A DNA stretch of 64,000 bases from Antedon mediterranea. Taxonomy: Eukaryota > Echinodermata > Crinoidea > Comatulida > Antedonidae. The position numbers and the translations under genes were made by a program. The notes below the pieces were generated by a model. It was not told the origin of the DNA, did no database searches, and was given only the letters and a program-made list of their open reading frames with translations. The stretch covers positions 769,001 to 833,000 of the forward strand of contig NC_092670.1 in NCBI RefSeq assembly GCF_964355755.1. The letters are read 5' to 3'. Every line of letters starts with the position of its first letter. Position 1 is the stretch's first letter. This document shows positions 1 through 64,000 of this stretch, one piece after another.

Positions 1-150
1 TGACCTGTGTAGGAAAACAAGTGTAGGAAATTACTAATAACCTAAACAGTCTATCAAGGTCAGATATATGTCACAGTGGTGACATTCATATAAAACATGT
101 GGGCGATGAACAACCTAAATACCGTTATAATTTACAATTAATAGGGAAAA

Positions 151-283
151 CTGTACAGTATATCTAATACTGTACAGTATATCTAATACTGTACAGTATA
201 TCTAATACTGTACAGTATATCTAATACTGTACAGTATATCTAATACTGTACAGTATATCTAATACTGTACAGTATATCTAATA
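151..283. repeat. 19-bp minisatellite, 7 copies
   Basis: Seven head-to-tail copies of a 19-bp unit (ctgtacagtatatctaata) start at 151, 170, 189, 208, 227, 246 and 265 with no visible differences. The unit contains the palindrome CTGTACAG. It lies downstream of the BFAR coding exon on the minus strand, so it is probably inside BFAR intron 2. Confidence 0.95.
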
Positions 284-726
284 CTGTATCCAATGTCTGC
301 TTTAATAGAAGGCAGTAAATAAAACTATTGCATTCTAATATTTTTGTGTACATACTTCCTTGTATAGTGTAGTGTACAGTAATTATACAACTTATTAAAT
401 AGCCTGTACTGCACAGCCATTGGAAATTGCAACATAATGTATTGTACTACAGCAACTGTGATTACAATTATTGTTACTATTTTAAATGTTTAATACTGTA
501 TTCATTACAGTAGCAATTGAGATGATTATTATACCAAAACTATACTAAGTATTTCACTTCAGTAAATAAATATCTAACAGTTTCTTTTTCTTTGTCGTGT
601 TCACATAACATAGTTTAGGAGAATTTAAAGTGTGAATATGGCAAGTGGTTTCAGGCAAAACTACTTCTTCTACTAACTACAGGAAGAGCAAGAATTTTGG
701 ATATGTTGTCAGTAAAAAAAACCTAC
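284..726. other. AT-rich probable BFAR intron, nothing recognised
   Basis: No coding signal is visible. The stretch follows the splice donor of the BFAR coding exon (minus strand, GT at 726-725) and is best read as intron. The partner exon is not in the window. Confidence 0.5.
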
Positions 727-1130
727 CTTAAAATAAAGTTGACATTAGGAAATCCAGCCCATTCTTGCCGACAGAGAGGACAAGTACAAGTTCCTGATGT
801 CTTCCACCATTGAGCAATACAAAGACGACAAAAACTATGCCCACAGTTTATCGTTGTCGGGCTAATCATTAAATCACTGCAACATGCACATGTAAAATCT
901 CGCACCGTAACGGAACGTTCATATATCTGACCAACGCTGTCGATAGCGTGGTCAGATCCTGTAGTTCTGTGTACATGAGCACTTTGTTCTGATAATAAAG
1001 TTTCACTGCTTGTATTGACAAACAATTTATGTTGATGACTAGGGTCAGCAGGCAAAAAGTCATCAGGGGGTTCAGGTTCATAATCACCCCTTCTCCTTTT
1101 ATGAAGTTTTTGATTATATGATCCAGCCAT
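727..1130 (-). CDS. BFAR: BFAR-like RING finger protein, first coding exon (partial)
   Basis: BFAR is an ER-membrane RING E3 ubiquitin ligase and apoptosis regulator (RING, SAM and membrane segments). This exon gives 134 residues plus two bases. A C3HC4 RING is visible: C81, C84, C96, H98, C101, C104, C117, C120. The context SPTTINCGHSFC and the tail EWAGFPNVNFILR closely match vertebrate BFAR, as I recall that family. The start chosen is the ATG at 1130-1128 (MAGSYNQ). Codons in the same frame upstream read through an untranslated leader into a good acceptor (CAG at 1186-1184), so the longer frame starting near 1208 is not used. The exon ends at 727 before the donor GTAGGT, at the same place as in vertebrates. 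The N-terminal 75 residues are unlike vertebrate BFAR. SAM and membrane exons would lie to the left of position 1. The gene is divergent from PARN. Confidence 0.88.
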
Positions 1131-1559
1131 ATTTAAAATAATTAAAAAAGAAAAATCATTGGAAATATTTACAAGTTTGGAATCTGAAAAACAAGAGAGA
1201 AAACACAAGAAATGATGGATAATTCATTGCAACAACAATATTTAATTGTTCACTTTAAAAACGTACAATAATTTTAAGTAATTAACTCAAAATAAAAGTA
1301 ATACTAATTAATAAAATAGTATACAACAACAACACACAGTCCACCAGCCAGTCTGTCCGTGTTTGACAGTTGATACTTACTAGAATATAGGCCTAGCTCT
1401 AGGTAGGAGGCCTAATTTTATAGGTATATTATATTTGAACGATCCATTTCATTATTTTAAAAGTTTATTGATCAGTTTCGACAGTTTTAATGTAATTAGG
1501 TTATTAAGTCTTTAGTCTAGGCCTAACTATTTTAGGCTAGCTATAAACTGTACACTCAC

Positions 1560-1650
1560 CGGCCTTTCCTTCTTGCTGACCACACACACAGCAGACAGAG
1601 CGACTAAAGGTCCAATTTTTCGTTCCGTGTTTTCGCTCTCGTTCGTCCCT
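1560..1650 (-). other. Probable non-coding first exon of BFAR
   Basis: On the minus strand the sequence reads GGCCG followed by GTGAGT at 1559-1554, a strong splice donor. It pairs with the acceptor at 1186-1184 to make a 376-bp intron in the leader. The exon's upstream limit (transcription start) is not determined; 1650 is a guess. Confidence 0.55.
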
Positions 1651-2233
1651 TAAAATAACAAACTAATGAAATAATAAACGAACAAAATACTCCAAGAAAA
1701 ATAAGAGCAATTATATCTCCTTCTTCATCAACGTAACCATCCAATTTCAGACCACCCATTTTATTTCAAAACTCTCCTCTCTATCTCTCTCAGCTCACGA
1801 GCTAGGCCACCAAACCAAACAGTTGACTTGCCTCTTTTGATCTGCAGCAGTGTGTTTAGCTGCTGCCGTGTCGCTAACGCCCGAATGACGCATTTTGGGT
1901 AAATCGATTATTGATCTAGTTCGCTTCGTCGTCTCTCTCGACGACGACGACGTGTGCTGAAGAAGATCGAGACGATCATTTATCGATTGTTATTTTTTTA
2001 AAGTCTGAAATAATATGCAAAATATATTACCATAATTAGTTACTCACATACTTTAATTAAATTAGATTAAAATACGCAGTTTCATTTAAAAGCAATGATT
2101 GATATGGTATTATAATGAATATTTAATTGGCAACTGAAAAAAAGGATTTCACTATAGACTGTGTCAAAGGTCAAATATATTTCGCGCAAGTTTTTGTTTG
2201 TTGTTTTCCTTTTTTCTCATTCGTTAAATTGTC
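1651..2233. promoter_or_regulatory. Shared BFAR/PARN divergent promoter region
   Basis: Only about 670 bp separates the BFAR leader donor from the PARN start codon, and the two genes run in opposite directions. The stretch is richer in CpG around 1860-1990 than its surroundings. It has an E2F-like site TTTCGCGC at 2180-2187, 47 bp before the PARN ATG. No TATA box stands out. The bidirectional-promoter reading is inference from gene layout. Confidence 0.6.
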
Positions 2234-5200
2234 ATGGATGTCACACGTAAAAGTTGGTATTCGTTGATTATTATTGCCAAAGATCAATTCATAAGATTTA
2301 TTTTAATTAACGGTTTCAGGTCCGGCGGAAGGTTTTAAAATTGGAGGTCCCAAAGAAGGTGATCTTAGCATGTGACTATCTAGGCTGGCCTACTAGCCCT
2401 ACTAGCTAGGCCTAGCCTAGTAGTAGAGGCCAGAGAACGCTAGGCTAACCAGTCAAGTGGAGATTCCGATTCCGATGTCTGGTCATTTCGGCCGTTTACC
2501 AGTTATTTCGGCCGCCGTATGATCTGAATGAATGAATTACACCTGTCTTTTCATACAATCAATGTTTCCCGATCATAGAAAAATAAAAACAAACATTCCC
2601 TTAATAAATAATACGTATATCTATATAGGGGGCCAAGCCCAGGCAGGCCAGGCCAGGCCCTAAGGGTCATTCCATCTCAGATCACCCAATGAGTTAAACC
2701 CTACCTCTTCCAATTTTGATGAAATTTGGTATATGGGTGATTCATAGCAATTAAAGCCAAAATTTCAAATTTTAACTTTATCGGACCAACGGTTTTCAAG
2801 TTATCGCAATTTCAATTTTCAGTTTTTACGCAAAAAAGGGCGCGTCCGCCACGTTTCAAAGAGCTGTATCTCGGGAACTATAGGTTCGATTTTAAAAGCA
2901 AAGGTATTTTTGTAAAGGGGAGACCATAAGGAATCTAAATATACTAATTGTGTGTGTTTTATGTTAATTTTAAGTTGAATAAAACTTTGACATATATTTT
3001 GACCTTGAAATTGACCCCGTGGAACACGCCCGTTTTGTTGGTGACTATCATGAAAAATGTAGCCCTACGTGTCAACTACAACATATAAAAAAATTGGAGG
3101 GGTTTTTTTCTTTGTTTCCATGAAATTACAATTTGAAGTTGACATACCTCTTCCTTTTAGTGTATTTTTGGTGTCTGTCCATGCATTACTTCAATGTCAA
3201 TTTGATGTATTCCAAAATTAATTTTATTTACAAACTAAATATTATTATAATGTTACAATTGTCTATGTCTGGCCTTTACTCCTTGTCATCTGGACAATTC
3301 AAACAGTATTTAGAAATGTTGTGGCGATCATTTTGGGAAATACTGTAATTCCTAGTCGAAGAGGATTTTATAAACGGAGAGGCTATAATACAATGTACAT
3401 TTGATTCAGGAATCCAACAACAGTCTTCTTTGGACGGCCAATAAAAGGTTTTCGCTGACCCATGAGGATGCATAAATTTAATTTGAAAATCCCCAAACTC
3501 TTCTGAGAGCGAGACATCCACCACCCAACCAATCCATGGGACACCATCATAACTACAGCACACAAAATTCTGAAGTCTAATAATGGTGGGTTGTGTATCA
3601 GCAACAATTTCATTTTCATCACTGAAAGATTCTTGAATCACTACCACATCCGGAGGGTTTATCTGGGTACTAAGTTTGTAGACCTGCATCTGTGCCAGAG
3701 AAACGGGAACAAAGCGATGATATTGTAATGTACCCTTGATGGTCTGGGCGAGGTTGAATCTCAGCTTTATTTCTTTTTCCACAGTAGATACCTCATCTAT
3801 TCCCACATGAAAAAAGTTGATGCCTGGAATGTCCATATGAGCGAGTCATATGGCCGAGCGGTTAAGGCAGGGGCGCCGTTTACCGTACCTAAAAGAGCCA
3901 ACAACAACATCGGCAAGGGTTCGAGGCCGACTCGCTCCTAGTTCTGGTGGTGGAACAAGTCTTCTCGGATAAGGACTATAAACCGTAGGTCCAGTGTACA
4001 CAGTTATAACATGTGTGTACTTTAAAGAACCCAGTTCATTATTCGAAAAAGAGTAGGGGGTTACCCCGGTGAACTGGTTCACACAATTACCACCTATCTG
4101 ATAGGACAGTGATTAATTCACTATTGGTAATCCTTGGCCACATTGCCTAAAGACATAAAATAAAAATAAAAAATTACACAGTAGTCGAACATACTGAGAG
4201 ATGTGATAATATGACATTCAGTCAAACGCTGTAAGCTTCTCTTAGTGACAAGCCTCTTAACTGTTCCACCTACAGTATGCCATCACACGCACTCTTGCCA
4301 TGTGATGTAGCGAAAAAATTCCACTCGGCGTCTAAACCAAAATCTTTCTGGTGGTGGCAAAGGTTAATAAAGTTATATTTGTTTTTGTATTGACCGCCAC
4401 ATCCATCTGTGAAATAATGAACTTTTTTCATGGTTGGTAGTTTTGTTTTTATATAGGGGATGACAACCTTTAAAAAGGCATATACAGTAACTGTTGTATG
4501 TTCTCTGCAATCACTTATTATGCATGTTAATGTGCATAATAACATAGTAAGGACACTAAACTATGTGTCAAAATTGATTTGAAAAGTATGTGAGTTACCC
4601 AGTATTTCTCATATCAAAATATATCTACTGTTTAAGTGGGCCTGATGAGAAAGCGTAACAATAAGACACCTTAACAGTTAGTGTTCACACTGTGTATAAG
4701 TATAACAACACCAAAAATACACTAAAAGGAAGAGGTATGTCAACTTCAAATTGTAATTTCATGGAAACAAAGAAAAAAACCCCTCCAATTTTTTTATATG
4801 TTGTAGTTGACACGTAGGGCTACATTTTTCGTGATAGTCACCAACAAATCGGGCGTGTTCCACGGGGTCAATTTCAAGGTCAAAATATATGTCAAAGTTT
4901 TATTCAACTTAAAATTAACATAAAACACACACAATTAGTATATTTAGGTTCCTTATGGTCTCCCCTTTACAAAAATACCTTTGTTTTTAAAATCGAACCT
5001 ATAGTTCCCGAGATACAGCTCTTTGAAACGTGGCGGCCGCGCGCTTTTTTGCGTAAAAACCGAAAATTGAAATTGCGATATCTCGAAAACCGTTGGTCCG
5101 ATAAAGTTAAAATTTGAAATTTTGGCTTTAATTGCTATGAATCACCCATATACCAAATTTCATCAAAATTGGAAGAGGTAGGGTTTAAAATTCCATTTTT

Positions 5201-8200
5201 TTTGGGTGAACTGAGATGGAATGACCCCTAACCTTACCTAAACTATTTTAATTTCAAATCTATAAAAGGCCTAGTAATAGTATATCTGTCTGAAAAATAG
5301 CACAATGTAATGTAATGCTAAATGTTTTTTATTTCAGATTTCAAAGAAGCACTAGGAGTGATATCAAGTGTATTGAATGACAGTTCTTTTGTTGCAATTG
5401 ACGGTGAATTCACAGGTCTGCACTATGACAGTCGTTATATGCCAAATGCATTTGATACACCAGAAGAGAGATACCAGAAATTGCGACAAGTAAGCACTTA
5501 CCAACCTACACATGCTAGATTTATAGCAATCATTGGTCGACCTTAATACATTTTTTTTTTAAATCAAAAGGTAGAGATATACATCAGTCTACCCACAGTG
5601 GAAATAAGTTTGATTAATGTTAACCTTTTGTGAGATATACACCAGTCTACCCACAGTGGAAATAAGTTTGATTAATGTTAACCTTTTGTGAGATATACAC
5701 CAGTCTACCCACAGTGGAAATAAGTTTGATTAATGTTAACCTTTTAACCTTTTGTGTTATTTCTTGTCTGTTGTATAGTTTGTTTCCTGTCATTTATTTC
5801 AAAATAATCAAATACTTACAAATAATTTTTTTTGTTTTTTAAGGGTTCAGTTGATTTCCTGTTAGTACAGTTTGGTTTGTGTATTTTCAAATACAATGGA
5901 AAAAGCTCGAAGTAAGTAATTCATCCATTTTATTGTCAAAAAAAAAATTAATATAAATGTATAACAACATACTAAACACAACACATGCTTTATGTATTTA
6001 TAAGAAATATTAAGAATATTAACAGTTTTTTTTTCTTGTGAAGATATACAGTGTATCCTTTCAACTTCTATGTATTTCCAACTCCACTCAATCGGCATGC
6101 GCCAGATCCACGATTTCTTTGTCAGGTGAGTTTGGTATATACAGTCAACTCTCTCAATAACAGACTCTCTGAAACCTAGAAAATCTCCCAACAATTTTCT
6201 TGAGGTCCAAAAGGTCCCAAATTCCTTTTTACCATTAAAAACACATTCTGAATACCAGACTTTCCCGGAAAACCATACAAAGGTGTCCGGTATTGGGAGA
6301 GTTGACTTTACACATATTAATAATTTGAGTAATGAAAAATACAGTTGAATAGGATTTGAGTGTTTGCAACAAAGACCCTTTTTGTACTAAATTTATTTAA
6401 TGTTGATCTTTTTACAGAGTTCCAGTATTGACTTCTTAGTTAGTCACAACTTTGATTTTAATAAACTTTTTCGAGAAGGTTAGTTATGTAATTATATTGT
6501 ATTTTAAATCTTTCCTGTACAGTTGACTTTCAAAAACCATTATATTTTTTGAATTTCGTAAACTTTTTTAAACTGTCAACTAGATTAAATTATAAGATTA
6601 TAATTAATAATTGTGTTATTATAATCACACTGTAAAGATTGAATTTTTCCTTTTATCTGGGTCCACAGGTATTCCATATTTGACCTCCAACAGTGCTCGT
6701 ACTATGAGAGAAGAGATTCTGCAGAAGTATGCTGGTCAGGGTGTGACTATACCAAACAAAGAACCAAGTCCTGCATTCAGGACACCCCAGGCTAAAGGCC
6801 CAATTATCATTCCAGATGAACACAAAGAATTCATTAACCAAATTGTGTAAGAACAAGTTATACCCAGATACACACTTTGTATTATTCATTCAATTATTCA
6901 TTCCGTCAAGCACTCTGGCTTCAAAATTATCTTACTTGTCACGGTATAAATATGATAAAATGGTTAAAATACAAACAGCATCATGACACCAAGGTGTAAA
7001 ATGCAAAGCAACAAATACAAAAATTATTGTTAACAAGTGGATTTATATAAGACTTAGAAATAACATCTTTATGTGTTAAACGAGACTTGCACTGCTCCTC
7101 ATATCATGTTAAGTTTGATAATAAAAGGCTTCTTAGTGGTGGGTGAATAGCAGTCAAATCAACCACCTCCATCCAACAATTACATGATTCATAAATTACA
7201 ATCTGTATGCTCTTCTTCATATCATGTTAAGTTTGATAATAAGAGGCTTCTTAGTGGTGGGTGAATGGAAGTCAACCACCTCCATCCCACAATTACATCC
7301 ATGAATTAATACATGTTGACTAAACAAATTTAGACTGTTGATTGATTGAAATATATATTTATACGGGGTAACCTCTTCAGTCAAAGAATGATCTCCCAGA
7401 GGGCCCAGTTGGTGATCAGTGGCTGTGATGTACTAGTACACCGGGGTAACCCTCCACTCGTCTCGAAAGATGTACTAGGTTCTTTAAAGTGCACACGAGC
7501 TAGATGTGTACACTGACCTACGGTTTATAGTCCTTATCCGAGAAGACTCGTTCTACCACCAGAACCATGGAGTGAGTGAGCCTCAAACCCCTGCCGATGT
7601 TATGGCTACGTAATTACGGTTCCACTGTCTTAACCGCTCAGCCACTCACTCACTAAAATAATTTTTTTTATTGATTTTAGAGCAAAAACAGAGCAGCTTT
7701 TGAAAGATAACGACAGAACGTCATTACAACTGGATCCTTGCAATGGGTAAGTGAAACGTTAGAACATTAATAATAATGTATTTATGTTGTATGACCTATG
7801 TTTTATAATTCAATAATTATTTATATTTTCAGATTTCAACGAAAGTTAATTTATCAAACTATGGAAACAAAGTAAGTTTGAAAACTTTATATACAGCACT
7901 GCCAAACTGTATAATAAAGTATAGTTCTATAATATAATAAATTACTAAAACATTTTTTAATAGAGGAAAATTCGGATAAGCTTCTTCAATTTATTCCTCA
8001 ACACAGTCCAAGTGATGACCAATGATACAATATGCATAGGTCCTTGCAAATCATAATCTCCTTATTCTCTGCATATATTTTCTATCAACAGACATACCAG
8101 CTAACCACATCTGTTTTTTATTTCAGGTTTCAAACAAAACTGATAGTAGAGACTAAAACTGGAGAGAAGGTGTGTTTACCAAAAAAAAGAATTGCAGTAT

Positions 8201-11200
8201 ATGTTATAAGATTGCAGTATATGTTATAAGATTGCAGTATATGTTATAAGATTTTGCATTTACTGAACAATGTATTATGAATTTTAACAAAAAGACAATT
8301 AAGCAAAACATGCAAATTATTTTATACTAATGTATCCATTGTCTATTTCGTGCCTAGTTAATTTATCGAAAAGAAATTTAGGTTTAGTGTTTCTTTTTTT
8401 AGGTATCATAGAATGAATATTTATTGGGATTTTTGCTTTTGTTTCGACCTACAGAAAGAGCGTTATATAGAGATTACTAAAGCTACTTCAGAGGAAGATA
8501 AAAGAAAAAGGGACGAACTAAAAATGCAGGCAGACCTTGTAAGTAATAAATGAATATCAGTTTATAGTGTGTGATTAACATTTCTTTTTATTGAAATGTT
8601 TTATTTTTACATTATTTCAGGATGAGATAGACGATGCAATAGGTTTTTCTAAGGTCATTGACATGATCTCCGAGTCTGGACGCTTAGTGGTTGGACACAA
8701 CATGATCTTAGATTTAATGCACACTCTCGATCAGTTTAGTTGTCGCCTCCCAGATGTAAGTTTTTTGTAAATCCAATCGCATGCATTTTCTTATATATGG
8801 ATAAATTATACAGTATACAGTTCTGAAAAGCACTGTTGAGTTTCTTGACGTTTCGATCAATATAATTTGAGTGAGGTCGCTGTTTTAAGATTGGCACTTC
8901 AATCACATAGTTTGTGTAAGTTGGTTTTGTATATCTTTATCTTGATAATGGTTTTTCTATTTTAAATAGAATTTGATTGAGTTTAAAAATATGTCGCATT
9001 GTGTATTTCATCGAGTTGTGGACACCAAGGTAATGGCGAGTACACATCCATTTAAGGTAATTATTATTCTCTTCTCAAATATTAGTACCTAAAACAGATT
9101 AAGATACATCACAGAAATAATATACTATTAAATAACAAATCGTATAATACTATTCTAACAAATTAAAAGAGGAAAAAAAGCACAGAATGTCTTGCAATTA
9201 TGTGGAAAATCAAAGTCTAATTCAGCTTTATGGTTTACAGTATTAAAGACTTCCAGTAATGTACCATTATCACTTGTTTAAGTTCATTAAAAGTTGAATT
9301 AAGATATTTGGTTTTAAAGTCGGAGTACAGTCATGTCTCTGGACCATTAGATAGACTTTCTTTCATCAGTACTTCTATGAATGGATGACAAGTTAATAAT
9401 GATCTTTGCCAACAACCTTTATAAAAGACATTTGGTTTTAAAGTCAGAGTATCATGTCTCTGGACCATTAGATAGACTTTCTTTCATCAGTACTTCTATG
9501 AATGGATGACAAGTTAATAATGGTCTTTGCCAACAACCTTTATAAAAGACATTTGGTTTTAAAGTCAGAGTATCATGTCTCTGGACCATTAGATAGACTT
9601 TCTTTCATCAGTACTTCTATGAATGGATGACAAGTTGATAATGGTCTTTGCCAACAACCTTTATAAAAGACATTTGGTTTTAAAGTCAGAGTACAGTCAT
9701 GTCTCTGGACCATTAGATAGACTTTCTTTCATCAGTACTTCTATGAATGGATGACAAGTTAATAATGGTCTTTGCCAACAACCTTTAAAAAAGACATTTG
9801 GTTTTAAAGTCAGAGCATCATGTCTCTGGACCATTAGATAGACTTTCTTTCATCAGTACTTCTATGAATGGATGACAAGTTAATAATGGTCTTTGCCAAC
9901 AACCTTTAAAAAAGACATTTGGTTTTAAAGTCAGAGTACAGTCATGTCTCGGGACCATTAGATAGACTTTCTTTCATCAGTACTTCTATGAATGGATGAC
10001 AAGTTAATAATGGTCTTTGCCAACAACCTTTAAAAAAGACAAAACAAACATAAATCTAAAAATAATTAATATTGATGATACTAATATACTATTAATAGTT
10101 CTTGTTAATTTTTATCAGGAATTTATCATGAATTCAGCATTAAATGATCTACACAGTCGGCTACAGGACAATCCATTCGTACCGCCCTCTATTGGCAAGT
10201 TCACCATTTGTTTTGCAATTGACAGTTACAGCTACTGTATAGTCCATTCAGAAGACCTGAAAAAAATTTGCAATTTAATTTGGTTACAATCAAGCAAAAA
10301 GTTCTAGTCTTTTTTATAAGATGATAAGAATACTGTACTAACTCAGGCATAAGCCCACCCTGAGGTATAAGCCCACCCTTAAATTACTACGCAATAGTGT
10401 TCATATGACTAATAAGCAAAGATACTCCAGTTTGGTTCTTTGATATAAATAAATAAACCAAATTTTACAAATAGTCTGTCTACACTGTCAAACGTTATGT
10501 GATGTGCCCATATATGGACATGATGATGTCATATCACTACCATATTTTGGCATATTACTACCTTATTTGGGCACATCACACTTTTGTTGCCAAACTAGTT
10601 TGATAGTGTAGACAGAGCTTTACACACATGACAATACAATAATTGAATATATTAATTTTATTACAGAAATGGCATCAAACTTTAATGGGTACAAAAAAGC
10701 TGAGAACTATCATGAAGCAGGTTACGACGCCTTTATCACTGGTCAATGTTTTGCCATTATGGCCAATTTCCTTGGTACATTTATGGATCCACCCAAGCAT
10801 CGTGTTTCACCCTCGTCACAGTTTTTGGAACCATTTATGAATAAGTATGTTTAAATTAAAAATTACACTACATGGGAGTGTTGCCATGGAGATCATGATG
10901 ATGTCTAGGATACCGCCATGCTGTACTTTTTTATGTTTTAAAAATATATTTAAATCAAACGTTACCCGTAAGATCCTTAAACTAGACTCTAGAATATTGT
11001 TACTCTTTTCTTTTCAGAATTCATCTGATGCGAAGTTTAGATATCCCATACCTAAATTTAAATGGACCCGATTGTAAGTATTCAGATTTATATAACTATA
11101 ATAAATGAAGGTTAATACTTAAGGTTGGTGGGTAGGAAGTTGGGAAGATCTTAAATATAAGACACTTTGCAGAGTGGGTGAAAAAGAGGAGAGAGCATTT

Positions 11201-12930
11201 AGACTATGTTGAAACCATTATAGCTTAAATATTTTATTGTGGATGAAAACAAGGTTTGGAGATTGAAATACTGATTTCTGTGTTAATATGGATTTATCTA
11301 TTTCACAGTACAACCGTCCAGGAACCATGTATTCCATGTGACCTTCCCAAAGGAATGGCGTACAAGTGACCTTCACCAGTTATTCAGTCCGTTTGGATCA
11401 ATTTATGTTGGTTGGATAGGTGACACTGAAGCGTTTGTATCGCTGTACAAAGCTGCTGAAGCATCAATGGGTAATACTGTATATGCAGTCAAGTATTACT
11501 TGACATAATCTTCAATTTTGACATGACCTTCAATATCATCCTATGAAAAATATAAAAAAATTAAAGTTTAATAGGCCTAACAGTAAAGGAAGTGCCGTGA
11601 AGCATTGTATATCCGACATGTATCTACAAAACGATGATTATATATATATTCTCTTCACTGGTATATTGAACTAGTGTAAACTTACTCTTTAATGCTTCTC
11701 TGTTTTCCCTGCTTGCAACAGTCCTTGAGTTCCATTTCTTTCCATACAGCATGCAATATAAATAAATAAATATTCATTACAGTACTGGAAAAAGTCATGA
11801 ATATGCAATGTACGGGTAATAAATATTCATGACAATACAGAGAACTGCCATGATAACTGTTATCACCCCAAATACTTTATGATAATCACTTTGGAAACAA
11901 TAGATGAAATAAAAAAAAGTCACGAAAAATTAAATTTAGATATAGCCACTTTAGCTAAACTAATTAATTCTTGTCTTTTAACTATTCTGGTCTTTTATCT
12001 TTTTTGATCATTTGTTAGTAATGAAAACCATAAAAAAGGGTGAGAACTACACAGTTACCCCATACAAAAACTTCAAACGTGGCGTTTACCCGGAAGATAA
12101 TGCAGAAAAAGAGAGGAAAATAGTCAGTCCACCACAGGAAGAGAAAAGCCTTACAGTTGCCGAGATGGACAAAGCGAACATAGAAGAACCTGGGAAGAGG
12201 AAGCGACGAATATCGTCACTAGAGGCAGACGCTGAGGTTGCGGTGCTGATGGGAACGGTTGCAAAGAGGAAAAAACCAATGGATCCAACGTAAGCATTTT
12301 GGAGTGCTACAAACTATAAAGCTCTGTCTACACTATCAAACTTTATGTGACAACAAATGTGATGTGCCCATATATGGACACGATGATGTCATATCACTAC
12401 CATATTTGTGCATATCACTACCATATTTGTGCATATCACTACCATATTTGTGCATATCACTACCATATTTGGGCACATCACACCTGTTTTGTCAAACTTG
12501 TTTGATAGTGTAGCTTTACAGTAAATACAATTATATATTTTACAGTGTAGCACCATTTGTGTCGAGGAAAGGTGTAAAACCACCATTGCCAGAGGTAATG
12601 GAGGAGGGAGATCCTGGTGTTGAAATTGAAGATAAAGATATTGTGAAGGAAAAAGATGAAGATAAAGTGAAGGAAAAACATGAAGATAAAGTGAAGGAAA
12701 AAGATGAAGTAGAAAGTGAACATATTGGAACATCTAAGAAAGTAGAAGAGGAAATTGATAACAAGGAGGGAAAAAAAGAAAACTTACTTACAGAAGGTAA
12801 GATATGAAAAGTATTTAGTAACTGAGACATATCTTATTTATAACAATACATGATGCTTTTTACTTTGTTATGTTCTTTACTAGGAACTGATGAAGATGAG
12901 AAAATGTTTGAAGAATGTGAAAGCTGGTGA
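2234..12930 (+). CDS. PARN: PARN, poly(A)-specific ribonuclease, complete gene of 19 exons
   Basis: PARN is a DEDD-type 3' exonuclease that removes poly(A) tails and trims snoRNA, telomerase and other RNAs. Coding exons: 2234-2252, 5338-5489, 5844-5911, 6044-6125, 6418-6478, 6669-6846, 7681-7746, 7833-7871, 8127-8169, 8455-8538, 8621-8755, 8970-9056, 10119-10194, 10667-10844, 11018-11073, 11309-11470, 12019-12289, 12546-12796, 12884-12930. They total 2055 nt (684 aa plus stop) and all phases close. Catalytic residues are present: D28 and E30 (AIDGEF), D295 (GHNMILD), H379 and D384 ([11 protein letters not shown]). An R3H region lies between the nuclease halves (about 145-240). The RRM (about 440-495) keeps the cap-binding Trp as W477. 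The tail is Lys/Glu-rich with KRKRR and KRKK basic motifs and ends ESW, like the human DTW end. The start (MDVTRKNFK) was chosen because a 19-nt exon 1 restores the conserved N-terminus in phase. Intron 13 has a GC donor. Human PARN is 639 aa. Confidence 0.95.
2470..2640. repeat. Dispersed repeat fragment with TTTCGGCCG motifs (copy 1)
   Basis: The stretch contains gatgtctggtcatttcggcc and ttatttcggccgccg. Similar words in inverted order recur at 40830-41040, so this is probably one end of a dispersed element. Ends are not defined. It lies in PARN intron 1, just left of the 2664-5227 transposon. Confidence 0.4.
3276..4545 (-). pseudogene. Broken transposase of the 2664-5227 element
   Basis: Two minus-strand coding blocks belong to one protein. 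Block 1 (4545-4270) has the motif [15 protein letters not shown] and then [14 protein letters not shown] frameshift near 4278 hides the continuation [15 protein letters not shown], which is readable in the neighbouring frame down to about 4190. A SINE then interrupts (4175-3841). Block 2 (3836-3276) has [20 protein letters not shown], with aromatic residues spaced like a small barrel or Tudor-like domain. I recognise this motif set only as a protein common in metazoan transposon copies without a settled name. The N-terminal part is absent. Three lesions (truncation, frameshift, insertion) make it a pseudogene. Confidence 0.75.
3841..4175 (+). mobile_element. tRNA-derived SINE inserted in the transposase
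   Basis: The head looks like a tRNA gene: GCGAGTC at 3841-3847 can pair with GACTCGC at 3929-3935. The A box is TGGCCGAGCGG and the B box is GGTTCGAGGCC. The body shares long blocks with the inverted copy at 7358-7654, for example tcttctcggataaggacta and taaaccgtaggt. It ends in an A-rich tail with repeated aaaata. Its orientation is opposite to the transposase it splits. Confidence 0.82.
5574..5750. repeat. 58-bp tandem repeat, 3 copies (PARN intron 2)
   Basis: Copies start at 5574, 5632 and 5690. Each begins gagatatacaccagtctacc, with one base changed in the first. The last copy has a short duplication of aacctttt at its end. Confidence 0.92.
7094..7308. repeat. About 119-bp tandem duplication (PARN intron 6)
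   Basis: Two adjacent copies share catatcatgttaagtttgat, ggcttcttagtggtgggtga and the following ccacctccatcc block. They differ by a few substitutions and short indels. Confidence 0.85.
7358..7654 (-). mobile_element. tRNA-derived SINE, second copy (PARN intron 6)
   Basis: On the minus strand this starts agtgagtgagtggctgagcg, holds an A box TGGCTGAGCGG and a weaker B box GGTTTGAGGC. It continues with the same body as the SINE at 3841, including ctcggataaggactataaac and gggttaccccgg. It ends about 20 bp upstream of PARN exon 7, so its insertion sits close to the acceptor. Confidence 0.82.
8191..8250. repeat. 20-bp tandem repeat, 3 exact copies (PARN intron 9)
   Basis: The unit attgcagtatatgttataag occurs at 8191, 8211 and 8231 without change, 21 bp after the exon 9 donor. 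Confidence 0.97.
9306..10040. repeat. 121/124-bp tandem repeat, 6 copies (PARN intron 12)
   Basis: Copies start at 9306, 9430, 9551, 9672, 9796 and 9917. Two length forms differ by three bases at one spot: gagtacagtcatg versus gagtatcatg. Order of forms is long, short, short, long, short, long. Copies are otherwise almost identical, so the array is young. It fills most of the intron before exon 13. Confidence 0.95.
10472..10622. mobile_element. MITE family A, copy 1 (PARN intron 13)
   Basis: A palindromic element of about 150 bp with ends resembling taaagctctgtctacactat and its complement gtgtagacagagcttta. The interior has gatgtgcccatatatggaca and the complementary gggcacatcac. It is non-coding. 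Four related copies are at 12317, 31896, 47476 and 51900. Confidence 0.85.
12317..12518. mobile_element. MITE family A, copy 2 with internal expansion (PARN intron 17)
   Basis: The left end taaagctctgtctacactat is intact. The right end is shortened to gtgtagcttta, missing the gacaga piece. The middle has a 21-bp unit (catatcactaccatatttgt) repeated about four times, which lengthens this copy to some 200 bp. Confidence 0.85.
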
Positions 12931-12951
12931 TTGCAGCAACAATAGACATTG

Positions 12952-12957
12952 AATAAA
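12952..12957 (+). terminator. Possible PARN polyadenylation signal AATAAA
   Basis: AATAAA begins 22 bases after the PARN stop. This would give a very short 3' UTR. An ATTAAA near 13639 is an alternative, and the sequence alone cannot decide. Confidence 0.4.
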
Positions 12958-13097
12958 TGTTAGACTATCTTGCAGAATATTACTATACTGGAAAACGACC
13001 GTCAACAAAGCTAAAGTGTTCAGAATTGTATAACAGTTTTGTAAATGTTTTATGAGTTACATTAGTCTTTATCAATATTGTGTATTGTATTGTAAAT

Positions 13098-13190
13098 ACA
13101 GTACAGTACAGTACAGTACAGTACTACTGATTACTGTATAAATACAGTACTACTGATTACTGTATAAATACAGTACTACTGATTACTTCA
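13098..13190. repeat. 5-bp and 26-bp tandem repeats downstream of PARN
   Basis: About four copies of acagt run from 13098, followed by a 26-bp unit beginning cagtactactgattactg at 13119, 13145 and 13171 (last copy partial). Confidence 0.9.
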
Positions 13191-14527
13191 AACATTGTCG
13201 ACAGCATTATTAGGATGGACTCGCTATAAATGTAGTCCAAGTGTGAATATTGTCCAGATTGCAGTTGCTGTGGTATGCTATTTTCTTTGTACCAGAATTG
13301 TATGGAAGCATTGGTTGTATAGAATCATAATACAAAATGGATTGAGAATAAATTGATAGTTGACTGTCCCAAGAATGTAGAAAACTGTATTCATTTTCAA
13401 CTCTTATTTCGTAACTCCATAGATAAATATCATTGGTTGTATGTATTACCAAGTTGTGTATAAAACACCATTTGTTTTGACTAAACGTTTGAGGGGTAAA
13501 GTTGACTTTCAACGATAACTTTTTGATAAAGTTCTTGGAGGAGGTGGGGCTCAAGCAAGGTAAAGCATGACGTGATGGAAAAGTTTCATTTTCAGGATTG
13601 TGAATATTATTATCTGTTTATCAGTTTGTTTTGAATCTTGAAATTAAAACTTTTTGTACGAATTATAGCTGTGTGTTCAATATGTGTCTGAATATAGTGG
13701 TTGTGTGCTTATCTGAATTTGCCGAAGACAAACAAACGCTGACGACGTCGCTCTCCCGCGTTTTATGCAAATCTTAATGAGATCTATAATCTAATGATCT
13801 AATGAGATGTGTTTGTATTTTGTGACGCGAAGCACCACTTTTATTCATTCATTTAATTAATATCATGTTTCGGCAAATGATTGAAGTGAATAGCTTGCGT
13901 GCGTTTGAGATTTCACTGGGCATTATGATACAATTTGAACACAACACCCAAAAAAATCCCACTTGCCCGTAAGTTTTACTTGCCCGTAAGTTTTACTTGC
14001 TCGTTTCACCAAACAAAATACTGCAAAACCTTGAAAACTAAACAAACATGACAACAATTTCCGCACATTGAAAATTGTCTTCGATTTCAGATCACGATGT
14101 AGGCCTTATTAAATGAACCTAATCTCTAACTTTAGATCAAGTGTGAATGCAGTTTAAATCCACATATTTGTACGCACATCATTGGAACATTCTGAACACG
14201 TATTAAGTTGACGGATTTGACAAATAATTCCACAAAGTGATATATTTAGAGAGGATGGGAGGAGGGAAGATAAGATAAAACACATCTTCTCAGCTTTGAT
14301 TAATAAGTACCGACAATCGACGTAGTGTGAAACCGAAAACGTATAATATGAACTTTGACCCAAAGAATTACTAGAAAAAAGTCTGTAAACATTTTCTAAG
14401 AATTCAGCATACGATACCACCAATGAATGATATTATAATAATTAATGTAAATAGTTCTGTTTGTTCAAAATGTCAGCAATTGTGAAGAACTGAAGGACGA
14501 ACGGCTGTAGGTCTACTTTAGAAGACA
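13191..14527. other. Intergenic, no gene seen
   Basis: Probably PARN 3' UTR or flank at the left. I see no exon with a recognisable protein and no repeat apart from a short doubled word (ttgcccgtaagttttac) near 13965-13996. Confidence 0.5.
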
Positions 14528-14770
14528 TATTGTCCCCCTGAACAAACTATTTTTTCAATTTGTTGCTGAATATGCTATTTTGATGTCACAAAATACTTAT
14601 CTTCAGCCCAAAAAATTGAAGAAAAAAAATATTTACTTGAAAAAACTTTGATTTGATTGTCGGTCAGACAATACATTTTTGGTTAAATAAAACTGTTTTT
14701 TTTTAAAAAAATCATTAGTTTGTTTATTTTTTTTTACGGAAGTGAATAACTTTAGTAAAATTGCAAAATG
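14528..14770. mobile_element. Possible diverged MITE family B copy
   Basis: It begins atattgtccccctgaacaaa, like the family B end at 22201, and contains tttttggttaaataaaac near the middle. The right end is not clear, so the assignment is weak. Confidence 0.35.
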
Positions 14771-15468
14771 GCAAAGGCCTATACAAAATCTAGGATTTTA
14801 TTAATTTTAATACTAATACTAATATATCTATTATATAGTGGCCTACATAATATCTAACTGTGTCTATTTTGCATTCAGGTGCAAAGTAAAAGATTACTGC
14901 AGTTTTAGTATTATACTTCCAGAAACTATTGATGTTTGCCTACTGTATGAAGACTGTATGAACACGTACGTAGAGCGGGTTCCATGACGTCATGGATTGT
15001 GCTGGCCAGTCTGAAACTCAATGTATACACACTAGCGAGCAAAATCCCTGACGTCAGTGAAACAGTTCATCCAGTATCAGCGGCGTTTTTGAAAAGTTAT
15101 CACAAGTTGCAGAAACAACCAACGTAAATTGCTAGTTAATACAATACGGTGCTTTTGTCTATCTTACCACAGTGCCACTGGTTTCCTCTCTTCCGATATC
15201 CACAAGATCTGTCGTCACACACAGACTCACGCTTTATGCTGTACTGCAACCGGTCGTTGACTATACCATATATCCGCAATTTTAGTTTTTAGCCTAACAG
15301 CTTCGTTTCAAAACCTTTCTTGATATTTTATATTGCTGTTGACCACAATAGTGGAATTCAATTTCAATTAAAACTTTATCTGAGACAAATATTCAATATG
15401 CAATGATAATAAGATTATTGATCTAGGCCTTGTTCGTTAAAATCTCGAGGAGAAAAAAATAGAATAAT

Positions 15469-15513
15469 GATGTCAGTGATAGTGATGTCAGTGATAATGA
15501 TGTCAGTGATAGT
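15469..15513. repeat. 15-bp tandem repeat, 3 copies
   Basis: The unit gatgtcagtgatagt occurs at 15469, 15484 (one change) and 15499. Confidence 0.92.
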
Positions 15514-16704
15514 GGTCGAAAACAACAAATAAATATATCTATTTTGTAGACGTGCGCGTGAGTAAAGCGGTGTCGTTCTTTCGCTGACAATTTAATTTTT
15601 TTTCAATTTATAAATTGTACAACAGAAATAATATATTTATGCTTACCATGTGAAAGCGACCTTCCGTATATTATTAGGGTATTTTACCATCAGCAGAAAC
15701 AGGGCCATATTCGTTGATTTACCGTATACCACTGGTTGAGAACATCCCTAATCTTTCATGTATGCCTACGTCCCATTTCGTCAGTGTGAATCGACCAAGT
15801 TGAACTATTAGCTAAGCCACCATACAGTTTATTTATTTAAAGTAGTACCCAACTCTATAAAATGAACGCAAATAAACTCAGTAACAAAACTAATTCGTTT
15901 ATATAAGATCAAGTTCGAAACTGAGTCGTATTTCGAAGTAAAACAATGATTTTTTTTTTCACATTTATGAGAAAATAACATTTTCCCTTTTTGGAAAATT
16001 ACACTGGAAATACAATACTTGGAAAATTCAATTTCCCCGTTGAAGTTGAGTAAGGTTTCCTTTACGTGATTCGTCATTTAAAAAGTAAAAGTATATTTTG
16101 GACAGTATTACGGACATCAACTCGATCTTTGTAAGTATTAGGTAATGTCTTAAATAACATTAATAAACTTGTGAGGTATTGTTTTTTGCCGGTGGCAGCA
16201 CAATTCGCTTACACAAAAGCATTCTTTGTATTTTACATACCTTGTCTGCAGATAGAACCTACTGACGGAGATAACAGTATCAGCCTACACCTAGACTTTC
16301 TACTATCTATCAGCTGAAGAATCCGATGTCTTCCTCTACTTTGGACCTTCCCCTCTTTGGACTTTTTACCTTGAACAATAAGACCCCAACACCCCATATG
16401 CCCTTCACCATAAAAAAACCAAAGCAAGAACAAAAACATTTCTTGTTCACTTCACAACACATACAGTAAAACATGTATAGTATAAAATATATTTCTATCT
16501 GCGTTTTAGTAACCAAAGCTCCCACAGTTGTGAATACTGTATAGAGAAATTGGACCAGAGTGTTATCAGTTTGAAGGACTGAAATTATTCACTAATACTG
16601 TCCAATGCTTGTGAAAATAACAGATGTTGTGGCGTGTTTTTTTGTTGTTTTTTTTTTTGTTTTTTTTTTGGTTTTTTTTATTCATACTTTTGAAAGGGAC
16701 AAGC

Positions 16705-16763
16705 AAAAAAGGACAAATTTAAAGAAAATATATCATGCCTTTTCTTTAAATTTGTCCTTTTTT
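16705..16763. repeat. Perfect 24-bp inverted repeat
   Basis: The arm 16705-16728 (core ggacaaatttaaag) is the exact reverse complement of 16740-16763, with 11 bases between. It could be the ends of a small foldback element or a hairpin. Confidence 0.85.
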
Positions 16764-17482
16764 GGACAGGCCTAAAGGAATAAGAAAAATAAAATAAAAT
16801 TTATATATTTTTTAGGAATCAAATTAGGAAGTAAAAATAGTCGTACCATATCTAAATTTAAAAAAAGTACCAATCAGTAGACTACAGACGATGTCAAATA
16901 CTTGTATACGTTTCAGCAACTTGTTATTATAGGCATGTTATCAGTAATTTATCACGAGCTATTTTAAATTATGATTTGTGACTAAAATACGAGGGCAAAT
17001 CCCTTTGAGATGTAGTAGAAATCAAAAGCTAACATTTCTTATTAATACCTTATTTTTAACTTTCACTTGAGAACTGCCAGAAATTAAAAAAGGGAATTTC
17101 CCTATTTATAGCCATAATCAGTCAGCCATATCCAGTATAGGCTCGGGTGCACAAAAACGTCGATATATTTAAATAAATCCACAAACAGCTTTCCGTGGAG
17201 ACTCGAATTGAAATAGCCAATTGAATAAACCCCGAAAGTCAAAATAAACTCTTTACATTATTTGGACCATCATGTACCACCGGTAAAAAGCTTCGATGAG
17301 CGTGACTTGCATTGCAAACGAAGATTTTCAAAACTTTCTGAACTGTGGTTGAGAAGCATCCGTTAACAAGTCATAGGCGGGCCTAGGAATTTATAATGAC
17401 CAAAACTAGCGCTATCCTGTACGTTGACGCTGAAGCAGATGCTAATCGACATTTCTGATTTGGAACAATCGTTTTAATGAAT

Positions 17483-17597
17483 AAAAAAACAATTTTATTC
17501 AAAAATAAAATTATAAAGAGGGCCGAGACTGAGATAATGAATTGGACCAAAAACAATTTTTTATTCAAAAAAATAAAACGACAAAAGAGGGCCGAGA
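17483..17597. repeat. Duplicated AT-rich block
   Basis: Two copies, about 66 bp apart, share the order aacaattttattcaaaaat (second copy with two extra bases), aataaaa, and agagggccgaga. Confidence 0.75.
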
Positions 17598-19619
17598 ATA
17601 TTTTAGATTATCGCTGTTAAACACCGGGAAGGAAAAGTAAAAGTGTTTAGTAGGCCTACCGTATTGATAAATATGCGTTTTAATTTAAATTAATTTTAAA
17701 TTTTTCCATGCAGGAAAGAAGACCGACTAAAAACAACAGAGGTTAAAAAGTTCAGAAGAAATTGGGTAAAACAACGGTAAGTTGAAGCAGGGAATAGTCA
17801 CTCTTCCTTGGTTCAAGTAAACCACCACACCGCCACCGGGATTCACTTTGTAGGCTGCTTAATTATAGACAAATCAACCAAGCTGCGATGATGATCGAGG
17901 TTAAGCACAGAATGATATAATATCATATCAATTTACCAAACCATGATTTTACTAGGGCCTAAAAATGATAGGTGAATAATGAATTTTGAACAGTACATTC
18001 GGGCTTTAAAAAGTTATTCAAAGCGGTCGTTGCTGAAGTCAAAATCATCCCTAGGCTATTCACTTTTTAACACAAAATTCATCGTTTTTGTGTTGTAGTT
18101 TTCAACTTTCGTCTGATATCATATTCACAAGCATATTGTACGTAAATTAAGATTTTTTAATGTATTGTATTAGTATAATTAATGTATAAACTTTATTTCA
18201 TGGTTTTGATTTTAAGAGAACTGTATAATATTGTTTTGTCGCCGCCGAGAAAAAATTTTTAAAGAATTTGAGATTTAAATATTTTATACATAAGAAAAAA
18301 TAATAACATCAAACTATTATTATTTATAGAAATAACAAAACAAAAAAACACAGTTACCAAATAAATAACAATTATCTATAAAGAAAAACCAATAGGCCTA
18401 CATGAATTAAGGGGGGAAATAGATTAACAACAAGTAAATAAAATAATTGATGCTAAATAAAATTAAAAACAATTGTAATGTCATTGAAATGTACTGTTTT
18501 TTTTTAAATCCATACTGGATATTTCTTTTTTTTAATAAAAAATAAAGTAGAAAAAAAAGTTTACAATTACAGTCTTTGTGTTAATGTATATGTTATTTTG
18601 TGCATGCTTATGACAACATACTTTATATGAATGGTTGCAAATGTAAAATGCTTTAATATAGGAATATACAAAAATTAGGAATTAGTTTAACGATAACTTA
18701 ACTATAAAACTATTGGCCTAAGAGGATGCATAACTTGCATTGGGCCGGCCGTTGGATGCCATTTATAGCGTACTGAACTTTGACCTAAACGCATTAGTAA
18801 CTGTTTCATTTAGTTTAGTAACCGATAAGTCAATCATCTAAAATCACATTATAGTTACATTTACAAATATTAAATAAAACTACAAACAAAACACAAACCA
18901 GAACACTAAAAAACCGAAAAATACGACCGAAAAATAAACTTTAAAAAAGACAAAATGCGTAGGCCTATTGATTTGTTTTCTTTGTTGTTGTAATATACAA
19001 ATGCAATTTGTTAGCTATAAATTATTCTACCACCCAATTGGTACTAAGATTTTTCTATCCGATTTCTTGTGGTGGTGCACATTCGTTTGGTCTCCTGAAA
19101 GGGACGTGACCGTTATTGGTACTTAGGCTACTGCCTAAAATAATGTACGCGTAAAATATATACCTCGGTGCATTCATATATTCGAATTTGAAACCCACAT
19201 ACGACAACAAAAGTTTTACTATGGTGAAATAACATAAAACATAATAGAATATAGTTTGAATATTTAAAGTTAGAAATTTAAAAAGTTTGTAGTGTTTTTA
19301 AAAAATAAAATGGCTAAACCACTAGGCCTATAAAACTATGCTTACTATCAGTCTGCAATTGACTAACAAATAATTTTCAACAAAATAATGTATGTTTGGA
19401 TATATTTAAAGTTATAATTCCAAGACGAAAAAGAAATCAAACAAGTTTGGATTGTTTAAATTATAAAATGGCTATAAAAGTTATTTATTGACTAACAAAT
19501 AATTAAAAAAACTATTCATATAGGGCCTATAGGCCTTTACTCAACACGAATCCAAAAAGGGTAAAAGTAATGTGAAAACTTAATATTTCAATCTACTAAT
19601 ATATTGATGAAAAGTTTCC

Positions 19620-19683
19620 GATTTATTATTTATTTATTATTTATTTGTTATTTATTTATTATTTATTTGTTATTTATTTGTTG
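19620..19683. repeat. TTTATTATTTA-type AT microsatellite
   Basis: An interrupted run of ttattattta and ttgttattta words. It is simple low-complexity sequence. Confidence 0.85.
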
Positions 19684-21811
19684 TTAGGCCTATAAACAAT
19701 GTTCCTTACCCATTATTATAAATTAAATCAAGTAGCAAAATTTGTTTCTGCTTATGTATTATCTTATAGGCCTAACCCAGCAACATGATGTTAAAATGAG
19801 TATGTGTTATAAATGTCCAAATAATGTGTATATACTTAGGCCTACAATAGTAATGTTTAATGAATACCAATATTGAATGTATGCTGCTGTAATTTTCCCG
19901 CCTTTAATATGATAATGATGATACCACTAGTTATATGATATTGTATTTATTGTACAGAATAATATTCATTCATCTATATGTTGAAACTTGGACCATAAAA
20001 GTTAATGGAAATTAAATGATAGAAGTAGGTATATTCATTATATACTAACATGTTTAAACCTAGCCCAAATATTAAAACTTAATGGAAATTAAATTATAAT
20101 GATGGGATATTTGTAACATGCATAGGTATAAGTTTATAATTATCGCAGTATAAAACAACATAGGGCCTATTATATTAAAATCATACTATCATGTTGATTG
20201 GTTCAAAAAAATAAATTTAATTTATATTTAGTGCCCATAATTTTGAAATTCCTTGAGCAGAGATGTGCGCTGTTTAAATGATAGGATACAAAATTAAGGT
20301 GTGTCAATCTGTAATTTATATTGAATAAATTCGTCAAATTATTGTTGTTATATTGGGTCAGTCTGGTGGTGCTGAAACTTTTTTTAAAACCCTATTTAAC
20401 GTACATTTACTACATGCAAAAGACATACAATCTGATGTTCAGTACTGGTGGTATATGGAGTGTGAGCCATGTACTAGTCGATCTAGCCGATCTTTTAGCC
20501 TGACTTCTTGTAGCCTAGGAATTGCAGAATCAAATTAGAATTTCAGATAAAATGTTGCAGTTTAATAATACAAGACATATTTTCTGTAAACCTTAGTGTT
20601 TTAGCAAATGTAATAGTACTATAATCGGTACATGATCCTCTTAACTAATGAATGACTGTCGTCGGTACCTAGTACACTCGGTTTAATAGCAAAGCAGCTG
20701 CATGGCCACTATGAGTAGGCCTACAAATATCATTATTATTATTAAGACTTACCTTTTATACTTTATACGTTGATCTAACGTAATTTGGTAGAATATGTAT
20801 CTTCTGCAAAAACGTGGACCACCACCCCTGGTCAGAAAATACAGTCCTCATTTTTCTGAGACGAACTTAAAGCCATGTGTAGCCTACTTACTCGCAGTTT
20901 CGATTCATGCCCCTTCCTGGGGTTCAGCTCGCTCGCCTTGTTAATCAGAGAATCCAATTAAAGTCTATATTTTCTTGAATGTATATTTGCATAAACTACT
21001 GCAATTTCGACTTCTTGTTACCAGCAATATCACTAAAAATTAAGAGTTTTCGGCGGCAAGTTCATTGCAATATACTAGGTATATCTGTATTATGACGTAG
21101 TCAATTTCCTTTCGTTGAATATTCATGATTATACCGAAAACATGCATATGCATGTTTCTCAGAAAAAATCTGGATTGACCAATCAGAATGGAGTAAACCA
21201 ATTACGCCTTATAAAGGCTTGGAACGTATGCATTGTGTGTATTATACGGTATAATAGTTGCTGACCTTTCTATACCAATATGGAGATATCTATGTTTTAT
21301 TAAATGTAGATAGACTTATTAAAAGTATCTCTCTTTTTATTGGAACGAGTTAAAATAACTTAAAAATAAATGATAAATGGCATGACCATCATGCTATTGA
21401 AATTTACAATTAAAACATATTGTTTAATCTCTGAACAAAGTCCATTTACTGAATTTGACCGAAAAGCATACAGACTTCAGAACTGTTATTTTCGTATTAG
21501 AAAATTTAAGAGAAACCATAGCACACAGCAGATATAAACAATATTTACATAAAATAAAAATTGTATATAACATTATGTAATAAACTGTCCCTGTAAGATC
21601 CCTGCAACATTGTAACAATGTAAATGTATATTGTTTAATTGTTTAATAAATGTGATTAAATAATGTCAATGATGTTCATTATAATAAATAATCTTCATGT
21701 ATGTAAAATCGTGATAAAATAAATCCCTAAAAATATTAACACTTTATGGAAATTATCCTACTGTAGTTACTGCACCTACACCTCTACAATAATGTAGGCC
21801 TATGGTTTCGT

Positions 21812-21842
<31 letters not shown>
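21812..21842. repeat. (TTG)n microsatellite, about 10 units
   Basis: An uninterrupted run of ttg triplets. The threonine run it creates on the minus strand is not evidence of a protein. Confidence 0.95.
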
Positions 21843-22200
21843 GAGACTGCAGTAATTAAGCGGGTGTAGGGGCTCAATTTTCAGACACTTATTACCCCAG
21901 AAAACAATTAAAAGCTTGCTAAATACTTTAATAAGCAGGTTAAGAGAGCCAACAAATACTGCAGTAACTAACAAGATACAATCTTGTCACGTAATAATTA
22001 CTTTAAAGGGCTTTAATAAACAGGTTCAGAGCCACAAAATTCAGTTACACTGCAGCAAAATTAATTTAAACAAATGTTTGTGATTTAGGAGCTAAACATT
22101 CTATAAAGTATATTTATATAAGAAAGCTTTAGAGCAGAAAAGTAAAGATACAAACTTTTTAAAATGTTATTAAAGAGAAAAGTAAAAACACTTGAAGATG

Positions 22201-22509
22201 TATTGTCCCCCAAAAACATGAAAAATTCAGGTTATTAAATCATACTTTGAATAGGTTGTTTTGTAGTTTTAATGAAGTCAATCACAAAAATAATGTTTTC
22301 ACTTATAAAATAACAAAATAAATGGTTATATTCAACCAAAAGCCCATTAGCTGACAGCATGTTTTGCTTTAAATTACATTTTTTTTTTCAGGTACAGTAA
22401 ATACATTGTTTTAGTTCAGATTTTTGGTCAAAGTGGATAACTATGTGACATTAAAATTGAATATTTAACAACAATTTTTTAAGAATTATTTTGTCACAGG
22501 GGGACAATA
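22201..22509. mobile_element. MITE family B, copy 1
   Basis: The ends are tattgtccccc and gggggacaata, an 11-bp terminal inverted repeat, about 309 bp in all. The inside shares tttttggtcaaagtg and gtgacattaaaat with the copy at 38282-38583. It is non-coding. Confidence 0.75.
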
Positions 22510-23018
22510 GGGGTAAATCTTTGAAAAAGCTACTTCTGATACACGCAACGAATATAGGCCACGCCTTACCGTCCTTATTGCAACACCAAAGAGATAGGAA
22601 AGGGAAAATAGGAAGACTAGTGAACATAAATTTGGCTTGTAAACATGAGAATAATATTGTATTTATGCATACAACAGAATGTATTATGGTATCAACATTG
22701 AATCATCCAGGCTTCATAACAAAATGATGGAGATCCTGAAATGATCTGATACCACCGGTGTCTTTTTTATGTTTTTTTTTTTTAATTTATTTTTTATTTC
22801 AACTGTTTTTTCTAATGTGATGCAATTGATTTTGTAACTATGGAGATACATATCCGAAATAAACGTAAAATGAAATGAATAGCCAATATAAAAGTTATGC
22901 TGTCTCATGCCAAGAAATCCGAGGCATAGGCCAGTCTGTAGGCCTAGGCTATACAGTAGTATACAGTATTACACTCTCCTCTGGGACACCCATATTACCA
23001 CCTTTTTGACACTTTCCC

Positions 23019-23334
23019 CAGCCTGAACGAGAAGGTGAATACATAACACTACGACTGACTTCATTCTGGGGACACTGATGGAACCGTGTTTAGGTTCCAG
23101 CCTGAACGAGGAGTTGAATACATAACACTACGACTGACTCCATTCTGGGGACACTGATGGAACCGTGTTTAGGTCCCAGCCTGAACGAGGAGGTGAATAC
23201 ATAACACTACGACTGACTTCATTCTAGGGACACTGATGGAACCGTGTTTAGGTCCCAGCCTGAACGAGGAGGTGAATACATAACACTACGACTGACTCCA
23301 TTCTAGGGACACTGATGGAACCGTGTTTAGGTTC
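23019..23334. repeat. 79-bp tandem repeat, 4 copies
   Basis: Copies start at 23019, 23098, 23177 and 23256, each opening cagcctgaacgag and closing ggaaccgtgtttagg. Copies differ only at a handful of positions, such as ctgggg versus ctaggg. Confidence 0.95.
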
Positions 23335-23730
23335 CAAAAGTGTTCCCTTAATAAGTATTCTATTCTAGAAAGCCATAAAATGACCACGACGGCTGCGCAT
23401 TCAGATCGTGTTTTTTGGAAATATTGTTATAATTCAGCAAATCAAGCGATTGTTTGTATACACCAAAGCAAAGTCCAGTAGTGAATTAACAAAAGAAGAA
23501 ATTCGTTCGCTGATTTTATTTAACCATAACTCAGTTGTTATTATTATTCCGAACGTAAATTGAAATTCTATTAAACATTTACTTTATTGCAATCTTTACA
23601 GATTTGAAGTTTGAAATATTATAATAAAAAATAATCCTGATTATGCAAATGGGTGATGTCCTCTGATTTAGGCCTACGGTATAAAAATGGAGCCATGTAT
23701 AAATAACAGGACGTCACTGATAAAGCATAC

Positions 23731-23773
23731 TACGGTGGCCTATAAGTGTCACGGCAACTTATAGGCCACCGTA
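23731..23773. repeat. 17-bp perfect hairpin
   Basis: The arm tacggtggcctataagt (23731-23747) is the exact reverse complement of 23757-23773, with a 9-base loop. Confidence 0.9.
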
Positions 23774-25212
23774 ACATACCCTAAAGGCCAATTTACACAG
23801 ACGTCGAGCGGTAACGGACGGTAATAACAATATTATGTTATTCCTTATGACCATTTACACACAATGTGGAGCGGCAGGTGGTTTCTGCTCAGGATAGATA
23901 CAGATTCTACGTGGGACAAGCTACGCGGTTTCCCGCTTACCGTTACCGCCCCCATCTGTAAAATAAAACAAATGAAATGCTCTTGTCTGTTGTTCGAAAT
24001 GCTATTCAAGTTCAAGTGCTTTTCGGCATGACTGAATGAACATGAGCTGGCCGAAAGTATACATCGTGTGTTCGACATGGAACAATTCATCGACGCGCAG
24101 GAATAATTATGCTGAAAAGAGACTCTTGTTTTCTACAGAAGGTGACATTGTTTATGCTGCAGCGTACTGTATCCGGAAAGGAAACATTGTGGACACGGTG
24201 ATATTTAGGGGAAGTCCTACTGATAGCAGTGACGTCATACACTTAAAACTACAGATACAGATGTATGATAGTGCTTCCATGTTACAGTCGTGCTTCATTA
24301 TGCGTAGGCCTACGTTTGTAACCCCATATTAGTACTTGAGGTATACACGTGAAATCATAAATTTAATGATTGTGTCAGAGGGGCGGCGACTTAATATTTG
24401 TAAAATAATAAATATTTTGTCACATATGCCGTTTCTTATTTCCAGACAAAAATAGAAACTCCAACTGGTGGTAGACAAGGGAGCAGTAACCATGCTTGAC
24501 TCGGGAAAATCGACGTCTGTCTGGCCTACTACAGCTAGTATTGTTGTTTGGTAAACATTAACATGAAATATAATACATCAGATCAACACATAATAAAACA
24601 CAATGAAATTAATACAAATACACAATTTACACAAATGCAATAAAAACACAAACTGTTGAAAAGGGAAAATGTTACTAATAACTGGCCAATCAGCAGAAGT
24701 TACAATTGATATTTTGTTTCGCTTCGATATCAAACATGGGGGCGCTATTTTATGCTTTTAAGATTGATCTATTTGGCGTATACTTTCATATGATAATTAG
24801 CTTCTAAACTTCAACTCACCACGTGATCGGTAACATAAATATGAAATAACTTTTAAATAATAAGAAAATAAAATTGGCTATCTAAGTTTTAAAATGATTT
24901 GCTTTTGTAATTCAAAATAAAACTAGTTCACTCGTAAACATGGCAAAAAGATACGTTGAGGACCCGGTTGAGGAGTAACCAGAGTATGTCGACGCCCTCT
25001 ATGATCTTCGTGGTATATTTTGTATTACAGTGTAACAGAATACTGCAACAGTAAATACATTTTCGTAGGGGGAAAACTACGAGTTTATTTACAGAAGAAT
25101 AATGATAATAAAAAAAAATAACTGCATATGATATAATATGACTGTTATGAGTCCATTATGAAATAGATAATTAGATTAGATTTTGGTGGTAATCAAGCGC
25201 CAAAACTGGTCC

Positions 25213-25719
25213 GGTCGGATCGATTTTGGCGTTGAGAAACAGCCGCTAAAACAGGTCTGACTAGGCCAAAACTGGTCCGGCCTTTAAAATCGCGTAATTT
25301 ATTTTTTTAAATGTGGTAAGAAGCCTGCAAACAGTTCAAATGGTTAAAGTAAACTATGCTTAAAGTAAATATACTAAATATTACCGTACAAATGAAAAGA
25401 AATTATCGAAACACTAATTAAACTCTAATCGGCTTTTGGGATATTCTATTGTTCAGTTCGTTTAAAACTAATAGCGCCTCTAGTAATTTTATATTATGTC
25501 TAAGAACCGAACGCCGATTTATTCTTGCACATTTGTAATCTCTCCGTTTCGATAATTTCTTTTCGATTTACTCTAAGCATAGTTTACTTCAACCATTTGG
25601 ACTTTTTCCAGGCTTCTTATGACATTTTTAAGGATAAATAAGCGATTTTGAAGACCGGACCAGTTTGGCCTAGCCGGACCTGTTTTAGCGGCTGTTTCAA
25701 CGCCAAAATCGATCCGACC
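25213..25719. mobile_element. Foldback element with about 200-bp inverted arms
   Basis: The left arm (25213 to about 25411) and right arm (about 25544 to 25719) are imperfect reverse complements. The outer ends are ggtcggatcgattttggcgt and its complement, and matching blocks continue inward (agtaaactatgctta; gaaattatcgaaac). The interior of about 130 bp is non-coding. No target duplication was found. Confidence 0.82.
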
Positions 25720-27377
25720 AAATTTCGCGTTACAGGTCTACATAACATGAATTAAATAAATTGTGTATGAATCCGAAGATGGATTCATTTTGGAAAGAAG
25801 TTTGGCAATTCGATTTTTGTTTCATTAGAATGTTATATTATCAGACAACACATTTAGGCTTAACTTAACGTAACAGTTCAGATAACCAGGCAATGTAAGC
25901 CTACTTAGTCTATCGATACGTGATGGTGACCCCACTAACTCATTCATAATGTCCTTCTATAACAACTATAGCAAACATGTTGATATTATAATTACTGTAC
26001 GTTCTTCTTTTTCGTTAACCCTATCGTGTTCTGTAGTGTAGTACCAACAAAGCACGGGTCAAGTATCCGGAAGGGTAATCCATTCACTAATCAACTTCTG
26101 TATCATCTTCACTTCCTGTTCAATCAGACAATTTTATTCGTTCAACACCACGTAAGTATATACTAGGCCTATTCCATAGAATAGACCTACTACTCAATAA
26201 TGAATATTAATTGATTTACAACATACACCGGTTTGACAGCTGACATCCATTATCAGTACAACTTATTTGCTTTCATAGGATCACATGTGGAGAAATAAGT
26301 GTTGATGAGTCCATTTTCTTTTAAGTACTAAAAATAATTCCCCGGGCACAGTTTTCGCTTTTATTGAATCGGTTACGTTTCTGCTTCAATAGAAATGATC
26401 TTATTTTTCTTTTTTCTTTTTAAAGCGCACACTCACTTTTTTTTTTACTAACGGAAGGAAATATTGCATTCAAAATAGCCTACTACTTAAGAGAGAGTTC
26501 TAAATTAAATAATTAAATACAAAATACAATAAAGGCTGACGATTTTACAGGCCTTGAGAACATTTAAAAAAAACCAAATAATGATACCTGCGTCATCTCT
26601 GTGTCATCAATTTAGTGATTTTTACTGTTTTATACATTTTTATTATTTGAACCACACAGGACCATACGTAAAACAGGTGATCTATACTAATAATAATAAT
26701 ATTTTTTTATCCTTATGCCTACTTGTTTAATCGAATAAAGATTGTATAAAACCTACCTAAATCATAGTAATGTTCTACTATCTGATCAAACTGGCTATTT
26801 CTAAAAATTGTAGGCCCAAGCAAAGAGATTTGCTTAGGCCGAAATTATCTCATTTGAATTTCATAAAATGTAGCCCTACGACACAACATTAGTCTTCAAT
26901 AGACGCTCCTGTAATTGAAATTGTGGATATAATGCGCCATAAAAAAGAGAACAATTAAGTAAATTTAATTTTAATTAAATTTTATTAAAAACAACACATT
27001 GTGAAGCATGGAGGAATTAGTTTCATGGGAAAAGTAAAAAAGCTGTAATTGAAAACTATCATTTAGGGCACTGAAAAGAAATAATTATAGAACTCAGGAC
27101 AATGTCACGACATTCGTCTAAAGTGACAAAACCATCCATCACCACAAACAATGGTGGCCATGAGGTAAATAGATTTTCTTGTTTAATGCAAATTTATAAT
27201 ATTCGATGAATACGACTATCGGATCGGTATTCTCACAGAGATTGAAGAATCGCCGATAGAAAGTTTCTTTGAAGCTAGAACAATAACAAATTTTGGAGAA
27301 CACTTCATGAAAATCAAGAGTGAACATGAACATCATGAAGATCATTTGATATAGGCTAGTATTATTTTGTTTATTTA

Positions 27378-27435
27378 TTAGGTCCGATGGGTGCGTCTAG
27401 TTTGATTTAGGTCCGATGGGTGCGTCTAGTTTGAT
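27378..27435. repeat. 29-bp exact tandem duplication
   Basis: The unit opening ttaggtccgatgggtgcgtc occurs at 27378 and 27407 without change. Confidence 0.95.
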
Positions 27436-28039
27436 TCCATTCCTCTATACTGAATGATGTTTCACCTGGTTACATTTCTGAATAATATTTCGAAATCTAC
27501 TATAAATTTATTATATACATATATACATACATATTATGTTCTCCATATAGGCCATTGAAGCAATCAATCAGTTAGGCCTATTGTTTTATGATGCTGAGAA
27601 TTTGATATAGGCTACCATACATAATTTCATGTGAAGCAAATTATGTACTATTCATACATCGAGTGCATTAATTACAAAATGCATTAAAAAAATTCGCAGT
27701 TAAAACGAATGTTCGGAATAATAAGCAATGTTGAAAAAGGAGGTGTTAGAAACCGATTCCATAAACTGCCGACCGTACCTCCATCCTATGAATCCTATAA
27801 TTAATCAATGTTTAGTGAAATTATGATGATAGAGGCTATAAGTGTTGTGCCTATTGCATTCCTAGCTGTAAACTATTTGTGTTTTTTATTCCCCCACTTT
27901 AATGAAAAGGATAAATTTAAATGGAAAGGTTCTATATGTGGCTCTCATTATTAGTTTCTAAAAAAAAGCTTTCGAAATCAACGATGTGTATCTTTATCGA
28001 ATGGTTTTGTGTTGTTTCACACACGCTACTTCTCAAATT

Positions 28040-28219
28040 ATCGTCTGCTGGCTGTGACGTCACGAGTGATTATTACGGGATGTTACAAAGGCCGTGTGTA
28101 CGTTTGGCATCCTGTGTGCTATCAATAGCCCTTTCAATAATCTGCTATTGAATTGTGCTTCGCCTGAGCTATCGCCGTCTACAGGCCGTGTAGGCTGCTA
28201 GCTGACTGTACAATACATA
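28040..28219 (+). promoter_or_regulatory. Candidate CBX-A promoter with a CRE site
   Basis: A full cAMP-response palindrome TGACGTCA is at 28055-28062, 158 bp before the CBX-A start codon. The stretch is richer in G+C and CpG than the flanks. No TATA box stands out. Promoter function is inferred from position. Confidence 0.45.
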
Positions 28220-29712
28220 ATGGCAGAACAAGATCAGGTCTTCGCCGCCGAAGCGATCCTACAAAAACGATTTAGAAAGGCTAGTAAACGATTTCTTACG
28301 GCTTACATATCTAAAGGAATTAATACTACGAAAATGTAAGATTCTAACTGTAATATTTTTTCGTTTTGTCTGTTACAGGGAAATGCTGAATTTTTAGTGA
28401 AATGGAAAGGCTGGTCGAATAAGTGAGTATAGTTTTATTCATAAGTTGAATTCTGCTTCCGTAATTATGCCCATGTTTATTCGATTATTTAGGCTTATAT
28501 TTCAATTTGTCTGCTTAAGATATTAATATAATCTGATAAAGAAATATATTCTCTTTTAGACACAATACTTGGGAACCCGAAAACAACATTTTAGATGACC
28601 GTTTATTGCGATTTTTCGAGCAACGGTAAGTAAATAATTGATTAGTATGATACAATATGGCGATCCGGTATAACACTTGAATTCGTATGTTGATTTTAAA
28701 GTTCATGCGGTATATACAGGCAACTCTTTATATTTTCGTTTTGTTAATTAGACAGAGAAATCGGGGATTTAGTACAGAACCTAGAAGGGGTAGAAGACCA
28801 AAACGTAGAGGTCGACCAGTAAGTAATAAAATTGTGTTTTCACCATGTATTTTGGTTATTTTTATGACGTATCGAGCGACAGTACAGAATTGTATGCGCC
28901 ATTTAACTGGTTTATCTGCTATAAATACAAAACCGTAAACAATACTCAAGTTTTCGTTTTATTTTTACAAAATATAAATATATGGAATTATATTTTTATC
29001 GTAGTCTTTAGATTCCAAACGAGAATTTTTAAATACAGAACCTAAACATGCAGTACAAGCAAAAGCTCGTCTTCGTCCTAGAAAGGATGACTTAATGTTG
29101 AACGAAAATTCAGACGACGACAGCAACAATGATGCATTTGATTTGAATAGTTTAGATGAGAATTCCAACACAGATATAAATTTCGTTGAAGACCCACCAA
29201 AAGTAGACGATTTAGATGAAGAAGAAAAACGAAAAATCGCAGAGGATGAGGAGCAGCTAAAACTTTTACAAAGTGCTAGCACATGCGCTATACGGTCCCG
29301 AAGTACGTCCTTTGACCATCACGAAGTCGAATTTAAAGTGTTTAAAAGGCGAGGACGACCACCTAAAAATGCCTCCCGTCGCGGTGGTGCTAGAGGGGGT
29401 GGTAGGCACAAACGATGCCTGCCTAGCGTTATGTTACCACAACACAAAGAAATTGAATTGAAAAAGATATTACCAGATCCCATTCCTGTTTCCCCACCAC
29501 CATCTCCCAAAGAAATCCCTGTTGTTGAGTTTAAACCAAAACCAACGAATGTGTTCATACCACCACTTTGGCGGCCGACACCAAACGTCAAAGTGGATAA
29601 CGTTGTGGTCACGGAGGTAACGGAACATGAGTTGACCATTACAGTTCGTGAATGTCCAACAAGCGAAGGGTTTTTTGATAAAAGTAATGATGAACGTAAT
29701 TCTATTCGATGA
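28220..29712 (+). CDS. Polycomb chromobox protein CBX-A (CBX2-like), complete, 5 exons
   Basis: A Polycomb-group CBX protein, expected to be the methyl-H3K27 reader of canonical PRC1. Exons: 28220-28279, 28379-28422, 28560-28625, 28752-28818, 29005-29712; 945 nt, 314 aa. The chromodomain (about 7-57) has all three cage aromatics: F8, W29 (LVKW) and W32 (KGW), then NTWEPENNIL. Basic AT-hook-like motifs follow: RRGRRPKRRGRP (68-79) and KRRGRPPK (193-200). Between them is an acidic, Ser/Asn-rich region (about 105-165); a Pro-rich piece (PVSPPPSPKE) comes before the C-terminus. The Pc box (about 279-304; VTEVTEHELTITV then EGFF) is the RING1-binding signature. The AT hooks favour the CBX2 type, but orthology is not settled. 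Introns are tiny (99-186 bp). Intron 1 needs a GC donor (GCTAGT) to join RFRK to GNAEFL. In exon 5 the acceptor must be the TAG at 29002-29004, since the next AG leads to a stop. Confidence 0.92.
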
Positions 29713-31626
29713 TTAAGGATGTTGAAGATTATGATTAATAATAGCCTATCATCATTAAAATCAAGGGTAATGTGATTATGATGATTAAATAAGAAATTCT
29801 GATTATGGAATTAACAGAATATTTTCAACTTGCATAATTATCTTAAGTTTATTTAATATATAAATTTAATAACATGGGTCGAATAATACATTTAAATCTA
29901 AGTTAATATAAGTATTATTAAATACAAATAACAGTGAATTTGAATTAAAGTATAATTTTATTGTGACTAATTTCTTTTAAAAAATGTTTGATATATTTTC
30001 AAGAATTTGGAAATGATTCCTGTATCATTATTACAGTTGAATATAACTAGGCCTAATGTTCGACAAGCTGTTTTATCTCTGGTAGTAACTAAATATTTGC
30101 GTTTATTATTAATACCGTTGTAATCGCGCGTTGTTTGTTTATTTGGTGGAATAATTACTGTATATATTTTAACATAATAATTTGTTTTAAGAACACGCCT
30201 ACATAATACATTGAAATGATCCATGTATGTGCTTACAATGTATATTAAATTGAGCTTAACACCCCCACCATACACCTCTACATGTACTCTAGCATCAGGG
30301 TATTTATATTACGCTTACGTACGCGGTTAAGAATTTATAATTTGCATAATAATTCCGTTATTATATTTACTGGTCTATAATTCATTTATCATTCATCAAC
30401 TTTTATTGATCTAATTTATATAAAATAAAATTAGAAAATCCGTGTTAATAAACTGCAGTTAAAATACAACGATTGTAAAAACAATACGGATAAAGTTATA
30501 AATATACTTTGTATATAGTATTAGTATAGTAGTAGTACTAATACTATATACTACTAATAAAAAAAAAACTTGGCAAAATTATTATTATATGATTATATTG
30601 TATTACATATTTAATAAACTTATTTTTGGAGATTATTAGAACCGTACGTAAAGTTCAGCAGCCGATTTGGTTTAAGTATGGTTTTATAGTGAAAAAAAGT
30701 ATGGAAAATATTTGTCTCTCCATTATATAAACAACGACTACTGAGTCGTTGCACCTGATGGTATACCATTCAAATAGTGTTAATTAAACAATAGCATTCA
30801 AATAGTGTTAATTAAATTATTCCACTATACTTTGTATAATTGTAAATAAAATTAAATATAAATATTGAATATATATTTAAATTAATAACCGTGGGTACTT
30901 TTCGACTTGCTTTTATTTTTGTGCTATATTTTTCAAAACTGTAAATAAGTCAATCTGTCATGTTAATGAAGCTTTAAGAACAGTGTTTGTGAATTTGTAA
31001 ATAGGGAAGATTATTTCAAAATTATTTGCAATTAAAATTAATTATTTCAGGGGATAATTTTACTTAAAATGATTAAGAAATTCAATTGATTACAGAAGTA
31101 TTTTCTTTTTCACGCTTAGATCTTTCACAATTATCAGAAAAGGAATCGTACTTTTAATCGTTTATCGGGAACGTGACATTGAGTTTCCATGGTAGGATCA
31201 TACATTTCATATTACATAATTTACTGTGCGAATGTATAATATGGTTAAATGCCGATAAATTATCTGTATTATTACTGTTAGTTAATTTATTATGCGGATC
31301 GTTACATTATTTTTTTAATTCTCAGATCTTCGTTATTGTAATGGATTCCTATGCAGAAAAATAAAATACGAAAATAAAATACAAAGTACACAGTGAATTG
31401 TCTTTGTTGAGTATCATCTTGTAACGCTCACAAGCTGTTACGTCATGATCTTTATAGCATTACGTAACAATCCGTTCATTTGACTGGTATAATATCACAA
31501 TGAGATACCTAATAAAATAATGATAACGATTTCAACCTAATGAACATAATCTATTTTCACCAAGGGTGCTTAATTACAGTACATTTTAGAATGTTTAAAA
31601 ATAAAACACAAAACAAAATATCCGGG

Positions 31627-31669
31627 AACTTAGTACAAGAACTGTACTGTACAGTTCTTGTACTAAGTT
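31627..31669. repeat. Perfect palindrome, 21-bp arms
   Basis: The arm at 31627-31647 (aacttagtacaagaactgt and on) is exactly complementary to 31649-31669 around a single central T. Confidence 0.95.
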
Positions 31670-31895
31670 ATACTAATATTACAATTAGACAATAATACAA
31701 CAATACATCGCATCCGTGTTTTTGCTTTATACCATAATGTAGATATTACATTTGTTATTCTCATGATCCCACACATATATTCAATTACAAATTGTTAATT
31801 ATAAACGATATTTTGTTACGAAATTTCATCATATACAACATCATTTGACATGGTAAAAACATTGCACAAACACTTTTTGAAATAATGTGTTAACA

Positions 31896-32049
31896 TAAAG
31901 CTCTACTTCTTGACTATCAAACTTTATGTTACAACAAAACGTGATGTGCCATATATGGTAGTGATATGCCCAAATATAGTAGTGATTTGACATCATCATG
32001 TCCAGATATTGGGAAATCACATTTTTCGTTTAGTTTAGACAGAGCTTTA
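31896..32049. mobile_element. MITE family A, copy 3
   Basis: The ends are taaagctct and agagcttta, with gactatcaaactttatgt, a gatgtgcc block and its inverted partner inside. It is diverged and lacks part of the tctgtctacac motif at the left. Confidence 0.78.
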
Positions 32050-35000
32050 GATCCAAACGTTACAGTATTATTTTTGTTAGTTTACTTAAGACTAAATCCC
32101 TAACAACATAATACTAATCTGGGAAAGAGGTGTGAAATAAATAGAAAACGACGGTGCAAAATTGCTTTGTTCATTAAATAGGGGACTATAAAGAAAACTT
32201 TTGGAAAAGTTCAAAGAAAATATTTATGTCTTATTGGATGGAGAACTTTTAAGAAACACGTCCAATAACAATGTTTCCAATATTCTATTCTTTAAAAGTA
32301 TACAGTTTACTGAGCTCCAGGCTGGGGTTAGTGGCTTTTGGGAATCATTTTTATTTAAAAATCAAGCAATATTTCTTTACAATACCGTACTGAAATAAAA
32401 TTAAAACATATATTAAACGTTTACTAGGATGATAAGGGTTAAGTTCCCCAATGTGTAACGGTATAAGAACACAGTTGCGGAGATTTAATTATTCTAATTA
32501 CTTTCACACCATGAATTCATAAATATTTAATTCTTAATGATTCATGCATTTTATATGAGAACTATTTTTCTGAGAAAGAGTCAGTCACTTTACCATTACC
32601 ACCGATCAGTCGTTTAAACTTTGTGTGGGCTGGTTTTATTTTTGTCTTTCCTTTCCTGGAATCATTGGATTTGTTCTGATTTGTATTCGGAAAAACTATA
32701 ACAAGCACCGGATAGTCTACTAAATATTTATTATTACAGCTGTCCAAGGTAAAAATATCAAACGTACTTTTAAATAACATTTTTCTCGAAGTTGAAGGTT
32801 GAACATCTTGTGGATGTCGCCATTATCTAATAATGGACATTAATTTGCTTGTTTAAACGCTGGCCATTTATCCAGCCGAAATATATTTAAACAAAATATA
32901 TAATCTTGCCAGTGATAATTTTAACTGTCTTTAGCCGTGCAAATATTTGTCTTTTTTTATCTGTGTATCTTCGAAAGTTATAAACCTTTATACTTTTAGG
33001 TCGTTTAATCAAGATCGCTTTAATCGCGATATCGGTAACATGACAGAATACTGGACCTATTTATTATTTATAGGTCCATGAGAGAATAATGCAAAAAAGG
33101 GAATCGAGAATAAAAGAAGTTAAGTGACGTTTTTACCGTTTCGCCTGTTGTTTTAATCAATGTATACGACGTAACTGAAAGCAATGATTTACGCATTCTG
33201 ATCATCTTCTGTTTACGCATCCCACTTCCTGTTCGTTCTTCTAATTGTTCAATTCTGTATTTGTGGTAATGTTTTTAATCGATAAATACTCGAAATGAAA
33301 GCTCAACTCGAAATGACAACTCAACTCAAAATGAAAGCTCAACTTGTAAGATACCCATAGGAGCGTATTGTCTTCAAAATATGAAAAAGGATGGAAACCA
33401 CCTAAAATTTGAAAAAATTATTTCGCTTATAAATAGGAATAAAACCAATCCACACAAACGAAATAAGGGTGTCACATGGAAGGGTTCTACCGTAATTTTC
33501 TTTTCAAATGTTTTTCTTTCTTTGTTTTCGTATTTATTTTGTGTTTGATTATTTTGTAATATCACAAACTTGTGTAAAAACAATCAATGTTGATTGAATG
33601 AGTTGTACTGTGCATCAGTCTTGTGAAAATAGTTTATAGGCCTATATATAATAAAATAAACGATGCACCGAAATACGTTGTCCTTCCTTCTTTAATTACG
33701 GTGTGGTAACTCTCTTTTTTCCCGATCCAATTTTCGGTCAAATAACTATTGTGTGAAATCAAAATCGTGTAATCAACAACAAAAAAAGTATTTTCAGAAG
33801 GAAAACATCTTTAAAATGCCGTTGAACAACAGTAATTTGACTGCCATAGCGTCCTCTATTGACGGACGAACACACGTACGTAATATTAGCACCATACTGC
33901 TTATCATCCTTGTGTATTGTTAATTTTCAAATGCATTGACGTCAGAAAATACCAAATAAGAATTACAAATAATAAGCCATAATATATTTACATATTCAAT
34001 TGTGGAACGAAATGGAGGATTATCATCATGAAACGCATCAAAACACCATCATTGTCCAAGGGAGTTTTATGACCGTTTAGGCCTAGAGATCGTTATTTTT
34101 AAAGATCATTACAGTGAATTAATTAATACTCACGGTATCCTCCATTATGCTACACAAACACTAGTACAGCAACAATATTGTCGTTATGACGACGTCATAT
34201 TTTTATTATTATCAACAGGGCTAATAATACTTATTACGCGCGCGTAGGGCCTACTAAAAACCGTACCATTTTGTTGTTGATGAACTTGTCGTTTGTATAG
34301 AGTTAATCGTATAATGATGTGGTGGTGATCGACCTAAAACATTTTGAAACGTTTTTTGAAGCATTATTCTACAAGCTATATATGTTTGTTATTTAGAAAC
34401 TTTGACACTACAATTGTATTATACAACCAATGATCACTAGTTTAATACTACTATTATCTTATAAACAAGATTGCTCGTGAACAATCTGTCCCTTACGTCT
34501 CTATCCAGTGGTGACGTCATAGGCATGGTATTAGTTTTTAAGTGAAAACAAGTCTTGGTTTGGTCTATACAGTTTTGGTTAATTTCGCATATTTTCCAGT
34601 TTAAATCATTATAATTTGTTTTCTATGTGCTGATGACAATACTTAACGTACGGTGAGAGTCAATAAAGAATTGAATTGAATTATACCAAGGCGGGACTGG
34701 AGTTAGTAAAGGTACTTAATCCATCCGTTCAAATTGGTATCTTGTCAAACGCCTTTTAAATATTATTTTTATGGGACAGTGCATGGAGACAACATGAAAA
34801 TAGGCGTGCAGATTTTCTTAAAATGCGCGTACGTTAAAATAAGTTGTGTGATGTAGCTTACAACATACATAATATACGCATGTTTCAGAAGTGGTAGAGC
34901 AGCCAAAATAATATTGGTACCGTATATAGTCTATAAAGACATGATAGTGAAACATATTGGTAATGTTCGAAAAAATAGGTTACTTGGTATCAACTGCCAA

Positions 35001-35888
35001 AATATATACGGATAGAGGTGCAGTAATACATTTTTCCTGTTCAAAACCGAGTACAGGTACTGTTTATAGAACGGCCAAAATAACGATATTTTGAGTTAGA
35101 CGCAATAAAACATGTTTAATTGTTTAAAAGTTGGCCCACGTCCAAAATAAGTTATCCGCGATATCCTATTGGACAGAACCAAAAATATGTGTTTGACTCA
35201 GTTAAACAAATTCGAACGATTAATTTTTTTTCTTTTGCCCAGCTTAGATCTAATGGTTATAAAATAAACCAAAATAAAATATTTCCATTCATGGGAGGAA
35301 ATTTAAATTTTTAGTATTTTGATTTTTTTGCCTCAAATAACCGCCCGGCCATTCGACTTTATTAGCCAGTGGTTATTGGCAAAACAGCAATTATCAATTC
35401 CTTGTAAATTGGGTGACGTGAGCTATGTTTCAGGTTGGAATTAGTGTTCACCACATTTTATATTTCCGCGATATACTGTATGAAAATATTGAACAAAAGT
35501 GATGCCTCCGGCGGCAACAGTTTAAGTTCGATGTACGCTCTAAACGGAACTGTAATACTAACCTGTAAATTAGGCTGTAATTATTCTGACAGAACAAGAT
35601 GGGTATACCGTGAGTTTTATTTACTGCAAATTTACAACCGTTCCTGCAATTCAAATGTCTTCATTCCATCATTATTGTTTAAACGTTAATTGATATAGAA
35701 ATATTAGAAAGGTGTACAAACATGAAGAACACACGTGTCTCTTATCCATAGAAACACGTTTCCGTTTTCTTAGATGGGCAAAATTCCAAATTCATGTTAA
35801 CAGTTAACAAAGACACCTTTTGGCATGTATTCAAAGATACATTCCAAGATGCACTAATTGCTAACGAAGGTTTAAACGAGATCAGCTT

Positions 35889-35960
35889 ATAATACGCAAC
35901 GCAAAGACGCATGCGCAACGCACGTACGTGCCAATAGCCACATAACTGTTGCTTGTTGTT
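35889..35960. mobile_element. Fragment of MITE family C
   Basis: The words acgcaacgcaaagacg and ataactgttgcttgt match the family at 49972-50117. No complete ends are present. Confidence 0.35.
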
Positions 35961-36839
35961 TTACAGGCCTACTTTATGTTTCAGAGATACTACTTCACAA
36001 GCCTTCTTCTTTGTGTTTTTGCCCCTAAATATAAATGTAATTTTGAGTTTTTCTAGATACAAGGCATTAACTATTAATTTGATTTATATTTTGTTAACAT
36101 ATTTTGAATTTTGCTTTGTGTAAATAAATAAATGAATGAAATGAATGAATGAAACAAACGATAATATAAAATCGACAAGTAACTGCTAATTAAACTGCCT
36201 GTAGGCTATTTCAGAGGGAAAGAAGCTAAAATAACTTTCCATTTTACCTATTCTACCATTATTTTGTGTGGTCTTCAATCTATTCGTTAACAAAATACTG
36301 TATATTATTATGTGAATTTGAAATCATGAGAAAATCAACATATTTAATTAGACCTCTTTTTAATGCATTTACGAGTTATTATTCTAATTTATCAATGTGT
36401 AGACGCCTATTGTTCACTTATTTAATTCATTTGCTCATTCGTTTCGCCTGTATTCAATATCATAATGCTTCTTTCAGAGTTCAGTGTACGAATCCTGCAC
36501 TCATCCTTAAACATGTCGTAAATAACAATGAAGCAAGTCTACGGGAACCAGGCAATGCCGCCCTCCTTTTGTCTCTATCGCGTTAAATGTTCGATATTTC
36601 GTTAATACAAAGTAAACAAAACTCCACTAAATTCTCTTTGTTTTGGAATTACTTGTGTCGTCAGGTGACTTTTGAAGCGGGTCATATTTAGCCGGGTAGG
36701 ATTAGGTACATCAATGAACAAAGGCATGAACCATCTGTTTCCACGACAACAGCGTAATTCGAATGTTCTGCAACTTTGAATAGGAAATAAATATATATTT
36801 TCCCCTTTTAAAAGAAAACATCTAAATTATTTTGGTGTG

Positions 36840-37079
36840 GAATATTCCATTATTATGTCACATGAAAGTTATTCACTTTGACTAAAAATTTGAGAAATAC
36901 AATTCACCTGAAAAAACTGTAATTTAAAGCAAAAAAATAGTCTATCGTCGTTTATTCTGTCTCTTTATTTGTGAAGTTTTTTTTGTACAGAAGTCATTAA
37001 AACTGCACAATGGTCTATCTATACAAAGTCTGCTTTTAGTAATTTTCATTTCCTGTTTTTTTGAGGGACAACATATCTG
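36840..37079 (-). mobile_element. MITE family B, inverted diverged copy
   Basis: Read on the minus strand it starts near gttgtccctc, includes a block like tttttagtcaaagtgaataa, and carries gtgacat near its end, in the same order as copy 38282-38583. The left limit is approximate. Confidence 0.45.
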
Positions 37080-37168
37080 TAAATATACATTTCCAGCTTT
37101 TCAACGCTGTTGTTAGGCCATTATAGGCATATACTATTGTTGAAATATAACGTAAAAATGAGTTGTTC

Positions 37169-37201
37169 ATAGCAATTAATTGTTATTCAATTAATTGCTA
37201 T
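37169..37201. repeat. Palindrome, 14-bp arms with 5-base loop
   Basis: atagcaattaattg at 37169-37182 is mirrored exactly by caattaattgctat at 37188-37201. Confidence 0.93.
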
Positions 37202-38281
37202 ATGTTTTCTCTTTCCCAGTTAATTTCCCTATTTTTTTCAGTTCATCGGCAGGGATCATCGGAGATATATTCGGATCTAATGGGGAGATCAACACCCTTT
37301 TTTTTACACTATAATAATTGTTGTGGCTATCTGGTAAAAATAAAACAAACACACTTTATTCCCCCATGATTTTAAAGAGTCCGGGCACCGATATTTATTT
37401 TCGTACATAAGTTGAGGACACCTCATGAAACGTTACAAAATAAACACATAAGGGGCCCCCAACTTATGTACGAAACAAAATCACGCTCGGGTACACACAC
37501 TGGCGCGTGCTTGACAACAAAGATAGGACGCCAACAACGGTATATAGTTACCAAGTCATGTCTAAAATGAATAACGATCAATACTCTACTCAATTGCACC
37601 TGGTGTGGACACACTGTTATCCAGTTTACTTTTGTAACATAAACCCAGATTGTGTTACGAAGAACAAGATATAATTCAGAATTATCAACGAAGAAATCAA
37701 ATCATGGCGGGCAAATTCAAATCGATGCAGTAACAATGAATATAAACCCAACAAAAGTTGGAATAATCATTTACATGTTTAAAGGTTTACGATTTCCATA
37801 CAAAAAAAACATATCTATGAACCACAGTCAATCATATAATATGGACAAACTTTCAATGTGGTGTTATCACCGCCGATAGATGTACGCGCGCGTACAAACA
37901 GTGCGTACCATGGTCATGACGACAGTCACGCCTACGTGACACGAATATTTTGCCCTACAATAAATTGAGATTCTTTAATTAATGTACATATAAAATCATC
38001 AAATTTTGCCCTTGTAAAAAAGCAAGTTACCTGGAAATGACCAGGCGGGAGATTAATGTCCAGCTGACCGGTCAAATCACAGGTAATTAAATATGAGGTC
38101 AATGACCGAGTAATATCACTAACACAAAATCATCGTATTATGTAATAACATTTATTAGTAATTAATATTATTGCTTTATCACATTAAATTGAGCCTGGTT
38201 AGAGGCATTCAGAAAATTTAAAAATGCGTGGGACTTTCCTTCAAAATACTATTAAATCAGTTTCATGTGAAAAATGTACGG

Positions 38282-38583
38282 TATTGTCCTCAAAAACATG
38301 AACAATTAAGATCAGACTTTGAATAGGCAATTTTTTCAGTTTAGTTATTGAGTTCGTAGGAAAAACCAACAAAAAGAAATTATTTCATTTATAAATTTAC
38401 AAAAAAAAACTATTACCGTAAATATATCCAAAACCCCATTTTACAGACTATTTGAATATGTTTTGATTTAAATCATTTTTCTGTTGATTCAATTTTTGGT
38501 CAAAGTGAATAGCTATTAATGTGACATTAAAATGACATATTAGAAGAAAAAAATTAAGAATAATTTTTTTCAGGGAACAATAT
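38282..38583. mobile_element. MITE family B, copy 2
   Basis: It opens tattgtcctcaaaaacatga and ends gggaacaata. Interior blocks tttttggtcaaagtgaatag and gtgacattaaaatga match copy 22201-22509. Non-coding. Confidence 0.72.
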
Positions 38584-39086
38584 AGCTTTAATAATAAATA
38601 AAATATCTATGCATTATGTGCAATTCGGTATATATGACGTCATATACTAAAGTAGATATGACGTAAGTTGAGATTACGTCATCAATAACACATTTCGCGT
38701 GGTGAATAATCAATCAATTTATTTGGAAATTGCACCTTTACATCGGTGGCACACATAGGAAGTGGTGCATCCATATTGAACACAATTAACATAGAATGAC
38801 GGATACGGATACTTAAGCTAATTTAAATTAAAATTAGTACTATATACTGTGGCAATATTTGTCTGGCATGAGTTGATACATTTTAGTTAAATATATTTAT
38901 ATATATATATACATAAAGAGGAAGTAGTTACAAAAATAACTGTTGATGAGGATATTAAAATTATCATGATAGTTAATACTGAAATGGTTTCCTATACAGT
39001 ATAGTAATAATAATACATATATTTATATATATAAAAATACATTCACATAATGTCATAAGTTAATACGAAAAAATCGGTAGCCCATC

Positions 39087-39135
39087 AACATACACTCGTG
39101 TTGAGGATAATATCCTCAACACGAGTGTATGTTGA
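39087..39135. repeat. Perfect palindrome, 24-bp arms
   Basis: The arm at 39087-39110 (caacatacactcgtgttgag, then gata) is exactly reverse-complementary to 39112-39135, with one central A. A transcript would fold into a near loop-free hairpin. Confidence 0.96.
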
Positions 39136-40829
39136 TATATTATAGCTATCTTTATTGAGTAATGAGTAGGCATATTTGATTAGCACTTACTATGAGTTAC
39201 TACCATGAGATTAATCTTGTACGGATGACTAATAAGTCGATTGGTCCCATTTGGGGTGTGATTGGGTGAGGCTCTTACTTTTTCAAATGTTGGTTAGTGT
39301 AGGCCTAAGTATAAATAAATAAATGCACTTATTATGCATGTAACATGAGTGGAATTGCTAAAAATGCTAACTTGGTGGGATATGGTTATAACACGACACA
39401 CAGCCCATTTGTATTCATTATTAAGTCACCTAAAATTACGTTATTAAAATCAAGAAAACTAAAAAACCTCAGCATATACTACTATTTTAAAAACTACAAC
39501 TTAGTAAATTATTTTATTTTCTATAGTCTGTGCAGATTCAGCTTAAAATTGTTATGATTTGTTTATATTTTGTTAGCCTCATTCCACGTCACGTGGGTGG
39601 ATTACTAAACGCCTTTAAAATATTAATAGAAGGTTACGCCCAACGGCCTAATAACTTTAGAAATGGGCCTAGCCTTACTGTGGGCCGCATGATTCCCCAT
39701 CGTTATCATCACACTTTCAACATATATTATTATTATTATTTTATTTCAAAGAAATCAACATATCGTTCGTCAATTGTTTTAATCCGACTTCACAACAGTT
39801 TTTCTAGGTCTATAATCATGGGACCGATACAACTTTTATATGATCTGATCGTTTCGTAGGCCTACCACATGATCAACAGTCATGCGACCAATACTACTTG
39901 CAAAATATACTAAAGATTAAATATTGAATGCTAAAGTATTTCTGTATATTATACCCTAGTATTACATTCTTATTTTTAAAACAGGAAACCGAAAGATATT
40001 AAAGCTCAGATACAGGCATGAATTTTAAATATAATATCTGGTTAATTGTACATAAATCAAATATTTGTAATAGAAATCAAGACGAAAAAGCATGAATTTC
40101 CCTTAATATGGTCAAATACAAAATTTGGCAAAAATTTGCAATAAAAACCAGGAAGACTTTTTTCAGTAGTTAGGTAGTTTAACCTATGTAATAAAATGTC
40201 TGGTGACTCCCTATAGAAGGTGAAAAAAGATGGTGGATATACGGTGGATAATTTTTGCTTTAGCATGAAAATAAAAATCTGAAGTTGAATAAAAATACTA
40301 GAAATGTAAAATTCAAGTTATATTACCTATATTTAGTCATCTGATAACATTTTTTACCACACTGTTTATTTTTCATAGCTTTTTAAAACGCCTCTCTATT
40401 TACAAAATTTGTGTATAAAAGAATAGAGATTTTACTGTGTAAGTTGAACTATCTCCCCACTGATATGAAAGTGCTTATTTTCAACAAGCTCGTGTAACAC
40501 AAATAAAATCCCAAAAATTATGAAACATAGGGGAAACTATAGATCGATAATTATTGGAATGTATGATCAATAGAAATTTTTTGCCCGCACCTGGCCTTTA
40601 AGTGAAAGTTATGGATGGAAAATGACGACCACAACAAATGGACATTGGTTAGATAATTACCATAGCCAATCGAATGATCGACTACTATGGTATATGCCCC
40701 GTGAACATGTTTAGCTACACCTACCGGTATTAAACGAATGTTTTGTCTCTATTTGCCCAATACGTAACTTATTAAAACAGCAGGAGCGGGTTTAGCATTT
40801 AATTTCGAATAAACTTGGGTCAATGTAAC

Positions 40830-41040
40830 ATGCATATCGGCCGCATAGCAGTTTATTTCGGTCCTTTAGTTAATTTACCAAAACAAATGTATAGGCAATG
40901 GCGATAAAATGAATAAAGCCAGTCTAACCCTTGTACATACTCAATAACTATGGTAACGGCAAGTACATAAAGTTATGGATTTAGGCGTTTTTAACTGGTG
41001 GCCGAAATGACGCGGCCGAAATTATCAGACATCCTAAAAA
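40830..41040. repeat. Dispersed repeat with TTTCGGCCG motifs (copy 2, inverted)
   Basis: gcggccgaaattatcagacat near 41020 mirrors gatgtctggtcatttcggcc at 2476. A second cluster atatcggccgcatag is near 40835. Ends are uncertain. Confidence 0.4.
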
Positions 41041-42004
41041 CTGAAATCTCGGACATTTTGAAAAAAAAGAAACTTAAAATGACTGTGAAAGGTTATCATG
41101 AAAGAACCGATATATAAAAAAAAGTTAATTTAGCTTACATTTTAAGGAAGTAGAAAGAGAAAATTGGCCTATTGCGGTACATGTGCTTCCATCACCCGAT
41201 AAAGTTTGCGGAAAACTTATGAGGGTATGACGTCATTGTAATAGACGTTAAAAACAATAACAACATACAGTGCGGTAAGGAACTCTGATCAGAGGTAACT
41301 TTGGTGATTTCATTTTTAACAAACCCGCAAAGTTTCTTGGCAGAAAACTGCTGATCTTCAAAATAAGTAAAAGTATTACTAACTCAATAATAAGAACTAA
41401 CAATATGTACCCTAGAGTTACAACCAGTTTATCTATTAACTATTAAATAATAGTAGCCTAATACATGATTTTCTAATCAATGTCAACAACATCGTAATAA
41501 TATCTCTAAGAAATTTCCCAAGAATCTACAGCAATGAAACAATGAGTGTTTTTAATTTTATAATTACAGCTGATTACAGAGACAGTATATCGAGAGCATT
41601 AAAGATAAGTAGATGTTTGTAGCTTTATTAAGTCAAATATGGACCGCCGTCGAGGTATTATTAATTGCGTCTGTTTTGTGAATAGATCATGAGAAGGCCG
41701 CAAGGGTTTGATGAAGACAGCAGCTGCTACCCAATGCGCGCGCCTGTAGCATGGCACGTGCTCACTGGCAGAATATCATCTGCGTTCAAAGCGGGTAGAT
41801 TTGTTTAACGAATTAATGGGTAATCGAGATTGAAACAGCCGGAAATGTTTAGCAATTTAGGATTACAGTTGTTACACAACACAACTGTAAGTATATTATA
41901 ATTCTATATACAGTAATTAACTGTTATGGAGATAACGTATTATCAATCTAAGTGTATGATGAAATAATTATCTACTAAGATAATCATTTGCTACGTAATG
42001 CACC

Positions 42005-42080
42005 TCGTAAGCTTGGTTCCCACTGATTGGTCAACTAACGTTGCGCGTACGCAATTGTATTACGTCAAAGTGAGAGAGCC
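42005..42080. mobile_element. Partial MITE family C copy
   Basis: gtaagcttggttcccact followed by a gattggtca block and a gcgcgtacgcaattg word resembles the end and interior of the family at 49972-50117 and 61861-62173. Only a part is present. Confidence 0.4.
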
Positions 42081-43990
42081 AAGAGTACGAGTTTAGTACG
42101 GTATTGTACCAATGTGATATTTTAGCAGGAAGGAAATATAAAAGAATTATTAAAGATGCTAATATATTATTAGGATTTGTGTGTCTACACTTAATATCCA
42201 ATTGTTTATGCAGTGATTGCTGTATCTACTTTAATTGGCGTAAACAAAACACACACTAACGAACCATTTACAATAAAAGCATCAGAACCAACGTCGATTA
42301 CATAAACAACAATATGCACGGCTTCATAACCTTGGCAAACCACGATAATTGATATCAATATTATTTTAACAAACTTCCCAGAGGAAGCCAATTACACCAA
42401 AATAGTTGCCGTCTAGGGTTCATTAATCGATGCAAAAATGTTTTTTAGCCCAACACTTTTTAAAAAATAAACAAAAATCAATCAAATCGTTCGTGTCTAC
42501 AATATAGTACCCAATCCAAATTAACATTTGCTTAATATCAATATTAGGCCACATCAAGCCACATGCCACTTTATTGTTGTTAATTCTTAATAAAAATGCA
42601 TTTTGTCCACTCTAAACAATTAGATGACATATCTATTAGCGCGATTTTAACGGTTCTTGAAGAATTGCGCGCGAATTTAGAAGAAAGAAATTCTAAAGCT
42701 GAGTATAATTGTGTCATCGTTCTTTTGTCAAATAAACTTACTTAATGATCGCTTGCTTTTATTGCTTGCTTATTTGTAAAACCATGCAATTGAAATTACC
42801 GGGTGGTAAGACATTCTATGTATCTAATAATAATTCATTAATTTTAATATTAGTAACTAATTTTTGTTCATCATGTACAATCGCTTTCCTTATTCTGTAC
42901 TCATTGGCTTTCATTCATTCATTAATTTTATTCATTTTATTTTCACTTTAATGTCTGAAGCCTACAAATAAAGTAATGGCTTTGATTATGTATTATTACA
43001 TAATAAATATTAACTCCCAATTAACAAAGTATGCATACATTATCGTACATGGCATACGTGCATAGATTACACAACATCGAAACCCAAAAATGACTAATGT
43101 TCTTATCTTAAACCAAAGCATGTAACATATTCTATGGATTTATGAAATTAATATAATTTATTCCCTGTCTTCCTCGTCTAAGCTATTATATGATTCATAA
43201 TTGTTTTGTATTAATTACACCATCATAAATTAAATAGGCCTAGTGGTTCTGTAAAGTCTGTTGGTTTGATGAACAGGGAGCTTCATCAATTATCGATTCA
43301 ACTTGAACTTGAACGAGGTTTACTAGATGGCATTGACGGCCTAATTCGAGGTTTCATTGTAAACAAACCTTTCGTTTAACCTTTCAAAGATACTATTGTT
43401 TGATTGTAATACCTTCTTGTTGGAAAAGATACTTTTGTGGATTCTTAAGTGCTTGAATCACGTGAAAATTAATAACAAATCAAGCCTTGACGACGATGTT
43501 TTTGATTTGTTGAGATATTAAGAGATTTACAGTTTTTGACCAAACATGCAGGTGTTTTTCGTTTTCTAATAGCGATCAAAAATTAAGAATTAATCAAGAC
43601 ATCATTAAACGAGTAGGCCTATGCCTCAAAATGTGGAATAATTTGTTGTGTCACCCCCTCCTCCAGCCAGGTTTGGGTGTTGTTATTCTTTGGTTTTGGC
43701 AGCAGATGAGTAATGACCTAATAACAAGCTTGCTGAAAAGAGTATTGTATAGCAAACTCCGCCAAACATAAATTGAAATTAAAAGTGTTAGGGCTATAAC
43801 GCATTGCCATTATAAATACAATTTATTCTCCCAAATAACGATGTGTTTTATTTCTTAGTCTCATAAGTGTTAAACGCAAAACTATAATTGGTTTATTAAA
43901 ATGTTGCACACAGGCGTTGCTCGTTGGATACATTACTGTTTCATTTCATGTCCTACTTAATAAATATGTTAATACAATCTGGAGTAATGA

Positions 43991-44130
43991 TTTATATACA
44001 TTGGGGATAGGCTGTGAATTTATATACATTGGGGATAGGCTGTGAATTTATATACATTGGGGATAGGCTGTGAATTTATATACATTGGGGATAGGCTGTG
44101 AATTTATATACATTGGGGATAGGCTGTGAA
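43991..44130. repeat. 28-bp tandem repeat, 5 exact copies
   Basis: The unit, opening tttatatacattggggatag, repeats at 43991, 44019, 44047, 44075 and 44103 with no visible change over 140 bp. Confidence 0.97.
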
Positions 44131-44804
44131 TTTTTGCATAGGAATATGCGTCGTCATTATCCAAACATTTATTTTCGATACAGTACGGTACATTTTTTGA
44201 GTTATCATCGATAAAAACAACATTCTCAAAGTTGTAAATATCATACATTTGTGACGTGATATGAATGAGGAATTATAAGTCACAAACGAGTCCCTTGGCA
44301 TGAGTTGCGTTCATGAACCTTTAGAAACGCGTTAGCGATATCAGATACAATCTCATGCGTGTCGTTGTTTTGATTGTATTGTATCATATACATTTCATTA
44401 TTTTGGAACAACGTTTTCAGATCTTTGAGATAAAATATAAACTTACATATCATCACATTCACAGCGACGTATAAATGAAATTATGTCTCTGTTTATCAAT
44501 GAAATAACAAACCAATAGCAAAATATATTTATTGACTCGGCCTATTTTATTGAGCGCATAAAGCTAATTAAAAGCCCCCAAAGCTGTATTCATTTTTAAA
44601 ATAAAAGCGCCGGAAATTAAGGAAAACCTTATTTAATTTAGAAAAATTGATTCATTTTGGCTTTACAGAATCTTTAGTAAATACTAAACTAAATCCTATT
44701 TATTTTAAGAATTTTTTTAGGATTATGACTGCATCCTAAAATTCTTTTTTTACTATCATTTTATATGAAGTATTATGCTGCTGTTGCTATCTTGTAGATA
44801 CATC
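44131..44804. other. Intergenic, nothing recognised
   Basis: AT-rich sequence between a minisatellite and the large satellite array. Short open frames here have no family resemblance. Confidence 0.5.
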
Positions 44805-47233
44805 TTACTTACTAGTAGGCCTATATACATATTACTTACTAGTAGGCCTATATACATATTACTTACTAGTAGGCCTATATACATATTACTTACTAGTAGG
44901 CCTATATACATATTACTTACTAGTAGTAGGCCTATATACATATTACTTACTAGTAGTAGGCCTATATACATATTACTTACTAGTAGGCCTATATACATAT
45001 TACTTACTAGTAGGCCTATATACATATTACTTACTAGTAGGCCTATATACATATTACTTACTAGTAGGCCTATATACATATTACTTACTAGTAGGCCTAT
45101 ATACATATTACTTACTAGTAGGCCTATATACATATTACTTACTAGTAGGCCTATATACATATTACTTACTAGTAGTAGGCCTATATACATATTACTTACT
45201 AGTAGGCCTATATACATATTACTTACTAGTAGTAGGCCTATATACATATTACTTACTAGTAGTAGGCCTATATACATATTACTTACTAGTAGGCCTATAT
45301 ACATATTACTTACTAGTAGGCCTATATACATATTACTTACTAGTAGGCCTATATACATATTACTTACTAGTAGGCCTATATACATATTACTTACTAGTAG
45401 TAGGCCTATATACATATTACTTACTAGTAGGCCTATATACATATTACTTACTAGTAGTAGGCCTATATACATATTACTTACTAGTAGGCCTATATACATA
45501 TTACTTACTAGTAGGCCTATATACATATTACTTACTAGTAGTAGGCCTATATACATATTACTTACTAGTAGGCCTATATACATATTACTTACTAGTAGGC
45601 CTATATACATATTACTTACTAGTAGGCCTATATACATATTACTTACTAGTAGGCCTATATACATATTACTTACTAGTAGGCCTATATACATATTACTTAC
45701 TAGTAGGCCTATATACATATTACTTACTAGTAGTAGGCCTATATACATATTACTTACTAGTAGTAGGCCTATATACATATTACTTACTAGTAGGCCTATA
45801 TACATATTACTTACTAGTAGGCCTATATACATATTACTTACTAGTAGGCCTATATACATATTACTTACTAGTAGGCCTATATACATATTACTTACTAGTA
45901 GTAGGCCTATATACATATTACTTACTAGTAGTAGGCCTATATACATATTACTTACTAGTAGTAGGCCTATATACATATTACTTACTAGTAGGCCTATATA
46001 CATATTACTTACTAGTAGGCCTATATACATATTACTTACTAGTAGGCCTATATACATATTACTTAATAGTAGGCCTATATACATATTACTTACTAGTAGG
46101 CCTATATACATATTACTTACTAGTAGGCCTATATACATATTACTTACTAGTAGTAGGCCTATATACATATTACTTACTAGTAGTAGGCCTATATACATAT
46201 TACTTACTAGTAGTAGGCCTATATACATATTACTTACTAGTAGGCCTATATACATATTACTTACTAGTAGGCCTATATACATATTACTTACTAGTAGGCC
46301 TATATACATATTACTTACTAGTAGGCCTATATACATATTACTTACTAGTAGGCCTATATACATATTACTTACTAGTAGGCCTATATACATATTACTTACT
46401 AGTAGGCCTATATACATATTACTTACTAGTAGGCCTATATACATATTACTTACTAGTAGGCCTTTATACATATTACTTACTAGTAGGCCTATATACATAT
46501 TACTTACTAGTAGGCCTATATACATATTACTTACTAGTAGGCCTATATACATATTACTTACTAGTAGGCCTATATACATATTACTTACTAGTAGGCCTAT
46601 ATACATATTACTTACTAGTAGTAGGCCTATATACATATTACTTACTAGTAGTAGGCCTATATACATATTACTTACTAGTAGGCCTATATACATATTACTT
46701 ACTAGTAGTAGGCCTATATACATATTACTTACTAGTAGTAGGCCTATATACATATTACTTACTAGTAGTAGGCCTATATACATATTACTTACTAGTAGGC
46801 CTATATACATATTACTTACTAGTAGGCCTATATACATATTACTTACTAGTAGGCCTATATACATATTACTTACTAGTAGGCCTATATACATATTACTTAC
46901 TAGTAGGCCTATATACATATTACTTACTAGTAGTAGGCCTATATACATATTACTTACTAGTAGTAGGCCTATATACATATTACTTACTAGTAGTAGGCCT
47001 ATATACATATTACTTACTAGTAGTAGGCCTATATACATATTACTTACTAGTAGGCCTATATACATATTACTTACTAGTAGGCCTATATACATATTACTTA
47101 CTAGTAGGCCTATATACATATTACTTACTAGTAGGCCTATATACATATTACTTACTAGTAGGCCTATATACATATTACTTACTAGTAGGCCTATATACAT
47201 ATTACTTACTAGTAGGCCTATATACATATTACT
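44805..47233. repeat. Satellite array of 27/30-bp units, about 87 copies
   Basis: The basic unit is 27 bp (ttactagtaggcctatatac plus atattac). About 25 of some 87 units carry an extra tag making them 30 bp (ctagtagtagg). I see only two base changes in 2.4 kb: cttaatag near 46063 and cctttatac near 46463. Each unit holds ACTAGT and nearly every one TAGGCCTA. Both lengths are multiples of three, so open frames of over 820 codons run on both strands as a by-product. They encode 9/10-residue repeats (MYIGLLVSN, or RPIYILLTS on the other strand). Long and short units occur in runs, which suggests higher-order duplication. Confidence 0.97.
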
Positions 47234-47475
47234 TTTCTAAGAATGTTGGTGCATTTTAGTGTCGCAAAGTAGTAGTCAAGTCGCACAAAATATTGAGAAC
47301 ACATTTTATAAGAAATAACTAAAGAATTAGATAAAAATAAGAACTAACTAACGAAACACCCACACATTGTTTTGAAAGTCTAAGCCTTTCTATAGGAAAA
47401 TGTGTCCGATCTGAGAATATTTCTTTACGTATTCCGTCTTATGATTAAGCAATAGTTTTACAAACTATTTATGTA

Positions 47476-47709
47476 TAAAGCCCTGTCTAAACTATCAAAC
47501 TAGTTTGGCAAAAAAGTGTGATGGTATAGTAATATGCCCAAATATGGTAGTGATCACATCACATTTTAAAGTGTGATGGTAGTAATATGCCCAACTATGG
47601 TAGTGATGACATAACATTTTAAAGTGTGATGGTAGTAATATGCCCAACTATGGTAGTGATGACATCACATTGTTGTCACATAAAGTTTGATAGTGTAGAC
47701 AGAGCTTTA
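47476..47709. mobile_element. MITE family A, copy 4 with internal expansion
   Basis: The left end taaagccctgtctaaactat and right end gtgtagacagagcttta are intact. The interior has a unit containing gtgtgatggtagtaatatgc repeated about three times, so this copy reaches 234 bp. Confidence 0.85.
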
Positions 47710-48994
47710 CAGATAAAGTATAAACCAAGAGGCGTAACCTTTAGCTTACTGATGGCTGTTTTTTTCCTGATAAATTCTATTGTATTGGTATTAACCAGAA
47801 AGCGACTCCACGTATTAAATAAGATCTTCCTAAAGATCTACTTAAATTGAATCATTCAATTATTAATCCTGGCCAAATCACCGAATCAAGATGCATTGTT
47901 ATAGCTCAGATGCAGACATGTGAATTCGAGTAAGCTTTTACGTTGCAATTAAAATAAACGATAGTTGATATCTGTTTGGATTGACATGTTCGGAGTAATT
48001 ACAAAGTGTGCCATATCATAAAGTGGTTGACAGAAGTATGTGGTATAACAGTATACTTGAGAATTGCATCCGGGAAATAATTATCAAATTCCGAGAAATT
48101 TGGAGAATCAAACATCCATTGATATACATCCGGGTTCATCAGTCTCCTACAACAAAATAATTCTTTTTTTTCGCGGAATCAAATCAAAAACTTTGACGCT
48201 TTTAGTCGATTAGTGAATTTTCCTTTTCCCATTAAATAAAAAAAACAAACTCAGCATTACTTTTTTTTTGTATCACTGACCCAAGGTGGGAACCCTCTCT
48301 CCAGCAGTATTTGCATTTGAGATGGTATATTAAAACGGCTTGTCGAAATCTGTGTTTATGGTTAACGTTATTACAATTTGATAATTTCATTTTCTTGAAG
48401 AGTTGCTGTGGAACGATAGCCACTTGGCATTTACAGGCACTAATTTCATGGCGATAGAGACACTTTTTAATTGTGTTGAGAACGTCACCTTGTGTATATG
48501 TTTGTCTTGTGGACCTCTAAGGGTCCCTAATGATCAGCAACTGCTGGATGGATCGTCCTCATTAAATATGGTAAAAAAACAAACAAAAAACTAAACTAAA
48601 TTCTTTATAATAATTTTTTTCGCTTCCCGCGGTTAGTTCTGACAACCGATCATATTGATATCATAAATCAGAAAGATATTGCGTTAATGATCTGTTTTTA
48701 CCACGTATATGCTAGATAGACACAACAATATTAATTGTAGCTTGGTATTTTATCTTATTTTCCACTGATTTCTCACTTTTGTGAATGATTACATTGTCGC
48801 CTTACAGTGAAGATTGATTTGTATAGTTGAAGTTAAAAGGCTTCTGAAATTTATGAGAGAACATTGAAAATGAATGGATTTCTTAGAGATTTTCTTTTCT
48901 TGTGAAAACCGTAATTTTGTTTTTCTTAAACTAAACATAGGCTTACAAATAATACCGGTTCAATCTTCCGAAATATGATCTTGTAGATGTATAG
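47710..48994. other. Intergenic with one LINE-tail-like repeat
   Basis: No exon is recognised. A short repeat at 48510-48597 is shared with 62783-62865 (listed separately). Confidence 0.5.
48510..48597 (+). mobile_element. LINE-like 3' end fragment, copy 1
   Basis: The words agggtccctaatgatcagc and gctggatgga are followed by an A-rich tail (aaaaaaacaaacaaaaaac). The same order is found at 62783-62865. Two copies of one 3' end with different A-rich tails suggest retrotransposition. Confidence 0.5.
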
Positions 48995-49580
48995 TTACAT
49001 AAGACCAAGTGTTGAATATGCTGTCCCAGATGGCATTCTAGTCTCACTAAGAAACAAAGTGATATGATAGAATCAGTCCAAAAAAGGGCTTGCAGTATAA
49101 TACTGTGTAATGACTACATATGTTATGACCAAGCACTCAATGATCTTTCTTTAGACACTTTATCTGAATTGTTCAAAAAGTATTCATTTTGGAAAATGGT
49201 TTCCAGTGAAGAATGTAAGTAACATGAAACTAAGACTTGTAAAGTATCAACAACCCAAATGCAGAGTTGAAAGATATAGAAAAAGTGCAATACCATACCT
49301 TATCTCGCTTCTAAATGAATAATCATTATATCACCCAGTACAGCTATGCGATTCTTTTTGGTCCTTTTAGGTGTTTTTTTTTCTATTTTAATATTTTAAG
49401 CTAAACTTTTTTAATGTTCCTGTATAGTATTTCTTGTGTAAATTACATCCTTTTTTTTATATATAATTATCATTGGTTTTATACTTTTATACAAATTTTA
49501 ATATTGTGAAAATGTAAATATCTGTAATTCAGCTAAGGCTGCGATGATAATATTGAAATAAATGAAATGAAAAAAAATAT
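48995..49580 (+). pseudogene. 5'-truncated non-LTR retrotransposon, C-terminal reverse transcriptase remnant
   Basis: The plus-strand frames read WHSSLTKKQSDMIESVQKRA, then an ALNDLSLDTL block. After a frame change comes CRVERYRKSAIPYLISLLNE and a stop near 49322. This is the typical C-terminal end of CR1/L2-like LINE proteins (IQKRA, L..RR-like spacing, RxRKSxIPYL). About 250 bp of 3' UTR follows, ending in gaaataaatgaaatgaaaaa. The upstream part is missing and at least two frame breaks are present, so it is dead. Confidence 0.78.
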
Positions 49581-49971
49581 TATGGGTGTTTTATATTATT
49601 ATTATGTATTATGTATTTTTCATGATTTAGCGTATCTTTGTATTGATGCCGATGTTACAATCTTAAAGTACCGAGTTTATGCAGACCAAAACAGTTTTTT
49701 CAATGCAATCTCTCAAGTTTGATTTGGGGTAAATTAACTACTGCAAAAAAATCCATCATAGAAAGTTGAAATATTAGCATACTGTGTCAATTGTCAACAT
49801 GAAAATAAACTCCTTCGATGAAATGCGGACCCCCTTTCAGCGAATAACAATGCCACTTGTAAACTCTCCAGTTTTAAATGAAGTGGAAACTAGAATTCAG
49901 GGCGTTTGTATGGATTATGCAATAGCTGTAATTATGGCTATCAACGAAGATGCTTGTAAATTTGTTTATGC

Positions 49972-50117
49972 AAGCTTGGCTGCTACTAGGACGCAACGCA
50001 AGGACGTACTCGCCGAGCTTTTTGATCAACCACAAACAAAGAATATTCGACTGTTGCTTGTGATTGGTCAAATTAGTTGCATTGTGCGTACAAAGTTGCG
50101 TTGCGTCCTAAGCTTTA
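49972..50117. mobile_element. MITE family C, copy 1
   Basis: Ends are aagcttgg and aagctt, with inner inverted words aggacgcaacgcaagg and gttgcgttgcgtcct, about 146 bp. The interior contains gtgattggtcaaatt. It creates a 122-codon open frame that has no family resemblance. Confidence 0.72.
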
Positions 50118-50439
50118 GAATTGCATGGGTTGAAACGAAATTAGAACAATAATTTATGCTTTGGTCTTATTTTGTTTCTTGATCGTAAATATGTTAGAGG
50201 AAATTATCGAAAATGGCTGAAGGAAATACAACTATTGTCACTAATCTAATAATTCAAAATAAATATTTGGCGGATTATGATTTAAAACCGTTAAAATGCA
50301 GACGATAGCTCCAAATGACATGATTCTATGCATCCTGTTTGTAATAATATCTTCACTTGTTATTTCCAGATGAATTCAGAAATTTCTAGTCAACTTGACA
50401 CGTTCGAGGCTAACTCCACCTGCTGCCTTGCACAATAAT
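50118..50439. other. Flank upstream of CBX-B, nothing recognised
   Basis: AT-rich sequence with no exon or repeat that I can identify. Confidence 0.45.
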
Positions 50440-50832
50440 CCATGACGTCATCATCGGATAAATTTCTGACGTCACATGAGGCCATTGATTCAGCCATTGG
50501 CTGATGAAAGGCTGAGTGAATCAGCGAGTCATTCACCCACACAACAGCGTGCTCACAATCAACAAACCATGTACACACTGTCAGCGTTATTATTATCTCA
50601 AGTATCTGAAGCGAGCAGACGAATACAAATTCGACGGACGATATAATATAAGTATTTTTACGCGCATGGACTTCTCCGGACGAACGTATATTGCATAATC
50701 AACGCGTGGATTTATAATAGCTATTCAACCAACGATTTCCTATATTTTGGTTTTATATGGATTTAAATTAATATATTTATTGTATGCCTTTTTTTGGGAT
50801 TTATATATTTTGTTTTTAGAAATTTTAACAAA
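50440..50832 (+). promoter_or_regulatory. Candidate CBX-B promoter and leader with paired CRE sites
   Basis: Two TGACGTCA palindromes at 50443-50450 and 50467-50474 lie 24 bp apart. A reversed CCAAT box (attgg near 50497) and a GATTCA/TGAATC inverted pair are close by. They are 360-390 bp before the CBX-B ATG. The CBX-A upstream region has the same octamer. Function is inferred from position. Confidence 0.5.
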
Positions 50833-53800
50833 ATGGAATTACCAAGTTTGGGTGAGCAGGTATTTGTTGCAGATTATATACAGAAACGACGAATACGCGG
50901 AGTAAGTAGTTGTTTTGTTTACATATTTATTTATTGGAGAGATATTATGAGTTTTCTGTTGCTAGCAGGCGATTGAGTTCTGATTGGTTTGCCCAGCAGA
51001 AACGTGCTGTGACCGAGAGTTCATTGTAACATGCTGGTTTGTTTTGATTTTGCAACGACATAACCAAATTACCTTGTCGCTGTTAAGCAAGTTAATGTAA
51101 TACTAATTAAAAACATATCACACACGCTCTTGTTAATGATATATTTCCCTGAGTGGACTAGGGTAGTTGGAGATAGTTTCAAAAGATAAGGTGCATTAAA
51201 GATTTCATCAAAAATCATAAGGAAGAATTATCGACAAAATGAATTAACATGGAGTAGGATTATTTAGTCTTAGTAAAATTGTTGAAGTAAGCCTACACTT
51301 TAAATAAAAAATTATACCAGGGCAGGGCCAGGGAGTTGAATTACTCCCTGAAAACAAATAGAGTATCTAGACCTTACTAATATTATTCGGTAATCCTACC
51401 TCACACACTCTAAATATTATTAATAAATATCTTGGAAATATGACTTAAGTACAATAAACATCAACAGATTATTCATACATACGTAACGGTAAATTAAAAT
51501 ATATTCAGATCTGAACAAAGGTTTAATCGTACCTACTACTGGCGTACAATTCTAAATAATATATTTATTTGTGGGATAACGAAATACTGTACTTTTCAAG
51601 GCCTTATTACCTTGTTTACACAAAGGACATGAGGGCCAAATAAAAATTGAATTATAACATTTATGTTCTTAATGTTGACACTTATGAATAACATTAACTA
51701 TATACATGGACCTTTTTATACATTATTATTTTATACTTTTTTAGGTCAATGTAATTCTTGAAAACCCTTTCGTCAGCGTAAACATTGACATTTCTGTTTT
51801 ATGATGTCACATGAATTGCGTTTATAGTAGAAAGACGATCATTCTAGAATCTTCTCTAGTTGTCGTCACGAATTGTGTTAAAATAATGCATTTCTACTCT
51901 AAAGCTTTTTCTACACTATCAAACTAGTGTGACAAAAAAAGTGTGATGTGCCCAAATATGGTAGTGATATGACATCATCATTTTCATATATGGGCACATC
52001 ATCACATTTTTTTGTCATATAAAATTTGATTTGTAGACAGCTTGAGTTAAATCTGTTACAATACAATTATTAATTATTCAATGTTTACCAAAAAGTTTAT
52101 CCTTAGAACCTTTTGTTAGAACTCATTAAAGATTCATTCTATAATAATTGTTCTTTGTTGTAGGCTAATTATTTTTCTTTGTAACATATCAGAATGTAAC
52201 TGATGTAATTGATTTGATCAATACATTTAGCTTACACATTTGTCAAGAAGTCAATTAAGAGAATACAAATTGATTTTATGAGATCGTATGGGAAACAAAA
52301 TAACATCTTCTTACAATTTTGTTTTCAATCACGAAGAAAATAATTTACAGTATGTATTTGTAACGTAAGTCGTTTAACCTTGACAGTGGATTCAGCAGAT
52401 CCCGGTGAATATTAAGTCCGCAAATTACATTAAATTGGGTGGTAAATTATTTCCAACAGTATTAATCGAACTTCCTGGATATAGTATAGATTTAATTGTT
52501 TAGGTTGCAACAACCATGAGCGTCCCTAGAAAGAAGGTCATGGCCTCTGACCCGGATGCGCCTGTCTCCTGAGGGGGTTGGGATTACGTTGTGCATCACC
52601 CATAGAATTTCTTCCGTTTCGGTCGCTGAAAATGATGGAACTGGTGCGTGAATTAGCTCACATCATGACCACAACTTAATATTAAGCAAGAATATAATGA
52701 ATAACTCTGTAGGCATGGAAATTTGCTGAAAATATGTTCGTAATATTTGCAAACCATCACTTATATTAACAACAAATATTTGTCGTAACATATTGTGATC
52801 ATGCACACGTACGTCACCCAATTACTATCCATCTACACCACTTTTGCGAACAGGGTCTTCCACAGAACACTGAGATGATCTCCTGACCCATAGGGACAGT
52901 GAGGGAGTGGTTTTGAATTATACTCCCAACATTTTGTAAAAAGGTGGGGGGGGGGGGGCATAACATTGTCAACAACCGTCTTTTAGGTTTTGAGGGGGTG
53001 TTGCTTTTTGGGGTGTCCCCTGTTTCACCTAAAACTCTATCGGCGGCCTTTTTCCTACCTTAAAAAAAAATAAATTGGTTTTATGATGGGAGACCTGTTG
53101 ATCTATTTGTAGGCCTACAAATTGACATGACCTTTGACATTACAGTATGTTTATTGCGTGTTTTTCTCGGTCGATATTTTGTAAGGCTTTTATTTACGAT
53201 CCATTAATACCCATTATATAATACTTATCTTCGATTGTTTCTTTCCAGAGAAAAATTGAATACTTGGTCAAGTGGAAAGGTTGTTCAATAAAGTAAGTTA
53301 ATCATTCATTACAGTAGGAATGACATATCAATCGTAGTAACGATGTATTAGCAATCTCCTTGGAGATTGTAGCATAATAGCATAATAGTGTGTGTTTTAT
53401 TTGCCACATTCTGTTTATATTTCTATATATATATATATCTTTATAACATGAAGGGTTAGTGTTGCCCGAAAGCTCTGCTTTTTTTTCTGGCTGTTTTACT
53501 TTATCGTTTTTATTTTGCCTTTTACTTATTTTTTCGTATCTCCATTGAGATCCAGCTACTGATACCCACAGCATTGCCATTTTTTAAAGTAATGGATTTA
53601 TTTATTTCTTATATTATTCTCATATAATGAATATTAACGATATGATGAAACCAGATGATGGGTGGTGATACCATGGAGGTATCCATGGTGATACCATGGA
53701 GGTATCCATGGTGATACCATGGAGGTATCCATGGTGATACTAAGACCAATTGTGAATTTTCCGCAATCATTATAGAGTTAGGTCTATAGTAAAATTGGGC

Positions 53801-56800
53801 GACATCACGGTTATTAGCAAAGACTATGCCATATATTAAATAATATCGAATTATTATTGAATCCTGACACGATAAATTACAATGATTGTTTGATACAATT
53901 CGATATGGATAATTGGACAGGAGAAGACCTACACCAAATTAAAATCAGCATGTCGTTGATGGCGACAAACAGACAAATAATTATATTTACGACATAAACA
54001 TGTTGTTGATTTCAAAAAGAAACATAATTTATCAAAACACATCAAAACAAAAACCAGTTTTGGTGACACAAATTGATATGATCAATTCCGTTTACTATTA
54101 TTGATTGTTTTAGAGCAAGTTGCGAGAACTATACACACACAGGAGTGTTTGATTATTTTAATTTCACCTTTTTAAATAGCAATTTGTGTGAAAATGCCTT
54201 TAGATAGTAAACAACGTACAGAGTAACATATCTTGCGGGATTATGTTAGTGAATAATTCTTGGCAAACCTCCAAATATCATGCATTATTTTTTGCTGCGT
54301 GCTTTCTTTAATTCGTTATTCTAATCTGAAAGGCATGTACGTCATTTAACAAGGAACATAATGGGTTCAAATCAATAATTCTATGTTTAAAATAAATGGT
54401 AAACATACTTCAAATAATAATGTTGATGTGTTAACATCACGTCTGTATATGAAATGATGGAAAATTACAATATTTTTATTTATTGGTGGGCCTTAACACA
54501 GCCGCACGGGATGGTAAACAAAATGGTTCAAATTAAAACGCAAAAAAGGTGCATAAAACAAACATGAATCACATTGAAACATAAAATCAATTTCATTAAA
54601 TTAATTAATTAATGAAGTGAAGTTATTTATTTGACATTTACAACAATAACGTTTTAAAGAAGAATCCCTCCTTTTCCATGAAATGAACGAAAATATATTA
54701 CCCTCAAGGGAAAACTATTGGGTCCAGAAGGTGTCCCCTTCTACTGTATTCAATGTTGGTAACCATCCTTTACTCACTTTATAAAATAACATGATCTGAA
54801 TTTAAATTGGTTAAATTTATATATTTTGATTTTTTGGTTATGAAATAATAGTGAAACCAAAGTGTACGGGCGCCATTTTGTAAGATGCTGTAATTGCCTA
54901 CTTAAAACATAATACTCGTCATAATATTATACATTGCAGTATATTGACACATTATACATTGCAGTATATTGACACATTGTACATTGCAGTATATTGACAC
55001 ATTGTACATTGGAGTATATTGACACATTGTGCATTGCAGTATATTGACACATTATGTCAATCTTTTGTTGCATATATCAACCTCGAAATCCATTAATACA
55101 ATAAACAAAATCTCTATTTTTTATATTAAAATATTCTATATATATTCTATATTATATTTAGTTAATTATAGCCTATAGTGGATAATTGTTTAATAATTGT
55201 CAATTAATCTTTTATTAAGTTATTGTAAAGAATAATTAAACCAGTTTTCTTATGGGTAATACATCTTACTCAAAAAGGTCAATTATTAATATTTTCAATA
55301 TAATTGTTCACTATTGTCTTCAATATTGATCATCAACAAGTGCGAGAGATGGACGCGCGCGCGCAGCCACACACACAATCGTGTTTTTTTAATGTCGAGT
55401 TTATTTCGGATACTATAATGGTAAATTAGACTATACAAACAATATCTTGACTCGTATGAACGTAACGGTTATGACAATTAGTTTCATCCAAGCTGTACAC
55501 AGGCAATTTACCACCGTTTTATTTACTCATTAAAAATGTCAGAAAATTTAAACAGACATTGAAATATAAGTAGTTCTTCCAAAATGTTTCACAAATCAAT
55601 CTAATAAATGTTATTGAATAATAATAAGATCACGTGGCTTTCACAAAAGCACTATAACGCGAATCAATTGACTCGGGTCAGCAGCGAAGTCAATGACCAG
55701 ATTTGCTTTGATCTAATTGAGTCATTTTGTGACAAACGTGTAATATGATTAATTAGCCTAACCAGTTTATTTATTAACTATATTGCATCGTATATCCTAT
55801 ATAGTAATATCATACGACGGTACCGTAAGTGTAATGAGTGACATTAATTGGCTAATAGCTTGTTTTCCGCGTATTGGATGCGCGTTTTTATTTCCAAAGG
55901 TATATGGAAATATGAGCGCGCATGCGTATAATCACGCCACATTGGATAAATGAAATATGACATTCATTTATTACAATATTAGTGTTTCTTACTATGCTAA
56001 AACTTTCAACTTTGACCCTGAATTATAATGTTGTAATTCAATTTCTTTATGTTTATCTTTAGGGCGAGCACATGGGAACCGGAATCAAACATTCTTGATC
56101 CAACTCTCATCCGAGATTTAGAAGAAAGGTAAGCTAATCTTTTATGAAATGTTAAATTTCAACATTTTCTAAAGCGAAATGATAGTTTAATAATAATCAG
56201 TAATGGTCGCCTTATCGCTGCTTTAACATAAAACAGAGAAAAAGTTCAAAAAAATAACTCGGTTCTGCACTTTCAAGCTTCACGAAAGCTCACCGGAACA
56301 GAATTCACAGCAGCTCCAGTGAAAATGGTATCCTACTATAATTCCTATCCTATAAAAAAAACGGATTAATTTACATTAACTGAGAACCAACTTTTGTTAA
56401 AGACTAATCAACTGACGAACTCTTTTATAGAATGTGGCAGATAACTTTATGTTTGCGGTTGTCTGGGTTTTACCTAGGTCAGCATTTGTAACTTGTGCAA
56501 TTAGAAATGAGATCAAAAACCACGATGGTAGTATTAAGACATGACGAAACAAAAGCGACTGAGCTGTTCTTGAAGCACGTTTTCATCTCCCAAAGATGTT
56601 AAAAGTGAAGAAATCTGTTGGCACTACGTGAAACTGCAGCAGACGACGGAAGTGTTCTATGCAATCTGAGCGCGTTTTTGGCAGTTATTGTTCACTTAAG
56701 AGCAACAATTTGGCAGATAACCAACTTGCTTTTCTTGTGTTTACTTTATATCATTTTATTATATCATTGTGTATATCGTAATTTCTACGTAATGTATAGG

Positions 56801-59800
56801 CGTACTTAAGCAGGAGTTACCGTGTAAGAGTAGTGGTATCGTAAGTGATTTCTAGTGCAATCGGATGAAACGAAAAAGTGCGTGTAAACACGTTGCTAAA
56901 TTGGTTTTTTTCAGTACGGTACGCGCGCGTAAAAATAGCAAAACCACATCCATGAGATACATTGTATCAACATAGAACATCATACACTGCATTTGTTTAC
57001 GTTTGTCACATACTGTAGAACGAAAGAAGATCGTTTGAGTGGTGAGTCGTGACGTCAGTAATCGATATGTATACCCGCCGGATTGAATAAACGATGTTGA
57101 AAACATCAATCCAAGTGTTACTTGGAATAGATAAAGCGATAGAATTAATTTGTATCAAATTACTCAACAAAAATTGTACTCAAAGACTTTATAAACAAGA
57201 TTCTTAAAACAGTTAATAAATTAAATTCCGACTATAGTTACTTTTTTGCGAATATGTAGTACATAATTCCATGAAAAGACACAAAGTCGATAATAATATA
57301 TTTACACATTCAGATCAACTTTAGCTTTTTTAGTAAACCTATGGCCAGATTTAGATGCACCCATTTCTTTTATTTTATTCCGAAAATGTGGGGACAGACT
57401 ATTAAGAAACTTAAAACATAAGACAGATCTCAGACTTTAGTAAAACACCTCGATAATATTTTGTTTTAACATTTTTGGTAATGTCATCCTTTTATATAAA
57501 AGGTTAATCAAATGATTGTCATCACAATCGCCAGCGGACTTGTCTCTGGTTATAGCAAAATAAGCGATTAATAACCACGTGAATAAATTCTTTTTTTGCC
57601 AAGACAGGACAAATAAACCGGTTAAAATAACGGTTATTTTGGTATAGTTATGTAATTAGGCCTATATTAAAACTTTCGACTGCCTTGAGCGATTTTCACC
57701 GAAATATTTGTTTGTTAAAACTGGCGATATTGGTGGTTCAGTTGTTGTGACGTAATTGTTTGTGATTGTTCAATTGTGGAATGACCGCGGATTTTGAGAT
57801 TAGTTTTAAGAGAAAGATGTTTTACTTAACAAAGCAAGAAAATGGCCAATATTACTCAAATAAAGGAAGATAAACACCAGACCAGACAAAATGTAAGGTT
57901 TACCTTTCCCGTTTGTTGTGTGCCTGTCTTTGGTGATCGGATTTTTAAATTGTGTGGCTTAGCAAAATCTGGTAAAAGATCCTTCATAACGTAACTTAGC
58001 TGGATTTTCAGGTGTTTTTCTGGAGTGATGGTACTTCTACAGAATACCAGTGTAGATTTAGCTGTTGAATTGAAATTGTTCGTAGAGATTTTGGACATAT
58101 AAGAGCCGATACATTTTTAGAGAGTTTTATTTCTGTGCTGATCACATAATCACGGTATAGTAGATTATTACGTGGGTTTATTTTAAGTTCAGAAGGTCTC
58201 CTTCTTCGTGTTTCCATCACTTTTTATTTAGCAAGCTTATCATAAATCTAACAGGGATAGAATGTGATTAACTGAGTGTGGCATTCGAAGGAAATAGGTC
58301 ACTTTACATATAATGGATTAAGACTATAGACGTTGTAGTTATAGACGTCGTCGTTTAAAAATAGCAATATTATGTTAAATTGGGAGCTGATACACTCTTA
58401 AATTGTAGAAAAGTTCACTTGCCTGCTTTGAAAAAATTCAATGTTAAAACATTTTCATGACGTCAAGAATGACGTTTACGATTATGATTCAATTCAATTA
58501 ATTTTTTTACGAAAGTATTTACAGAGTACCGGCACTGCACAGATGATACAACGACGAAATAGGAATTAAATGTCAATTTAAAAAAAGGCAAAACTCAGAA
58601 GCAGATGTTTCATTAATTCATTTTTGGTGATCAGTGATTTTTTCTCCAATTGTGAACCAACATTTACTTTAGTTTTTAACAGGTTGCGGATAAATACAAA
58701 TTTGCTTTTTATTGTTTGCCGACTCGATCTATATTTTACAGAGGTATAACTAGTGTACTATAAATATCATAGACATGACTAGAAAAATAATTTAAATTCC
58801 AAAAGTAGATGCATTAGAGAAATGATTTTCTTTATTAAAATAAATATACCGTAGGCCTACTTTTTCAATATGGTCACTTTTATGTCGCTATACCATGTCT
58901 GAAAATACATGAATGCGGAAGACTGGGTGACTCAAGCCATAAGCCTAATTACTCGTTGATTAGTGTTACAAAAGTGATAGATTAATTATACAATGATTTG
59001 CAACTACCTAATGATTAAATTACGATTTCGTGGAATACTGTTCTGAGCTGGCTAGATAGATGGGTGAATCAAATCTTGATTTTAAATAGAGAAAGTTAGA
59101 CGTGTATCGTGTAGAGCGCAGAAATGTCTTACAGTTTTGGTTAAAAACAAATTAGACGTTCATACACTGTTACACCCTTCTACCAGAAGAGAGGGGACAA
59201 CAGATCTCCTAGCCCGCACGACGAAGGCCCCTAAAAGTAATACTGTATCTTAATACGCCAAACAGAATTTAAATTGCTAGTCTATCTATGGATGATAAAG
59301 GCTGTTGAATTTTGGTGGTATACAATTTTTGGCTGACTCTTGATTTGTTGCCATACATCTAGTAGGCCTACATACTTTGTATAAGCAAGGAAATATCTTG
59401 TATTCGATTGGGAATGAAGACTGTACGTGTTGTTAATTCAAATGTGCGCATGTCCGTGACCTTTGCATCCAAAATTAGCACACAAATGTCACTTCGAGCG
59501 CATCTGAAAGTAGAAGCTGATATTAATTGATGTTTAATTTATAATTATTAATAATATACTATTTTTGTGTGTTACTGATTAGTGTAATCTCTACAAGGTT
59601 GTTCATCAATACCTTTAACAGAAATACTGTGAAGTATTAGTTTCCGTTGTCATGGTTACACTTTATGGATTTCTAAAAATCAATAATCGGATGACATTTA
59701 TTATTTAAATGTAATAGATCCGTCGGTATAAAGACGAAACATGTCTCATTTACATGAATAAGCTAGATATAAATCACGCGTAAACCACGCGTACATACGT

Positions 59801-62800
59801 ATAGGTGACAATGTGTACACATACGACTTGACGCGCGCGTTCAAAATCGGATGAAAATGCGCTTGATATTAATTAACAACGGATAGGCGCGCCAAAAACA
59901 TTTTAAATAGATTTCAGAAGATGATATAAGTTCTATTTATTCAATGTAGTAGGCTTAAGACAACTAAATGTTGATGATCGATGTTTTCAATTTGAGAAAG
60001 TGTTTAATGTGTTATGTATTTCCTTTACAGATTACAGCTTAGTTGGTCTCAGCACAGAAGAGGACGAAAACCAAAGTTAACACATAATAAGGTATTTATA
60101 TATAATATTCATTTCCTGATATTCGTTGTCAATGAATATATAAAAGCTTGCTAATTTCAATACACAGGGAGTTTCTATACATTTTAGAGAAATAACCAAC
60201 CGCTTTTTACTTCAAAATTCTCTAAACCGTTATTACTTGAATTATGTGGTGACAAATCGTAGTGACAACCACAGAGAAACAATATTATTTTACGCGTCTG
60301 TACAAAACTATACTTATCATTATATGGACGCGCACGTGTTTTGTCATTATTTTTTCTGTATCAAATGCCTGTCCTCAATACTTTATTTTTGTTGCTGAAC
60401 ACACGAAGTTGCACTGGTCGACTGCCAATATCAAACCACAATTTTATAACAATAATAATATTTTATGTGCATTACTATCCTTTTACTTAACACAACTGTG
60501 GTTATATAACTAGTTTATTGAAAGAAATTAACCTTTACAATCTAACACGAACAAAGAGCAAGACGATTGTGTAAAAGATGTAATAATCAAAAAAATTCGA
60601 GGAATGAATATCTCTGTAGACATTGTACTAATATTCCATATTCCCTGATTCCCTTTAAGATGTTCCGAGTTAACTTATTAAAGAGCAATAATAAGGAAGG
60701 TTCAGGATATACTATAATTATCAGGAAAGATATCGTGTGCAACCCACACATTTGAGTACGAGTTTCATGATTGGCTATTAATAATATTTTGAATTCGTTT
60801 CAATTGTGGCTTAAAACTGCATCCTCACCCACCCATGTTCAAAGCCGTACTATTTTTGGAAATCTAAAAAATAAACCATAAATCAGCATACAATGGACGG
60901 TATAATAATAGTGGGGTTTAGGCGGGTCCGTAGGATGGTGAGTCAGATGTGCAGGGGAACAAACTGAGGTGAAAAGGCGACAGGAAAATGTGGCTTTGGC
61001 AAATGAACAAGATTAGGCCCACACACAAGTCTTCTGTGAGTACTTTTACTATAGTGCTAGAAGAGATGGAATTGGCAAATAATCATGAAAATAGAAATCT
61101 TTCAAGATTGGCATCGTATAACAATTTTGACAAAGTTTGCGCGTGTCTAGCAGACGATATTGATGTAATTCAGTTATAACCGCCAGAACAATTGAATTAA
61201 TCTAAGCTTACTATAGATTCATTTTAATTAAAATGCATTTAATTTAATTTGTTAACGGGATGGCGATTTATTATTTTAGTTTTAATTTATATCACATTTA
61301 TTATGATTTTGTCTGAAAATTATCGACATCATCCCCATTTGATTAACTAACTAACGAATAAAATGTTAGTCTAAAATGGTCACGAGATTCAGACAGCAGA
61401 TTTTAAACATTTATTTATTGTGACTATAACATTTCTATTCAACTCATGCACAATAAAATTACAATTACAAATATTAGTTATATTATGTATATACAGTACA
61501 GTAATCAAATACGCCTACATATTGATAAATAAAAAGTGGAGATGCTTAGTTGCCAGATTACTCATAATTATTCGACCCTATTTTCATTGTCACTTGTAGG
61601 GCGGTGATCGCCAACACCCGACTTAGTACACTACCATCAATACATAAATAATAGCTTAGGTCCCACAAATATCAATGCAAACTTATTAGTCACGAATATA
61701 TGTTGTTGCTTTTTATTTATTACCCGTTAAATGCAGATTATCGGCATGGAAAATGAAATCACATCATTTAGAACTTTATGAGTTATGTAGATTACAATGC
61801 CTTTTTAACACGGTAACAATTTTCTGGTAATTAAATGCGTGAATATAAATCAAACTCTTTAAGCTTGATTCCGAAGAGACGCAACGTAATGACGTAGACG
61901 CAACGTAATGACGTAGACGCAACGTAATGACGTAGACGCAACGTAATAACGTAGACGCAACGTAAGGACGTAGACGCAATGCAATTGACCAATGACAAGC
62001 GACAGTTCGAATATTATTATTAATTTGACGTATACGCAACGTAATGACGTAGACGCAATGCAAGCAATTTGACCAATGACAAGTGACAGCTGTTGGTGGC
62101 TTGTGATTGGCCAAATCACTTACACGCTGCGCTTATGATGTCCTTGCGTTGCATCTACTAGTTGGAAACAAGCATAGCGGTTATAATGATTAATAGAAAA
62201 AAAAACAATCCTGTTACCCTCTGCATGCAACTATGAATAAATTGCAGTTGATGACAACAATATTACAAGATTCCAATGTAACTAATTCTAATAAACCAAA
62301 ATAACGTTGTAAAGAAATGAATAAACTTAACCATGATATGGATTTGGGCATTCAGGCATTATTGTTGTACCATTATAATAGATTTTGATTCCAACAATAA
62401 CAAGGTCCGTTTGCGAGTATAATTTTCTAGGAAATAGATATGGTGATTACAGGTTAAATGAAATGAATACAAAATAAAACTTATATACCTGTAACAGATC
62501 ACTGTGATGGGAATAATAGCATAATGTACACCCTCAATATAACACTCCATATTAATTACCGATATATCGCAAGTTATCTAGAATTGGATTAAATTCTTAG
62601 AAGTAATCCTTAAATCATGAATACATGAATAAAATACAAACGTTGTTACGCTATGTTATTTGTGGGGAAGGTTTCACAACAATATTAAAGACTATTTTAT
62701 TTGTATTTTGTACCCACTTTTTCCACACATTTAGCTTTTAAACAAGTAGTTACATATTTATGTCTCGTCATGTTGTATTTTGTGAGGGTCCCTAATGATC

Positions 62801-63978
62801 AGCTTCGGCTGGATGGACCAATCTCGTCGTAAAATATTGTTACAACAAAAATAAAATAAAATATTATCTCAAAGTACGCACAATCCAAAATTAATAAAAA
62901 TATATTTGATCAGTTTAAATACTGTGGTGAATTCCGATTTAATGTGTTGATAGTTATTGATTAAAACAAATTATTGATAACATTATGATGTGATATTTAC
63001 ATCCGGGGTTTTGAAAGATACATTTTGTTGGTATCACGTTTTTAGAGAAGTATACATTCCCTCTTTAATTACCCAATTATCATATGATGAATTTCTATCA
63101 TTTAACTACAATACTAAATTTGATTAATAATAATCACTTTAGAGAGATTCGATTGTAGACACATTTGCTGTTTATTTTGTGCTAAAAATAGAAATTACCG
63201 GAAAGTGAAAAACCAATAAATCGCAATATCATTTGAGTTGTCGTTGTCGATAAGCATTAGTTCGTCCCCAACAAATAGTTCAATATGGTTCAAAAGTCAC
63301 CACTCTGATAATGATCAGTATGTACGCAGCTAAATTTCCAAACAGTACTACTAGTAAAAAGTGTGTAAATCATATTTATTCTTGCAGATTTTGGCGAGAG
63401 TAAGAAAATTATCAGATGTAAGTGATCTCGCATCTAGATTTCATTCAAGCAATATCAAGCCACGTAAACTGTCCGTAGAAGAGGTTTACGGAAGTGACGA
63501 CAGTGATTGCGTCATGTCACCTACACTCGGTGACGGTAAATGGGATTCAGATTATTTCTCTGCGGACCACAACGAAAACACAGACCCAATTAATAGGAAC
63601 ATATCGTGCGCAACGACAGACGCAGATGAACAACGCAAACCAAACTACGCAACACCTCTACCGCCAATCGATACCAATTTTCTGTTCAGCGCACCGCTTT
63701 CACCGGATGAGGGCTGCATCACGTCACCAACCAGCACGTATTCATCATCCTCATCAGACGGATATGGTACCAACCAAAGCAATCTACCACACACCGGTAC
63801 CAATAACAATTCAGCTGTCACCCTTAAAATGGGAAAGTTCTCACTTTTGAGGAAATATAGAAACTCATTGGAAGCCGAAAATAGGGTTACGGTGACGAAT
63901 GTTACCGTCGGAGACATTACGGTGGCAATCAAGGAGAGCGTATCAAGTGACGGGTTCTTTAGGGATATGGAAGATTGA
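50833..63978 (+). CDS. Polycomb chromobox protein CBX-B, complete, 5 exons, altered aromatic cage
   Basis: A second Polycomb CBX protein, expected in PRC1. Exons: 50833-50901, 53249-53292, 56063-56128, 60031-60091, 63388-63978; 831 nt, 276 aa. Exon 1 gives MELPSLGEQVFVADYIQKRR and IRG, the same 23-codon length as human CBX7 exon 1. In the chromodomain (about 9-60) F11 and W32 are kept, but residue 35 is Cys (VKWKGC) where Polycomb CBX proteins have Trp. A basic RRGRKPK motif (70-76) resembles the KRGPKPK element of CBX4/6/8. Residues 95-240 are Ser/Thr/Asn/Pro-rich and unrecognised. The Pc box (247-273: VTVTNVTVGDITVAIKE, DGFF) ends three residues before the stop, as in short CBX proteins. 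Intron phases 0, 2, 2, 0 equal those of CBX-A. Introns are 2.3-3.9 kb and hold only repeats. All donors are GT. Confidence 0.92.
50902..53248. other. CBX-B intron 1 contents
   Basis: Holds MITE family A copy 5 and a run of 13 G (52946-52958). The G-rich region 52850-53040 contains gtgggg and gaggggg words. A 19-codon frame at 52515 looks incidental. Nothing else is recognised. Confidence 0.5.
51900..52042. mobile_element. MITE family A, copy 5 (CBX-B intron 1)
   Basis: It begins taaagctttttctacactat and ends tttgtagacagctt. Inside are gtgatgtgcccaaatatgg and an inverted atatgggcacatcatca. It is diverged at both ends. Confidence 0.8.
53664..53732. repeat. 23-bp tandem repeat, 3 copies (CBX-B intron 2)
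   Basis: The unit, opening ggtgataccatggaggtatc, occurs at 53664, 53687 and 53710, with a partial fourth. Its core ataccatggaggtat is itself nearly palindromic. Confidence 0.95.
54931..55055. repeat. 25-bp tandem repeat, 5 copies (CBX-B intron 2)
   Basis: The unit, opening acattgcagtatattgacac, starts at 54931, 54956, 54981, 55006 and 55031 with a few substitutions. Confidence 0.95.
56129..60030. other. CBX-B intron 3 contents
   Basis: No exon or clear repeat is recognised in 3.9 kb. TGACGTCA occurs at 57050 and 58458. Overlapping minus-strand open frames at 57856-58220 look partly protein-like but match no family I know. Confidence 0.45.
61861..62173. mobile_element. MITE family C, copy 2, with internal tandem array (CBX-B intron 4)
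   Basis: The ends aagcttgattcc and ggaaacaagc are inverted, and inner words gacgcaacg and ccttgcgttgcatct match copy 49972-50117. From 61878 the 19-bp unit gacgcaacgtaatgacgta repeats five times, with changes in later copies. A block including gacgcaatgcaa and ttgaccaatgacaag is also repeated (about 61970-62000 and 62052-62088). Confidence 0.78.
61878..61972. repeat. 19-bp tandem repeat, 5 copies inside the MITE
   Basis: Copies start at 61878, 61897, 61916, 61935 and 61954. The first three are identical. Confidence 0.93.
62783..62865 (+). mobile_element. LINE-like 3' end fragment, copy 2 (CBX-B intron 4)
   Basis: agggtccctaatgatcagc and ggctggatgga recur as at 48510-48597, followed by an A-rich tail with aaaataaaataaaat. 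Confidence 0.5.
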
Positions 63979-64000
63979 GCGAGGAAAAAGAGGAAGCAAA

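What the first reader, a model, noticed from the sequence alone, without database searches (positions are those of the whole stretch)
50833..56128. CBX-B chromodomain has Cys in place of a cage Trp
The sequence reads VKWKGC (53249-53292), so residue 35 is Cys. In the Polycomb CBX chromodomain the methyl-lysine cage is F11, W32 and W35 (CBX7 numbering), and HP1 proteins have Tyr or Phe at the third place. The rest of the domain, the Pc box and the splice frame are intact, so this is not simple decay. CBX-B may bind H3K27me3 weakly, read another mark, or reach chromatin mainly by its basic motif. The neighbour CBX-A keeps all three aromatics, which would let the pair divide work. That the codon is TGT is seen; the functional reading is inference.
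Basis: partly seen in the sequence, partly recalled or inferred. Interest (0 to 1): 0.78.

Follow-up and report, generated by a model that had tools for sequence, protein, structure and literature searches.

The report
Polycomb protein missing a methyl-cage tryptophan
One of several Polycomb CBX genes in this animal genome encodes a protein whose histone-mark pocket is altered while its DNA-contacting and complex-joining parts are kept, so it may silence genes without reading the mark that Polycomb proteins normally read.

Summary
In detail: codon 35 of CBX-B is TGT (53282-53284), in an intact 276-aa, five-exon frame ending in a Pc box. More than one residue is involved: of eight residues that papers name as touching methylated H3, four differ from human CBX2/4/6/7/8 and fly Pc (A12V, W35C, Y/H39A, R52T), while the four DNA-contacting arginines known from CBX8 are kept. 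CBX-B is not half of a pair: two more genes of the cluster (C, D) lie beyond the window and two (E, F) at a second locus on the same contig; the other five of six keep W35. E and F also lack R52 and E shares A12V, so part of the change is not special to B. CBX7 W35A is reported binding-deficient; a CBX8 cage mutant still joins PRC1 but loses its target sites. Best reading: a Polycomb CBX subunit that has largely lost H3K27me3 reading and reaches chromatin through DNA and PRC1. No orthologue, read or binding data were available, so fixation of the Cys and its effect are inferred.

The parts
50833..50901 (+). CBX-B exon 1 (residues 1-23; V10, F11, V12; DNA-face R19, R20, R22)
   Evidence: gene model; GTAAGT donor
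50866..50868 (+). codon 12, Val where human CBX2/4/6/7/8, fly Pc and paralogues A, C, D have Ala; E also has Val
50887..50898 (+). R19-R20-I21-R22, counterpart of DNA-contacting arginines of CBX8
53249..53292 (+). CBX-B exon 2 ([14 protein letters not shown] and two bases of K38)
   Evidence: AG acceptor, GTAAGT donor
53282..53284 (+). codon 35, TGT = Cys in place of the third cage Trp
56063..56128 (+). CBX-B exon 3 (last base of K38, [21 protein letters not shown], two bases of R60)
56064..56066 (+). codon 39, Ala where the others compared have Tyr or His (E has Ser)
56103..56105 (+). codon 52, Thr where human CBX2/4/6/7/8, Pc, A, C, D have Arg (E Gly, F Cys)
60031..60091 (+). CBX-B exon 4; completes R60
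60056..60076 (+). RRGRKPK, AT-hook-like basic motif, aligned with KRGPKPK of CBX7
   Evidence: alignment; motif name after PMC5056789
63388..63978 (+). CBX-B exon 5 with stop codon
63856..63945 (+). Pc box (CBX7_C, PF17218), expected RING1 contact
   Evidence: 29.4 bits; 26.4 bits, cut-off 22.2
28220..29712 (+). CBX-A, five exons, F/W/W cage and Pc box; intron 1 reads GC-AG

Best explanation
CBX-B is a Polycomb-class CBX subunit in which the face of the chromodomain that reads methylated H3 has been altered at four of eight listed places (third cage Trp, the nearby Tyr/His, and two further H3 contacts) while the fold residues, the DNA-contacting arginine face, the AT-hook-like motif and the Pc box are kept. 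It most likely joins PRC1 through the Pc box and holds chromatin through DNA and partner subunits, with little or no dependence on H3K27me3; paralogues A and C, which have cage and Pc box, would do the mark-dependent part. Shown: the residues, the frame, the Pc box, the paralogues. Inferred: loss of binding (by analogy with CBX7 W35A and CBX8 W32A), DNA-led targeting, PRC1 membership.
For: Codon and frame. Pc box over its cut-off. In the seven contact columns named by PMC2784810 (section 6 read) the nine reference chromodomains (A, C, D, human CBX2/4/6/7/8, fly Pc) have 0 of their 50 private residues, B has 3 of 9 (p = 0.0026; 2 of 8 without column 35, p = 0.017). At columns invariant in those nine, B keeps 11 of 12 non-contact and 2 of 5 contact ones. 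DNA face RRRR, identical to CBX8. CBX7 W35A is reported as binding-deficient and a doubled W35A domain does not localise to H3K27me3 (PMC11045877, passages). Six of six phage-selected CBX7 binders of H3K27me3 keep the cage positions but for one F11Y (PMC9666628, section 6). CBX8 W32A does not bind H3K27me3, enters PRC1, and keeps more chromatin binding than a domain deletion (PMC6411926, section 28). H3K27me3 is said to matter less for Cbx2, Cbx4 and Cbx6 targeting than for Cbx7 and Cbx8, and chromodomain plus AT-hook-like motif of Cbx7 to bind DNA (PMC5056789, abstract passage).
Against: No binding, expression or orthologue data. CBX8 W32A was not enriched at the target genes tested and repression failed at some genes, so DNA binding alone may not give useful targeting. 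In one search the single wild-type CBX7 domain did not visibly localise either; the contrast was seen with doubled domains. E and F also lack R52, and E has A12V and a non-aromatic residue at 39 with the Trp kept, so those changes alone need not mean loss of reading. Of A-D, B scores lowest to solved Pc-class chromodomains (best 71 bits against 82-83), which would also fit relaxed constraint. The p-values treat residues as independent, within B alone they are 0.04-0.10, and the case was picked for column 35.
Confidence: 0.55

Rival explanations
1. CBX-B still reads H3K27me3 or H3K9me3, only more weakly, with F11 and W32 and help from DNA, as other weakly binding CBX domains do.
For: Wild-type human CBX6 and CBX8 domains bound no peptide detectably in one study although their cages are complete (passage of PMC9666628), and CBX8 still depends partly on H3K27me3 in cells. 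F11, W32, V10, L49 and D50 are kept.
Against: W35A alone removed localisation of a doubled CBX7 domain; three more H3-contact residues are changed as well.
Confidence: 0.2
2. Relaxed constraint: CBX-B is redundant with A and C and its chromodomain is drifting; the Cys has no new meaning.
For: Of A-D it has the longest end branch in one tree (0.61 changes per column) and the second longest in another (0.46), and the lowest scores to solved Pc-class domains.
Against: 276 codons open over five exons, canonical splice sites, Pc box kept; non-contact invariant columns kept in 11 of 12 and the DNA face in 4 of 4, while 4 of 7 contact columns changed.
Confidence: 0.12
3. The altered pocket reads another ligand: a lower methylation state, another modified lysine, or RNA.
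For: Nothing direct; fold residues and part of the pocket remain.
Against: No positive evidence; Cys gives no cation-pi surface (general knowledge).
Confidence: 0.07
4. TGT is an assembly error or a rare allele and most copies of the gene have Trp.
For: TGG to TGT is a single base; reads could not be examined.
Against: One match for this stretch in the genome, on a contig of 41 Mb; the changes at 12, 39 and 52 in the same protein do not depend on this base.
Confidence: 0.06

Closest known systems
Human CBX7/CBX6/CBX8 (Pc-class CBX proteins of canonical PRC1)
   Same: N-terminal chromodomain over three exons, AT-hook-like motif, C-terminal Pc box; best match among solved structures CBX7; 34 of 53 positions as CBX6, 33 as CBX8, 31 as CBX7
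   Different: W35 is Cys, Y39 is Ala, A12 is Val, R52 is Thr
Laboratory cage mutants CBX7 W35A and CBX8 W32A
   Same: One cage Trp missing, rest of the protein present
   Different: In a genome rather than made; Cys; with three further H3-face changes
CBX-E of the same genome (C1:18.88 Mb)
   Same: V12, D14, a non-aromatic residue at 39, no Arg at 52
   Different: Keeps W35, has Tyr at 11, no Pc box found; its grouping with B is not robust
HP1 chromodomains
   Same: Chromodomain fold
   Different: Tyr/Phe at the third place and a chromo shadow domain (recalled); B has Cys and no such Pfam match

Membership tests
Polycomb-class CBX gene family (by descent) | N-terminal chromodomain | tested here: met
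   PF00385 45.7 bits, cut-off 25.1
Polycomb-class CBX gene family (by descent) | C-terminal Pc box | tested here: met
   PF17218 26.4 bits, cut-off 22.2
Polycomb-class CBX gene family (by descent) | chromodomain split over three exons | tested here: met
   described for vertebrate CBX in PMC2784810
Polycomb-class CBX gene family (by descent) | incorporation in PRC1 through RING1 | not testable with these tools
   Pc box present; no interaction data
Canonical H3K27me3-reading chromodomains | three-aromatic cage (F/Y11, W32, W35) | tested here: not met
   C35; so it is not filed as a canonical reader
Canonical H3K27me3-reading chromodomains | other H3 contacts V10, A12, Y/H39, D50, R52 | tested here: not met
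   2 of 5 kept (V10, D50)
Canonical H3K27me3-reading chromodomains | measured binding to H3K27me3 | not testable with these tools
   needs peptide or nucleosome binding
CBX8-type DNA-binding chromodomain | basic patch R19, R20, R22, R60 | tested here: met
   RRRR; patch described in PMC6411926 (passages)
CBX8-type DNA-binding chromodomain | binding to DNA | not testable with these tools
   no assay
HP1 | chromo shadow domain | tested here: not met
   no Pfam match beside Chromo and CBX7_C up to E = 1

The most novel reading that the evidence does not exclude
Reader and effector have been parted among duplicated Polycomb genes of one animal: CBX-B is an effector without a reader (Pc box and DNA face kept, methyl-H3 face dismantled), D (and perhaps E, F) are readers without a Pc box, and A and C keep both. 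CBX-B would be a natural, mark-independent subunit of canonical PRC1.
Probability: 0.25. Interest if true: 0.72.

Novelty: new variant of a known kind. Interest (0 to 1): 0.5.

Why it matters
How far canonical PRC1 needs H3K27me3, and how far DNA, is studied with made mutants such as those of PMC6411926 and PMC5056789. A natural subunit with the methyl-H3 face changed and the DNA face and Pc box kept would be a ready test.

Tried and rejected
Alternative exon 2 with Trp in the CBX-B introns: none in a pattern scan of the window. Second genomic copy of exon 2 or of exon 5: none found. HP1 membership: rejected. Pseudogene: unlikely. VKWRGW matches on C5, C8 and C11: rejected as CBX genes, since a pattern scan of the same strand in the 18 kb fetched at each showed no chromodomain exons; the pattern gave 7 matches and its backward control 1. 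The first census pattern gave 11 matches and its backward control 7, so chance matches were expected; the four of these read as L031 to L034 were not followed as CBX genes (L031 reads YLVKWKGF and then a stop).

A first contact test with nine comparison sequences gave B 4 of 12 private residues in the seven contact columns against 0 of 56 for the rest (p = 0.0006; 0.0034 without column 35). After E and F were found this fell to 3 of 9 against 0 of 50 (p = 0.0026; 0.017 without column 35), because A12V is shared with E. B, E and F together give 6 of 22 against 0 of 50 (p = 0.0005), but that grouping was made after seeing the data. Within B alone, contact against other columns, p was 0.04 to 0.10. 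A B-E sister pair had support 49/84 and disappears when columns 12, 35, 39 and 52 are left out; no fork in these small trees is well supported, so shared descent of the changes is not claimed. Pc box in D: no match in the genome search, in Pfam, or with a small profile of the A, B and C boxes, where shuffled tails scored higher. Species: a cytochrome oxidase search found nothing, the rRNA search returned an error and was not repeated; contig number and sizes seen (18 contigs; those seen 22-41 Mb) might fit a crinoid, but that is recalled and untested. Orthologues in other animals: no collection here holds them. A fold prediction was not asked for, since the spliced protein is not read letter for letter from contiguous DNA. 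A bacterial promoter scan was not informative.

Full report
Observation. CBX-B reads [60 protein letters not shown] and on to a C-terminal Pc box, 276 aa over five exons, all four introns GT-AG, no stop. Codon 35 is TGT at 53282-53284. In CBX7 numbering F11 and W32 are kept. Pfam gives Chromo 45.7 bits and CBX7_C 26.4 bits, both over cut-off. By its chromodomain it is nearest human CBX7 among solved structures (71 bits).

Is the gene intact? 276 open codons have a chance of about 2e-10 at the base composition of its introns. Exon 2 with flanks and exon 5 each have one match in the genome, themselves. No alternative KWKG/KWRG exon was seen in the introns. Reads and transcripts could not be examined.

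How unusual is the Cys? In the same genome, 20 stretches covering 21 of the 33 Chromo matches were read: the third cage place is aromatic in 18 of 20 and Leu in two (L016, L019, CHD-like by recall); none has Cys. Among six Polycomb-type genes found (below) five have Trp. PMC2784810 (section 6) states that this Trp is conserved in all Pc homologues, meaning those that its authors compared.

More than one gene. The Pc-box search found a third gene outside the window, and scanning found a fourth. CBX-C lies at C1:841863-837551 on the minus strand (392 aa, Y/W/W cage; Pc box 25.7 bits and 22.1 against a cut-off of 22.2). CBX-D lies at C1:856852-847661 on the minus strand (340 aa, F/W/W, no Pc box found, a PLDLS motif). 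A pattern census led to a second locus on C1 at 18.88-18.90 Mb with CBX-E (exons 1-3 read) and CBX-F (exons 2-3 read), both with W35; neither locus has a match in the Pc-box search, but their last exons were not modelled. The census patterns ask for particular codons, so further members may have been missed: the first missed F and the second missed C.

More than one residue. PMC2784810 names fly Pc residues that matter for binding H3K27me3 or H3; in CBX7 numbering they are V10, F/Y11, A12, W35, Y39, D50, R52 (offset of one, checked on the Pc chain). CBX-B changes four of these seven: A12V, W35C, Y/H39A, R52T; with W32 added, four of eight. Human CBX2/4/6/7/8, fly Pc, A, C and D have 0 of 50 private residues there, B has 3 of 9, E 2 of 6, F 1 of 7. 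So the H3 face differs in B, E and F, and B alone has lost a cage ring. The test is small and treats residues as independent; see Tried and rejected for the first version and its weakening.

What is kept. The CBX8 chromodomain binds DNA through R19, R20, R22 and R60 on the face opposite the histone pocket (PMC6411926, passages). CBX-B has Arg at all four, as do CBX8 and D. The AT-hook-like stretch RRGRKPK follows the domain; in Cbx7, chromodomain and this motif together bind DNA (PMC5056789, abstract passage).

Mechanism. CBX7 W35A is used as a binding-deficient control and, as a doubled domain, does not localise to H3K27me3; the single wild-type domain did not visibly localise either (PMC11045877, passages). 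Selection of CBX7 variants on H3K27me3 kept the cage in six of six clones but for one F11Y (PMC9666628, section 6). CBX8 W32A does not bind H3K27me3, enters PRC1 and keeps part of its chromatin binding, but is not enriched at the target genes tested (PMC6411926, section 28). By analogy CBX-B should not read H3K27me3 well, should enter PRC1, and should hold chromatin mainly through DNA. The last result also warns that such a protein may be a poor silencer alone; it may work beside A or C, or compete with them for RING1. These are inferences.

Comparison with print. Full-text searches for Polycomb or CBX terms with sea urchin, echinoderm or crinoid returned 0, 1 (unrelated by title, listing only) and 0 papers, and one with amphioxus returned one paper, unrelated by title (listing only). 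Searches on chromodomain cages gave 4 and 3 papers, of which only PMC9666628 was opened. The library holds open-licence papers only, so nothing is claimed about print as a whole. PMC2784810 says that invertebrates have one Pc gene (passages).

Verdict. It is a new variant of a known kind, of moderate interest until orthologues and binding are tested.

Noticed in passing
28280-28281: CBX-A intron 1 appears to start with GC instead of GT (AAG|GCTAGT); by inspection the GT a few bases on would put the frame into a stop.
   Followed up: partly
44798-47234: Tandem array of about 87 copies of a 27-base unit between CBX-A and CBX-B, open in frames on both strands.
   Followed up: no
L007/L008, C1:856852-847661: CBX-D has an intact cage, a PLDLS motif (CtBP-binding type, recalled) and no Pc box found: the mirror image of CBX-B.
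   Followed up: partly
L035-L037, C1:18.880-18.898 Mb: Second CBX locus with two genes (E, F) that keep W35 but lack R52; E also has Val at 12.
   Followed up: partly
723-1223 (minus strand): RING-finger coding stretch (zf-C3HC4_4 37.8 bits).
   Followed up: no
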